A stretch of DNA of 64,000 bases from positions 14,389,001-14,453,000 of the forward strand of contig NC_092673.1 of the NCBI RefSeq assembly GCF_964355755.1, written 5' to 3'. Within the stretch, counting starts at the first letter, position 1. The number at the start of each line of letters is the position of its first letter. A program made the translations under genes and the position numbers. Shown one piece after another: positions 1-64,000 of the stretch. The notes under the pieces are model-generated. The model was not told the DNA's origin. It ran no database searches and saw only the letters and a program-made list of their open reading frames with translations. The DNA comes from Antedon mediterranea (lineage: Eukaryota; Echinodermata; Crinoidea; Comatulida; Antedonidae).

Positions 1-229
1 AACGATCAGAATTATATGTAAAGTGCATTATCAGCATCCATCAGCAAATTTATTTTATAACGGAAACCGATTGAATATTTTTGACTTGTATGAGAAGTAC
101 ACTGTTGTATTTATGTTTCAATTCCGTATGAGCAATTTACCAGTTTCATTTAGCCTAACTTTTTTTTTACAAAAATGGAATCTGTACATGAGTATATTAC
201 GCGGAAGAAGAGTGATTTCCGTATTGCTC

Positions 230-420
230 TAAAAAGAACAAATATAGGACAGAGAAGTATTGCCTATAGAGGGGCAAATATTTGGAACCGTTTGCCTGAA
301 AACAAAGTTTAAAAAAGAGAAATTTTTAAAAAGAAATACAAAAACTAATACTCACTCATGTAGAGTTCACTTTTGTTACTTTTTATTTCTATTTGATTTT
401 TACTTTTATTGATAATTTTT
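230..420 (+). repeat. 3' end of a non-LTR retrotransposon, copy 1
   Basis: The stretch encodes the C-terminus of a LINE ORF2 (the tail contains ANIWNRLPEN and then a stop), followed by an AT-rich 3' UTR that ends in short repeats of TTTTTGATAA. A nearly identical copy lies at 34478-34670, where the tail repeat reads TTTTTGCTAA. Conservation over about 190 bp, with unrelated flanks, marks a 5'-truncated insertion. Confidence 0.75.
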
Positions 421-535
421 GATAATTACAGATTTATCTACAAAAACAGACATAATAAAAGGGGTGGCGGAATTGGATTATACTTACCTGGCAATGCATA
501 CTATGTTATAAGAGAAGATCTCTCGGCTATGATGG
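415..535 (+). pseudogene. Fragment of LINE apurinic-type endonuclease domain
   Basis: The plus-strand translation contains NKRGGGIGLYLPG followed by an acidic stretch. This is the pattern around the GGG-[IV]-[AG] turn of the endonuclease domain of non-LTR retrotransposons. The similarity fades after about position 530. It directly abuts the 3' tail of the preceding LINE copy, so the two pieces are probably separate insertions. It could belong to the LINE that resumes at 725. Confidence 0.5.
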
Positions 536-724
536 ATTTGAACAAGATACCTTTCACGGTGGGGCGACCTCAAACAATCCAAAATATTAGTCTAGTTTCG
601 GCCAAGTGCGTTCAGCTCCAGCGTAACCCGTCCTCAAGTGGTGATGTTCGACAATTAACTTGGTAACATGGTGATTTGATGGTAGCAATACTTGATGCTT
701 GGTTTGGAATGATACATTGGCCTT

Positions 725-897
725 TTCTAATCTACCTCCCACACGCCACAGGCCGTCTTCTGTCAGGCCGAAGACTCATCTTCTAACCTAAAACGTTTTT
801 GGTCCTTTGTTAAGAGTAAACGTAAATCTTTAAACTCTTCTAGTTTTCTAATCAATGGTAACCTATCATCTGATCCTACCTTAGTTTTTAATCACTT
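725..897 (+). pseudogene. LINE ORF2 fragment upstream of an insertion
   Basis: One frame reads through an EN-RT linker region (contains LKRFWSFVKSKRKS and VFNHFN). It is typical of the segment before the reverse transcriptase fingers in jockey/CR1-like non-LTR elements. The reading is cut near 897 by foreign DNA and appears to resume near 2760, so this piece and the RT at 2726-4440 are taken as two halves of one degenerate element. Confidence 0.6.
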
Positions 898-904
898 CAA
901 CCTT

Positions 905-1985
905 TCTAGTCTAGGATATTTTGGAAAGTTGCATTTTTTTTTGCTATATTTGATAAAATTTGGATATGTTGTAGAATAGACATCACTGAATCCAAAAAGT
1001 ATTTGCTCCATTTTTTTTTCATACGCAAGGGGGGTTGGCAGCCATTTCAAAATGGCCGCCATTTTGGACAAAATATTGTAAGTATATGGCATTAAAAGAT
1101 GTTATCGAGATAGAAATTCAATCATAAAAGTAATAATAAATGTTCACATAATATTTCACATCATTTTTGTAACTGAACAAGCCAAAATGGCCGGCATTAT
1201 GCCCAAAATGGCTGCCATTTTATCCAACATGGCCACCATTTTATCTAAAATGGCCACATATATCAATCAAATATTTTTTTAAACTTTTATTCACATATAT
1301 TTGGTAAAAATTAGATATGTTGTAGAATAGACATCACTGAATCCAAAAAGTATTTTCTCCATTTTTTTTTCATACGCAAAGGGGATTGCCAGCCATTTCA
1401 AAATGGCCGCCATTTGGACAAAATTGTTTCAAATATTGTAAGTTTATGACATTAAAAGATGTTATCAAGATAGAAATTCAATCATAAAAGTAACAATAAA
1501 TGTTTAAATAATATTTTACATCATATTTGTAACTGAACAAGTCAAAATGGCCGCCATTATGCCCAAAATGGCTGTCATGTTAGCCAATATGGCTACCATT
1601 TTATCTAAAATTGCCACATATATCAATCAAATATTTTTTTATTCACCTATATTTACAATTGGATATGTTGTAGAATAGAAATCACTGAATCCAAAAAGTA
1701 TTTTCTCCATTTTGTGTTTATAGGCAAGGGGGGTTGGCAGCAATTTCAAATTGGTCGCCATTTTTGACAAATTTTTTTAAAATATTGTAAGTTTATGGCA
1801 TTAAAAGATGTTTTATCGAGATGGAAATTCAGTCATATAAGTAACAATAAATGTTCAAATAATATTTCACATCATTTGTGTAACAGAACAATGGCTGACA
1901 TTTCAACCAAAATGGTCGCCATTTTATCCAACATGGACGCCATTTTTATCTGAAATGGCCACATAATAAAATGGTTTTTTCTTTA
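905..1985. repeat. Tandem array of three ~350-bp units rich in ATGGC/GCCAT dyads
   Basis: The block beginning GGATATGTTGTAGAATAGA recurs near 961, 1313 and 1661, giving unit lengths of about 350 bp. A partial lead-in starts at about 905. Each unit carries several short dyads of the form AAAATGGCNGCCATTTT and related ATGG-centred motifs. There is no coding potential. The array sits inside the interrupted LINE and directly next to the PIN-like/Cys-rich fragment at 2064-2722. Confidence 0.85.
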
Positions 1986-2063
1986 ACTTTGATTAAATAC
2001 ATGGGCTATAAAGGAACCAACATAACAACATAATAATATTTGTGTTTAATTACTTTACTTATT

Positions 2064-2722
2064 CGTCGTCACTTTCGTTATCACTATCACTGTCCGAATC
2101 GGATGTAGACAACAATGGTCATATATTGTGACAGTTATTCTCGTCTGTTTCGCATTTACACATCTCGGTATATTGTAGATTGTTTTTCTTGCACGTGCAT
2201 GTATTATGGGAACATGTACTTAAACATGAACACCGTATTAGCTCCACAACTGCTTCTGGAGCAGTTTGCTTCTTGTATAATACTGGTCTTAGTTTACCGT
2301 TCTCTATAAACCAGCCAAGTTTTGGCATGGATCGGGAATTATTGGGTCAATAGTTACATGGCTCCATATATATTGGCCTGGAGATGTGCACGTAGTATGT
2401 GCTGGTGCAACGCTCCAGACGTTGGTGGCAATTTTTCCACACCTTGATTATTTGGCAGTGTTTTGAACCGTTTCCATCTCAGGGTTGATGAATCTTTGGC
2501 TGACACCCTTTTAGTTTCAATAAGACCGCACAGAAACTCCTCGCATCCTGCCTTCACATTGAAAGATGGCACATTGTCTTCTCCGAGTTTGACTAACGCT
2601 TCTATGATGTGAGGAGATGACTTCATATACATCTTAAAAGCTGTTTTTTCCTGTGTACATCCAGTGATAGCATGGAAAACTGGTAGTCTGGCTGCCTTTT
2701 CCGGTCCAAGGGGATCGTATAT
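2064..2722 (-). pseudogene. C-terminal fragment of a PIN-like/Cys-rich protein, copy 1
   Basis: Read on the minus strand from 2722, the translation runs through LPVFHAITG and KLPPTSGAL, then after frameshifts and a stop through GWFIENGKLRP and a Cys-rich tail (CSCLSTCSHNTCTCKK), and ends with an acidic tail at 2064. The FHA.TG and PPT blocks and the C-x-C cluster occur in the same order in the better-preserved gene at 53090-55206, so the two belong to one family, but they are clearly divergent. The N-terminal half (including the HEEAD block) is missing. It lies inside the insertion that splits the LINE. The function of this copy is lost. Confidence 0.7.
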
Positions 2723-2725
2723 TGA

Positions 2726-4620
2726 TTAAAGAGCAATTCTTCTTGTTTCAGCTGTACCTGTTAAAATACCAGAATTTTCCCCTAACTGTTGTAGGCGCCT
2801 TAAAATTAAAACAAACAAAGAAAACTTTTCTCCCGTCAGTGAAGCTTTTGACACTCTTATATCTCCCTGCTCTTCACATATCGGCTTCTCACCTATAATT
2901 GATTTTTCTGTCTCTGCCTTTAATGTCTCCGAAGCCATTTCTAAGTTAAACGTACATAAATCTCCTGGACCAGACAATATTTCTCCTTCATTTCTTAAAT
3001 TAGCTGGTCCTGTTATCTCTTCATATCTCTCTAACATCTATAATCTGTCACTTTCTCTTGGTCAAGTTCCTCTTGATTGGAAAAGGGCTAATGTAGTACC
3101 AGTTTTCAAATCAGGTAATCGTGCAACACTTAAAAACTATCGACCTATTTCTCTTTGCTTTACTCTTAGAAGGACTTCTTTCTACCCATATACTTCTTAA
3201 CTAATCTATGTCTTATTTCTAAAGCCCAACATGGTTTCGTGCCAAGACGATGAACTATTACTCAAGTCTACCAATTTTACCATCACCTAGCTTCTAATCT
3301 TGATAAAGGTAATTCTCAAAACCGATGTTATATTTCTGGATAGGTGTAAGGCCTTTCTCATACTCTTCTTCTTCAAAAACTTCACAACTATGGTTTATGT
3401 GGCACTACACTTAATTTGATTTCTTCTTACTTAATTGGTCGGTCACAGAGAGCGCTTTTTAATGGTTCTTCCTCCAATTGGGCCCCAAGTAACATCTGGG
3501 GTTCCACAGGGATCTTTACTAGGCCCTCTGTTATTTAATAGTTTTTTTTCAGATCTTCCCTCTACTCTTCAATCTAATATTCTCCAATATGCCGATGACA
3601 CGGTTGTCTTCAGGAATATTCGATCTAACTCTGATTTCCTTATCCTACAATCTGATCTTGACAATATTCTTTCTTGGTCCAACGTAAATAAAATGTCACT
3701 TAACATCAATAAATGTAATGTTATGCACGTTTCTCGCTCTCAAAATCCCACTCTCTATCCTTATACTCTTAATGATATCCCTCTATCTCTAACAGCCATA
3801 AATACCTGGGCATTATCCTTAATAGTACCCTTTCTTGGCACGACCACATTTTAGCTGTTCACTCTTCTGCCTCCAGGACTTTAGGATTATCCGTCGTATT
3901 GTTGGTACGAATGACTCTCATTCTCTTCTTCTGCTTTACAAATCCTTGTGTCGTCCCATTCTGGAATATGGTGCTCCTGTGTGGTTTCCACATTTGGCTT
4001 CCCATCTTAATCTCTTTGAAAAACCACAACGCATTCTTACAAGATACTTTTTTTCCGGGTAAACACTTTGAACGTCCTACTTATGCCGAAAGATTAGCTC
4101 TCCTTCATCCTCCTTCTTTGACTTCTCGGATTGATTTCCAAACTATTATCTTTGTTGTCAAATGTTTATACACTATTATTGATCTAGCTGTTTCTACATT
4201 TTTTTCTCCTATTTCTCGTCACAAATTTGATCTTCTATTCAGGCCACCCTTTGCTCAAACTGTCTGTTTTCAATCTTCACTCTTTCCTAGATTCTGTAAT
4301 CTTTGGAATGGTCTTTCTTCAGATTTAAGTGAGCTTGCTCTCCTGGCAGGTTTCAAGAATTCGAGACTAGTCTTCGCCAACACTATTTCTTTTGATTTTA
4401 CCTGGTCCCTGCTGTATTTTTTTTCATAACGTCTTAGATTTTAATTATTTTTTTAATTTCGTCATTTATATTATATTCATATTATATTTTATTTCTGTTA
4501 AAAGGAAAGTCTTTAAAGAGTGATTGGGTTCGCTTTTGACAATCCTGGCTTTTTGTTTCATTTTGTATTTTTACGTATTCTGTTGTAATTGTAATGAGCC
4601 GATATTTTAATAAATCAAAT
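2726..4620 (+). pseudogene. LINE reverse transcriptase, degenerate (jockey/CR1-like)
   Basis: The frames cover the RT domain of a non-LTR retrotransposon: fingers near 2950-3150 (KSPGPDNISPSFLKLAGP, then a WKRANVVPVFKSG block), a damaged palm, then VTSGVPQGSLLGPLLFN at about 3490 and YADDTVVF at about 3590. A post-RT region follows from 3780 to 4430 in shifted frames (YLGIILNSTLSW, PILEYGAPVW). Several frameshifts and stops make it non-functional. The 3' end near 4600-4625 carries AATAAATCAAATCAA. It continues the piece at 725-897 beyond the 1.8-kb insertion. Confidence 0.85.
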
Positions 4621-4689
4621 CAAGCATAAAGATTTTGAAACGCATAATCCATGCCACAGCTCGCTTCAGCTGGTACCAGGAAGAGTATC

Positions 4690-6365
4690 ATTTTAAGTGT
4701 TGGTCTACAGTATCGTTATTATTATTCACAACTGTGTAGATTTTTTGCGATTTTTTTTTTATTTCCGCCTTTGCTTCAAGTACTGTGCATTTGAAAGGTG
4801 GTTGAGTTGGCCATGTTTCTTCACTTTTCCACAAGAAAGATGGTCCGCTAATCCATCCGCCTGCTTGCAGTCAAACCTCGGGATGCGTCATCTCCAGGGT
4901 TACTCTTTGTGTCAATGTATCGCCATTGGTGCGGAAAACTCTGTTCCCTGATTACCGAAACACGGTTTACTAAGTCTCGATTTGGACATCAGAATACTAC
5001 AATGACTTTTATCGTAGGAATCTATCATTCTAAGGTACGTTATAATTACTGCTCCGTATCCAGCTTCGGATACGTCGACAAAATGATGTAGTTGGCTGGA
5101 TTTGATGTGAAGCCCAATGGGTTTAAAACAACGTGGTACCTTTAGATCCCTTATAGTAGGGAGGTCAATGAGCCATCGATTCCACTAATTAGCACTCTCA
5201 GTTGGTATGGGATTATCCCATCCCAATCGTATTTGCAGCGGCATAGATGCTGAAATATCATCTTTGCTCGTAGTACATAGGGTCCTGCATAACAAAAGGG
5301 ATCGTACAAGAGTTGAGTATACTTAGAACTCCGCGACGTGTCATAGGTTTAACAGGAACTTGATTATCGTATTGGAACTTGTCTTGCTCAAAATTCCAAG
5401 CATTCCAAGGACTCTCTCACATGGTAAGCTGTCGAAACATGAGTGGGCCACTCATCCTGAGGTAGAGAATAGATAACATCTCGGCTATTCGACATCCACT
5501 TGTTGAGGTGAAACCCTCCACACTGCAATAGTCTTTTAACTTCATGCATGGAGGTATTTTATACCTCCATGCTTCATGTACGAGATATATGGCTTCGTCA
5601 ACAGACGCTACAGATTTTAAGCAATCATTTACGTAAAAGTTACGCTTAATTGTCTGCCTTGCAGAATTGCTGTATTCACTTGCGTTATCCTCGACAGTCC
5701 GATGAACAGCATAATTGGCGCAACTTTGGCTCCAAACTCCTCCAAATAAATGAACAGTCATTCTATACTCTAGAGGCACGTTGTATGGGTCATCATTTTT
5801 CCACCATAGGAACCGCAGTGCGTCACGATCGGCGGGATTTACAACAACTTGGTGAAACATGCCCTTGATATCGGCTGTGAACGTAACAGCTTCTTGTCGG
5901 AAATGAAGAAGGACGCCGATTAGTTTATTGGTCAAATCTGGTCCTTGGTGTATCTGATCATTTAACAAGGTGCCATTTGCCCTAGCAGTACAATCAAAGA
6001 TTATTCGGCATTTGTCTGGCTTCTTGGGGTTAAACACCGGGTGATGCGGGAGGTACCATACACAACCGTCAGCTCTGCAGAGGTCCTCTTCTGGAACAAG
6101 TTCTGTGTGTCGATCAGCAAGTAGTTTATGAATTTCAGTTACATATTTTTTCTTCAGATCTGGGTCTCGTGTCAATCGTTTACCCAACAGGTACAATCTA
6201 CGGTCTAACATCTGACGATTATCAGGTAGGTTTGGTGGTCTGTGCTTGAATGGAATATTCATTGAAATGGTGGCCATCTTTTAGACTAATGGAGCCTTCC
6301 CATATGTGCAATACCCTCTGATCATTGATGGATAAGGTAGTTTCGGCGCTGGAACTACTTTTATT
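4690..6365 (-). pseudogene. BEL/Pao LTR retrotransposon, pol (RT to RNase H region)
   Basis: An open frame of 286 codons (6277 to 5417) covers the BEL/Pao reverse transcriptase: CRIIFDCTAR, then the palm motif FTADIKGMFHQV, FLWW, and a NFYVNDCL motif in place of the usual YVDD. Downstream, in broken frames to about 4950, come KPMTRRGVLSILNS, an YDPF..AGPYVLRAKM block and an ADASEAGYG-like RNase H start. From 4960 to 4780 the frame resembles the connection region (SGPSFLWKSEE). No integrase or LTR is visible. The 5' side at about 6365 is cut by a LINE, and gag/protease resumes at 7850. Frameshifts and stops show it is dead. Confidence 0.85.
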
Positions 6366-6383
6366 CACCTTCCAACAGCTACC

Positions 6384-7845
6384 AGACAGATACAGATAGA
6401 TACAGATACAGATACAGATTCATTTATTGTCCAAAATAATAATGGAAATTACAGTGCTCACAAACCTTGGCTTGCCTAAAATATAAATGTAAAGGGGACT
6501 ATCTAACAAATGTTTTGTTATAATGCCTTATCCCAGCTGGGTAGAACGAGTACTTGTAACGGTCCGTCTGCGCATTCACCGTCCTCATCCTACCACTTCT
6601 AACGATAACGGAGCCGATAATGTCCTTATGAAGAGGATGGTTGGTGTCTTTCAATATAGTATGGAACACATCGGCAAGACGTTCGCTGTAGAAAGAGTCG
6701 AGCGTTTGCACAGACGAACCAATTACTTTCCCCGCTCTACCCAGCACTTTTTCAATTCGGTCTTTATCCCCTTTACTGATATACCCAGCCCAGCCCAACA
6801 TACAATAACCCCAAATAGATAACATCACTGATGAGTAAAACATTTTACAAATATCCAGCTTTACTCCAAACGAACCGAGTTTCCTCAGGCAGTACAGTCT
6901 TGTATTTAACTTCTTAACTATATGGTCAACATGATCCCCCCATTTAAGCTTACAGTCAAATACTACTCCCAGGTACTTATAATTGTTAACAATCTCTACT
7001 TCCTTTCCTTTAATATATACCGGGTCCATACTGTCAGACCTATTGTGTTTTCGAAAATCAATCCGCATTTCTTTCGTTTTATTTATGTTTAGTTCAAGAA
7101 AATGATTGCCACAGTAATCGGTGAATCGAATAACCTCAGAAAGGTATTGAGAAGAATTGTTATTATTAATAAGTCCTACCATAGCCGAGTCGTCCGCAAA
7201 TTTTATCATTGGACAACTCGGAGATACCGACCTAAAGTCTGACGTGTACAGAGAAAACAAAAAAGGTGCCAATACGGTACCTTGTGGTGCCCCAGTACTA
7301 GTACGCACAGTATTGGAAAATATATTATTCTGTAACTTAACAAACTGGCTACGTTCGACTAAAAAATTAAACACAAACGAAATTAAAACACTTGGAACAT
7401 TCATATCAAATAATTTATGAACTAATATGTGTGGCTGAATTGTGTTAAATACAGAACTAAAATCAAAGTACATAACCCTAACGCATGGGTTCGTTTTCCA
7501 GTCATCTAAATGACGGTACATTTGGTGGAGCTTATATATCAAAGCGTCTTCAGTGCTCCTGTTTGTGCAGTACGCGAATTGGAGTGGGTCAAGATAATCC
7601 GCAACTGATAACTTAAGCCTATTTAACACAATTTTTTCACACACCTTCATAGGCACAGAGGTCAGAGCAACTGGTCTAAGATCATTATAACAACTAATAG
7701 GATGTCGTTTTGGAATTGGGATTAAACATGACGTCTTCCACGCACGCGGAAGAACATGAGAGGAGAACACTAAATTAAAAATAAAACTAAAAATATGGGA
7801 AAGATAAAGAGACTGATCACAGGTTGCTTTAAGTTGCACATGGTG
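6384..7845 (-). mobile_element. 5'-truncated non-LTR retrotransposon (Rex1/L2-like) inside BEL/Pao
   Basis: A 446-codon open frame (7839 to 6499, minus) encodes reverse transcriptase: NDLRPVALTSVPMKV, DPLQFAYCTNRSTEDA, YFDFSSVFNTI (the usual Ala-Phe has become Val-Phe), GAPQGTVLAPFLFSLY and the catalytic FADDSAMVG. A post-RT domain then ends near the stop at 6499. No endonuclease is present, so it is 5' truncated. The 3' end carries AATAAATGAA and a microsatellite tail of about five CTGTAT-type units (6392-6425). It is flanked on both sides by BEL/Pao sequence. Clade assignment is by eye only. The frame is intact over the RT, so the copy is young relative to its host element. Confidence 0.85.
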
Positions 7846-7849
7846 ACTC

Positions 7850-10215
7850 GATCGAGGCTGATTAACATCTTTATTGATTGGGCCATTTATTGCCCAGCCC
7901 AGAGCTGTCCATACGGTTCGCCGCCCGGCTTGCCTTTACGCACTTCTTGTGGACACAATAGGTCTGGCATATCTTGGCCAATGAGAAGCTAAACTTCTGC
8001 TACGTCCAGCATTGGTGGTAACTGTATATCGGCAAGATGAGGCCACCTTAGCAAGTCTTCATGGCATGCTATATTATCTAAGCCTAGGTTGAGAGAAGGT
8101 CTCACTATTATTTGTGGCATACGTGCAGTGTATGTGTTTTCTAAATTAGATAGGTTAAGGCTTATCAGCTCCGTATTTATCAAAACATTTTTCTGTTCAA
8201 TTTTAGTAAGCTCCGCCGTACACTTCTGCCTTACCACTTGTAGTGTGTCAGCTAATTCCTCAGTACAGTAACTAGATGTTCAAGCAAAAGTCAACAAATG
8301 AATTCGGATCTTTGCCACGTACACGGACAGCAACAATCGGCAACGCCACCCTTTAACGATTTGCTTGAATAAACTTGCTGTTTCCTTGAACTAATGCCGC
8401 TTGCATCAGAGGAGTGGCGATGGTGGTTGGTGCTGTAGTCACTGTAGGGTTAGGTGGATTAGGTAAAGAGTTAGGTGGATTAGGTGGAGAATTGGTTACG
8501 TAACGTGGAATATGCAAATATTTGCTGTGTTTCTTACCACAGTCATCTATGTCGCAAGTAATTTGACGCAAGCACTTCTTTCCTAAATTCCTATGTGGCC
8601 AGATTTGAAACAATTAACACATAACCGCTTCGACTGAACAAATGCTAGTCTGTCTTTAACCCGCAGAGCTTTGAATGATTTGCAGAACGTAACATAGTGA
8701 TTATGTCCACAGTATATACAGTGTTCATCTTCTTTAGGTGGGTTTACAGGTGATACTTCAGGCTTTTTTGATGAAGGAATATGTATGGACTGTGCACTGT
8801 AGCTTGTATTCTGCTTCTGTTTATCACGTTGATCCTTGCGAACAAACTTGCAAAAGATCGAATCATTTGCTTCCTCAGCAGAAACAGTGATACATTTGAC
8901 CATGTCATTTAAATTTGGAGCTTGTTTCGTCTTAGTTTTACTTTAATATCATGATTTTTCTTTAGCCAACGTGTTTTTAAATAATTTGGTAACTTCTCAG
9001 CTATCGTACAAAGACTTCTACGGTTTTCAAGCTCACTTAAATATCCCATTGATTCTAACGTTTCCGGACAACATTTTATGTCATCCGCAAAATCTTGTAG
9101 GTCAAGTTCGTCTCTAACGTTTTGTCTTTTTGTTATTTTGTCGATCTAGGCTTGTGCTATGTTATGTCATTACTGCCAAATCTTTCCTTTAACAATTTTT
9201 TTGCCAGACGATAACCTTCAGCTGGTTTCTTAATAAGACAGCACTGTAGTAAAGTTTTTGCCCTTTTCGGTACAAAACTGCAACAGGGATATAAGCTTTG
9301 CTCCATCGTCCGTTGACTTTCTGTCTATAGCATTGTCAAATGCTCGAATGAAGGACCAGTAATGCAGCGGGTCACCATCAAACATCGGTAGCTCATTTTT
9401 CAGTAGATGTAAAGTCTTCACAAGAGATTGCTGGTGTATATCGAGAATCGGCTAACATCTGGCATAATGGTATTCGACAATAATTCTTCCGGTTGGTGCA
9501 ATGTATTTAGTGCTGGTGAATCAGAAGGATCATCTGCTTTAGGTGTTCAAACCTTGACGCATCAAGATGTCGGCCATCAAAAGAAGGTAGGTGTATAGTT
9601 GGTAGGACTAAATCCTCCGGTGTAGAATGATAACGTGGTAGAGTTTCAGTCTCAATAACTTCGGTGTAGGCCTTCTGGACTGCATCAGCTTTCGCCATTT
9701 TAGCACTTAATTCCATCTCTCGACGGCGATGATCGAGCTCCAACGTCTTTCCATCCCAATCATTGCGTGATGATCTTCTAGCGCCAAATTCATCTCGGCC
9801 TGAAAACGCTGGGTTTCAAGTTCCATCTGGCGCGCCTGTTTTATTCGTCTCAATTCGAATTGCTCTTGTTCTAAAGATTTTTGATCCACCAAGCCTTGTA
9901 TTTCAGCTTCAAGTGCAGCTTTCTCCGCTTTAGCTCTCGCTTCATCCAAGTCACTTAATGTGGTTGAAATTAGTGAAAAGCAGCTGCCAACTTCCGAAAC
10001 AGACTTATGTTGCTCAGAGTGCTCAACACTGGCGATCCATGTGCAGATATCATCACAGAAGTCGTTTATTCTCGTGACAAATTCTCTCCGATAAACCTAC
10101 GCTTCCTGCTTGGCCTCCTCATCCTTTAACAACATTACATAGTCTGCATGTGCAGCTGCAAACGCTTCGTTCAAAGTTACAGCACTGGCCTGTCTGGTGT
10201 ATTACAAAGGTGTGC
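7850..10215 (-). pseudogene. BEL/Pao LTR retrotransposon, gag to protease
   Basis: On the minus strand, a coiled-coil N-terminal gag (10200 to 9500, rich in Ala/Glu/Arg/Gln) is followed by a DUF1759-like segment (MFDGDPLHYWSFIRAF, 9421-9230). Paired zinc knuckles come next (CIYCGHNHYVTFC and CVNCFKSGHIG, 8760-8590), then a CDIDDCGKKH box and a Pro/Asn-rich linker. The aspartic-protease region ends with LLIGQDMPDLL and a GKPGGEPYG block at about 7900. Frames shift repeatedly. The element then continues, after the LINE insertion, in the RT segment at 6365-4690. No LTR was recognised near 10200-11600. Confidence 0.8.
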
Positions 10216-10843
10216 ATAGGATTACCGCTCACGAATAAAAAGAACGACAATGACAAGCGCACCACAATAAAAGGGAATAATAGAAACAAAAGAACGGGAC
10301 ATTTACATATTATGTAAGTTTAACATTGGAGAAATAAATCGTTGCGTTACTAACATTAATAATGATACACTACTGTGAATCTCATTATTCTTTGATTGTT
10401 TTTTAGGGCGGGTTACTATTAGAATTGGGGTTACTATTAGTGTAGTGGGTTACTATTACTAATCTTAAATTAGGCACCTGGAAATAGTAACCCACACCCA
10501 ACTTTTAAAAAAAATCGCTGCTTTGCGTTCGGGGCGCACCGGCCTTTACCAAAGATGTATAAGTCTCTAGTAGTTGTTACGACAACTTGTCGCGTAAACA
10601 ACGAACGACTGATGATGTACGTGTGGTGGTGTGGTGAGAGGTGCTTGATCGCGATGCTCTTTGCGCAGGAGGTAGGGCGCAGTGTCGTCGTGAAGCTTCC
10701 CCGCGCGCGCCGCACGGTACCAATATAAATCATATAATCTGAGCGACAGAGAGAGTAAAAATAGTGATTCAATTTATTCATGTTTCAAAGAGTCGGTCTG
10801 TTTATTTAACAAGGCCAACAGCCATTAAGTCGCGTGCTACAAT

Positions 10844-10935
10844 GCATAGTGATACCGGACGGACAGACAGACCGACAGACCAACAGACCGACAGACAGAC
10901 AGACCGACCGACCGACATAGTGAACTATACTGACC
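10844..10935 (+). repeat. Dispersed repeat with (GACA)n core, copy 1
   Basis: It starts with GCATAGTGATACCGGAC, continues as an irregular GACAGACA/GACCGACC array, and ends with CGACATAGTGAACTAT. The same start, core and end recur at 11497-11590, so the microsatellite is part of a longer dispersed repeat. Confidence 0.8.
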
Positions 10936-11496
10936 GAAATTACTGAACATGTTTAAAAATGTTGAAATGTTTTAAAACATTTATATTTTTTTTATTTACA
11001 CGTGCGTAGCCTGTCACTTTTGACGTGCTCGTATAACGTAATTTCGAGTTGAAAAGTAAGTCAAGAAAACAGAAATCGGGTAAAAAGAGTGCGCAATAAC
11101 ATTTAACGCGCAGTGCGCGCGCAAAAATATGCGCACTCATGGCAATTTTGTAAACGCTTAAAATTGCCTGAAACGTACTCTTATTTCATCGAAAATAAAT
11201 TTAGAAAATTTTAAGCGCGCGTACGCATGCGTTACATGCGCTACGCACGTAATTCTATTGCCATATGATGATTTATGCCCTGAAATTTATGAGTACCAAA
11301 TTTTATTTAATTGTGATTCATGGTTGTGAAGATATGATTACAAACGTGATTTCGTTAAATCGTGCGTATACCGCGTAATTTTTTATTGCGCACCGTGAAA
11401 ACATAACCACATTGATTCCTGGCCATAAGGAATATACTGTGAAAAATTTACCTAGCTAGATTAAACTTATATCAAGATAAGGTCAGAAAGCGATAA

Positions 11497-11590
11497 AACG
11501 CATAGTGATACCGGACCGACAGACCGACAGACAGACAGACCGACAGACAGACAGACAGACCGACCAACCGACCGACATAGTGAACTATAG
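11497..11590 (+). repeat. Dispersed repeat with (GACA)n core, copy 2
   Basis: It shares the GCATAGTGATACCGGAC lead and CGACATAGTGAACTAT trailer with the copy at 10844-10935. Only the number and phase of the GACA units differ. Confidence 0.8.
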
Positions 11591-11954
11591 AGTCGCTTCC
11601 ACGCGACTAAAAATGGTAGCATAAAATAATCTTATAACAATTTTTATTTTGCTTAATAACCGTTTTTCCTACTTACAAACTTTTAAATGAATTTAAGAAA
11701 TTAAATATAAATATAAATATAAATATAGTGTAAAATACGATATAATTTACAGACACATAGGCTAACTACAGCAGCAGTTTTTTGTTTGTTTTTATCAAAC
11801 ACAGTGAAATACAAAACAATTGGCACAATGACACGAACAATAGAAGCCTCAACAAGCCTGGCACACCCAACCCAACATATTGACTAACACCCCTATAAAT
11901 AATAATGGAATAGTCCTATATTCAATACATGCCGAAAACTCAGGTTGATCCATA

Positions 11955-12565
11955 TTATCTTGTTCAGTATTCAGTATTTATTGGTACTCACTTTCGAATC
12001 AGTGGCACACACCTTTCGGTGGTGCGTCCATACAAATATAAACAACAACATATAAAAGGAAAATGATGATAAAACTTACATAATTAACTTACAAAAAAAA
12101 AAAAAAAAAAAAAAACAGAATAAAGGTACAATAGGTGAACAGTATAAATAATACATAATCATGATAAAATTACTACATAAATCGAAATAAGCACAAATAT
12201 ATGTTTATAATATGTACTTGAAATTATAGATATAGCAAACAGCAAGTACAAGATTTTATTTGTTTAATGATTAGTTATTGGTATATCTAACTGGTCTATC
12301 AATGTATAAACTAAATAAGCTAAAATGTCAGACTGAGAAAAAAAAAAAAAAAAACAAAACAAAAAAAAAAACTTATACATAGAAAATAAAACTAAAAAAC
12401 AATTGGATAACAGTATAACGATACAATAGGTCAAAAGTATAAATAATACATAATCATGATTATTTTTACAAAAATCGAGATAAACACAAATATATATGTT
12501 TATATGTATTTGAAGTTAGATAAGCAAATAAACTAGTTTATCAATGTAAAAGCCAAATAGGCTAA
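11955..12565 (-). repeat. 3' UTR and terminus of the 12.5-15.3 kb LINE
   Basis: Between the stop of the ORF at 12566 and about 11960 the sequence is A-rich on the plus strand, including A-tracts at 12095-12116 and 12338-12370. It ends in a conserved segment (GTGGCACACACCTTTCGG then TGGTGCGTCCAT, 12001-12030). The same segment closes the related LINE near 38120-38150, which supports it as the 3'-terminal recognition region. Confidence 0.7.
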
Positions 12566-15334
12566 TTATTGGGGTAATGTTGGTAATTTCTTATATATAT
12601 CTAACCTGGTATCCCAGGCACTTTGTAGGTATTTTTTACAAGCCAAGTCAAAAATTTCCCCAAGAACAACGTTTTCATTATATAAATTGTCTAATAACAA
12701 ATGTAATTTCATTTCAGAGGTTCCTTCGTAGAAAGATTTCCAATAATTTTCAAACCCGTTATTCATTAATTGTAATTTCATTGGGTAGAAGATTTCTTCT
12801 CTTAATTTACTAAATGTATTACATTCTAACATAAAGTGTGCGATAGTTTCAGTGTCATTATTGCAGAGTGCACACATACCCGTACTCGTGGGTGACCATG
12901 ACTGTTTCCTACCTTCAAGGTTTAGAGAGTTCGATCTCGCCTTAAATTTCAAACAACTTCTTTTAAAGTCATTTTTGTAAAGAAGGTATGGTTCTAGTAT
13001 CGGTTTATTCTTGTACAATATATATTGTGTCAGAGAAGATTTTGATTGTGCTCTCTTCTGCCATTCGTTATTATCGATATCTTTGTTCTTGCATTTAAAT
13101 TGAGTTAACCACTTACCAGGTGATTCGTTGGTGAACATATCACCCATGTTACATTTATGTAAGGCTTCTTTAACCTGATTTAACCATCCCCATTTTAATT
13201 TATCTTCAAGAATGTTTATGGCGTTAAAAATCACATTGGACCATCTGTCCTTCTCCATGTTTTTTAGGCGGTTAAAATATTTAATCCGAGAGTAGTTTTG
13301 AAGCGATTCTAGTGATTGCCAGCCCAAGTCACCATATAGAGCCTCTTTTGCAACGTTACGCGGAGCCTTAAGAATGGTTCTCGCCATTAAAAACTGCAGG
13401 TTTTCAACTTTTGCCATTGTTGTTTTTCCGTTACAGTACCAAACTGAGCATGCGTAATTAATGGTAGGGATTCCGATAGATTTCCATAATAGGTCCCCGT
13501 AATAAATTCTGTTAAAATCATCTTGTTCATTTATAATGGATTTAATATATGCAATGATGCGATTACCCTTCTTGATAACTTCGTCTATGTGAAGATTGTC
13601 CGACAACGTACGAGAAATATATACTCCCAAGTATTTGTATTTATCAGTTTCTGTTATAGAATTGTTTCCTAACCTCCATTTTCTATATAAGTTGGTCCTT
13701 TGTCCTGTGATAAGGACATTTGATTTATCATAATTAAATGACATTTTCCATTCTTTAGCAAATTCTGTAGTAGTTTGTAGGAGCATTTTAAGTTCCTTCT
13801 CGTTTTCTCCTATTAGCACGACGTCGTCGGCCCATAATAAACAATTAATTTTAGTGTTAAAGATGTTAACACCTAGATCTGAGTTGTTAAGCATTATACG
13901 TAATTCATTGATGTATATTGAGAAGAGTGTTGGCGATAACGAGCATCCCTGTTTAACACCTTCATCGATATCAAATAACTCCGTCTCTAAATTAGCAAAT
14001 TGGACCTTACATTTAACATTCTCATATAAATTTTGTACGATATTAATTAGGTTACCTTTTATACCGATTCGGCGTAATGCTTTTATTAGTCCTTCTCTCC
14101 AGACTGTATCGAATGCTTTTCGGAAATCAAGAAAAGCCAAAAATGACTTTTTACCCTCGGCTTGTCGAGTAGCTATCAAGCTTTTAAGGGTGAAGATATG
14201 GTCTTCACATTGTCTATCTTTACGGAAGCCCCCTTGTGCTTCGGTTAATAAATCATACTCTTCAAGAAATTCTGATATTCTTCGAGAAATTATTCGGCTA
14301 TAGATCTTAGCAATGCATGAGTTTAAGGTAATTCCTCTATAGTTATCTAAATTTCGCCGGTCGCCTTTTTTAAATATAGGAACTATTGTGCCGTTGTTCC
14401 ATTCATCTGGTATACATTCGAGATGGGAGAGCCTTTTAAACAGTTTATACAGTGTTGCAACAATTGTGTTACCGCCGTTTTTTATCAATTCGTTAGAAAT
14501 ATTATCATTGCCCGGGCTTTTGTTGTTTTTACATAGGGAGACTGCGTATTTTACATCTTCACATGAGAATTCGAGTTTATCCAGAGTAGCGGTTTGAAAA
14601 TTCATGTTGTAGCTGTCAGCTAAATTGTCATTAAATAGATCATTCTCTACATCTAAGTTTTTCTTACCTAAGGTATTAAAGTAATTGGTTAACGAGGACT
14701 TAATTATGGGTGCGTCTGATGTTACATTGTCCGTTCCCGGAATTATTATAGATGTAACATTGTTTGTTCGTTTATTTCCTTTTAAAACTGACCAGAAGTC
14801 TCTAGACTGAGGTCCGCCTTTTTCCATTATTTTTGAACATCTATCCATCCGGATTTGTATCATTTTTTGTCTAATTAATGTTTTACATTCGTTTCGTTTA
14901 GTTTGATAATCTTTCCAGAGATTATCTCTTATAGTTTTATTAAAGTCAGAATTAGTTTTGTTCTTACAATATAGTCGGTGTGCTCGACACGCTTTTTTTC
15001 GTTTTTCCATTGACTGTTCAATATCACAATCAAACCATTGTTTACTTTTTCTGGACTGTTTTTTATAGCCTATTGTCTCTTCGGCAGCAGACACTACAAG
15101 GCGTTTCCACGATTCCCAAGCTTCGTTAGCATTTAAATGGGCTGGGTCCCAGTTAGTGAATTTAGATTCAAGGTCCTCTTGGAACGTTGTCCAATCGTGG
15201 TTATACTTTATATCCCATCGTTGTTTAAATGTTTCAGGGATTGTGTTATTATTATTAAATGATTCCACATTCATATCAATTATAATCATGTTATGATCGC
15301 TACCTATGTGAAAGTTACATTGGTCATCTATCAT
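12566..15334 (-). CDS. Non-LTR retrotransposon ORF2 (endonuclease C-terminus, RT, zinc finger)
   Basis: The frame is open for 922 codons. It opens within the endonuclease, whose last motif SDHNM is present at residues 12-16, so the true N-terminus is lost. A linker follows, then RT: fingers with KNNKSPGNDNISNELIKNGG, IVPIFKKGDRRNLDNYRGI, LDFRKAFDTVWR, then GVKQGCSLSPTLFSIY and the catalytic LLWADDVVLIGE. The C-terminal third carries a C-x2-C..H..C finger (CALCNNDTETIAHFMLEC). The long undamaged frame indicates a recent insertion. A related, more truncated copy lies at 38085-40020 on the same strand. The clade is not assigned; the GVKQGC motif separates it from the jockey-like copies here. Confidence 0.9.
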   Translation of the reverse strand: MIDDQCNFHIGSDHNMIIIDMNVESFNNNNTIPETFKQRWDIKYNHDWTTFQEDLESKFTNWDPAHLNANEAWESWKRLVVSAAEETIGYKKQSRKSKQWFDCDIEQSMEKRKKACRAHRLYCKNKTNSDFNKTIRDNLWKDYQTKRNECKTLIRQKMIQIRMDRCSKIMEKGGPQSRDFWSVLKGNKRTNNVTSIIIPGTDNVTSDAPIIKSSLTNYFNTLGKKNLDVENDLFNDNLADSYNMNFQTATLDKLEFSCEDVKYAVSLCKNNKSPGNDNISNELIKNGGNTIVATLYKLFKRLSHLECIPDEWNNGTIVPIFKKGDRRNLDNYRGITLNSCIAKIYSRIISRRISEFLEEYDLLTEAQGGFRKDRQCEDHIFTLKSLIATRQAEGKKSFLAFLDFRKAFDTVWREGLIKALRRIGIKGNLINIVQNLYENVKCKVQFANLETELFDIDEGVKQGCSLSPTLFSIYINELRIMLNNSDLGVNIFNTKINCLLWADDVVLIGENEKELKMLLQTTTEFAKEWKMSFNYDKSNVLITGQRTNLYRKWRLGNNSITETDKYKYLGVYISRTLSDNLHIDEVIKKGNRIIAYIKSIINEQDDFNRIYYGDLLWKSIGIPTINYACSVWYCNGKTTMAKVENLQFLMARTILKAPRNVAKEALYGDLGWQSLESLQNYSRIKYFNRLKNMEKDRWSNVIFNAINILEDKLKWGWLNQVKEALHKCNMGDMFTNESPGKWLTQFKCKNKDIDNNEWQKRAQSKSSLTQYILYKNKPILEPYLLYKNDFKRSCLKFKARSNSLNLEGRKQSWSPTSTGMCALCNNDTETIAHFMLECNTFSKLREEIFYPMKLQLMNNGFENYWKSFYEGTSEMKLHLLLDNLYNENVVLGEIFDLACKKYLQSAWDTRLDIYKKLPTLPQ

Positions 15335-15445
15335 GAGTTCATTTATATCTTTTGTTATTGAATGTTAATGTTATTAGTTGAATTTTGTAAGCCTAGCTAA
15401 TAGCCCTAAATTACAGCCTATATATGACGGCGTGTTAATTCGTAC

Positions 15446-16839
15446 TACGAAAGCCCATTAATGCCATTTTAAGTATATGTTTTTCGAACGTAATCCGTTC
15501 TAACGAATTAGTAATTCGTTTGAACGGATTAATAATCTGTTCAAACGAATTAGTAATCCATTCAAACGAATTGCAACATATACAACAAGTGCCATTTAAA
15601 GTATATGTTGTAATTCGTTTGAACGGATTACTAATCCGTTCAAACAAATTACTAATTTGTTTAAACGGATTACTAATTCGTTCAAACGAATTACTAATTT
15701 GTTTAAACGGATTAGTAATCCGTTCAAACGAATTACTAATTCGTTCAAACGAATTAGTAATCCGTTTAAACGAATTAATAATTTGTTTAAACAAATTAAT
15801 AATTTGTTTAAACGGATTACTAATCTGTTTGAACAAATTAGTAATTCGTTTGAACGAATTAGTAATCCGTTTAAACAAATTATTAATTTGTTTAAACAAA
15901 TTAATAATTTGTTCAAACGGATTACTAATTCGTTAGAACGAATTAGTAATTCGTTTGAACAAATTAGTAATCCGTTTAAACAAATTACTAATCCGTTTGA
16001 ACGGATTCCTAATTCGTTTTAACAGATTATTAATCTGTTTAAACAAATTAGTAATTCGTTTGAACGGATTAGTAATCCGTTCAAACGAATTACAACATAT
16101 TCTTTAAATGGCACTTGTTGTATATGTTGCAATTGGTTTGAACAGATTACTAATTCGTTTGAACAGATTACTAATCCGTTCAAACGAATTACTAATTTGT
16201 TTAAACAGATTAATAATCTGTTCAAACGAATTAGGAATCCGTCCAAACGGATTACTAATTTGTTTAAACGGATTACTAATCTGTTTAAACGAATTACTAA
16301 TTCGTTTAAACGAATTAGTAATCCGTTTAAACAAATTATTAATTTGTTTAAACAAATTACTAATTTGTTTAAACAGATTACTAATTCGTTCAAACGAATT
16401 ACTAATTCGTTCAAACAGATTAGTAATCCGTTTAAACAAATTATTAATTTGTTTAAACAAATTATTAATTTGTTTAAACGGATTACTAATTCGTTTGAAC
16501 GAATTAGTAATCCGTTTAAACAAATTATTAATTCGTTTAAACAAATTAGTAATCCGTTTAAACAAATTAGTAATTCGTTTGAACGAATTAGTAATTCGTT
16601 TGAACAAATTAGTAATCCGTTTAAACAAATTAGTAATTCGTTTGAACGGATTAGTAATCCGTTTAAACGAATTACAACATATACTTTAAATGGCACTTGT
16701 TGTATATGTTGCAATTCGTTTGAACGGATTACTAATTCGTTTGAACAGATTATTAATCCGTTCAAACGAATTACTAATTCGTTAGAACGGATTACGTTCG
16801 AAAAACATATACTTAAAATGGCATTAATGGGCTTTCGTA
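15446..16839. mobile_element. Foldback element made of near-palindromic 21-bp repeats, TA-flanked
   Basis: The outer arms are inverted repeats of at least 170 bp with almost no mismatch (15448-15622 against 16663-16837). They begin CGAAAGCCCATTAATGCC and are bordered by TA on both sides. The interior is a run of about 65 units of 21 bp of the type AATTAGTAATTCGTTTGAAC, each close to its own reverse complement. Three copies of a 38-bp spacer (core TTTAAATGGCACTTGTTG) lie near 15563-15610 (inverted), 16088-16125 and 16674-16712. The middle spacer is close to the centre of the element. No transposase is present, so it is non-autonomous. TA flanks would fit a Tc1/mariner-type origin, but this is inference. 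Confidence 0.85.
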
Positions 16840-16842
16840 TGT

Positions 16843-17540
16843 TACTGTTGTTTACAGTACTGTGTTTTGCTAGTGCAGAGATTAGGGCCTAGTTGTGACG
16901 GGTCCATTTGATTATTGTATGTTGTTTGAATAATAATACTGTATAAGGAAATTGCTATACTTAGTGTATATTGTATTGATAAAGGACTTAGAATTATTAA
17001 TTTGTCGATGTTGCTAAAGCACGGGTGCTGCCCAAATTTTCATTGATTGATGTTTAATTATTGTTTTCTCATATTTAGTGAATCCTACCTACCTACTGTA
17101 CCTCCCTCTTGATACGAAGTGACAGCGATATTGTATGCATTTTAAGAGCAAGATAATCAGGATTAAAGTTATATTTTGTTTCTCTCAACCAAGTTTGTCC
17201 TGTTTGTTTGTATCATACTTGCGATTGATTCCGTTGGTGGCGCTCTATAGTTTTAAGAAATTACGAACTCTACACCATGCTTTATCGGAATAAAATTTGT
17301 TATAAGATTATTAGAAATTAATATGAATAAAACTTGCGGTGAATGCCACAAAAGATAGAAAAAAATAATTTAGTTCCATGCCTAAATTACTTGTTGATAA
17401 AATAAACACATTTTCACCTGGTACTAAGGAATCGTGTTTTTATGCGAGTTTATGCGATTTATACTAAAAATAAGATTGCTTGGTCCAAAGGCATTCAAAT
17501 ATTAATTTTCAAAATGCGACATGAAACTGAAACAAACGGC
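16843..17540. other. Non-coding stretch
   Basis: No coding, RNA or repeat feature is recognised here. The sequence is ordinary AT-rich DNA between the foldback element and a LINE 3' end. Confidence 0.4.
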
Positions 17541-17544
17541 CACT

Positions 17545-18890
17545 TTCATTCATTCATTCAGGCTTATCGCCTGACTTTATTTACTTTAGGCCTCTGGCCC
17601 CTAGTAATTAACAAAATAATAATTACATTGAAAAATAAAGCAATTTATGGTCACAAGATAAATGAATTAATTAATTTCGTTCTCTAAGCAAAACATATCT
17701 TAACTTATAAGCATGATAAATATATTTAGATAGATTATCAATAATTATTGGATCCTGTGATGACATTAAACGGCAGAATTTAAAAGTATTTGGATTTTCA
17801 AAAAATAAAGAAGGTATAAATTTGTTTCTGATTTCCTTGTAACGAGAGCAAACTGTAACAAAATGATATTCATCTTCAACTTCATTTATATTACATATTT
17901 TACATAACCTATTGCTGCGCTCTATTCTTTTCCATCTTCCCCTTTCTACCTCTAGTTGAAGTGTGCCCAGTCTTAGTTGACTTAAAGCTCGCTTATATCT
18001 AGTATCAAGGGTCTGTAGTAAGTATCCATCTACTCCGAAATTGTTTTTGAACATTTTATAGTATCTTAATTTTGAAGAAATATTTATGCTTTCAAGAAAG
18101 GATTGGCGTTCCATATCGGTTAGCCTTTCTTTTATTTTATTAACTATATAAAATTTATCAAGGACATTATTTTGTGAAAACCATATGTTTCCATGACCAA
18201 TAGAGCATAACATATGTTTTATATCGCTTACCCAACAATTACTATTATTTTGCGCTTTATGAAGTTGAGATTTATAACATTTCTTTGCATATTTGTCCTC
18301 GTTCATATTTACTAGTCTTACCCAATAACGGATAACATTGAGTACACTTTCGATTGACAATGAGAATCGTCCACATTCTCTTCTAATTGAAACATTTGTG
18401 GCTGATTTCCCGACCCCTAAAACATATCTACAGAAATTATTTTGAATATCATCAATTTTGTTGTTGTTTGGTTTTCCCCATATTTCACTACCATACAGTA
18501 TAATTGGGTTTATTTTAACATCAAATGGTAGTTCCAAATATTCACTGGTAGATGTCCATATTTCTGATATAGGCCTATTATATTTTTGAGTGAGAAAAGT
18601 GCTTTATTAGCCTGTGTATTATTTTGTTCTCTGGCCTTTTCCCAATTTCCTGAACAATCGAAAGTGACTCCAAGATATTTAAGAGATTTTACAATTTCAA
18701 TTTCTTTACCAAGATAATTCCACTTTTCGTAGTTCTTAAGTTTTCCATTTTTTTAAAATACTATTATTTTACTTTTGTCAATGTTAACTACCAATCCCCA
18801 CCTATTACAATAATATGCTAGTTTATTTAAAAGATCTTGTAATGAGTACACTGTATCACTGATTAGTTTAGTAGACCTGATAATAACATA
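17545..18890 (-). pseudogene. LINE C-terminal part with zinc finger, 5' truncated
   Basis: The minus-strand frame from 18537 to 17671 (288 codons) is the post-RT domain of a non-LTR element: it opens INPIILYGSEIWG and ends with a C-x2-C..H..C finger (CKICNINEVEDEYHFVTVC). Upstream, frames between 18880 and 18540 add the end of RT (KLAYYCNRWGLVVNIDKSK, KYLGVTFDCSGNW) with a stop and shifts. The 3' end at 17545-17565 is a (GAATGAAT) tail on the minus strand. It lies just downstream of KYNU in the same orientation. Confidence 0.85.
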
Positions 18891-19069
18891 ATTAGTGATT
18901 GATTGATAGATATTGAGTATAGTATACAGTACAATATAAACATTATGTAAAATATATAGTTAAATAATTAATATTTCTGAATATAAGATAGTAATTGTGA
19001 AACCTTCTTAAACTTGTCTTGTCAAACTTGTCATGAAAATCATTTGGTTCCACAAGGCATATAATACGT

Positions 19070-22000
19070 TTAGTTTAATTTGGTTGCATTCATAGCATCT
19101 TGTATTGCATAAACGAGACGATAAACGTCATTATACCTTGTGTACAAAGGAAATGGAGCAAATCGAAGGACATCTGGTTCACGTTTATCACTCTACAGTA
19201 TAAAAGTAAGGGATAAATATAAAATATATAGTGAAAACCATGAATTATGTATTTCTAAGACTAAATGTCAATCGGAGCCTGTGGAATCCATTGTGATCCT
19301 GACGTCAGGCTGGGAGTAAAGAGCAACAATCAGGATATCGATGGCTTATTGAATATGTGACACTTTACCTTCAAAATATTTCACAGATTAATAAGGGAAA
19401 ATTCAAAAAAAGGAAAAAACATTAGATCAATGCCATGTTTGAATGCTATATATCATTTTGATAACATTTGTAGGCCTACATGACTTGTGTACGGTACTTT
19501 TTAAATAAAATTACAGTGTTTTGGAATACCCTTAGACTTCAAACAACCTCAACGCACTTACCGTAACTCCTCTCTTATTCAATTCTACTTGAACTTGATT
19601 GGCAGGAATTGAAAACACCAACGACAACTGACATCCTCTTTGCTTCGGATCTGATGGTGTCAGGATGTTGATGTAAGGCTTTCCTGGTTCCACTACACTC
19701 TTAACTAATGTTTTATTTAATAAATACTCAAAATAACCAGTCAGAAGTACTTGTTTTGAAACGCAATCTGACATACTTGTTTTATTAAAAACCTGCAAAT
19801 AAAAAGAACCGCGATTGATTTACACTTAAAAAAAACCTAAGCATTTTACTTTATATTTTGGTAGGATAGGATAGACATATGCCTTTTCACACAGGTTCAC
19901 TCATTTCTGTTCTGGTGAGCTCTTATATGGAAGCTTTAAAGTCCGTTGCCTTCGTTCTCCATGGAGTTTAAATGGTTCATTTACTAACTTCTACCTTTTC
20001 TGGTTATCTTAAGATATTAATTTGATTAATCATTTTGTGTGTAACACGCTTAGGAACAATAAAACACCATTTTAAGTGTTCATAGATAATTGATTCTTAC
20101 AATTATTTAAAAATATACACAATCACTAAGTATAATTTAATTTAAAGATAAAGTAAAATTTTTAAAAAATTACGAACCTCAAGGCTGGCCTTTAATGGAA
20201 TTATTGCCATAATCGAGGGAGTAGAGATACGATAGCCCTCAATTCCAGGCGACAGGTCTATGTCTATATAAATATGGATGTTGTATTGAATAATATTCAC
20301 AGAAATTATGTGTCAATATGAACATTATTACTATACATCAGTTCAGATACTTGTATTCAGATATTTGTTACTACATTAATTAGTAGGCCTATACTTAGGC
20401 ATTATTCAAAAGTGAGTGATTTTTACAAACATTGTAAAATATTTCTTACTAAGGCATGGAACTCACAACATGACATATTATATAGGCCCTATAATACAAT
20501 TCCTTCTCAAATTTTATTTTTCTCTTTTCTTAGTTTATTTTTTAAAAACTGTAGGCCTATAAGGTAATATTTGAAGATCTCAACTAGTTTTTTCAGTGAT
20601 TTAATTTGTTATTTTTTTCCAGTGCACATTATGCTTTACCACAAATGTCATTACAAAGCATATTTAGAAATATGGTGTATTTAGTTCTTATATTTTTATT
20701 TTATGTGTACTGTAGGCCTAGTCGTTACACATCCTATTGGGGTGCTTCTAATATAAAAGAGATATAATAAAGTATCAGCTTATCCGTAACACGTCACTAA
20801 AAGGATCAAAACAAAATCACACACAATGCAAAAAAAATGAATCTTCAAATATCATATTAATACATTAATGTACACAATAGTATTTTATTTACAACTTACT
20901 TTTACTCATTTCAAATCTTGTTTCTTCTCGATTACTCCACCAACCGCTCAATCTACAATGACGAGAAACATATTGCATGATTACTAGAATGTAAGAAGCA
21001 ATAGTAGGCCTAGACTGTCGGAAGAAAAAGATCTCAACGATATGGAGAACCTTGTGCACGATTAATTAATACAGCTCTAAAAATGTGGCTTAATGTATAC
21101 CCTGAAAAAAAACCCAACATATTTGACAAAAATATGTATGCCTAGATACTCCTAAATAGAGAGTGTTTTGACAATCATTGGATGAGTATACAGATTATGC
21201 CAATTTGTAGTAGGAAACCGTTTTGTATTAGCTATACCTTTTGATCAATGTGTAGCAACAAGGTGGTACTTTGTAGCATTTGGCTAGATAAACTGGCAAA
21301 AATGTTCCTCGAATAGTAATTATGTATAGAGCCTAGAGAAGAAACTGTAACATTTCTATTCTATTTTTACTGGTACCATATACAATATAGAGAGTATAAA
21401 ACACTGAACATACATTGTTTTAATTAATTTCTAATACGGAGCCTATTTACTTTGGTTTATCAGTTTCTGAATGTTTTTCATGTATGAACGCACCACCTGC
21501 ACAACCAGCCCCACCATTCATATACTGCAAAGAAAAACATATAAAAAGTATACATCATCATAGTGTAATTCTGGAATAATGGAAACATATTTTTTCTATG
21601 CATTTGGCCATAAACTGTCAATCTTTGTTTCTTGCTTAACTTTCATTTTGACCAAATTTCTTTACATTTTTAAGTGACGTGATAAAAAAACAAAAAACTG
21701 AATTCCTAACAAAATTATTCAAACTCAATTAAGATACAAACACATAAGCAAAAAGCTAAATCAAAATGCTAAATTAATAGTTCAGGAAGAAGTGTCAAAC
21801 TCTCGAAAACGCTATTCCTTTTACAGTTCTCAATGAGATTAAGAAATAATTGGAATTGAAGAACTAACTTTATAGTTACACCAAGCAGCAAAGTCAACAT
21901 CCCAATCATGAAGACACAACTCAACATTGCCAACGGCATGTGCAAGATCAAAGCCTACAAAACAACCCTTAAAATTGAGGAAAAGGACAAAAATTAATGA

Positions 22001-25000
22001 ATGGATAAATGTATGAATAATATTTTATAGGTCATTCAAGTTCAGAAAATTTTAAAATTTTCAATACAAAATATCTATACAAACCCAGAACGATCCTACT
22101 ATTTTATTAACAATTATAATTCTTAGCATGCTGATATTGTTGATTCTTAGCATACCACCTATTTTTTATTTATTCATCAATCAATCAAGTTAAAAAATAA
22201 ATCAATGCTTTTTAAACATGTTAATCAATCCCTTAAACTCTATACTAGTACTGTTCCACCAGCATTCAAATCTTGGGACTCGTAAGCACAACAAGGTTTG
22301 AGATGCTACCTACCTTACTATGTCCAGCTTTTGTAATTGCCTGCATGTCAAACAATTGACCTGTATAATAGTGGATACCACAAAACATTATTGTTGCAAT
22401 CTCAGAACCATGCTTTTCAATTAACACTAGTATATCCTCCATTCGTATATTAACTTCTCCCTATTTAAAACAGCACAAACTAACATTACAAATACATGTA
22501 CTTCTCCCATATAGAAATTTTGAAAAAGTACTAAAATGTGTTCTAAAAGAATAATAGAGATTCTTAGCAACATCAAAAATGCAAATACTACTTATACGTC
22601 AGCGGCATCACTGTAAACTAGACCAATCTCTAGTAAAAGTAAACATTCCTTTACAATACATGAACAAATGTTGTGGATCAACATTTGTAGATGTCACAAT
22701 ATATCCTAAAATCTGCAAAAATATGTTCAACATTCAAACAACTTTTCATTAAGAATCCTGAAGAGACAGTACGGACTTGATTGAGTGTCTATGTCGTCCC
22801 TCGTCCACCAAATGATACTATTTTGTTGTTGTTTTATTTGTTTAGTCAATGTACATACTATGTTGATTGTGGTCGAAATTGAATTGAATTAATTGATTTA
22901 TACCTCTCTTGGGCTTGCATAAATGATACAATCCTCTGGATTTCCACCATGCAGTTTTATTTGACTTTCAATCATATACTGCAAAAAATTATTCACGAGT
23001 ATAAAATTATGTTCTTTAAAATATCCACTAGTTTTACCATCTAATACAGTAATAGTAAGTTTGTTATCCTTTGAACCTGGGAGTCAAATAATTAAAGAAA
23101 ATGTTTTATATTGTTGTGATAAGAATTTGTTTACCGCCAACTAACACTCAGCCTGAGTGCCTCAACCATTCAATATGAATATTCTCTTTTGGATTTTTGG
23201 GATTGGCATTTATAGGATAGGCCTACAATTTATATACTATTTTTATAAAAATAAATTAATTTTGATTTCGATTTCATTACCTGATCTGAAGGAAATGCAT
23301 TTGATTCCACTAAGATCTTTTTTCTGGATTCGGTTGGTTTGTAAAATGAAATCTAAAAATAAAACACATTTATTTAATTTAAATATGTTAATTTATCTTT
23401 GGTGCTGTTGAGAGATTTGCCTAGAAGAGCTTGGATAGTCAAGGTACTTTATTTTCTGTGTTTAGTATGGAGATCCTCAAAATAACAATTGTAATTTGGA
23501 AAGTTATTTTAAAAAGCGTAGTTGTGGAATAAACTATGCCACTGCCACTATTTCATGTAATGTGTCTGTCTCGATGAAAGCGATACCATACAAAACACAA
23601 TGTTGGATTTGGACTCATTTTATGAATTTTCTTTTTAGAGTTAATTCCCAGGGTCTATTTGACAACATAAACCCAATTATGTGTTGTTGTAGGTGTTCAT
23701 TCGGTTTATGTGGACAACAGGTTGAGTCCTGAGACACACATTTGAAAATTTCCAGTTATTAAGCAGAAACTTCATTGTATTGAAAAACCATCTGTAGCAC
23801 GATCTAGATAGTACGCGAGCAAAGCGAAGAATTTATCAATATATTATTTTTACAGTATATCTGACAACAACTCTTTTAGATCAAAATCTATCTTATCTTA
23901 ATAATCATATACAGTATATCATATTTTCAATTTCTACTCACGAGTAAAATGTGGAGATTTACAGTGAGTGCATTCATCACAGCCACTTCACTAGTCTTAG
24001 CACCTAAAATTAATAGATACAATTACCAAGCTTTCCGTAATGGTCACATAGTACTGTATGCTTTTAGACATTAAACCTAAACTGGATATCCGCAGTACAA
24101 GTACAATTTTTCTTACAGAATTGTTAACCTATGGAATAGTCTACCAGAGGAAGCCGTTAACACTACCACAGTAAACGCCTTTAAAAATAAACTTGATAAA
24201 TTCATTGAAAGAAAATACAACAAATTTACTTTATGGGATAAAGTGTATTGCAGAAGAATTTAAATCAAGGAAACGAATGAAAAAAAAACAAAAAAAAAAA
24301 CCAAAAAGAAAAACCATGCAGTGATGAATTGATGAAATTGGGAGGGCATGACATGTACCATACAGAAATGTATGGTCTACTTACGAGCCCGACAAGACAG
24401 GTGATTACAGGTGATTACAGGTGATTACATTGTGGTGAAACATCAATCAAGCCATTCATCATCTATCATATCAATGCACCACCCCATTTATCCTCATTGT
24501 CATCATCATCATCATCATCATTATCGTCGTCCCCGCCGTCGTCGTGATCTTTATTAATTAATTCATTACCAACTATCCTGGCCATATCTGCCTGTACTTT
24601 TAAATCGCTTTTGCTCCATGGTATTTCACCCCTAAAATATCCATGTACACCTCTACAAAATTGAAGAAAATCTCAAAACGAATCTAATTTTAGCATAGTA
24701 ATATTGAAATACAATATATAAAAGTTGAATATCAATTAACGTACTAGCGATATATCAATATGTGGTGATCAGGTTATAACTTTTTGTATCTTTTCAATTC
24801 GTAATTAAACGGTTTTAGTCAACACATATTTCTATACCCATTCTAGTCCAGAGAATGTATGTCCAATGTATAGTTAAAGTTAAAGTTACCTCTTTTATAT
24901 ACGGCCCTAAATAAAGTAATACAAAAAGATACTTTAGGCTGACTACTTACATATTAGACCATTTGTCTAGTTCGTTGTTCAGATAATGTCTCGTTGTAGC

Positions 25001-26650
25001 AGTCATCAACCCTAATGAATTACCACTCATGTAAATGCAATCTTCCTCTCCGTCGACTAAAGATAGGTCCACTGATAAAAAATTATTTTTATATAGTTGT
25101 GTTATGTGTTTACCAGCAATTTATTATTATTTTCGCCATTTACAAAATGGAACATTTTTGTCTAAACCAGCCAGATTACCGCTGGTGTTGTATCACTTCA
25201 CATCAACTGGTTAACTAGAATACCATGGTTAGCAACGTAATGGCAAATACTATGTAAAACAAATGTATGATTGGAAAGAGATTATTTTTGGTAAGACATT
25301 TTGACAGATTATGTTCGATTTAAGGACACAAAAACAATATTTACTTGACAAATTAGATTTGAAATAGTTTAAGTTTAGTCTGACGTGAACGACTTTGTCA
25401 ATTAGTTTTACATTCATTTGAATGATGGATGAAACTAAGCAAGCACACTTGATTGGTCCTAACATTGATTAAGGGCTTCTCTCGCCTAGTGCCCACCTTG
25501 ACCAGAGGAAAGGAATGGGCCAATAGACACTAGATGCAGGGGATGCCATAAGAATCAGCAGTGCTGATTTCAAATTCCTAATGGTATTAGGATCATCAAT
25601 TATTCATTATATCTAAAGGATTATAATAATATTTCTATGATTACTTTTTATAAACTTAGAGAGAGCTTGGACAAATAGATCAGAAATTGTACCTAAATTA
25701 TATATTTACTGGCAATTAAATGTAATGTTTTTTAATGGTAAAACCTAATAGCTCTTAGCAATGGTACTAATTCGATTAGATAGCACAGTTCGACAAAACG
25801 ACACTATGTTACAGTCAATTCTCACGTCACGCCTCATGCATATTCAATGTAGGCCTAGATGATTATAAATAATTTATTTTCTCTCCAAACAATAATAATT
25901 ATTATTACTGTATATGATATTTCATTATTATGCTGGTATGCTAGTCAATTTAAGTGGATTTTATGGAGAAAATCATAACGTTTTATAGCTTCAAATGAAA
26001 TTGTGTAAAATATATTATACCCCAAATGTTTGACTTCCTTGTATGTATATATATATATAGATAATGTTAAAAACACATTTTACCAAAGTGGCAGCCAGGA
26101 CTAAAGACTTTCCTCTATGCTATGTTTTTTTTTCTTATTTATTTCTTTCTCGATTCACAAGAAAAATAAACATTACAAAATAAAATGTCAATAAACGTCA
26201 AGTCATATCGTTGAAATGATATGTATCAGACGGCAATTTTGCATACGCCTATATGACATATGATAAGTCGTGATTTTATTGATAGCAGTTTTTTGGTTAG
26301 TGTATATTGGAATGAACTTTGAGTAATAGTGTAAAAGTATAGGCCTAAGCAGGCATAGAGTGAAGCCAGTTGACCAAGATGTTACATCTTTCCGACTAGT
26401 TCTCGCACTAAACGTGGCTTAGGGGTTTATGGATCAATAACAACTTACCTCCGGGTAAAGTTCTCATTTTTGGAACGTTAAATTCTCTCCGCAGGAATGC
26501 GATGGGGTCCTCCAAGTCCATCTTGAGTGGGAACACTTTATCAGTCACCTTGCACCCAAATTTATCCGCTTTTTTTTTTAGAAGAAGTGGTGGCATGTCT
26601 GTGATAGATGTATGCAGTCCAATGGTAGGATGTTCCTCAATTGTTGACAT
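19070..26650 (-). CDS. KYNU: Kynureninase (L-kynurenine hydrolase), 13 coding exons
   Basis: PLP-dependent cytosolic enzyme of tryptophan catabolism, cleaving kynurenine/3-hydroxykynurenine to (3-hydroxy)anthranilate and alanine. Coding exons, in order of translation: 26449-26650, 24951-25071, 24570-24631, 23942-24003, 23281-23352, 22904-22978, 22314-22460, 21869-21967, 21451-21524, 20900-20952, 20178-20263, 19562-19792, 19070-19192. They sum to 1407 nt, giving 468 residues, close to the usual ~465. All junctions use GT-AG and keep frame. Visible family blocks: YMSGNSLGL (exon 2), [12 protein letters not shown] (exon 4), FDLAHAVGN with the PLP-contacting Asp and His (exon 8), and WCNYK ending exon 8, whose Lys280 is the expected Schiff-base lysine. 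RFAPFPLY in the last exon carries the substrate-carboxylate Arg. The start Met gives a normal N-terminus. Introns contain a LINE tail (24085-24300) and microsatellites. No neighbouring pathway gene is seen. Confidence 0.95.
24085..24300 (+). repeat. LINE 3' end in a KYNU intron (antisense)
   Basis: The plus-strand frame encodes the C-terminus of a LINE ORF2 ([18 protein letters not shown], then [14 protein letters not shown]) and ends in a stop at about 24261, followed by an A-rich tail. It lies between exons at 24003 and 24570 of KYNU, opposite to the gene. Its C-terminal motif resembles the tails at 230-420 and 34478-34670 but is a different copy or family. Confidence 0.75.
24399..24428. 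repeat. Three copies of a 10-bp unit (AGGTGATTAC)
   Basis: These are perfect head-to-tail copies inside a KYNU intron. A TCA trinucleotide run (24500-24520) follows about 70 bp later. Confidence 0.9.
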
Positions 26651-26713
26651 TATTTACACTTTTTGACGATCTGTTAAGAATCTGACAGAGATTAAAAGTA
26701 AATTTACATTAAA

Positions 26714-26741
26714 CTAGATGGTACGCTCGCGTACCATCTAG
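26714..26741. promoter_or_regulatory. Perfect 13-bp-arm hairpin upstream of KYNU
   Basis: CTAGATGGTACGC is followed after two bases by its exact reverse complement. It lies 64-91 bp before the KYNU start codon, in what is probably the 5' UTR or promoter. It could be a protein-binding palindrome or the footprint of a small inverted-repeat insertion. Function is not known. Confidence 0.5.
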
Positions 26742-29546
26742 GTCGTGCCCACAGATGGTTCTCGAATACATAATAATTTCAGCGTTAAAAAACTGGCGAT
26801 TTCAAATGTACGTACCGCAGGACAATAATACATGTCGTTTACAGGAACGAATAAATAGACACTGTGATTTATGTACTGAACTAAAATTAGCACCCTGGGA
26901 ATTACTTCCGAAAGAGAAACTTGTCACAAAATGAGACCAATTGTTTAAGTCAAATTTAAACAAACTTAATTTGTGTTTTGTATGTAACATTAGGGTTGAG
27001 GGATGGGAAAGAGGATGGGTGCAAAGAGGAACAATTTTTAAATATATTCTTTATCCATGTAGTAACGAAATATTAATTGTTTTCATGTTTTACAAATAAT
27101 ATACCACTAAACACAGTAAAACATTGCGATGTAATACTTTGTTGAAACTATCACCGTCCTAGTCGATTGAAATAGTATAGTACATGTAACGATACATCAC
27201 TACGACGTGTATAATATGTTTATATAATGTAAAACAATTTGTGAAAACCAGCCCTATTCGTGGCAAATCATAAATTCGATTTAATCGTCAATAAATATTA
27301 AATTATCTAACTCAACTTAATTAGTAGGCCTAATGGTTTTCAATTGTTTCTTAGAGCCAATTCATACTTAAGTTGGTTCCTAACCCTACCCACCAAAGTT
27401 GTTCTGCGTTTAGGGCATGTGATGCACCGTAGGCCTATCCTCTACTGGCTTTACAACGCTACTCATGCCAGTGAGGGAAGGGTGATGATGTCACGTGGGT
27501 GGTTTAACTGCAATAATAAAGATTTGTACAAAATATACGGCGACTGAAAACGCTAGCTCTAAAAAAAATCTATATCCAACCTCTGCAGCACAGATTGAAA
27601 AAAAAATGGATCGAATTTCTGTTATGAGTATACAGTACTTGCCTTTACGACGCCTGAGGGAATAGACACTTGTGGAACAGAGATTGGAATGTTCCATTCA
27701 TTTCAAATCAATACATTTGCATAAACGTATATTAAATCTATCAAAATAGTATTTTTAAAGAAAATCGGCCTGTCTTCAACATTATGATACTGTACTCGAG
27801 CTGTTCAACCGGTTTTCAGCTATTAAAAACAATTATCGTAGGAGGAGATAGGAAAATGCGAAGCCTCCTCGAATTTTTGTGGCGGGTATTTTTCAAGATG
27901 GACATCCATTAGACAGTGTATACCACGATCGGAAAACACCCCTATTTGGGGCAAATCGTTGAACCTAAATTCGTTTTAATCGTCAATAACTACTGTAATT
28001 ATCGAACTCAATTTAATTAGTAAACAGGGTTACATCAGGCGGTTAAAATCAGTACCGAAAGTACGAACCAACTTTATATACCATCGAGTAAACATTCTAG
28101 AAATAACGCGCGATTTACCGAATTTTGCCCTTACGTAAATTTATATATAGATTACGAAAACAAAATACTGAAGATTATTTTTTAGAAAGAGTAGGTAAAG
28201 TGAAAGCAGAATAACAGATCTGGACTGGTAGAAAACAAAGATGTTTAATATCTTACCGGACCTAGTAGAATTTAGTAACAATAGAAACCGTATTTTACGG
28301 GGCTTCCTCGAGACCCAACGAATTGTCACCTTAATAGAGGTGGTACTATAATGGTATCACACAGCCGTAACTACGGCTCTTTCGGGCATGTAAATTATTT
28401 GAAACATCGGTGAACAAAGGAAAATAGCCACAACTGTACAACTCTCAATTATATATATTAGAAAATTCAATAATAACGTTTGGCAAAATCAATCTTTTTT
28501 TCTGAATCCCGACAAAAACAAATTTCCCCCCAAAAACTCAACCCAATTCCCAAGCAATACGGTAATCAACCCATAACAGTATCCCTATTTCAAGCACAAT
28601 TTTTATAAATCCCCAATCTTCCTAAACCCTTTCGAGATTATCAAACAACGCAAAGAAAATCCCATACAAGTACATTTATAGGATCGAATACACCAGAATG
28701 AATAAATAAACGAGTAATCAAACCTCACAAAATGTCCTCTTCATATAAATAGCCTAAACTAGGAAAGATACAAGTTAAAATGGTTGTCAATAATTTTCTG
28801 CAAACGTTGAAGAACTCCCATGACTTTGCTCCCGTTCTGCTGGTATTACCAATAATTATTATTCACAACCTGCAACTAATTTACTGCAATTAATGTTGCT
28901 GACTAAATATAAGCTAAACACGTTTCTTGATAACGTTCTGCAATACAACAGACTGCTCTTGGTCAAAAATCACCCTCACCATGGTATAAGAACGTACCCT
29001 AATAAAATTTCATCCGTAGGTTCTATGTGTATAGGTAATAACATTTCTTGATGTTGCGTCTTGCAAAACTTGGGATTTTACGAGAAAATTTGACTTTTAT
29101 ACCCAATTTATAACTACCTCATGTCGTATTATTGTGTACAGCGAATGCGATGAAGCGTGACTGAAATTACGAGACGCCGTTTGCGCCCGTTGAAAAATGC
29201 ATTAACAAAGCTAAAAACCTACAAAATTAATAGTTTATACAATAATTTAAATATAGTTTACAATAAATTGTATAATAAAATACATAACATATAAAGAAAA
29301 CTCAAGTATAATCTCAAATATTTACAGATATGTGTTTAAAAATGTACAAATCAAAATGGCCTTCCATAAAATAAAGTGCGCCCTCACTCGTCATACTTTT
29401 ATCGGACTTGTATGGATTACAAGGCATTAATATACGAAACCCGATGCACCAATAAGGTCTCAATACTTCAAGTACAATTCAACTACTATGCTATTTTCAT
29501 CAGTTATTTCTTTCTTCAATTTTCATATACAGTTGCAATTAATCTC
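26742..29546. other. Non-coding stretch upstream of KYNU, with repeat remnants
   Basis: No gene is supported. A segment at 27245-27325 repeats directly at 27945-28022 (shared GGCAAATC, TTTAATCGTCAATAA and AACTCAATTTAATTAGTA-type blocks). The rest is AT-rich DNA with scattered TAGGCCTA palindromes. Confidence 0.5.
27640..28022 (+). repeat. Left copy of a ~380-bp inverted repeat pair
   Basis: It contains GATTGGAATGTTCCATTCAT, an AGCTGTTCAACCGGTTTTCAG block, AGGAGGAGATAGGAAAATG and GATCGGAAAACACCCCTATT. All recur in the same order and in inverted orientation between 33520 and 32386, where a later insertion splits them. One frame could encode a short peptide (DRKTPLFG), but stops are present in both copies. 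Confidence 0.8.
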
Positions 29547-29551
29547 CAATA

Positions 29552-31182
29552 CTGGGGCGGATCCAGAAAATTTTGAGAGGGGGGGTCCGCCGATAAAAAG
29601 GGCACATCAGATATTGAGTATTTGAGCCACAGCCCCCCCATGGTGGGGGTTGTGGCGAAGCGAATTTTGTTACAGGACACACTTAGATGGCCGGAAATGG
29701 CACTCTCGCACGCAAAATCCATGATAAATGGCACCTTTCTAGTTCGCCGGAAATGACACTTTATTAGCAGGGATAACGATGCAAAATTAAAAGTTGTTAT
29801 TTTTCAACCAATTTAAACATTATCTGTTGGTATTTTGTTTCAATATTCCAATAAAGAAAGAATTACGAAAATCTGACTTGTAGTTTTCGAAATATAGGGT
29901 CTAAAACATTGCCGAAAATGATCGTTTTTAGCCACGAACGTTGTAAACAAATTGCGCCATTTTTCGCTAAAATAATTACATATAATTACGTTTTATAGTA
30001 ATTTCTTTTATATATCAACATTGGAAATATCAATAAAATATGTTATTAAATGTTTATAAAATATATAGAGTTGTTTATTTAACGGAATTCGTACAAATTC
30101 ATTGCTCTAAATTTGTGTAGAGTACCGTTCAGTACAGAGAGATCACGTGACTTCTTGGTACACGCGCACGAGAGAAAACATTCCGCTGTGGGTGTGATCG
30201 TGTCCACCCACCAATCCAAAATAGCCAGAATCCAAAATCTTTCAACCGTGAGCTCTGCCGATCGCGGGAAAGCTCAGCTTTGATTGGCTTACGATGAAAT
30301 CATATCACAAAATGGTGGTTTTGTAGTTGAGCCTCACGTAATTTTCACAAATATTGTTTCAAAAATGAAATAAATGAACCTTCTTTATGGTATGTGTGAT
30401 TTTTCTTTAAAAGATTTGAATAATAAAGGCTTCATGTCGAGAAAAAAACATTTTTGTTGGCACTTATAATAAATATTTCTCAGAGAAAAAAGCACATGGC
30501 TTGTAGAACTATATTATCTTGGCGTAGGAAGACAAACAAATCCCAGGTCATGAGAGGCTCAACTATAAAAACAAGGTTGAATAGTATAGAAGTGTAAGGA
30601 CCGTTCGATGATTTTTGAGTAAACAATCTACCGTGTATCATGGTCGTACGCGGTAGATAGTACGATATTTTAACTACATTTTTTACATGTTTGGTTGGAT
30701 GTAATGGAAATAAAAAATAGTTGATCTGATGGAATGATATGTAAATAAACAAATACTCAAAAGAATTATGTTTACAGTTCAATTATTTTCAGAATAATAA
30801 TACATAAAAATGTGTTTACCAATGGACAAATAATCGCGTCAATGACAGAGCGCGCATGGTAACGTACGCGGAGTTGAATCGTAAAAAGTTTACATGCGCC
30901 CTCTGTAGTATGCGAAACGATCTATTTTTAGAAGTTTAAGTAGAGATCATCACGCATCACCACCTCTCACAATGCTCTTTGATCGGCCGCCGTAACTTAA
31001 CATCGCGCTCATTGTGATAAATTTCTGTTTTTATTTTTGGGGTTAGTGTAGCTTACTCTGTGCATACTAATATACACACAAATATGTCACACGAATTAAA
31101 TATTGAACCTCTAAAAAAAGGGCACCCTTAAAATTTAGGGGGGGTCCGGACCCCGTGGACCCCCCCTCTGGATCCGCCCCAG
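29552..31182. mobile_element. Non-autonomous DNA element, 5-bp target duplication (hAT-like termini)
   Basis: The ends are exact inverted repeats, CTGGGGCGGATCCAG at 29552 and its complement at 31168-31182. They are flanked by CAATA at 29547-29551 and 31183-31187. The subterminal regions are strongly G-rich on the left (GAGGGGGGGTCCGCCG) and correspondingly structured on the right. There is a GCCACAGCCCCCCCA/TGGGGGTTGTGGC hairpin at about 29625-29655. No transposase frame exists. The terminal CNGGGGCGG and 5-bp duplication fit a hAT subgroup; this is inference. A diverged inverted relative fills 59395-60484. Confidence 0.85.
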
Positions 31183-31187
31183 CAATA

Positions 31188-32385
31188 ACTGAATAAAGGT
31201 TCTCAATATTTTCAAATACAGCCTATTAGTATTATTATTTCAACTCACTATTTACTTTTACTCCGTGTATATCACTTTAGTTCATTTGGGCTTCTGCTCT
31301 ACATCACCACAACACAAATTACTTTCTTCTCCTGTACTGTTTAGTTTTCCATATAAATGTTCTCCTATCCTTTCCTTGCTCAACATAGCACTTCTCCTTC
31401 TCTGTCTCATATCTTTATCTATACTGTACTACCCTAATCCCTCATTCCACCACATACAACAATCTCATTCCTATCCATCAATCACCAATTCAAACACCGA
31501 CTTAACGCTATACTTCTTATTCTTCTAGTTTTCACGCGGGAAAACCCAAACTTACCTGGATTCAAAAAATTTAGAAGAATTTAAAATTTAACCAACTTTC
31601 TACCAATGAAAGTGTCAAGCCAGAAAGTATCATAATTATTATAATCTATTTTTTAAATAATAACGATGAATGATATATATATTTCCGATGTATACAAGAA
31701 AATAGCGGAATTGAAAAAGACCATTTGGCAGTCCCAAAACTACATGGATAGGAAAAATAAAATAAAGACAAATAAAGTAAATACATTAATCGAAAGGTTA
31801 AATGAAAGGCCATTGGGCCACCGAAAGAGAATAATGGCAACGATTAGCGAACGTAAGACGAAAAGCGTACTATAGATGATGATAAAATCATTATAATTAT
31901 TTTGAATTTTTTGTTTGATTTTGTGATGAAAAACAAATTATATAATAAACATCTGGTAGTAAAAAGAAACCCCGTACCCTTAATAGTAATATTGAATTAA
32001 ATCGCATTACGTTAATGTGTACTGTATGACCGTATGGAGTAAATTTAGTGAAGGTAGTCTCAACTCATTTAGAGGAACGGGTTACGTAAACTATATTGAA
32101 GCTAATAAGGTGCAAACTTGATGTTTGTTACAAATACAATTCTCTCATTTTATGATTTTATTTTGTAAACATTTTGTATGGGTCGAACCTCTTGTTCCTC
32201 CGTTTTAAAAGAGAGTAACCAATAAATATTATTATTATTATGAATAGTGAAGGAACTCCATTCTTTATTATAATTAATTAATTGAGTTTAAAAACATATG
32301 CAATGTACTTACACAGCGTTGGTGCGAATTAGTCGAATATTTTCGTATTTTCTGTATGTATTGTTATATCTTGTTTACTAATTAA
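31188..32385. other. Non-coding stretch
   Basis: The only sizeable open frame (31666-31875, 69 codons, Lys/Arg-rich) matches nothing I recognise. An AATAAATATTATTATTATTAT tract near 32220-32240 resembles a retrotransposon tail, but no body is visible. Confidence 0.4.
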
Positions 32386-33520
32386 ATTAAATTGAGTTTG
32401 ATAATTAGTTAATGACATTTAAAACGAATTTAGGTTCAACGATTTGCCCAAATAGGGGTGTTTTCCGATCGTGGAATACATTGTTTATGGATGTCCATCT
32501 TGGAAAATGCCCGCACACAACAATACGAGGATGCTTCTCATTTTCCTATCTCCTCCTATGAGAATTTTTTTTAATAGCTGAAAACTGGTTGAACAGCTCG
32601 AGTACAGCATCATAATCAGGGGCGGTCGCAGGACTATTTTAAGAAGGTTGCCCAGAGACTTCAGGGTTGTAGACACTGAGTATTTGAGCAAGCAAATTGT
32701 TAAATGACACCCCTAGATGGCCACAAAGGGTACTCGCGTACGTTAAATTCATGATAAATCTCACCCACCTCTAGTTCGCCGGAAATATCACTATAGTGCG
32801 CTAGCAAACAGAGGATTGTAGGCTATATTATTCCGCCGGTAATAAAACATAGGCTACGTGACTAATTTTTTTCAGTAAATTACCCAATGGTTTATTCAAA
32901 GTACACTGTAACTAATCCCTTACAATTCAATCAAAATGTTATTATTATACTACTATAATATTGTTGGAAAATGGATTGCGTAGTGATATGAAAATATATT
33001 GATAGTAAAATGGGACAAAGTTACGTTCTTGTCTGGTTATTAGGTATTCATGCTGTGATGAAGCGGAGGATTATTTTTGTAGCGTTCCATTTAAAATAAA
33101 TTTTGTTACAAAGAAATATTTTGGTTGTGAAGGTCGTTAAATTCATTGGCGCCAGCATCACTTCTTTTACCAATTTTAACAAAAAGCTAACATCAAAACA
33201 TTTAACAATGATAAAATGCCCTGCAACTCTGTAACTACTTATGACTAAGCCTATAAAGTTCTGGGTCCGGATGGATTGTATACGATGAAATGAGACTCAA
33301 TTTTAATTTAGTGGCAGAAACAGCATTTAGTATGAAATTAAGGGTATTTCCCGGGCCACTTGGCCAACATCCCTGGGTCCGCCCCTGATAATGTTGAAGA
33401 AAGGTCGATTTTTTTATTAAAAAAATACTATTTTGATAGATACGTTTATACAAATGTATTGTTTTGCGATGAATGGAACATTCCAATCTGTATTTTGAAG
33501 CTTCAAATTCCTCGGTTATA
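32386..33520 (-). repeat. Right copy of the inverted repeat pair, split by an insertion
   Basis: The reverse complement of 32386-32612 followed by 33393-33520 matches 27640-28022 block by block. The interruption is exactly the TIR element at 32618-33387. Comparison with the unbroken copy gives the empty target site. Confidence 0.8.
32618..33387. mobile_element. 770-bp non-autonomous DNA element with ATAAT target duplication
   Basis: It begins CAGGGGCGGTCGCAGG and ends CCTGGGTCCGCCCCTG, i.e. inverted repeats of about 16 bp with few mismatches, flanked by ATAAT at 32613-32617 and 33388-33392. The related uninterrupted repeat at 27.78 kb has a single such site, confirming the insertion and the 5-bp duplication. 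The termini resemble those of the element at 29552-31182 (CNGGGGCGG), so both probably used the same transposase type. Confidence 0.9.
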
Positions 33521-34477
33521 GGGCGCATTATTTCGACAAATGCTTAGATTAGAACAGGGAGATGTAAAATATCTCCCTGATTAGAAATAGTGTCGGGTGT
33601 TGTACAGTATGCAGAACAGTAAACTTTAATCAAATAATTATCGTGGAGTATAATAATAGGCATCATGCAGTTAAACTAAGTCTCATTTGAGGCTTAGCGA
33701 GTGTAGTTTAAAGAGTGTGAGTTCTAACCATATATGGCACTATGTCAGGATTGAACCCGACCTTGGGGTTGGAAGGCAAACACCAACCTCCATGATACAG
33801 CTCCACTCTATGACTGTCAATGGTGAAAACATAACGGCACACAACATAACATAAACATGCTTCGTAGTTTCTTTTCTCAAACTATACAATTTGGTTTTTA
33901 AATACTCCTGTAAACAGATTGATTACATCATTTTACAGACAAACGAAACTGTTTAGTATGCGCTTTCATATATAAATAGGCCTAAGTGAATAAAAATATA
34001 CATATTTGTGTTTTCATTGACGAGGTTGTAATAGTAATTTCGGTAACTATTACAGTAGTCCTATATATTTTTTATACGACACAAGACACGTGTATCTGGG
34101 TACGTATATTTATTAGAAAAAATAAGTCTAGATAGATCGCTTAGGCGTCATCCCACGGCCCAACAAATCAGTACTCATGACAGAAATTCGATCCAGTTTT
34201 GTTCACACAAGTTTCCATGAATTTTAACAGCGCAACCGATGATTATCCCTAAATATTCAGCAAACTGTCTGATAATCCCTAGCTTAATAAGAGGTAGACT
34301 ACAGTTTAATTTGTTACTAAATAAGAGCTAGCGTTTCCGATCGCCGAATTTCTTACTGTATTTATTTAGTGTGGTTCTTATACTGTATAAATACAATCAA
34401 CTTTATTACTGCGGTTCCATCACCACCACCCCGTGCCGCCCAATCCCCAATTTCCATTTCTCCTCAATTTCTTGAGA
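33521..34477. other. Non-coding stretch with a small hairpin and a tRNA-like segment
   Basis: A 9-bp-arm hairpin (CAGGGAGAT..ATCTCCCTG) lies at 33555-33579. On the minus strand, 33735-33815 contains a B-box-like GGGTTCAATCC inside a possible 5-bp T-stem and an A-box-like GAGCTGTATCATGGAGG. No full cloverleaf forms (the anticodon loop is too large), so this may be a tRNA-derived SINE fragment. Confidence 0.35.
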
Positions 34478-34670
34478 AAAAAAGAACAAATATAGGACAG
34501 AGAAGTATTGCCTATAGAGGGGCAAATATTTGGAACCGTTTGCCTGAAAACAAAGTTTAAAAAAAGAGAAATTTTTAAAAAGAAATACAAAAACTAATAC
34601 TCACTCATGTAGAGTTCACTTTTGTTACTTTTTATTTCTATTTGATTTTTACTTTTATTGCTAATTTTTG
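34478..34670 (+). repeat. 3' end of a non-LTR retrotransposon, copy 2
   Basis: It is nearly identical to 230-420: the C-terminal ORF2 tail (ANIWNRLPEN), a stop, and a 3' UTR that ends in TTGCTAATTTTTGCTAATTA. The body is missing. The two copies differ mainly by a GATAA/GCTAA change in the tail repeat. Confidence 0.8.
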
Positions 34671-34680
34671 CTAATTAGAT

Positions 34681-35234
34681 ACGGTATTATTTAAAGGGTA
34701 ATGTGTTTATAAGAGCTTCGGCTCGTTGCATAACCCATTTTGTATCAAAATACCATGTTTTCCGTTCATTATGATTTAGATTAAACTTATAGAAATATTC
34801 TCGTAAAAGAAATACTGTATATTATATATATATACACTATATTCTGGTCATACAAAAATGGTACGTCTAGAGTAGTAGTACCGCAAATATCTAGTTAATA
34901 AGTTATAAACAGTGTAATTGGATTGACTGTAATATAGTAGTAAACGTTTTATAATCGAAAGCGCCAGCTTGTACTTCTAGTCAACCAGTCAATCTAATGA
35001 TATAGACAAGTTCTATTTCCTCTGAAATATGGTGTAAGAAGCATTTTTGGGTAGAAGCTGGGATCCACTTGATTTAGGATATTTTGACCTCGCTGATTAC
35101 GAATATGGCGGATCCCAAGCGAAATTCGGTCATATGGAAACAATGAATAGTCTAACACATCCAACTCACTGAATGTCCAGTAGGCCTACATTCTAGATGG
35201 TAGTGCTCTACTGCACAGCATTCCATGGAATAGT
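34681..35234. other. Non-coding stretch
   Basis: AT-rich DNA with a TA run near 34815-34830. Nothing further is recognised. Confidence 0.4.
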
Positions 35235-36130
35235 GTAGAGACTTATGATGCGATCTGTAAAAAATATTGCTCTGCCATCATAGTCTTTGATAATTATGAA
35301 AGCGGCTCATCCACCAAAGACGGCGCACATTGTAAGGCGGGTCAGGTGGTAGTGTCCCTGTACATTTTACCAGTGATATGTTCCACAAAATAGGATCACT
35401 TTCTGTAACAAACAACAATTTATAAATCTTCGTAATTAGTATTTGAACAAAATGGCAATGAGTGAATGCAGCTGCTGATAGTAGTATAGTACAAAAAACC
35501 ATTGAATCAGCAAACAGGAAAACATCTGTCATTATCCGATGACACGGATCTATCTAGTGCTCCTCTGCAGTCAAGCATTTAAAACATCTTGTGATATTCT
35601 TTAGACTGGAACTGAGATACTGGATTATCAAACTGGTTCAAATAGTACTTTTGAGAGACATCTGTGATAACCTTCTGTTTGCTCATGCGATACTGGTGAC
35701 AAAACATCCAGAGCTCTAAAAAAAAGCTTGTCATTGCACTTATTTCTGACGTTATGCTGTATTCTTCAGATGCAAACAAGCTACAACGGATGACATTGTG
35801 GTTGCTAGAGAAAACGATTTAGTGTGTCTGTACAATGGACGACCTGGACAACGTGGAATGCCTTTGACTCCATCCCATCTACAAGTACAACCTCGCATAT
35901 ATAACTTCATAATCGTACCACAACCAAGGTACATAACATCATGTTCAAGTTCAAGTTATCTTTTAGCAATGGAGTGGGGTTGATATGTGTTCCGAGGATT
36001 GGGGATGGAAGATCAGATGATGGAAACATGGTTCCTCTACACACAGACTTAAAGCCAGCACCTGAGTATCTCCTTGAAGCCTTCAGGGGTAACTATAACT
36101 ACATGTGGTGAATGCAACGGCATTGCACTG
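35235..36130 (+). pseudogene. PIN-like/Cys-rich family pseudogene, copy 2
   Basis: Across many frameshifts the plus strand keeps an ordered set of blocks: FDNYESGSSTKDGAHC (35288 on), an Asn-rich segment, DSSIVQKTIESANRKTSVII leading to DDTDLSS (about 35460-35560, the position of the acidic nuclease-like motif), NLLFAHAI (about 35660), LVCLYNGRPG (35820-35850), and DDGNMVPLHTDLKPAPEYLL (36015-36085). The order (acidic DTD motif, FAHA motif, LPP/AP block, Cys-rich tail) parallels the gene at 53090-55206 and the fragment at 2064-2722. It belongs to a different branch and is dead. Confidence 0.65.
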
Positions 36131-36299
36131 TACTGATACCCGAACAAGAAAGTGATACTGATGACATAGTCCTTTTCTATTTTAAACAATATCATCCCAC
36201 ACGGGGCAATTCAAATAAAAAGGTCTGGATTAAAATGATCTTACAAAATATACAAAAATATCACAATACACAGTACAATATAACAAGAGTCAAAGTTCA

Positions 36300-37090
36300 A
36301 GAATTTCAGAGTCGGGTGGCAACTGGCAAAAAAGAATTTCCTTTACGATGTGTTCTACATGCCGGCCATCGAAAGCGACGCCCATGAGGCATGAGCTCGA
36401 AATCACTGAACAAGGCATGGTTAACACTTTTTAGAATAGCTCTACTTTTTTTTTTTTGAGTTTGCATACAGTCACAGAAGGAAGATAAGCTACGAAGTTG
36501 ACAACCTATTAATTTAGAACTTAAATTAACAATTCTTTGTAGTGAGTTTCTCTCTTTGACCCTAAGACTAAAAAACCAACATATAAAGTAAAACAGTTAA
36601 AACGTTCTCAATAAAGGAATTATAAAAAAAACCTGAGAATTACTTTATCGACATTAAAATGGTTCAGCTTCCTTATAATTTAACAGATAAAGTCTCGATT
36701 GGTGCCCTTTCTTTACTATTGCCTCTGTATTTAATTCCCAGCTGAGATTGTCCTAGGTATTTAAAGGAATGGACAATTTTGCTGGTTCGTCATTTATGAG
36801 GGATACCAGAGGGCTGCGTCCTTTCTCCTTCCTAAAATGTACAATCATCTCCTTGGTTTTGGTCACATTGAGTTCCATCTAATGCGGAACCATGACGGTC
36901 CTGTAAATTTTTAAGGAGTGACAGCATGACAGTGTCGTCAGCAAATTTGAAAAGATGACTATTGAATTGTCCTGTTTGCTGCGACAGTCATCCGTGTATG
37001 TAATATACAGGAGAGGAGAGAGGACAACCCTGGGGAAATCCAATACTTGTTATTACGTACATTCGTTGATACTAAAATCATAAAAAATCT
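36300..37090 (-). pseudogene. Non-LTR retrotransposon RT C-terminus, degenerate
   Basis: The minus-strand frames include LSPLLYITYTDDCRS, ELNVTKTKEMIVHFRK, AAIVKKGHQ-type and LQRIVN-type blocks, SLSSFCD, and a terminal HGRRFRWPACRTHR segment ending near 36310. These are the RT palm end, the thumb and the conserved basic tail of a Rex1/L2-like element. Frameshifts, stops and a missing DD motif make it inactive. Confidence 0.75.
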
Positions 37091-37159
37091 ATCTATAGTA
37101 AATCATGAGTAGATTCCAAATTATCAAGACTCATTAATTAATCAGCAATAGTACATACC

Positions 37160-38060
37160 GCTAATGAATTTCAATGTTCTTCTAGCTAGCATCATTTTTC
37201 CTATTTCATGACGATACAATAGGTACAGGAAAACATTATTTGCACCAAATACTTCCAATATATATATAAACATAATTTAGTTTTACGCTATTTTAAGAAA
37301 ATTTGAGTTTTCGTAAAAGGTCACTGACCTCTATAGTTATATAACAACTGTTTAATTAGTTTTTAGAGTAAGAAATACATGTTATACACATTTTTAGTTA
37401 TTTAGATGTTATTGGCAGGCATAAATGTTACCTCTAAACACAAGTTTCATCAAATGCATCGGCAATTATGGAATAAGACATTGCAGTTAATAATTATTTT
37501 TGTTAGGAAAAATTTAAGTTTTTGTAAAAGGTCAATGACCTTTTGACTTCTAGTTACGTATTACTGTTATATTAATTGTTTTTTTTAATGTATATTAGTA
37601 GGATATATATACTATACACATTGGTACTAAAGCTATTTAGATATGATTATAAAACAATGGATTATAGGCATAAACGCTACCCCCTACCACAAAATTGTTT
37701 ACATTACATTTGATCAAGAATCAATTTCAATAAGAATAGTACATCATTACTTTTAAAATTTTTCTAGTTAACATCATGTTTCCTATTTTATATATCGATA
37801 GGTACAGAAAAAACACAGTTTTGATTAAATGCATCCACAATTATGGCATACGATATTACAGTTAATCAATTTTTTTATGGACAAAATGAGTTTTTGTAAA
37901 AGGTCAATAACCGTTTGACCTCTAGTTATATAAATAGGTGTTGTATTTTGTTTTTTTAAATTGCATATTAGAAAGAAATATATATTCTACACATTGATAT
38001 CAAGATTATTGAGATTGGATTATAAAACCACAAATTATGGGCATAAATGTTACCCCCTAC
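37160..38060. repeat. Three diverged tandem copies of an AT-rich unit
   Basis: The block TTTTTGTAAAAGGTCAATGACC recurs near 37309, 37528 and 37890. A GGCATAAATGTTACCCCCTA-type block recurs near 37420, 37669 and 38040. Spacing is irregular (about 220-370 bp), so the units have suffered indels. There is no coding potential. Confidence 0.75.
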
Positions 38061-38084
38061 CCCAAAAATATTTACGGAATCAAT

Positions 38085-40020
38085 CAATCAATTTATTTGG
38101 AAATTGCACCTTTGCATCGGTGGCACACACAGGAAGTGGTGCATCCATATTGAACACAATTAACATAAAATGACGGATACGGATACTTAAGCTAATTTAA
38201 ATTAAAATTAGTACTCTATACTGTAGCAATATTTGTCTGACATGAGTTGATACATTTTAGTTAAATATATTTATATATATATACATAAAGAGGAAGTAGT
38301 AACAAAAATATTTGTTGATGAGGATATTAAAATTATCATGATAGTTAATATTGAAATGGTTTCATATACAGTATAGTAATAACAATTATACATAGTGATA
38401 CAAAATAATATATAAAAAATACATTCACATAAAATCATAAGTTAATACGGAAAAAAAAAAAAAAAAAAACTTAACTATACTACTATACTTAACTAAAAAA
38501 GCCAAAAGAAAACGTTGGTAAGTAAATATATTTAATGTAAGGTATAGCCTGTTAATCATTACTGTATTTGTAGTTATACATTAGTAGTACCAGACTACTA
38601 CAGTTTAGTGATAACAATAATTATTAATACATGATACAAAATAATATATATATAAATACATTCACATTCACAAAAAAAAAAAAAAAAAAAAAAACTTAAG
38701 TATGCTATACTTAACTAAAAAAATTCTTTATTTCGTTACTCTATTTACAGTTATACATTAGTAGTACCAGACTGGTATTTAAATCTTTAACATTTTGGTA
38801 CGTGAAGCCCATGCTTGTTTTATATAGCTTTTGCAAAACATGTCAAATATTTCATTTACTTTATTAACAATTACTGGTTGCGTCCCAGTAGGAAGGCTAG
38901 TGTCACTTCCTAGGGTTAGTTTTAGTTTTAATACTGGGTTACCTAGTAGAAAGTACAACCAGAATGTATATAGATTACTATTATATAGGTTATGCTCAAG
39001 TTTACAATATTCCGTTGAGCGTAGATCATCAAAATATTTGCATTTGAACATAAAATGTATAATGTCTTCTTTATCATTTTTACATATAGGACATGTACCA
39101 TCATTATCTTCTTCCCATATAGATTTCTTAAGGTTAAGTGCAAGTGTATTTGATCTTGCCTTAAATTTAAGACTTGCCCCTAAGAAATCTAATTTATCTA
39201 AAAGATACGGTTCTATATATGGTGTGGATTTAAGTGTGACATAATTCATCAATGAAGTTTTCTTTCTGGCTTGGTCAAAAATTTGGATACCATCAATACT
39301 TTTAATTATACTTTTTGAAATGATTACCCATTGATTGTTAGTATCTGTCGTTAATTTAAACCTGTGGCTCATTCCACACAAGTCTAGAGTATTTTGCATA
39401 TGGTTGTACCATTTCCACTTAAATGTAGACGTATGACCAATGAATAGCATTGCACTAAAAGCCAATTTGGGCCATCGACTCATATCCATCTTTACTAAAC
39501 GATTTAAGAAGTCAATTCGTTGCATGTCTTGAATAGTTGAAATAGACTTCCAACCTAGATCACCGTACAAAGCTTCCTTACAAGTTGTACGTGGTGCTTT
39601 GAGTATTGCCTTTGCCATTTGGGTTTGTAATTTTTCAAGATTTTGAATATCACTTATACCACCACAGACATATGTAGAGCACGCATAGTTAATTGAAGGA
39701 AGACCCAGAGTCTTCCACAACAAATCTCCATAAAACACTCTGTTATAATCATCTTGATCATTAATAATTGACTTTATATACGCTATAATTCTATATCCCT
39801 TCTTAATAACCTCTTCAATATGACAGTGATCGGAAAGAGATCTTGTAATATGGGATCCTAAATATTTGTAACTATTAACTTCTGAAATATAATGATCACT
39901 TAATGGCCATAATCTCTGTTTGTCTGTTCTTTTTCCAGTAATTAAAACATTGGATTTCTCATAGTTGAATTCTAATTTGTAGTCATTACTAAAATCGCTA
40001 TAATAGTTGTTGAGATTACG
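38085..40020 (-). pseudogene. 5'-truncated LINE related to the 12.5-kb element
   Basis: A minus-strand frame from about 40015 to 38779 covers the RT end (EFNYEKSNVLITG, KYLGSHITRSLSDH, VIKKGYRIIAYIKSIIN) and the C-terminal domain with a finger CPICKNDKEDIIHFMFKC. It matches the 922-codon element at 12566-15334 block by block (for example AILKAPRTTCKEALYGDLGW). The 3' UTR has A-tracts at 38450-38470 and 38675-38693 and ends near 38085 with the shared GGTGGCACACACAGG..TGGTGCATCCAT segment. The RT core and endonuclease are lost, so it cannot retrotranspose. Confidence 0.85.
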
Positions 40021-42400
40021 TAAAAAATAATAATGTGTTCCAAAGCTTAAATTTTCGGTGACTTTGATGTCATTCTAAAGTACATTTGGAATGAAAAAAT
40101 CAATGTTTCGTTACTATTGCAATTTGTGGTGGGTTTACCTCTAAATATCACTAGATTGACTGGACTATAGGTGCGTATGAGTAGTCGACTGCACTCTCTA
40201 ATATCTCTACGCATGGATGGCTTTCGATTCGCACGTGAACAAATTCGCCTTATGCGCGCCATGCAAATCGGTGGTGGTATAATAGGCCAGCTAGAGAGAG
40301 AGGAGTAGTCGAGTCACATGGTTTGATGATGGATGATGGATGGTGGTGGTGGCGCGCGCCTAATACGTGAAGAATTAAAGCATGCAGGCATAGATTCGGA
40401 GCTAGAAAGGAGCAATATTTTTTGGGTTTGTTTGATCACGTCACTGGGCTCTCCACCATCAACATGCAGTAAGCAATCCAAGAAAGAATATAGGCTAGGC
40501 CTAGCTACAGTATCACACTCACACAGGCAGTAGAGTAGTATTCTTTACTCCATGAGTAGGCTACTGTCATCCAAACAAACACAGAAAAGTACACACCGAC
40601 AGACTCGCCTCCCAGTGCAGTGTCCACCACCATCGCACCATGTAGTGCTGAAAACAGAAGAATGAAGAAAAAGAGAGGTAGGCCTATGTATGTACATATT
40701 TAACAATTTATGTTGCTTTTTGTTGAGGCTTTTGATAAGGGCGGGAGCCTCTCAGAATAAGTTGACGCGTCGGACCGTCGGCCACGCGCTGCTATTAGTA
40801 TTAACCTGGATGAATAACCATAAACGTCAGCGACGTGCCGGAATTCCATACCAATGGGTTAACCCATTGACCCCTAAGTTTATTTTGCTCCCCTGGGACC
40901 CAAAAAGCATATGTCATATAATTAACCCTAACTTTTTTTCTAAACACAGACATTAAAAAAATTAAAAAACAAAAATAATGCAAAGGACATTTTATTTCCA
41001 AATATGTTATCAAATTTGTGTTACAACTTATTTTGGCGGAGTATGGATTATGCAAATTTTAGAAATATTTTAGGAAAATTATTAAAAATTTGTAATTTAT
41101 CTTTGACTACCAAATGCACAAAAATTAATAAATATTTCATAATAAAACTCATCTCTTCATCAGAACCTATTTCTTCTCTTCAAAATAAGACCAAACTTGA
41201 CCATTATGAAGAAATTAGTAGACTGACTCATCCGACGATGACCATATGGGGCCTAGGCCTATCGGGAGCCGCCCCGAGAGCGTCCTCGCCGCTGTTTGTT
41301 CACCGGGAATGTTAAAAAAAACATCCCGAAAGCGACTTGGAATTCGCGATTCTCGCGCGCACCGGCATCCCTCGGGAGCTTAGTCCGCTGTTTTAGACGT
41401 GTAGCTTGCAGAAAATTTGACGAAAATGCGTCGAAAACTTATGAAATTAAAACAAGTTTGGTATCAAAATGTTTGTCAAAAGTTATGCTTCAATAAACTG
41501 ACCTTTGCGCAGAGTTTGAACAAATATTTCATGCCCATAATGCATCTGACATGTCAGGGTTCATATTACAATCAAAGGTAAACAATATGGCGCGGCCCTC
41601 GTGAGGACATCTTCACGACTTTTCTCCGGTAGAAAAATCACAATTTTACATGGAAATATGACGATTTAGACACTGTAACTGATACATAATCTTTATTTGT
41701 TATACATTTATTGTATACAAGCTTCAAAATAGTGATTATTAGAAATAAAGATGGATTTTAGACGATTTTACGTTGTATGTTTAGGCCTATTTTCATTCAA
41801 CGCGCCTGTCGCGTTTCGAACAGCGTGCTTCGAAAAACGGTTATATTTTCGAATTTTATTTTCAAACTAACTTCAACAATTGTTTTTATATATTTAGAAG
41901 CATATTTTTTTAAAAAAAGTTGTGAGTATTTTGTATAATTTGTTGTTACGATTCATGCACAGCAAACTGCGCATGTAAATTCGATTTACTTTTTTGTTGT
42001 TGATAATTTGTTTACAATGACCTTGACTTTTAACCTTTTGAGCGCTTTAAGCGCTTATCGTGGTGAATCGGTTAAGACAGCCATAGAATTGTTCTTTGTT
42101 GGTTATTAACGACTGATGGTAGTGTTTCACGCGGAGATCATGATATGTTTATTCACGTTGATCTGAACAAAACAACAACATTTTGTTAAGGCTTTTTACT
42201 AACTAGCAATATTTCATGAAAAATTTAAAGGCATTGAATTCACTTTATTTTAGCATAGTAAGAAAGGGTAGGATTATAGCTTTTATTTGCCACCTCCCTT
42301 AGTCAATTTGGACATTGGGTTCCAGAGTTATCGCAATTTGAAAATTTGAAAAATCATGATTTTTCGTTAATCTTATATATGAGGAATCTGGGGTAGCACT
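40021..42400. other. Unassigned stretch, locally CpG-rich
   Basis: 40150-40680 and 41230-41420 are relatively rich in CpG and GC, as at promoters of AT-rich genomes, but no downstream exons could be recognised. A short ATG frame at 40663 runs into a GAG|GTAGGC donor-like site, which could be a first exon; this is speculative. A perfect 18-bp palindrome (CAATGGGTTAACCCATTG) sits at 40852-40869. The open frame at 41004-41315 matches no family I know. Confidence 0.3.
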
Positions 42401-43790
42401 AACATTTCATTTTGTTTAGCCATTTGGCGAAAGTCAAAATATTTTTTTTAGTCAAATCAGTTTATCTATAGCCAAAATGGCTAAAGTCAAATTTTTTTAT
42501 TTAGCCAAATGAATCGGTTTTTAGCCAAAATTTAAAATTGTTGAAATATAATGGTAAAAACATTTTAATCAATTTATCTATGTCAACAGGTCTATACACT
42601 GTTCCCTGAACATTTTTGTAAGGTATTGAGATAAAGAACCATGCCTAAATCACTCTGTATGATTAAAAAAAAAAAAATTCTTTTTGTATTTTTTTTACAT
42701 GATCAAAACAAATTGTTCAAATTGTTTTTAATCATACAGCATTCATACAGTTATCAATTTAATAAGAAACATTTTAAATTTTTCTGAAATCCCCTGAACG
42801 CTATGTTACTTTTGTTTTTACGCTTGGCTGGTCATTTGTGTGTGACGGTTTCCATCGCGTACCAGGCGAAAATCGTGTCCTAGACTTCACGGTCACTCAG
42901 CATCACCGCCGCGCAGCGGGTTAATGTTTTTAAATTGGGTATGCTCAAGAGGTGCGAAAGTGCAGAACCGCCGGCCTAGGCCTACAAAATCATGTACAAC
43001 AACGGTATATCAAGGCTGCGCCGAAGCGTTTCTGGCATGCAGGGTGAGAAATTTATCCCGATTATTTATTTACACACAACACAACACAGAAGCCGGTGGC
43101 CGACACCCCGCTCAGATGCACGTGTGTGTTTAGCTAAATCCCCGTTAGACTCTACCATTTCCCGCATGTTGTTTTGTTTACACTGACGCACGAGGGAAGT
43201 TTATTACGGGTAAAATATGAAACTACATTAAATTGAAAGACTCTAAAATGCATAACGCATACATTTTTGATTTCGATAAGATTAAATTCATCGAAGATAC
43301 TATAATGTTTCTTTTTAATCTGAAAAGTACACCCCTATCGAAAAATAGACAATCCCGGTAATTAGCCGACCGTTGGCTACGTAGTCGTTTGTGCAGCGCA
43401 CAACACGCGATAGTTTGGGTAGACTTCATCATCCATGTGTCGTGTAACGTCTGTCTCTCTGTGCAGTCTACCTCTGCTATCTCCATCTTTTTGAAATAAC
43501 AAAGAGACGCCTGGTACAACAAAACAAGTTGACAAAAAATGGAGCTTGAAGTAAACAACGTGATAACGAACAAAATAAATGCTTGGAGATCGACAAATGG
43601 ACCTTTTAGTTGGACTTTATGCTTTCGCCAAAATGATTATTTAATTATCTATTTTATCATATGTCATCGCCAAAATGGCTAAAGTAGCCGTTTTATTTTT
43701 CGCCAATCTGGAAACGTTTTCGCCCATGGCGACTTGGCGATCGGCCATTGCGAGCCTAGGGAATATTGGTCAAAACAGATGTATATACAG
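42401..43790. other. Unassigned stretch with repeated GCCAAAATGGC motifs
   Basis: AGCCAAAATGGCTAAAG-like words recur at 42415-42540 and, as CGCCAAAATGGCTAAAG, at 43668-43684 near the other edge. This suggests a repeat-bounded element, but no clean termini were found. A 116-codon frame (43573 to 43223, minus) has no recognisable motif. Confidence 0.35.
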
Positions 43791-43954
43791 GTAGTTATCA
43801 AGCTAATTAAATATTCATAAAAAGGTAAACAACTTTAAACAAATGTAAAATCTATATGAAACATAGTTTCTTCATGTTTTTTCACCTATAGGTACCTCAA
43901 GTCTCAACGACCCCATTTTGGCAAAATTTTTATTATATTCGACATTGCGAATAT

Positions 43955-43990
43955 GTTACCATGACAACCAGAATTTGTGTAAACAAGAAA
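43955..43990 (+). promoter_or_regulatory. RFX X-box-like palindrome followed by forkhead-type site
   Basis: GTTACCATGACAAC (one mismatch from a palindromic X-box) is followed 11 bp later by GTAAACAAG. The same pair with the same spacing occurs at 57506 and 57613. It lies about 60 bp left of the TTAA-bounded terminus at 44021. Confidence 0.6.
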
Positions 43991-44016
43991 ATAAACAAAT
44001 GGATTTAACTCAATGT

Positions 44017-44350
44017 TTAAAGTTGTATTGTCCCTTTGAACACAAAAAATGAAGGTCAAAATATTCTAAATATAAATTGGCCATATCAAAGTAATATTAA
44101 AGTTATTCACTTTAAGTTAAAAATTCGAGCCAAAAACAACAAGTTTACGTAATTAACAGGTAAATTAGTTTGATTAAATTTCGTCTGGAAAATCATTCCG
44201 AGCGAAAGTAAACAAAGATTTCAAACCACGAGTATGAATTATGCATGATATGCTAATTAAGATTGTTTACAACTTGTCACGACGGTTGAGGAGATGTTTT
44301 GACACATATCGCACGAGAGAGGAAGTTTTATGATTATGCATATTATAGCC
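44017..44350 (+). repeat. TTAA-bounded terminus related to the 11-kb element
   Basis: TTAA followed by AGTTGTATTGTCCCTTTG matches the first 18 bases of both ends of the element at 45980-57227. The next 300 bp are collinear with the reverse complement of the right end: ATGAATTATGCAT at about +214 here against about +236 there, and a GAGAGAGG/GAGAGAGAC block at about +290 against about +320. It is therefore either the true left end of a longer element or the end of an older relative. Confidence 0.6.
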
Positions 44351-45251
44351 AAACTGTACGTAACGCGCGCCGCCGGCGCGGCCGGCAGTGTATGCCTGGG
44401 CCTAGTTGCGGAACGAATTTTGTTTTAATGTATTCAAGAAACCCATGGATTTATCGGTAAATATATTACTATTTTTTACTTAGTTTCTCTCAAATAAAAT
44501 GTATACTTGTGGCCTAGTTTAGATACTCTAGGCTACTACTAAGCCTAGCTCTAAGCTGTAACTTGCACAGTACCTACCTAGGATAGGCCTAGCCTTCTAC
44601 TCTAGCCTAGGCCTAGGCTACTCTAGGTAGTTAGGTCTACCTTTCAGGTTCACGTTGTCTTTTTATTAATATTAGGCCTATGCTTTAGACTCATTTTTAA
44701 GTATTCGTTGGCTACCCGTATTAATTTTTGCCAGGTCCGATCGGTTCATCATTACTAATTATCGAGTATACTAGCTAGTAAAATGTGCCCAAGTTAGCCC
44801 ACTGTACTGGCAACTGATTCGTCATTTTGACGAGAGATGCCAGTTCTATTTTTAAAGACTAGCCTATTACTAGTAGTAGTAGCCTAACTATTGAATTGTA
44901 CTGTATATAAAAAGAAATACACTAATCATATCCATGGGATTTTTTAATTAGAAATATGTTACTAATAATTAATACTATAATTTCCATATACAATATATAT
45001 AAAAATCTATAGGATCTGTGGTTATTTACTATTTTTGTGACAATACTTTTAGAAATATTCGCAACTAATTAGCTTCACTGTTAATATGTTACTTGTCAAT
45101 GGACCAGTAATACATAAAGGTAAAAAGATATTGTGAAACCTGGTTCAACATTTGAAATTCTGGTGGCAAATGGCAAAGATTCCTCACGATAAATATTTCA
45201 TATTTCCATATTTAGCAGTAAACAATTTATAACAATTTTATTTTACTTTAG

Positions 45252-45979
45252 GTTAAAATTAATGCATTGACAGAGGTAGAGGCTAAAGACCTACTAACTA
45301 AAGGAAGCAGCAGAGAAAAAGTACTAGAGGGAGGTCATCATCCTGTACCACCAGCAACTACACCAAGTTGGTGTGTTTGCAACAACTGCTGGCAAATTCA
45401 AACTGAAAATGAAAGAGTGTGCTGTGGCTATACACACGAAAACACAACAAATTTCAGGTAATTGCACGTGTGAAACATTACAGTATATTAATTTAACATA
45501 CTTATTGATAAAATGCATTACAATGATAAAGTGTCGATATAGTGTATCTAAAAAAACACAAAAATAATTGTCTTTTTGTCAAACTAATTTTAAAAGTTCT
45601 GCTTTATTTTTAATAAGTACTGTTGTTAAAATACAGACCTGTTACCAGCTTATATTATTTTGAAAAATAGTGCATAACATAAACTAAACAAAAAATACTA
45701 AATAAACATTTTTTTTTTCATTTTAGGACTTTTAGTTGCTCATTCTAAATGAAGCAATGTTGCAATTGGCACGAGCCTATCATCAAGATATATTAGCAGC
45801 GCCTATGGACAACAAATGGAATAGGGGTCATAAACATACAGCCTACCGGCAGTATGTTTTGTGACCACATGGTCGTCTCGGTATTGGCATCAGAATATAA
45901 TACCCAGTTGTGTATGGGCAGTACGGGACAAATACCCCGATGCATTTGGCCAGTATGTTGGTTTTCAACCAGGACGAAT
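45252..45979 (+). pseudogene. P2X7 receptor C-terminal-domain-like gene fragment
   Basis: Exon 45252-45457 sits between an AG acceptor and a GT donor and encodes a Pro-rich lead followed by PSWCVCNNCWQIQ and VCCG, the Cys-rich start of the P2X7 cytoplasmic ballast domain. The second exon (from about 45740) continues with LARAYHQDI, KHTAYRQYVL, a premature TGA at 45864, PHGRLGIGI, then after a frameshift an IPSCV-type and GQYVGFQPG block ending exactly at TTAA (45980-45983). This domain is found alone in many invertebrate proteins, so no ion channel is implied. The stop and frameshift make this copy a pseudogene. Confidence 0.65.
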
Positions 45980-46159
45980 TTAAAGCTGTATTGTCCCTTT
46001 GTACAATTCCCACAAATAGATTTCCAAATTTAATTGCTCATTTTAGTACCAAAACAGAAAAAAATAAATCATTTTTAACTGAATACATTAAAAACTTAAC
46101 AGGAATTGCCCAGTACTGTTTGCACGAATAGAAAGGTAATTGATACATCATAGTTTTGT

Positions 46160-49100
46160 TTAAAATCTTAACAATTTCTCTTCAACTAGTTGATGAGTTG
46201 GTGGTGCTGGTACTGAAGCAATGTTTCTGCTGAGCCTTCTTGGGTCATCTTCTCCTAAGCCTGTTACTGTTTTCAGGCTAGTTTCATCAAGTAGTCTTCT
46301 GTATACAACCATTTCCACCAATTTCTGGATGTAGCTGTAATCCTTTTCTTCTTTAACAGGCACCACTGTCCACCTCTTACTTTTTTTGTTAAATAAGCGT
46401 TGATATCTACACAACAGAAAATAATTGTTTATAATTTTTGACAGCAATTTGGAATATTTTGATTAGATTGCAATTCGGGAAAACCGATTTTAAAATTAAT
46501 TGTCAAATTTCTTTTGCCCATATACCTGTAGCTAGTTCCATGGTAACTCCGTTGTACATGGCATAAAGATACAATTGATTTAAGAATAGACTTGTCGGTT
46601 TCATATGTAGTACGGTATTTAGTAATTAATATAGCCAATTAATATTCAACTGTAAAAAACTATGGAATGTACCTTGTGGTCCCATCTTTATTTTTCTTGA
46701 TCTCTCGTTGATGGTTTGCTGTGTAATCCAATGCTGCCAGAAGATTCCTTACTTTGTACATTGGTGGACTGTAATGGAATCTTTTGGCCGCATACATCAA
46801 AATACATTGGTGGAAATTTTCCAGTTCAGCAGTTCCACTAAAAATACACAATATGTATATATAAATAGCTAAGTCAATACTGTTGTCAAATGCAATAAAA
46901 TATGCAAGTTTTAAAGTAATACTAATAAATGTGTTTATTATGTGTATATTGTTCTGTTGAAATGTATATTTATTGTTTAGAGCACCTGTTTTTTTTTTTT
47001 TTAGCTTTAATCAATACTACAGAATATGCACAGAAATGCTTGTATAGTATAAACCATTCCTCTATTTTTAATCAATTTGCTCACCGAAAATTAAGCCAAT
47101 ATGGGATTTTCTTTAGGAATCTGTTGTTTAGGACGATCTTTCGTAGTGCATCGTGCGCTGGATGACCCTTTGTCATCCATCCCTTTTGTCTCTCGCTCTC
47201 AAGAGGTCCATGACTACAGGAGGCTGTACCAACATCACTATATGATAAAGCCCACTGGTGTTCATCCACCACATGGTGAAGAATTCCACACCATATTCCC
47301 TATCATTGAACAAGAAAATCAGTAAAATACATATCTCAAATACAGATTTCTTTTTTTAAATATGGAAAAAATGGATACAATATCAGATACACACAGAGGT
47401 AATATGACAATGTCAGTATCTGAAGATAGCTGTGAGCCTTTAAAATTTATGAACATAGTAAAACCAGAATAAAGAAATTAATTCCACAATAAAGAAGATC
47501 TTGTGCTTAAGTTTATGTTCAAGAACAATATAACTTGTCTTTGAGAGTGTATATACAGTATGTGCACCATTAAATTAAAACATGTACATACAAGAAATTC
47601 ATCATATGTCTTTGAAGTCTCGCAGGTATGCCAGAAATGGTTTACAATATCTTTGCTCCAACTTAATAAGACTTTGCAGTCTTTCTTCTGACCAGCCTGT
47701 TAAATTGTATAAAAAATACCAATGAAACAAAAGATTAGTATTAATTTGTATAATAAATATCCTATTTTACATATTATGAAATTAGGGTATAACTATAATA
47801 AAATAATTTACATTGTCTGCAAATTACCAAAAAACTTACTGCAACCAATGCTTTTGCTAGATTCTTGGCAGCATGCCAAATATCGTGTGAGTGTTTGATG
47901 TCTGGATATTCGTTTTCTAGAGTGATGAAGAAAAACAAATATAAAAATAAACCATATTTTACAGAATAAAAACATGTTAATCAAAAATTTATTTTAGATT
48001 TTGGTGATCATCTAGAATTACGATGTAAAAATAAAACATACTCATCAATGCGCCAATCTGTAAGTGTGCATCGGTTACACATTCAACGACATTCACATTT
48101 TGTTGTTTGAGAAATGAAACACTCTTCTGAAATCCTACTTTTTCCATTAAAGTACTTTTGCCCTCTGTCTCCCGCTTATCAATTGTTATAATTGACAAAA
48201 TACTTTTGTCAGCATTGTCCATCATAGTATATGTGCAAAATTGGGCAGAGTGTCCTGGACTGTCCATCCTTCCATCTCCTATGAAAAAAAAATATTTACA
48301 GTAATAACGTTCTTGTACTGTACAGTACCGGACAGAATTATTGCAGATTTTGAACGCATTCAACGCATTGTTAAAGTGTTGACAACGCGTTGAAACTGCG
48401 TTGTCCGTTGGCGTTGAAAGTGTTGAGTTCGTTGAACTGTTTATTCAACCAACACAATGTGTTGCGTTGAGTTTGCGTTGAAATAACGAACAATCGGATT
48501 CGTATGGTATTTACAGATTGCCAGTGTGTATTAGTAGTAGTAGTAATAGTATAAAATACAGTATTACAAATATTTAAGAAAACAAACATAATGTGTATTT
48601 TTCCGCGGAAACCTAGCTTAATATATTACACTAGGCTAGGCCTACTACTAACGAGTAGGCCCCGTGTGTATATGAGCCGCGTCTGCCATCGCAGTTAAAA
48701 GTAGTGGTCATGTCCTCAATTACTGTGTGCCTATATTAACTGGAGTATTAAATACCAAAGTTAAGGCGGCGGTGAATCTTGGAGGCTAGGTCACATCGTA
48801 ATTAATTATTTCCAAAACTAAAAACTTCGCAGTACTGTACTACATTTTTCTCGATTATTTATAAAAACAACGTAGCCTACACTCGCCGCCATGGAAGGCA
48901 ACAATACACCACCAACATAACGATCCAGCATGGTCGTCGTCTTTTTCACGCATGCTTTTCGTGACGTGAGGGACGAACTGATCGAAAGGTGAAGAGTTCA
49001 TTCATTATGAAATAACGCGTAATTAAAAGGGAAAAAATCGTTTAGTTTTATTATTATCCATAAATATATCATTATCATGTATTATATTATAAATTAATTA

Positions 49101-52100
49101 TTGTGATGCCTAACGTAACCCATGCAGAGAAAAGCGTTAAATATAATAACCAAGAAATAGGAATGACCAATTTGATGACAATAGGCAATGTTAGGCGTTT
49201 TCTTTAAAATCAAAACCTGTGCCATACCATTATTCACGCCAAGGTGTAACCCACAAATATTTGAATAACCAAACAATTCAGAATAAAGAACCACTTTATT
49301 CTGATGCAAGACAATATATTATTACAGGCGAGGTTTAGGCGTTTTCTCTTTAACATACTATTGTTTTGTTTCTTAATATAATTATATTGGCCTCCTCCTG
49401 AAACTGTATGAATGGGATGGGAGTTGCGAGAATATGCGAGCGAACAGCCAACATTTTAATCAGTTTACAGTGTGATGCTTTTCAAAACGCGCAACGTTTT
49501 CAACGCGTTCAACGCTATGGGATTCAATTGTTTAACGTCGTCAATGAACGGTCAACGGGTTCAACACATTCAACACGCTCTATTGTTAACGTATTCAAAA
49601 CGCTTTTTGTACTTAAAAATGTAATGTTGTTCGATTTATAAAGATTTAAATTGGTTCATGGGTGTCGGACACGTCAAATGTTTTAGTTCTTTCAAACATT
49701 ACAACAAACAATGGGACAATTATAAAATAAAAACCAAAATAGAGAAACAATATTTTAACTTTATCTCTTGAATCTCGAACAGCTAAAAAATGTAGGCCTA
49801 AAATTAAATAAAATTAATTACTTCGTCGTCATTAACGATCGTTAAATACGTCATAACACACGTGGTGTTTTTCTTGAGGAAACCAGGGTGGCGGCCTCGT
49901 GTGTTGATGTCAGTAATTTCCACGTTGTTTGATTTTACGACGTGAGATCGTGTTTTCCCCCGGAAGGCCTACAGTACAGTGTTAACTGTTAGACTTGGCA
50001 TCGACATTATTATTCGATGTTTTCCTTCACTAAACACTGGGAAATATCACTGTGTGTTTTATTTGGTAACTGTCCGTTCAATACTTAAAAATATATCTAA
50101 GCTTCATATATATTTTATTTATATTAAAATATCTGGTAGTGACTGCCGATAGGTATTTTGCCTGTTGTTGTTACTGATCGTTCAGGCGTGCAATCGGCCA
50201 GTCTAGTGCTGCAGCAGCTAGCGTTGAAATAACTAATTGTTTACTTGACATGCTGATAATGACTTTCGTTGAATAAACAACTAAACGTTGAAAGCCGTTC
50301 AACGCAACGCAAACACAACGCAACGACAACGTGTTGAATGCGTTGGGATTTTTGCAATAATTCTGTCCTGTACTGTATATAAGTAGATTTGTACCTGACC
50401 ACCACTAACAACAGTTTTTAATAGAATTTCTCTTCACTATAACTCGTCAAAAACAATATTAGCGTTTTTCAGTAATTTAGTTCCATCCTGCATTTTCATT
50501 TGCACAATGAAGCCTTGACCTATGAACTTTAGTTTAGTCACATTTATTTTTTTTCCATACACCTCCATTTTATATTATAATACCTACCAAGCAGTACAAC
50601 ATCTTTTCCTTCATGTGCTGTCAAGATTTCTTTCTGGGTATCTTCCCATAATTCAGTAACTGCAGGCACAAGATATTTTCTCTGAATTCTATAGTAGGTG
50701 TTGACATTCAGAATATGAAGTTTTAAAAACTTGGCCAGAAGAGCAATCTTTGCATAGTTGTTTCCAGAAGCTAAAAGTGCCGTAGACATTAACAAATCCC
50801 CTCCATGCAATTTGTTCTTTAGAATTGGTTGAGAACACCATTTGTTGTTCAGGTGGCCATTTGTACAAATCTAAGTAGATCACAATAATATATTTATTAA
50901 ATAAACCATTAAACCAATTTCATAAAATAAGTCATTTGACAAGCTGAAACACATTACATAGCAACCATCATTGTTTGATGGTACCATAGACTTGTTCATA
51001 AATTGGTTTCAGGAATTAATTAGAATTATGAATTATTAAATTAAGATAAAATGTTTACAAAAATTGAAAGTAAGACTTTTTACCCATTTGAAATACACAG
51101 CAGAACCAACAAACTTTGAATGCAGATCAACAGGACTACTACAGGATTTTCTAGTACAAGATTTGTTGATTTTGATTTCTGCCAAGGTTTTCAAACAGTT
51201 TAAGTACACTATGCAGGTTTCATCTTTTATAAGAAAGTCAGACTCTTCCATAATATCAATGTGTTTAACATAAGGGCTTTCAACTTCCACACCTTCAATG
51301 TCCTCCTCAATCTGACTGGATGGATCATCATTTTCTGCCTCAATTTCAAATTCCTCTTCAACGAATGAGGTTTCTCTGAGGTTAAGTGGATTGTTGGGAC
51401 TGAAAAATGTATGTATGACTTAATTTCAAACATGAATTTTTTTTTAAATGATGCTTTACTGCATCACAATGAAGTTTAGGTTAAAGGAATAGATGATGAC
51501 TTACCAAAGGCTTATGTCAAATGATGGTTCATATAAATCATAATCTTCATCTTCATCACAAGTGCTCTCTGACTCAGATTCACTTGACAAGTTAATGTCA
51601 ATGGTCATACTGAAAGAATAATAGTAATACTTGTGCAATGATGTCAACCTCTTAATTTGTGTGATTAGAAACACTAGCAATCGAGGGGGAAAGGATTTTA
51701 AACTATGTAATTAAAATTAATACATTGTAACATATAAAATGAAAAGTATACAGAATTCATTTACTTTAATATTTCAGCAGAGCATCTGGGTCTGTCCTCT
51801 TCTTTAATGTTGCTTATACTAAAAAAATAACAGTTTTAATGCCATTTTATTTCTCAATAACAGTAATCAGATTGGCATAGTGTATAAAGAGTGCAGGGTA
51901 TTATCAAGCCACAGACAAGGATTTTGCTGTGTTCATTCCATTGGAATTAAGTGAAACAGAAAAGTTAAAGCGCTGCAATTTTAGTTTAAACTTACCTTCC
52001 ATCTTCAGAAGCACTTGGAAAAGCGGTTACAGTACTTGAGTTACTGCTAAATCTATCAATTCCAGATATTGAAGAAATTCTAAAGAACAATTTATGATCA

Positions 52101-55100
52101 ATGACAATTTCTATATTTTATAGTTATATTTGTAGAGTTCCTATTGAGAAGTCAGTTAGTAGTGAGTGTTGAAGCCATGTAATCGTGAGTGTAGAAAGCA
52201 ACCGTTCACTATGTGAATCCCATGTGATCTAATTTAAGTACGGTATTAATATTATTAGTAATATATTTCATAACAAAATTTGTATTATATCTAAATTTTC
52301 ATACCTTGTATCTGAACCACCAGATAGTGTAGTTCTTAAATAAGCACCTTCTATAGGCGTCGATGTTGTAGGAAGGTGAGTAGAAACTGTTGTCCTGGTC
52401 GGCCCAGAAGCTGTGCTATGTCTTTCTGCATGACTAAACGTAAAACAATAAAGCACAGTTAGCAGGGTGACTTAGCACTTTTTTTGTGCACTTTGTGACA
52501 AAAGCACCAAATTTGGCACAAACCTTCTTTAGGGTATATCTAACAATCCTAGAAGGGGTGCCCAAAAATCGGAACAATTTAACGACGTCATTTGGACCAC
52601 GCCCTTTTTTTAGTATTACGTAATTAGGTGAAAACTTAAATCTTTGTATATACATACCAAGTTTGGTATCAAATAAAAACTCATGACATGTACATTGCAA
52701 TACACACATAAAAAATATATGATTTCTCTTCAGACGGAATATAGGTCAAATAATGTAATTTTCTGTCATATTGAAGGGTATTTCAATCAAAACGTGCCAA
52801 TATTGTGCTATGTTATGAACATTGTAGTTATAAGAACAACAACATTCATTTTTGTAATAGTACTAATATATATTTATCCTGTACCAGTTACTTTCCTTAA
52901 CATAATATAAGGAACCACTGAAAAAAGTATATAAAACATATACTGTATCAAACTTGGCTCAATAACCACTGGACTAGTAAACCGACAAAAGACCATTTGA
53001 CTGACAATTATGGCGTTAGCATCCATAACAATACATGGAGGTGATTATCAACTTTACTTTTATGAAATTATTTATCTGGAAACAAACGCTTATAATGGTA
53101 CAGAGTTGCTAGATGACGAACAAGTTCCACGGCATGGGTAACAAGACCAGTGCACTGCTGAACGACACTTGCAGTTCCCTGAGCAAAAAGGCAACTTTTT
53201 GCAGCCACACTTTAGCAATTCCCTACATGCCTTGGATGCTTCAGGTAGTATTGTCCAGACTGGTGTCCATGTACTGCCGGTTTTAGTCCAACCAAAGTCT
53301 TCTGGTGATGGAGCATTCTGATGTGGCTGTAGACTGGTGGTCCAAATGCTTGCTTGGTATATGGATCTGTTGGAATGCTGTAAAAGTGCATCCTGCAATA
53401 AACAATTTAAAGATTGGTGTTACCTTTTAATGAAAGAAAAACATGAATCTGATAATAAATTATTAAACGACAATTGACAATTATATGGAAGCTCCCCTTA
53501 CCTGTGTAGGAGGAATGTTGTCCATTGTCCGTGCTTTTCTTGAAAAAAGATCTTGTCTTAGCTTAGTAACACTTCTTAAAGTACTTGTCTTGTCGTATAG
53601 ATGACATGTAAACTCCTCTAGCAACTGGAATTGAGATGAGTTGACTCCTAGAGATTTGAAAGGGTGATGTGCCATGAAAAGAAAGGCTTCTGTGACTGCT
53701 GGAAATGAGTTCCACGTCTCCCATGCGGAGTGTTTTGATTTTCCGAAGAACTGGGATGTAGTATCGGACCCAGTAAATGCATGAAAAACTGGCAGCCCTC
53801 TTGACTTATCCTCTCCTAGGTTATGGCAGATGGTATTTATATTAAAATATTGGAAGTGCTTACGCATGCCAAATACGACCCAGATACACGTACCAAGATA
53901 ACAGGCTATTAGATTGCAGAAAATACCAACCAGGATAACAACGACATCAGTATCAACTGTATGCACCAAAATAACCCTGCTACCTTTCTTTAAGGCATCA
54001 TCAATGCGAATGCACATCCTGGAGTCGGCCTCTTCATGGTCGCAGATTGGTTGAGTAGATGTCAACATACAACAGACTCGCCTACAGGACATATATCAAG
54101 AATTACTTACTAATTTAATATGCCTTTTTAATTAATTATTGGTATGAAACTGTATAAGTAAATTAATCGTTTGGTTACAAACAAAATAAATTAGTATGTA
54201 TCATAATAAAACTTACCTGATGTAATGTAAACTTCAGAGTAATCATGGGTAGACACCTTTGTAGTTAAAAAGTTAAATAACTCCTCTTTATTTACTGGAT
54301 CTTTCAGAAAGTCTGGAAAATTCCCTGGAATCTTTGTTTGTCCCCCAACTTTCCTCTTGACCCCTTTTCCTCTTTTTTCTCCTGTAGACTGCTTAAGACT
54401 ATCTGTTCTGTAAGTGTCCCACACTATATCAATTCTGTTACTATTCTGCAGCTGCTGTCTGGTCCACGGTAGAAAGACCTGTCATACAAATGATACAAGA
54501 ATAACGATCCGCATATAGAAGTGACCAATTATGTGGTGGTTAAACAATAGATACAATCCTGAATGCAAAGAAATGTACTCACCTTATCACCGTAGTCATC
54601 AAATGTAAATGCATGGTTGCTGGAAAGGGCATGGACAATAGCAGCTCTGTCAAACACCTTTACGTCAAAATATGTAGGAGGTTCAGGCTGGCCTTCAGTC
54701 TCCAAATGCTGTAGCAACTCAGACTTCTTAGTTGGTAGTCGAAGCTTGCCATTTACTGCCAAAGAGGGTTGCCATGGCTGGTTTTCATGCATGAAGAAGT
54801 CTTCCAAATCTCCATCACTAGATTGACTTGCAATATACAGTCGACTGAATAGGCTGCAGTCACTTTTTAAACTCTTAACTTGTTGCTTTGTTTTGGACAC
54901 TGATTTTGACCATGGTGTGTTGAACAATGGCAGCTTATTCTGTTTGATGGCTTGTTGAATTGCAACACTTCTGTCGAGAATAACTTCCTTGAAATATTGT
55001 TGGTACAGGGTAGTACCTACATCCTGAATTGTACGAACTGTCACTACTGCACTTTCATTGCCACAATCTCGAGCATCCAAGACCATAAGTTCTGAACAAT

Positions 55101-56879
55101 TATCGAGGAATGGGTTGCCTGCATTGCTCAGGGAACTGAAAGTGCCGTTCAGCAGGTCTTTTTTGCACCGGTCTTTGTTACCCATGCCGTGGAACTTGTT
55201 CGTCATCTAGCAACTCTGTACCATTATAAGTGTTTGTTTCCAGATAAATAATTTCATAAAAGTAAAGTTGATAATCACCTCCATGTATTGTTATGGATGC
55301 TAACGCCATAATTGTCAGTCAAATGGTCTTTTGTCTGTTTACTTAGTCCAGTGATTATTGAGCCAAGTTTGATACAGTATATGTTTTATATACTTTTTTT
55401 CAGTGGTTCCTAATATTATGTTAAAGGAAAGTAACTGATACAGGATAAATATATATTAGTACTGTAGTTCTATTACAAAAATGAATGTTGTTGTTCTTAT
55501 AACTACAATGTTCATAACATAGCCCAATATTGGCGCGTTTTGATTGAAATCCCCTTCAATATGACAGAAAATTACATTATTTGACCTATATATTCCGTCT
55601 GAAGAGAAATCATATATTTGTTATGTGTGTATTGCAATGTACATGTCATGAGTTTTAATTTGATACCAAACTTGGTATGTATATACGAAGATTTAAGTTT
55701 TCACCTAATTACATAATACTAAAAAAAGGGCGTGGTCCAAATGACGTCGTTAAATTGTTCCGATTTTTGGGCACCCCTTCTAGGATTGTTAGATATACCC
55801 TAAAGAAGGTTTGTGCCAAATTTGGTGCTTTTTTTACAAAATGCACAATCTTCATAAAAAATGGAAGTTAGCAACCCTGCTAAGTGTGAAGAGGTATAGA
55901 ATAAGGGAAAACAATTTTACAATTTAAATTTAAAAAAAAATTAATATACCAAATCATCAAATTAATACTGTACTAAAATTGACACTGGCTAGCCCTAGTA
56001 ATGTAACAACAGAGGAGGTACCAAAGTTAATTCCCACTCTAGCTAGGAAAATAATTATTTTACCAGCCCTGTTTGTGAAGGCCCTCACTACCAAACAGAT
56101 GGTATTGTAATCAATTATCTACTTAAAATTCCAAGTCAAATGGTTAGGAGGTAAACCTTTTCGTCATGGGTGGCCAATTTTTTTATTAAAAAAAAATGGT
56201 AGGACCTGTGCTGTGTGTATGTTCAGCTAGGTAACCGGATCTATGATTTTAATTAGGCATAGACTTAGCGGCTAGCTATTCTATGCTAGATTATATATAA
56301 CACTAACACTAAAAGTATACTTTCTGTCTCAAAATACCTGCTGTACTACGAAAGGTGTGTTGTATTACTCTATCTAGCTAGGCCTATCAATCCGCCTGTT
56401 TTCGAACGATTCATCTAATTGCAAAGGTAGGCAGGCCTAGTAGTAGTAGTAGTATAGGCTATATAGTAGTTAGTATAGATAGGCTAGGCCTAGCCTGGAG
56501 GTCTAACCTAACCTATTTATTATTATTAGTATTATACTAAATTCAAAATAATTAGGCTATCTATAACTCTGTGGAACTATAGTACCAATAATAATAATTA
56601 TCATTACTTACTAGTATTGCCTATTTTACTAAATAAAAGGCCCTAACTAATCCCTAGAGCCGATGGACACTGTACTAAAGAGAGAAGTTACCTGTCAAGC
56701 AAAAAATTTGCAACATCAGAATTACTTGCTAAATTATTTGCTTCTTTTACTACGGACCATCTCTGAAATGTATCGAAGTTTAGCAAAATTCTGCGAGCAT
56801 TTGACGCTACATTACGTGTAAGTTTGCGCCTTTTCTTTTCCGATGATCTCAATCCAGAATAAGGGCCTCGTTTACCCAT
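46160..56879 (-). CDS. Transposase-like protein, 734 aa, 13 exons, intact
   Basis: Exons in order: 56692-56879, 52305-52433, 51996-52079, 51765-51818, 51505-51609, 51084-51399, 50588-50870, 48042-48278, 47840-47916, 47592-47696, 47085-47299, 46673-46837, 46160-46406. They total 2205 nt, with GT-AG at every junction and no internal stop. The basic N-terminus (MGKRGPYSG..KKRRK) may bind DNA; residues about 105-240 are Ser-rich and acidic. A Cys pair near CTRKSCSS and the CTNGHL segment suggest a small zinc-binding fold. Residues 387-458 hold the candidate RNase H-like core: GDGRMDSPGH (Asp388/Asp392) and VTDAHLQI (Asp456), followed by KHSHDIWHAAK (exon 9). A helical C-terminal half includes GWMTKGHPAHDALRKIV and YAAKRFHYSPP. 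It resembles transposase-derived proteins scattered in marine invertebrates and fish. The third catalytic acid was not located, and activity is not shown. Confidence 0.8.
48323..50375. mobile_element. 2.05-kb TA-flanked non-autonomous element in transposase intron 7
   Basis: The ends are CAGTACCGGACAGAATTATT.. and its inverted counterpart (one mismatch in the first 23 bp), with TA on both sides (48321-48322, 50376-50377). The TIR style and TA duplication fit Tc1/mariner. The first and last ~200 bp are crowded with GCGTTGAA/TTCAACGC words, and a further run lies near 49480-49600. No transposase frame is present. It lies wholly between exons 7 (50588-50870) and 8 (48042-48278), so the host transposase frame is not disrupted. 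Confidence 0.85.
52454..55888 (-). mobile_element. 3.4-kb long-TIR DNA element carrying a PIN-like/Cys-rich gene
   Basis: The left arm 52454-53195 and right arm 55114-55888 are inverted copies, about 740-775 bp long, with small indels. The tips are CACAGTTAGCAGGG and CCCTGCTAAGTGTG, flanked by AAG on both sides (52451-52453, 55889-55891). CAC..GTG tips with a 3-bp duplication recall CACTA/EnSpm, but the encoded protein (53090-55206) is not a CACTA transposase. The element sits in intron 1 of the TTAA-element transposase, only about 20 bp from the exon 2 acceptor, in the same orientation. Confidence 0.85.
53090..55206 (-). pseudogene. PIN/FEN-like nuclease-type protein with C-terminal Cys-rich motif (one frameshift)
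   Basis: Four exons: 54583-55206, 54217-54478, 53502-54081, 53390-53392 back to 53090 (last exon 53090-53392), all with GT-AG. About 585 residues would result. Exon 1 includes NPFLDNCSELMVLDARDC, LPLFNTPWSK and a LFSRLYIASQSSDGDLEDFF block. Exon 2 begins VFLPWTRQQLQ. Exon 3 holds CDHEEADSRM and HTVDTDVVVIL, acidic motifs arranged as in PIN/FEN1-type nucleases, then LPVFHAFTGSDTTSQFFGK, resembling their helix-turn-helix segment, and DNIPPTQ. Exon 4 ends in a Cys cluster (CGCKKLPFCSGNCKC). Joined in frame, exon 3 starts GESVVC and then meets TGA at 54062-54064, about 20 codons before HEEAD. One net frameshift is needed, so this copy looks inactivated unless an unseen splice rescues it. Nuclease assignment is inference. 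Confidence 0.75.
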
Positions 56880-57227
56880 CCTTTACCACGGGTTCGTCTC
56901 TCTCGCGATGAACGATGATAATCAACTCACACGTGTGTTCTCTTGCGGTACGTACAGAAATAAACAAGCCAAAAAAGGAGTCGTATGCATAATTCATTAG
57001 CAAGCGCGTTGTATTATGGGATATGTTTTGATCGAAAACTTTGACTGGAAGTCACAGTTATTTTTTTAACAAAAAACCGTTTGTAATTCAGTTGAATGAT
57101 TTTTTTTTCGACTAATTTTTATTGAAAGTTAAATTACTATTATGATACTTCAAATTGACCCATTTTTTTTCGAAATCTGTTATTTTTTATTTTTTTGGAA
57201 TTAGTCAAAGGGACAATACATCTTTAA

Positions 57228-59394
57228 GCATATTTTATTACTAAAACAAAGTTATTATGTTAGTTTCAATAAATTGTCAACAAACTAAATAATTTTTAAT
57301 TTCATAAGATGAACAGTTACCATAGCAACAAGACTTTAATTTGTTTACTAATAATTTGAATGTGATGCGCAAAAAGATGTCAACCTATAAAAAGGTAAAC
57401 AAGTGTACAGAATATATATAAAACTTGTTTTTTCACCAATAGGTACTAATAATACCAAGTGACAACAACCACATTAAAACAAATATGATTATGTGGTAGA
57501 AATAAGTTACCATGGCAACCAGCATTTATGTAAACAAGAAAATAAAGAATTGGATTTAACTCGATATTTAGGAGTGTTTGCATACAAAAATGATTGTGTA
57601 TGTTACTAATAAGTTGCCATGGCAACCAGAATTAATGTAAACAAAAAATTGGGCGTCCAACACTAATGATCATTTTGTTTTTTCGTACTTGTAAACGTAA
57701 TTTTTACTGCATCTTCAACACATCAAATCACCAGCAGTAATAAAACCAAAGCAGTCAACAGTAATACAAAAAATACATTCATTTCTTTTTGTTTGCAACA
57801 CATTTATTTAAAAGTAAGCGAGTTAATGTAGTCTACAGTATAGCAGATTTTAATAAATGTGTTTTAATACATGGTTTATATGTAATATTCTTATGTTTGT
57901 CTTGATTAGTATAGCTCAAATTCATTTTCATAATTAAATTATACTATATAGTATGATAAACTACTAATTAAACTATGATTTGTGGAATTTATATATTTCT
58001 TATTGGTTAAAATATCAGATTGGTAAACTGGTGCGGGTATTTATATTGAATCTGAAATTAGAAAAATAAAAAAAAACAATTAGTATCGATATTAATAATT
58101 TTATATATAAATAACAAAATTAACGTTAAAATAAAATTTTTTCATTAGAAGACCATATTGAACAATAAAAACAACAAATAATCAACAAAACATATAATTA
58201 ACAAAAAACAGTATATAATAGAAGGAGTAAACCTACCAGATAGAACAGCAAACTTAATAATCAAGGGACTGCACACGGTGGTGTTAACAACTAGGCTAAC
58301 ACCCTCTGTAATGCTTATAATAAAATATCAATACAGTAATATTATTTAATTTACGGTATTTAAATAACTCAAAATTCTAGAAAACTTTAAATATACATCA
58401 ACAATTAAATTTACAATGTCAATAAACATTATTTATTAATATACTAAATGATTTTATTATGGTTTTATTGATTAACAAAAAGCTAGGCCAAGTGACCTTC
58501 AAATGACCTAGACTTGGCCTAAGAAAGTCGTTGGCGTCGGGAAGCGTCGCATTTAATCTGCTTGAAATTATTGCATTCAAGTCAAAGACAACCTGTTCTT
58601 TCCGTTTTTCATATTGTTTTTAATGGGTCTATAACCGTTATATTCGAAAAATTAGGTTAAAAATCATTTTTTTATCACTCAATATTACTTACCTATTCTG
58701 AAATCAATAACTTTGCTTATAATAAACGGATCTTGATAATTTTTTTTTTAAACCGATCGAAAAAAAAAGATGGCGATTAAAAAGGTGACATATTCACCCA
58801 CAATGCACCATAAAGACCGTTTGAACGGTACAAGGTAAACAACCGCTGGCGGCGTCAACTAAAACCAAGATTTTGCACAGCGAACTGAACCGAGTATATT
58901 GATGCGCAGAAACGATGCGCGGTAGTAAATTGCGGTCGCTATTTTTACGCTTTTATTATGCTTAAAATATGCCGTATTATGATATCTAGGTTACGTCATA
59001 TAATATTATTATTATTATCGATAACGTTAAATATATGGTGAACAACAATGCTTGGCAAAAAAAATAAATAAATCACAGTTTTAACTTGTGATTGTTTTAA
59101 TACTAGAACTAGGCCTACTCTACCGCCGTATGTCTACATCGGCGGTCGGCCCACAAGGTTAAGGCATGAACCTGTATGTAGCAACGACTTTCAGTAGAGT
59201 AGGCCTACAGTAGTGGCGTACGGCTATGAGCGCTCATTGAAACAAATAATAAAACCAAATCAGAAAATAATTACAAAAGAATACAAGTCATAAAATTATA
59301 TAGGTCATCATAATTATTAAATAAATAAATATATATATATATATAGGAATACCGAGAGCTGACTCCATTTTCATTACCACGATTAAACAGCGCG
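57228..59394. other. Non-coding stretch right of the TTAA element
   Basis: 57228-57660 carries the X-box repeats listed separately and resembles 43790-44016. From 57660 to 59394 I see only AT-rich DNA, a TA run at 59331-59345 and TAGGCCTA palindromes. Confidence 0.5.
57316..57645 (+). promoter_or_regulatory. Cluster of three RFX X-box palindromes with adjacent forkhead-type sites
   Basis: GTTACCATAGCAAC (57316), GTTACCATGGCAAC (57506) and GTTGCCATGGCAAC (57613, a perfect palindrome matching the canonical X-box) are each followed about 11 bp later by a GTAAACAA-type site (inverted in the first). The intervals share sequence, so the sites belong to a repeat family that also includes 43955. Confidence 0.65.
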
Positions 59395-60484
59395 CACGTT
59401 ACTATGCGCGTAATGTCATTGACGCGGTGTTTTTTTACTTTGGTAACACTTTTTATTAGGTAATTGTTCTGAAAATAAATAAATTATAATATATCATTTT
59501 GAGTATATATTTATTTACCTATTATTCTATAAGATCAAGTATTTTTTATTTCCATTTCATTCAACCAAAAATGTGAATATAGTGGTTAAAAGATCGTTAT
59601 CGCCTAGCGCGTATAGCTTTTGTTTACTACGAAACCCTCGGAAGGCTCAATGACCTACCATTTCAACCTTATTTTTGTAGTTGAGCCTCTTATGACCTCA
59701 AAATGTTTTTCATTCCTACACCAAGATAATATAGTTCCACATACCATGTGCTTGTTACTAAGAAAAATATTAATTTTAACTGCTAAAAAAACAATTTTAT
59801 CCCGATATGAGGCCTTTATGATTCGAATATTTCATAGTAACAACCCATATACCATAAAAAATATCCGTTTAGTCCATTTTTTAAATAATTTTTGAAAAAT
59901 TCCGAGGGGCTCAACTACAAAAACGCCATTTTATGGTATGATGTCATCGCAAGCCAATCAAACCTCCGCATTCGACCGCTCCGCAAGTCTCACGGTTGAA
60001 CGATTTTGGATTCTCGCCCTTTGATTGGTTGACGCGATTCAACACAGCGGAATAATTTTCTCGCGAGTGCCGTAAAGTCACATGGTGTCAGGCCTGTCCA
60101 ATTACACAGGAAAATAGTGCATTGAAATTCTTCGAACGAGGTTAAATAAACACTCTTTTTTATATAATAAATAAGTAATATCATATTTTATTGAATTTTA
60201 CAATGTTGATATATAAAATATGTTACTTAAAATCATGATTTTATATAATTATTTTTACGAAAAATGACTAGTTCATACAATTGTCGACTGAGGGCGCAAT
60301 TTGTTTACATCGTTCGTGGCTAAAAACGATCATTTTCGTCGATGTTTTAAACCCTATATTTCGAAAACTACAAGTCATATTTTCATAATTCTTTCTTTAT
60401 TATAATATTGATACAAAATATTAACAGGCAATGTATAATTTGTTTGAAAAATATTAACTTTTAATTTTACACCGTTATCCCTAA
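59395..60484 (-). repeat. Inverted, truncated relative of the 29.5-kb DNA element
   Basis: Its reverse complement follows the interior of 29552-31182 in order: ATGCGCG..TGTCATTGACGCG, CACATGG..AACTATATTATCTTGG, TTGAGCCTC/GAGGCTCAA blocks, ATCACA-type segment, TTCGAAA..ATAGGGT and TTATCCCT. The outer G-rich termini are absent. One side ends where the TIR element at 60485 begins. Confidence 0.75.
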
Positions 60485-62134
60485 TATATATGTGACCCGA
60501 TCTGGCAAAACCCTACTTTTGTCGGAAATATTCATTTTGTATTTTTTTATATATTTGGATTATTTGAATCATAAGCTTTGCAATGGTGTTTATTTCATAA
60601 AAATTGAGTAAATATTTAAAAAGTTATTATATTTTAAAAACTTACAAATCATTCAATTAGTTTACGAGAAAATCGCGTTTGAAGTTTGCAATGAAATTCT
60701 TTTTGATACGCGCTGAAAACTCACTCCGTAGCAACGCGCTATTTTGGTCTAAGGCACAATGACGTCATACCAGGAAGTGTGTGCGATATAGCAGCAGCGT
60801 GGACACTATGGTCAATTTGACTGATTTCAGACGCCGTTTTAACCTATTTAGTCACTCGAATTAACTATTTTGCACTATTGAAAAGCAGCATTATAACTAC
60901 CAAGCTAATGTTAACTGGTTTCGGAAGTGTTTTCGATATCAACGGCAAAAAACCAAGCAGGCCTAGGCCTAGGCGCGCCTATTCAGATTTTCGCCGTCAT
61001 CGCCTGTATTAAGACCTACTGATGATGGGTGTTCATCAGGCCGTGTATGGCAGCGGTGCATCGACACGGGGGCTAGCGTTAGTCTAGACAAGTTAGGCGC
61101 CTTGCAGAGTCACAGAATTGCAAGCTAACATTACACTGTATTGACGATTACATTTGTTTTTTTTTATAACGTGGAAGATTCGCTGTGATGTTTGGGCTTG
61201 AATCCAATGATTTAAAAAAACATTTAATATGAAAGGAATGGACAATAAATTAAATAAATAATTAAGAGCCGATTGGATATATAAAATGTATAAATAAAAC
61301 TATTGACAATAATATAAAGCTAGGCCCAGTAGTAGTAGGCCTACAACCATAATAAAATTAGGCCTAGGGCCTACTAGCCCAAAAAAATATAGAAAATACA
61401 ATTGAATTTATGACGTGAATTGTTTTTGACTTGTCTATTTTACTATGGAATAAACAAATACATACTACAGCTATTGCAGAACACTTTACTTTGAATATTA
61501 AAATCGTTTTTATTCCAATTTACGACATGCTGTGTGTACAATAAAAATAACCTCACAAAAATGTAAACAACTTTTTATTTCCGCGCGTAGAGCGTATAAC
61601 ATCTAGCGCGTTGACCAATAACGTTTGTTATTGCGATGATGCGCCATAGCAACACACGCAGTTCGCTGTTCCAGAAACTTCGAAGAACCGAATTTTCTGA
61701 AATGATGTCATAGTAAATCAAAGTTTTCATTGGTTCCTTCTTTAAACTCCGCCCTAAAACTTCCATATTTGGAATGTCAAATGGATGAGCTTTATTTTGA
61801 TGTGTGACCTTTCAACATTTTGCAGCGAACTGGCGATCAAAATGTCGTAAAACTCGGCAACTTTCAACTGAATTTACGCAAAATTTTAGCGTAGATCGTG
61901 AATAAATTGTTAGGCTTGAGGAAAATACATGTTTTTAAAACTCTCTTTTTTCATAATTTTAGTTAAATTTCGGGAGTTTAAATCAGGTAGACGTATTCTT
62001 AGATAGTGAAATATTTCGAAAATGCAAAATTATGTAATCTGCCAGGGTAGTCGATTTGGACGTATTTTGACTGATTACGTGAATTTTGAATTGCCGACAA
62101 AGAGAGGGTTTTGCCAGATCGGGTCACATATATA
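60485..62134. mobile_element. 1.65-kb non-autonomous TIR element
   Basis: The ends TATATATGTGACCCGATC.. and the inverted copy finishing at 62134 match exactly for 30 bp (continuing TGGCAAAACCCT) and loosely to about 40 bp (TTTGTCGG). The exact boundary is unclear because TA-rich flanks blur the duplication. No transposase frame is present. Interior blocks around 60690-60780 and 61590-61700 share TAGCAACGCGC-type words in inverted orientation. Confidence 0.8.
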
Positions 62135-64000
62135 GACCTTCATTCAATAATTTGCCGATTTATTTTCAAAAAGTTTTCATTATTGTTTATCGTATATTAT
62201 AAAGAATTCAATTATTAATTTCCCAAGGAACGAAAGTGTCATAACTTTAAAATAATTTCTAACTTTAATCTCGTTTTAATTGATTGATTAAAAAAGATTG
62301 ATTGACAAAAAGAAATATTCAATTAACAATGGCCAGTAAATCAGAAAACAGTAGACGTTGTAAAATATAAACAACATCTTCTTGGTCATTCATTACATTA
62401 TCTGTAGGGTAATTCATTCATGGAGTCCTGTATGGACACATTGCGTCACGCTTGTTTTGTAATTCATCATTACAATATAAAGCTTTCTGGATTTATTATT
62501 TTATCAAGTATTACGAGAAAATTTAAGGAAATATAGAAAAAGTATAAAAACATTTATTCAAAAATTCATTGTGATATTGATAATAAATATTTAAAAGTGG
62601 TAATTAAACCACAAAGAGAAAAAAAAATGTCACAAAGTTGAGTCGTTGGCATATTCCATGCCACATGGTAGAACGGTGCTAGACAGTGTTTCGACGACAT
62701 ATTATTATTTTGCCATACTGTATATGGCCTTTTACGTACTTAATTGATTCCAGACAAATACCAGTCTACAACAGGGCAAGAGAAACACGCGTGGTTATTC
62801 TGTTTACAGTACTGCGGCATCGTGTGGAAGTCGAGCGTTACATTTGTCAACAGAAATCATGCACAGCGTTGAAACATCGGTATGCCTAGCAGGCTGTCGA
62901 GCCTGTTCAAGTTCGAGCGGAAGTCGAGCGTTACTGTTGTCAATTTAATCGCAGCGTAGACTAACACTGAGCAGTAGGAAATAATATTATGATCAAACAT
63001 CGACTAGGCCTAGGCCTAATGATTCTTGTTTGTAAGTATTGTTCGGAGAATTGTTTTATTAAAAAAGACAAACATAAACAATAACAGAATAGCCTATATG
63101 ATTTTTAAATATTTCCATGACTTTTTCATAAAGTAATTTTGTCTGGACTTTAATCAAAGGTCTTGAAAAAACGAACCCACATTAACTTTCCAAATTTTGT
63201 ACGTACAGTACTATAAAAACAATCACGTGCGTGTGTACATTTTACCCCTATTTTATAAAATGGAAGGTTCTATACAATTGTTATCGATTTTATACTTGCA
63301 CGGGCGACGCGTCTTTGCCGCGACTGAATTAAGTTGTTTATTTTTTGCATTACTACGAGTGGCCGACGGTCCGAATCGTCGGATACGGGTCAACTTATTC
63401 TGAGAGGCTCCCTAAGGCCGCATCAAAAATACTAATATTTTGTTTGTTTGTAAGGCCAAATAAAAAAATATATAGCCTATTTTTCGTCAATAAAAAAGCT
63501 TTGCACGTAATACACGGCGGCGTTGGATACAACAAAGGTTTTCATTCAATATCAGTGCATGGAGGTAAAAAAATAGGAGAGAGCTTGAATATATTGTAGC
63601 GCATTAACAGAATGTTGCCATGGTATTTTTGAAGCCAAAGCATTGTGCCGACAGCGTGCTGCGCAAACTTTGCTACCAAGGTCAGCCGCCGCCTCTATCT
63701 AGTCAGCCCTCTATCATAGATGAGGTGAGAGCCTCAAATATACACAAACAAACACATACTTTTGGCATGCGCAGTGTTATTGTTTGTGTTATAATTATAT
63801 AATCAAATGTTTGCTTCCCGCTTAAAAAATCTTTAAATATAATATTGATACCAAACACGTTTACATATGACATTTAAAGCAAATTTTATCAGGCTTCCAA
63901 TCTATTATAGTTGTTTAAATTGTAATTTTTATGTTTATGCAATTATATGTATTTCGATAAAATATTAATAAACGTCCTCATACAGCTGTAGTTTTGTGTG
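62135..64000. other. Non-coding stretch to window end
   Basis: A GGAAGTCGAGCGTTAC word is duplicated near 62827 and 62919. 63355-63412 shares GTGGCCGACGGTCCGA and GTCAACTTATTCTGAGAGGC with the reverse complement of 40745-40795. No gene is recognised. Confidence 0.45.

Follow-up and report, generated by a model that had tools for sequence, protein, structure and literature searches.

A transposon copy of 3423 bp occupies positions 52460..55882 of the window, the 64,000 nt stretch of Antedon mediterranea DNA that was analysed here, and very probably represents a non-autonomous offshoot of a cut-and-paste DNA transposon resembling AcademX. Its single gene is a 5′-truncated remnant and specifies just the back half of a larger protein. 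An earlier note on this DNA had raised the prospect of an undescribed transposon class; that proposal is not supported, as full-length relatives in the same genome fuse a DUF6589-like region to the same nuclease, as expected for AcademX. The element belongs instead to a new non-autonomous AcademX-like family, the likeness to Academ being judged by description, and this family is real, recently mobile and of a known transposon kind.

The element was delimited using a genome-wide census and pairing of its tips (TAGCAGGGT...ACCCTGCTA), and is bordered by target-site duplications (TSDs) of AGT at 52457..52459 on the left and 55883..55885 on the right. Inverted repeats and alignment of copies define a left arm (52460..53186, plus strand, A tip TAGCAGGGTGACTTAGCAC...) that includes the 3′ end of exon 4. 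The right arm (55124..55882, minus strand, B tip TAGCAGGGTTGCTAACTTCC...) provides, at its inner end, the first 27 codons of exon 1, start codon included. The two ends of the element are alike for the first nine bases and then differ (A tip TAGCAGGGTAACTTAGCAC, B tip TAGCAGGGTTGCTAACTTCC), and past these differing tips lie ~700 bp of inverted arm. The complete element with long terminal inverted repeats (TIRs) described in the earlier note is thus real in respect of its arms, which are ~730–760 bp long with inverted pairs (I1–I7) at 91–99 % identity. The CACA..TGTG tips and AAG duplication assigned to it are wrong. When the outer ends of the copies were aligned, homology on the left began at TAGCAGGGT, six bases inside the edge first drawn, and the preceding CACAGT was found in the window copy only. 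Those tips and that duplication were ruled out as unrelated flanking sequence, unique to the window, that has the look of a terminus by chance.

A tip-pattern search of the 354-Mb genome gave 41 matches to the A tip, 37 to the B tip and none to the reversed control, and the family comprises ~40 copies. Exact 3-bp TSDs, which the earlier note had suggested looking for in other copies, flank 33 of the 35 A–B tip pairs, where ~1 in 64 would be expected for each pair. Together with the tip counts, this indicates that the window element is not a chance arrangement. The TSD triplets vary from copy to copy, TAN being the commonest, and as the flanks are unrelated the copies represent insertions and not segmental duplications. 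The mean pairwise difference among copies is ~2 %, which shows the spread to be recent, with roughly half of the other copies covered by partial sequence only in this analysis. The tip pairs are 2.9–5.3 kb long, and each one examined in the tip search encloses the whole gene or a piece of it, in keeping with the proposed association of gene and TIRs; no small gene-free derivatives were found among the paired tips of the TAGCAGGGT family. The longest pair (C5:23542710-23548055, 5.3 kb) exceeds the others by ~2 kb and probably contains a nested insertion, and two pairs without a 3-bp duplication (C10:8198946-8202280 and C10:11647521-11650896) are possibly recombinants between copies. In six copies, including L066 (C8:6549730-6553422) and L067 (C2:54204-57986), the gene runs in the opposite orientation with respect to the A and B tips, the outcome expected of recombination between the long inverted arms, and these six retain part of the additional 5′ coding sequence.

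The gene lies on the minus strand and has four exons separated by GT-AG introns. Exon 1 (54583..55206) shows homology, from about codon 28 onwards, to the central part of the full-length protein and has the first acidic motif (VFD) at its end; exon 2 (54218..54478) includes a VWDTY...RGK motif (XPG-N-like); exon 3 (53502..54074), for which the exact 5′ acceptor is uncertain, carries the HEEAD, DTD and FTGSDTTS motifs (XPG-I-like); and exon 4 (53090..53392) encodes the Cys-rich C-terminus and the stop. At the exon 2/3 junction of the window copy the first AG acceptor leads to a stop, and an acceptor five bases further on preserves the frame. The motifs and Cys-rich end reported earlier for the only gene were all recovered, and there is, as had also been stated, no transposase inside the window element. 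From residue ~28 onwards, the window protein aligns to the back half of proteins that other loci in the genome encode. The front half of the parental gene is gone, and an inverted copy of the 3′ end of the gene adjoins the cut. In the alignment (pairs I2 and I7), the first 27 codons, with the start codon among them (55124..55206, minus strand, MTNKFHGMGNK...), are antisense to the coding sequence of the gene's own last exon (~53113–53186), because they lie within the right arm. Hence, the start of the open reading frame (ORF) is a by-product of the arm.

The acidic motifs of the protein occur in the order found in FEN1/XPG (D, VWD, E-A-D, D-T-D, G-x-D), and by inspection D, D, E-A-D, D-x-D and G-x-D are retained in all families covering those positions and are preserved in the window copy. 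XPG is the nuclease of AcademX. However, the resemblance to structure-specific nucleases that had been remarked on earlier, while it fits this order, received no support from profile comparison or modelling. An hhalign comparison of the protein profile with archaeal FEN1 scored 17.0 (P 0.24) where column shuffles reach 21.9, and an AlphaFold model of exon 3 from single-sequence input was of very low confidence (pLDDT 36.6). Pfam scans of the spliced window protein and of single exons gave no meaningful match, a PDB sequence search with the full-length relatives gave none, and nor did searches of phage and viral contigs for the protein. Going by motif order only, a FEN/PIN identity for the back half of the protein is plausible.

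In the full-length relatives from this genome, the same nuclease-like half is preceded by a putative transposase region resembling DUF6589, and the elements have TAG...CTA tips and 3-bp duplications. L106 (C10:9693922-9700035, 6114 bp, tips TAGTG..., TSD ATT) is inserted in an array of ~87-bp satellite units (with L108–L110, C10:9691600-9702500), and the uninterrupted target in the adjacent satellite, identical at 47/47 bases, provides an exact example of the empty site that the earlier note had proposed to look for. L111 (C11:6752412-6759427, 7016 bp, tips TAGTCTGGG, TSD TTT) has arms composed of tandem repeats and an intact ORF of 1555 aa; this 7-kb type is present in two copies, the second of which (C10:12118940-12126221, 7282 bp) has no 3-bp TSD. 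The DUF6589 matches in L106 and L111, the closest relatives, are weak and below the Pfam cut-off. Three other intact ORFs, C3:23175763 (1396 aa), C5:29671448 and C8:13751495 (each 1247 aa), match DUF6589 above the cut-off and hold the nuclease-like region in the same frame. The genome yielded no full-length copy with TAGCAGGGT tips that is intact. Within the window's own family, the degraded copies L169 and L170 retain the B tip and more of the 5′ coding sequence, part of which is also kept by copies of the L066/L067 type, and the window form is thus a truncated descendant. An independent long-armed family has the same architecture: in L171:1-2801 (C7:11174500-11177300), the C-terminal half of an XPG-like gene is present in each of two inverted arms of 1.2 kb, between which lies the N-terminal nuclease part, and similar inverted pairing was seen at at least seven further loci, which argues that the arm-building process recurs in this genome.

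Several sets of copies share frameshifts or stops while differing in their flanks and TSDs. One comprises C2:2376675, C3:17173759 and C11:2774853, of which the first two are 100.00 % identical over 2052 compared bases and the third was assigned by matching size and hit pattern. In others, C8:9859887 groups with C10:5431776 (99.75 % identical), C5:1052590 with C5:23542710 (99.5 %), C1:8490379 with C6:3204967, and C1:2731667 with C9:24592494. Hence, copies with broken frames were inserted separately and must have been moved in trans by an enzyme from elsewhere. Pooled dN/dS among the copies is 0.76, exon divergence equals that of introns and arms, and neither the singleton nor the shared changes depart significantly from the neutral expectation that the non-coding sites provide (p 0.08 and 0.53). 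Shared broken frames and neutral protein evolution together indicate that the fragment is not an enzyme the copies require.

These observations bear directly on a reading that goes back to the earlier note, in which the FEN-like, Cys-rich protein would itself be the whole enzyme that mobilises a new class of transposon. Though the gene or part of it is present in all examined tip pairs, no small gene-free derivative was seen and the acidic motifs of the window copy are intact, copies that share broken frames have moved, the protein evolves neutrally, its N-terminus is an antisense artefact, and the corresponding protein of relatives with matching tips and TSDs has a long additional front half. 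We therefore regard this explanation, in which a truncated remnant would be the mobiliser, as very unlikely. The fragment might alternatively be cargo retained under selection, for example because it represses in trans or assists repair to the advantage of its own copies. The window family, L063 and L171 all keep the nuclease half and have lost the transposase half, and a few copies, the window copy included, are free of stops and frameshifts under a permissive splice model. However, the majority of the copies sampled contain frameshifts or stops and no purifying selection on the protein fragment was detected among the copies, making selected cargo improbable. That the nuclease half alone acts in trans as a helper or repressor interacting with full-length Academ enzymes, such that its retention is not accidental, is likewise quite improbable.

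A CACTA/EnSpm element with CACA..TGTG tips, as the flank was first read, carries almost no probability. TSDs of 3 bp do occur in CACTA elements too, but here the TSD is AGT, the CACA bases are in no other copy, and the terminal sequence is TAGCAGGGT, not of the CACTA/G type. The alignment of copies refutes this identity, and no conventional CACTA-type transposase, the presence of which had been named as evidence against the earlier proposal, is involved.

Descent from an AcademX-like transposon would account for the window family as follows. The parental protein would have had a putative DDE-type transposase (DUF6589-like) at the front and a FEN/XPG-like nuclease with a Cys-rich tail at the back, with catalytic roles predicted for both. 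During repair of an element, sequence from the 3′ end of the gene may have been copied, inverted, into the opposite arm, a step through which the transposase half would have been lost and the nuclease half would have come to lie between long arms. This derivative would then have multiplied to ~40 copies, with a 3-bp duplication produced at every insertion, mobilised by what was presumably a full-length enzyme acting in trans and now either lost from the assembly or unrecognised in it, and the coding sequence that was retained would be a passenger.

A candidate new transposon class is thereby removed, and the origin of what looks like a lone nuclease gene between near-perfect arms is explained by a two-part Academ gene losing its front while a copy of its 3′ end is placed in the opposite arm. 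For studying nuclease-bearing Academ transposons this genome should be useful, as it combines intact-looking full-length ORFs (1247–1555 aa) with defective derivatives and an exact empty site.

Comparison with known systems places the family as follows. The window protein shares the acidic-motif order of FEN1/XPG nucleases; its profile similarity to archaeal FEN1 is not significant. Proteins with DUF6589 (PF20231), a domain with no annotated function, match the front half of the full-length relatives, above the cut-off in the three nuclease-bearing ORFs, and the domain is absent from the window element. Within the Academ superfamily, the AcademX lineage (Kapitonov and Jurka 2010, Kojima 2020, both as cited in PMC10045372) generates TSDs of 3 or 4 bp and AcademH TSDs of 9 or 10 bp, the lengths being tied to the nuclease or helicase that is encoded (PMC10045372). 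The 3-bp TSDs of the window family (33/35 copies), of L106 (ATT) and of L111 (TTT) are of the AcademX length, and the genome relatives likewise encode a single large protein, transposase-like in its front part and nuclease-like in its back part; it is this combination of TSD length and two-part protein that fits AcademX. The window copy differs in that the transposase half is gone, the arms include gene sequence and the element is non-autonomous. As the Academ DDE transposase domain is missing from it, with only a DUF6589-like region in its relatives, it is classed by descent as a non-autonomous derivative and not as an autonomous member. Though the transposase of Galileo (P superfamily) belongs to a superfamily unrelated to that of the window element, Galileo and foldback-like DNA transposons likewise have long arms formed from internal sequence in the TIRs or from tandem repeats, and in Galileo internal sequence has been recruited into the TIRs and defective copies have arisen from gap repair (PMC4168063).
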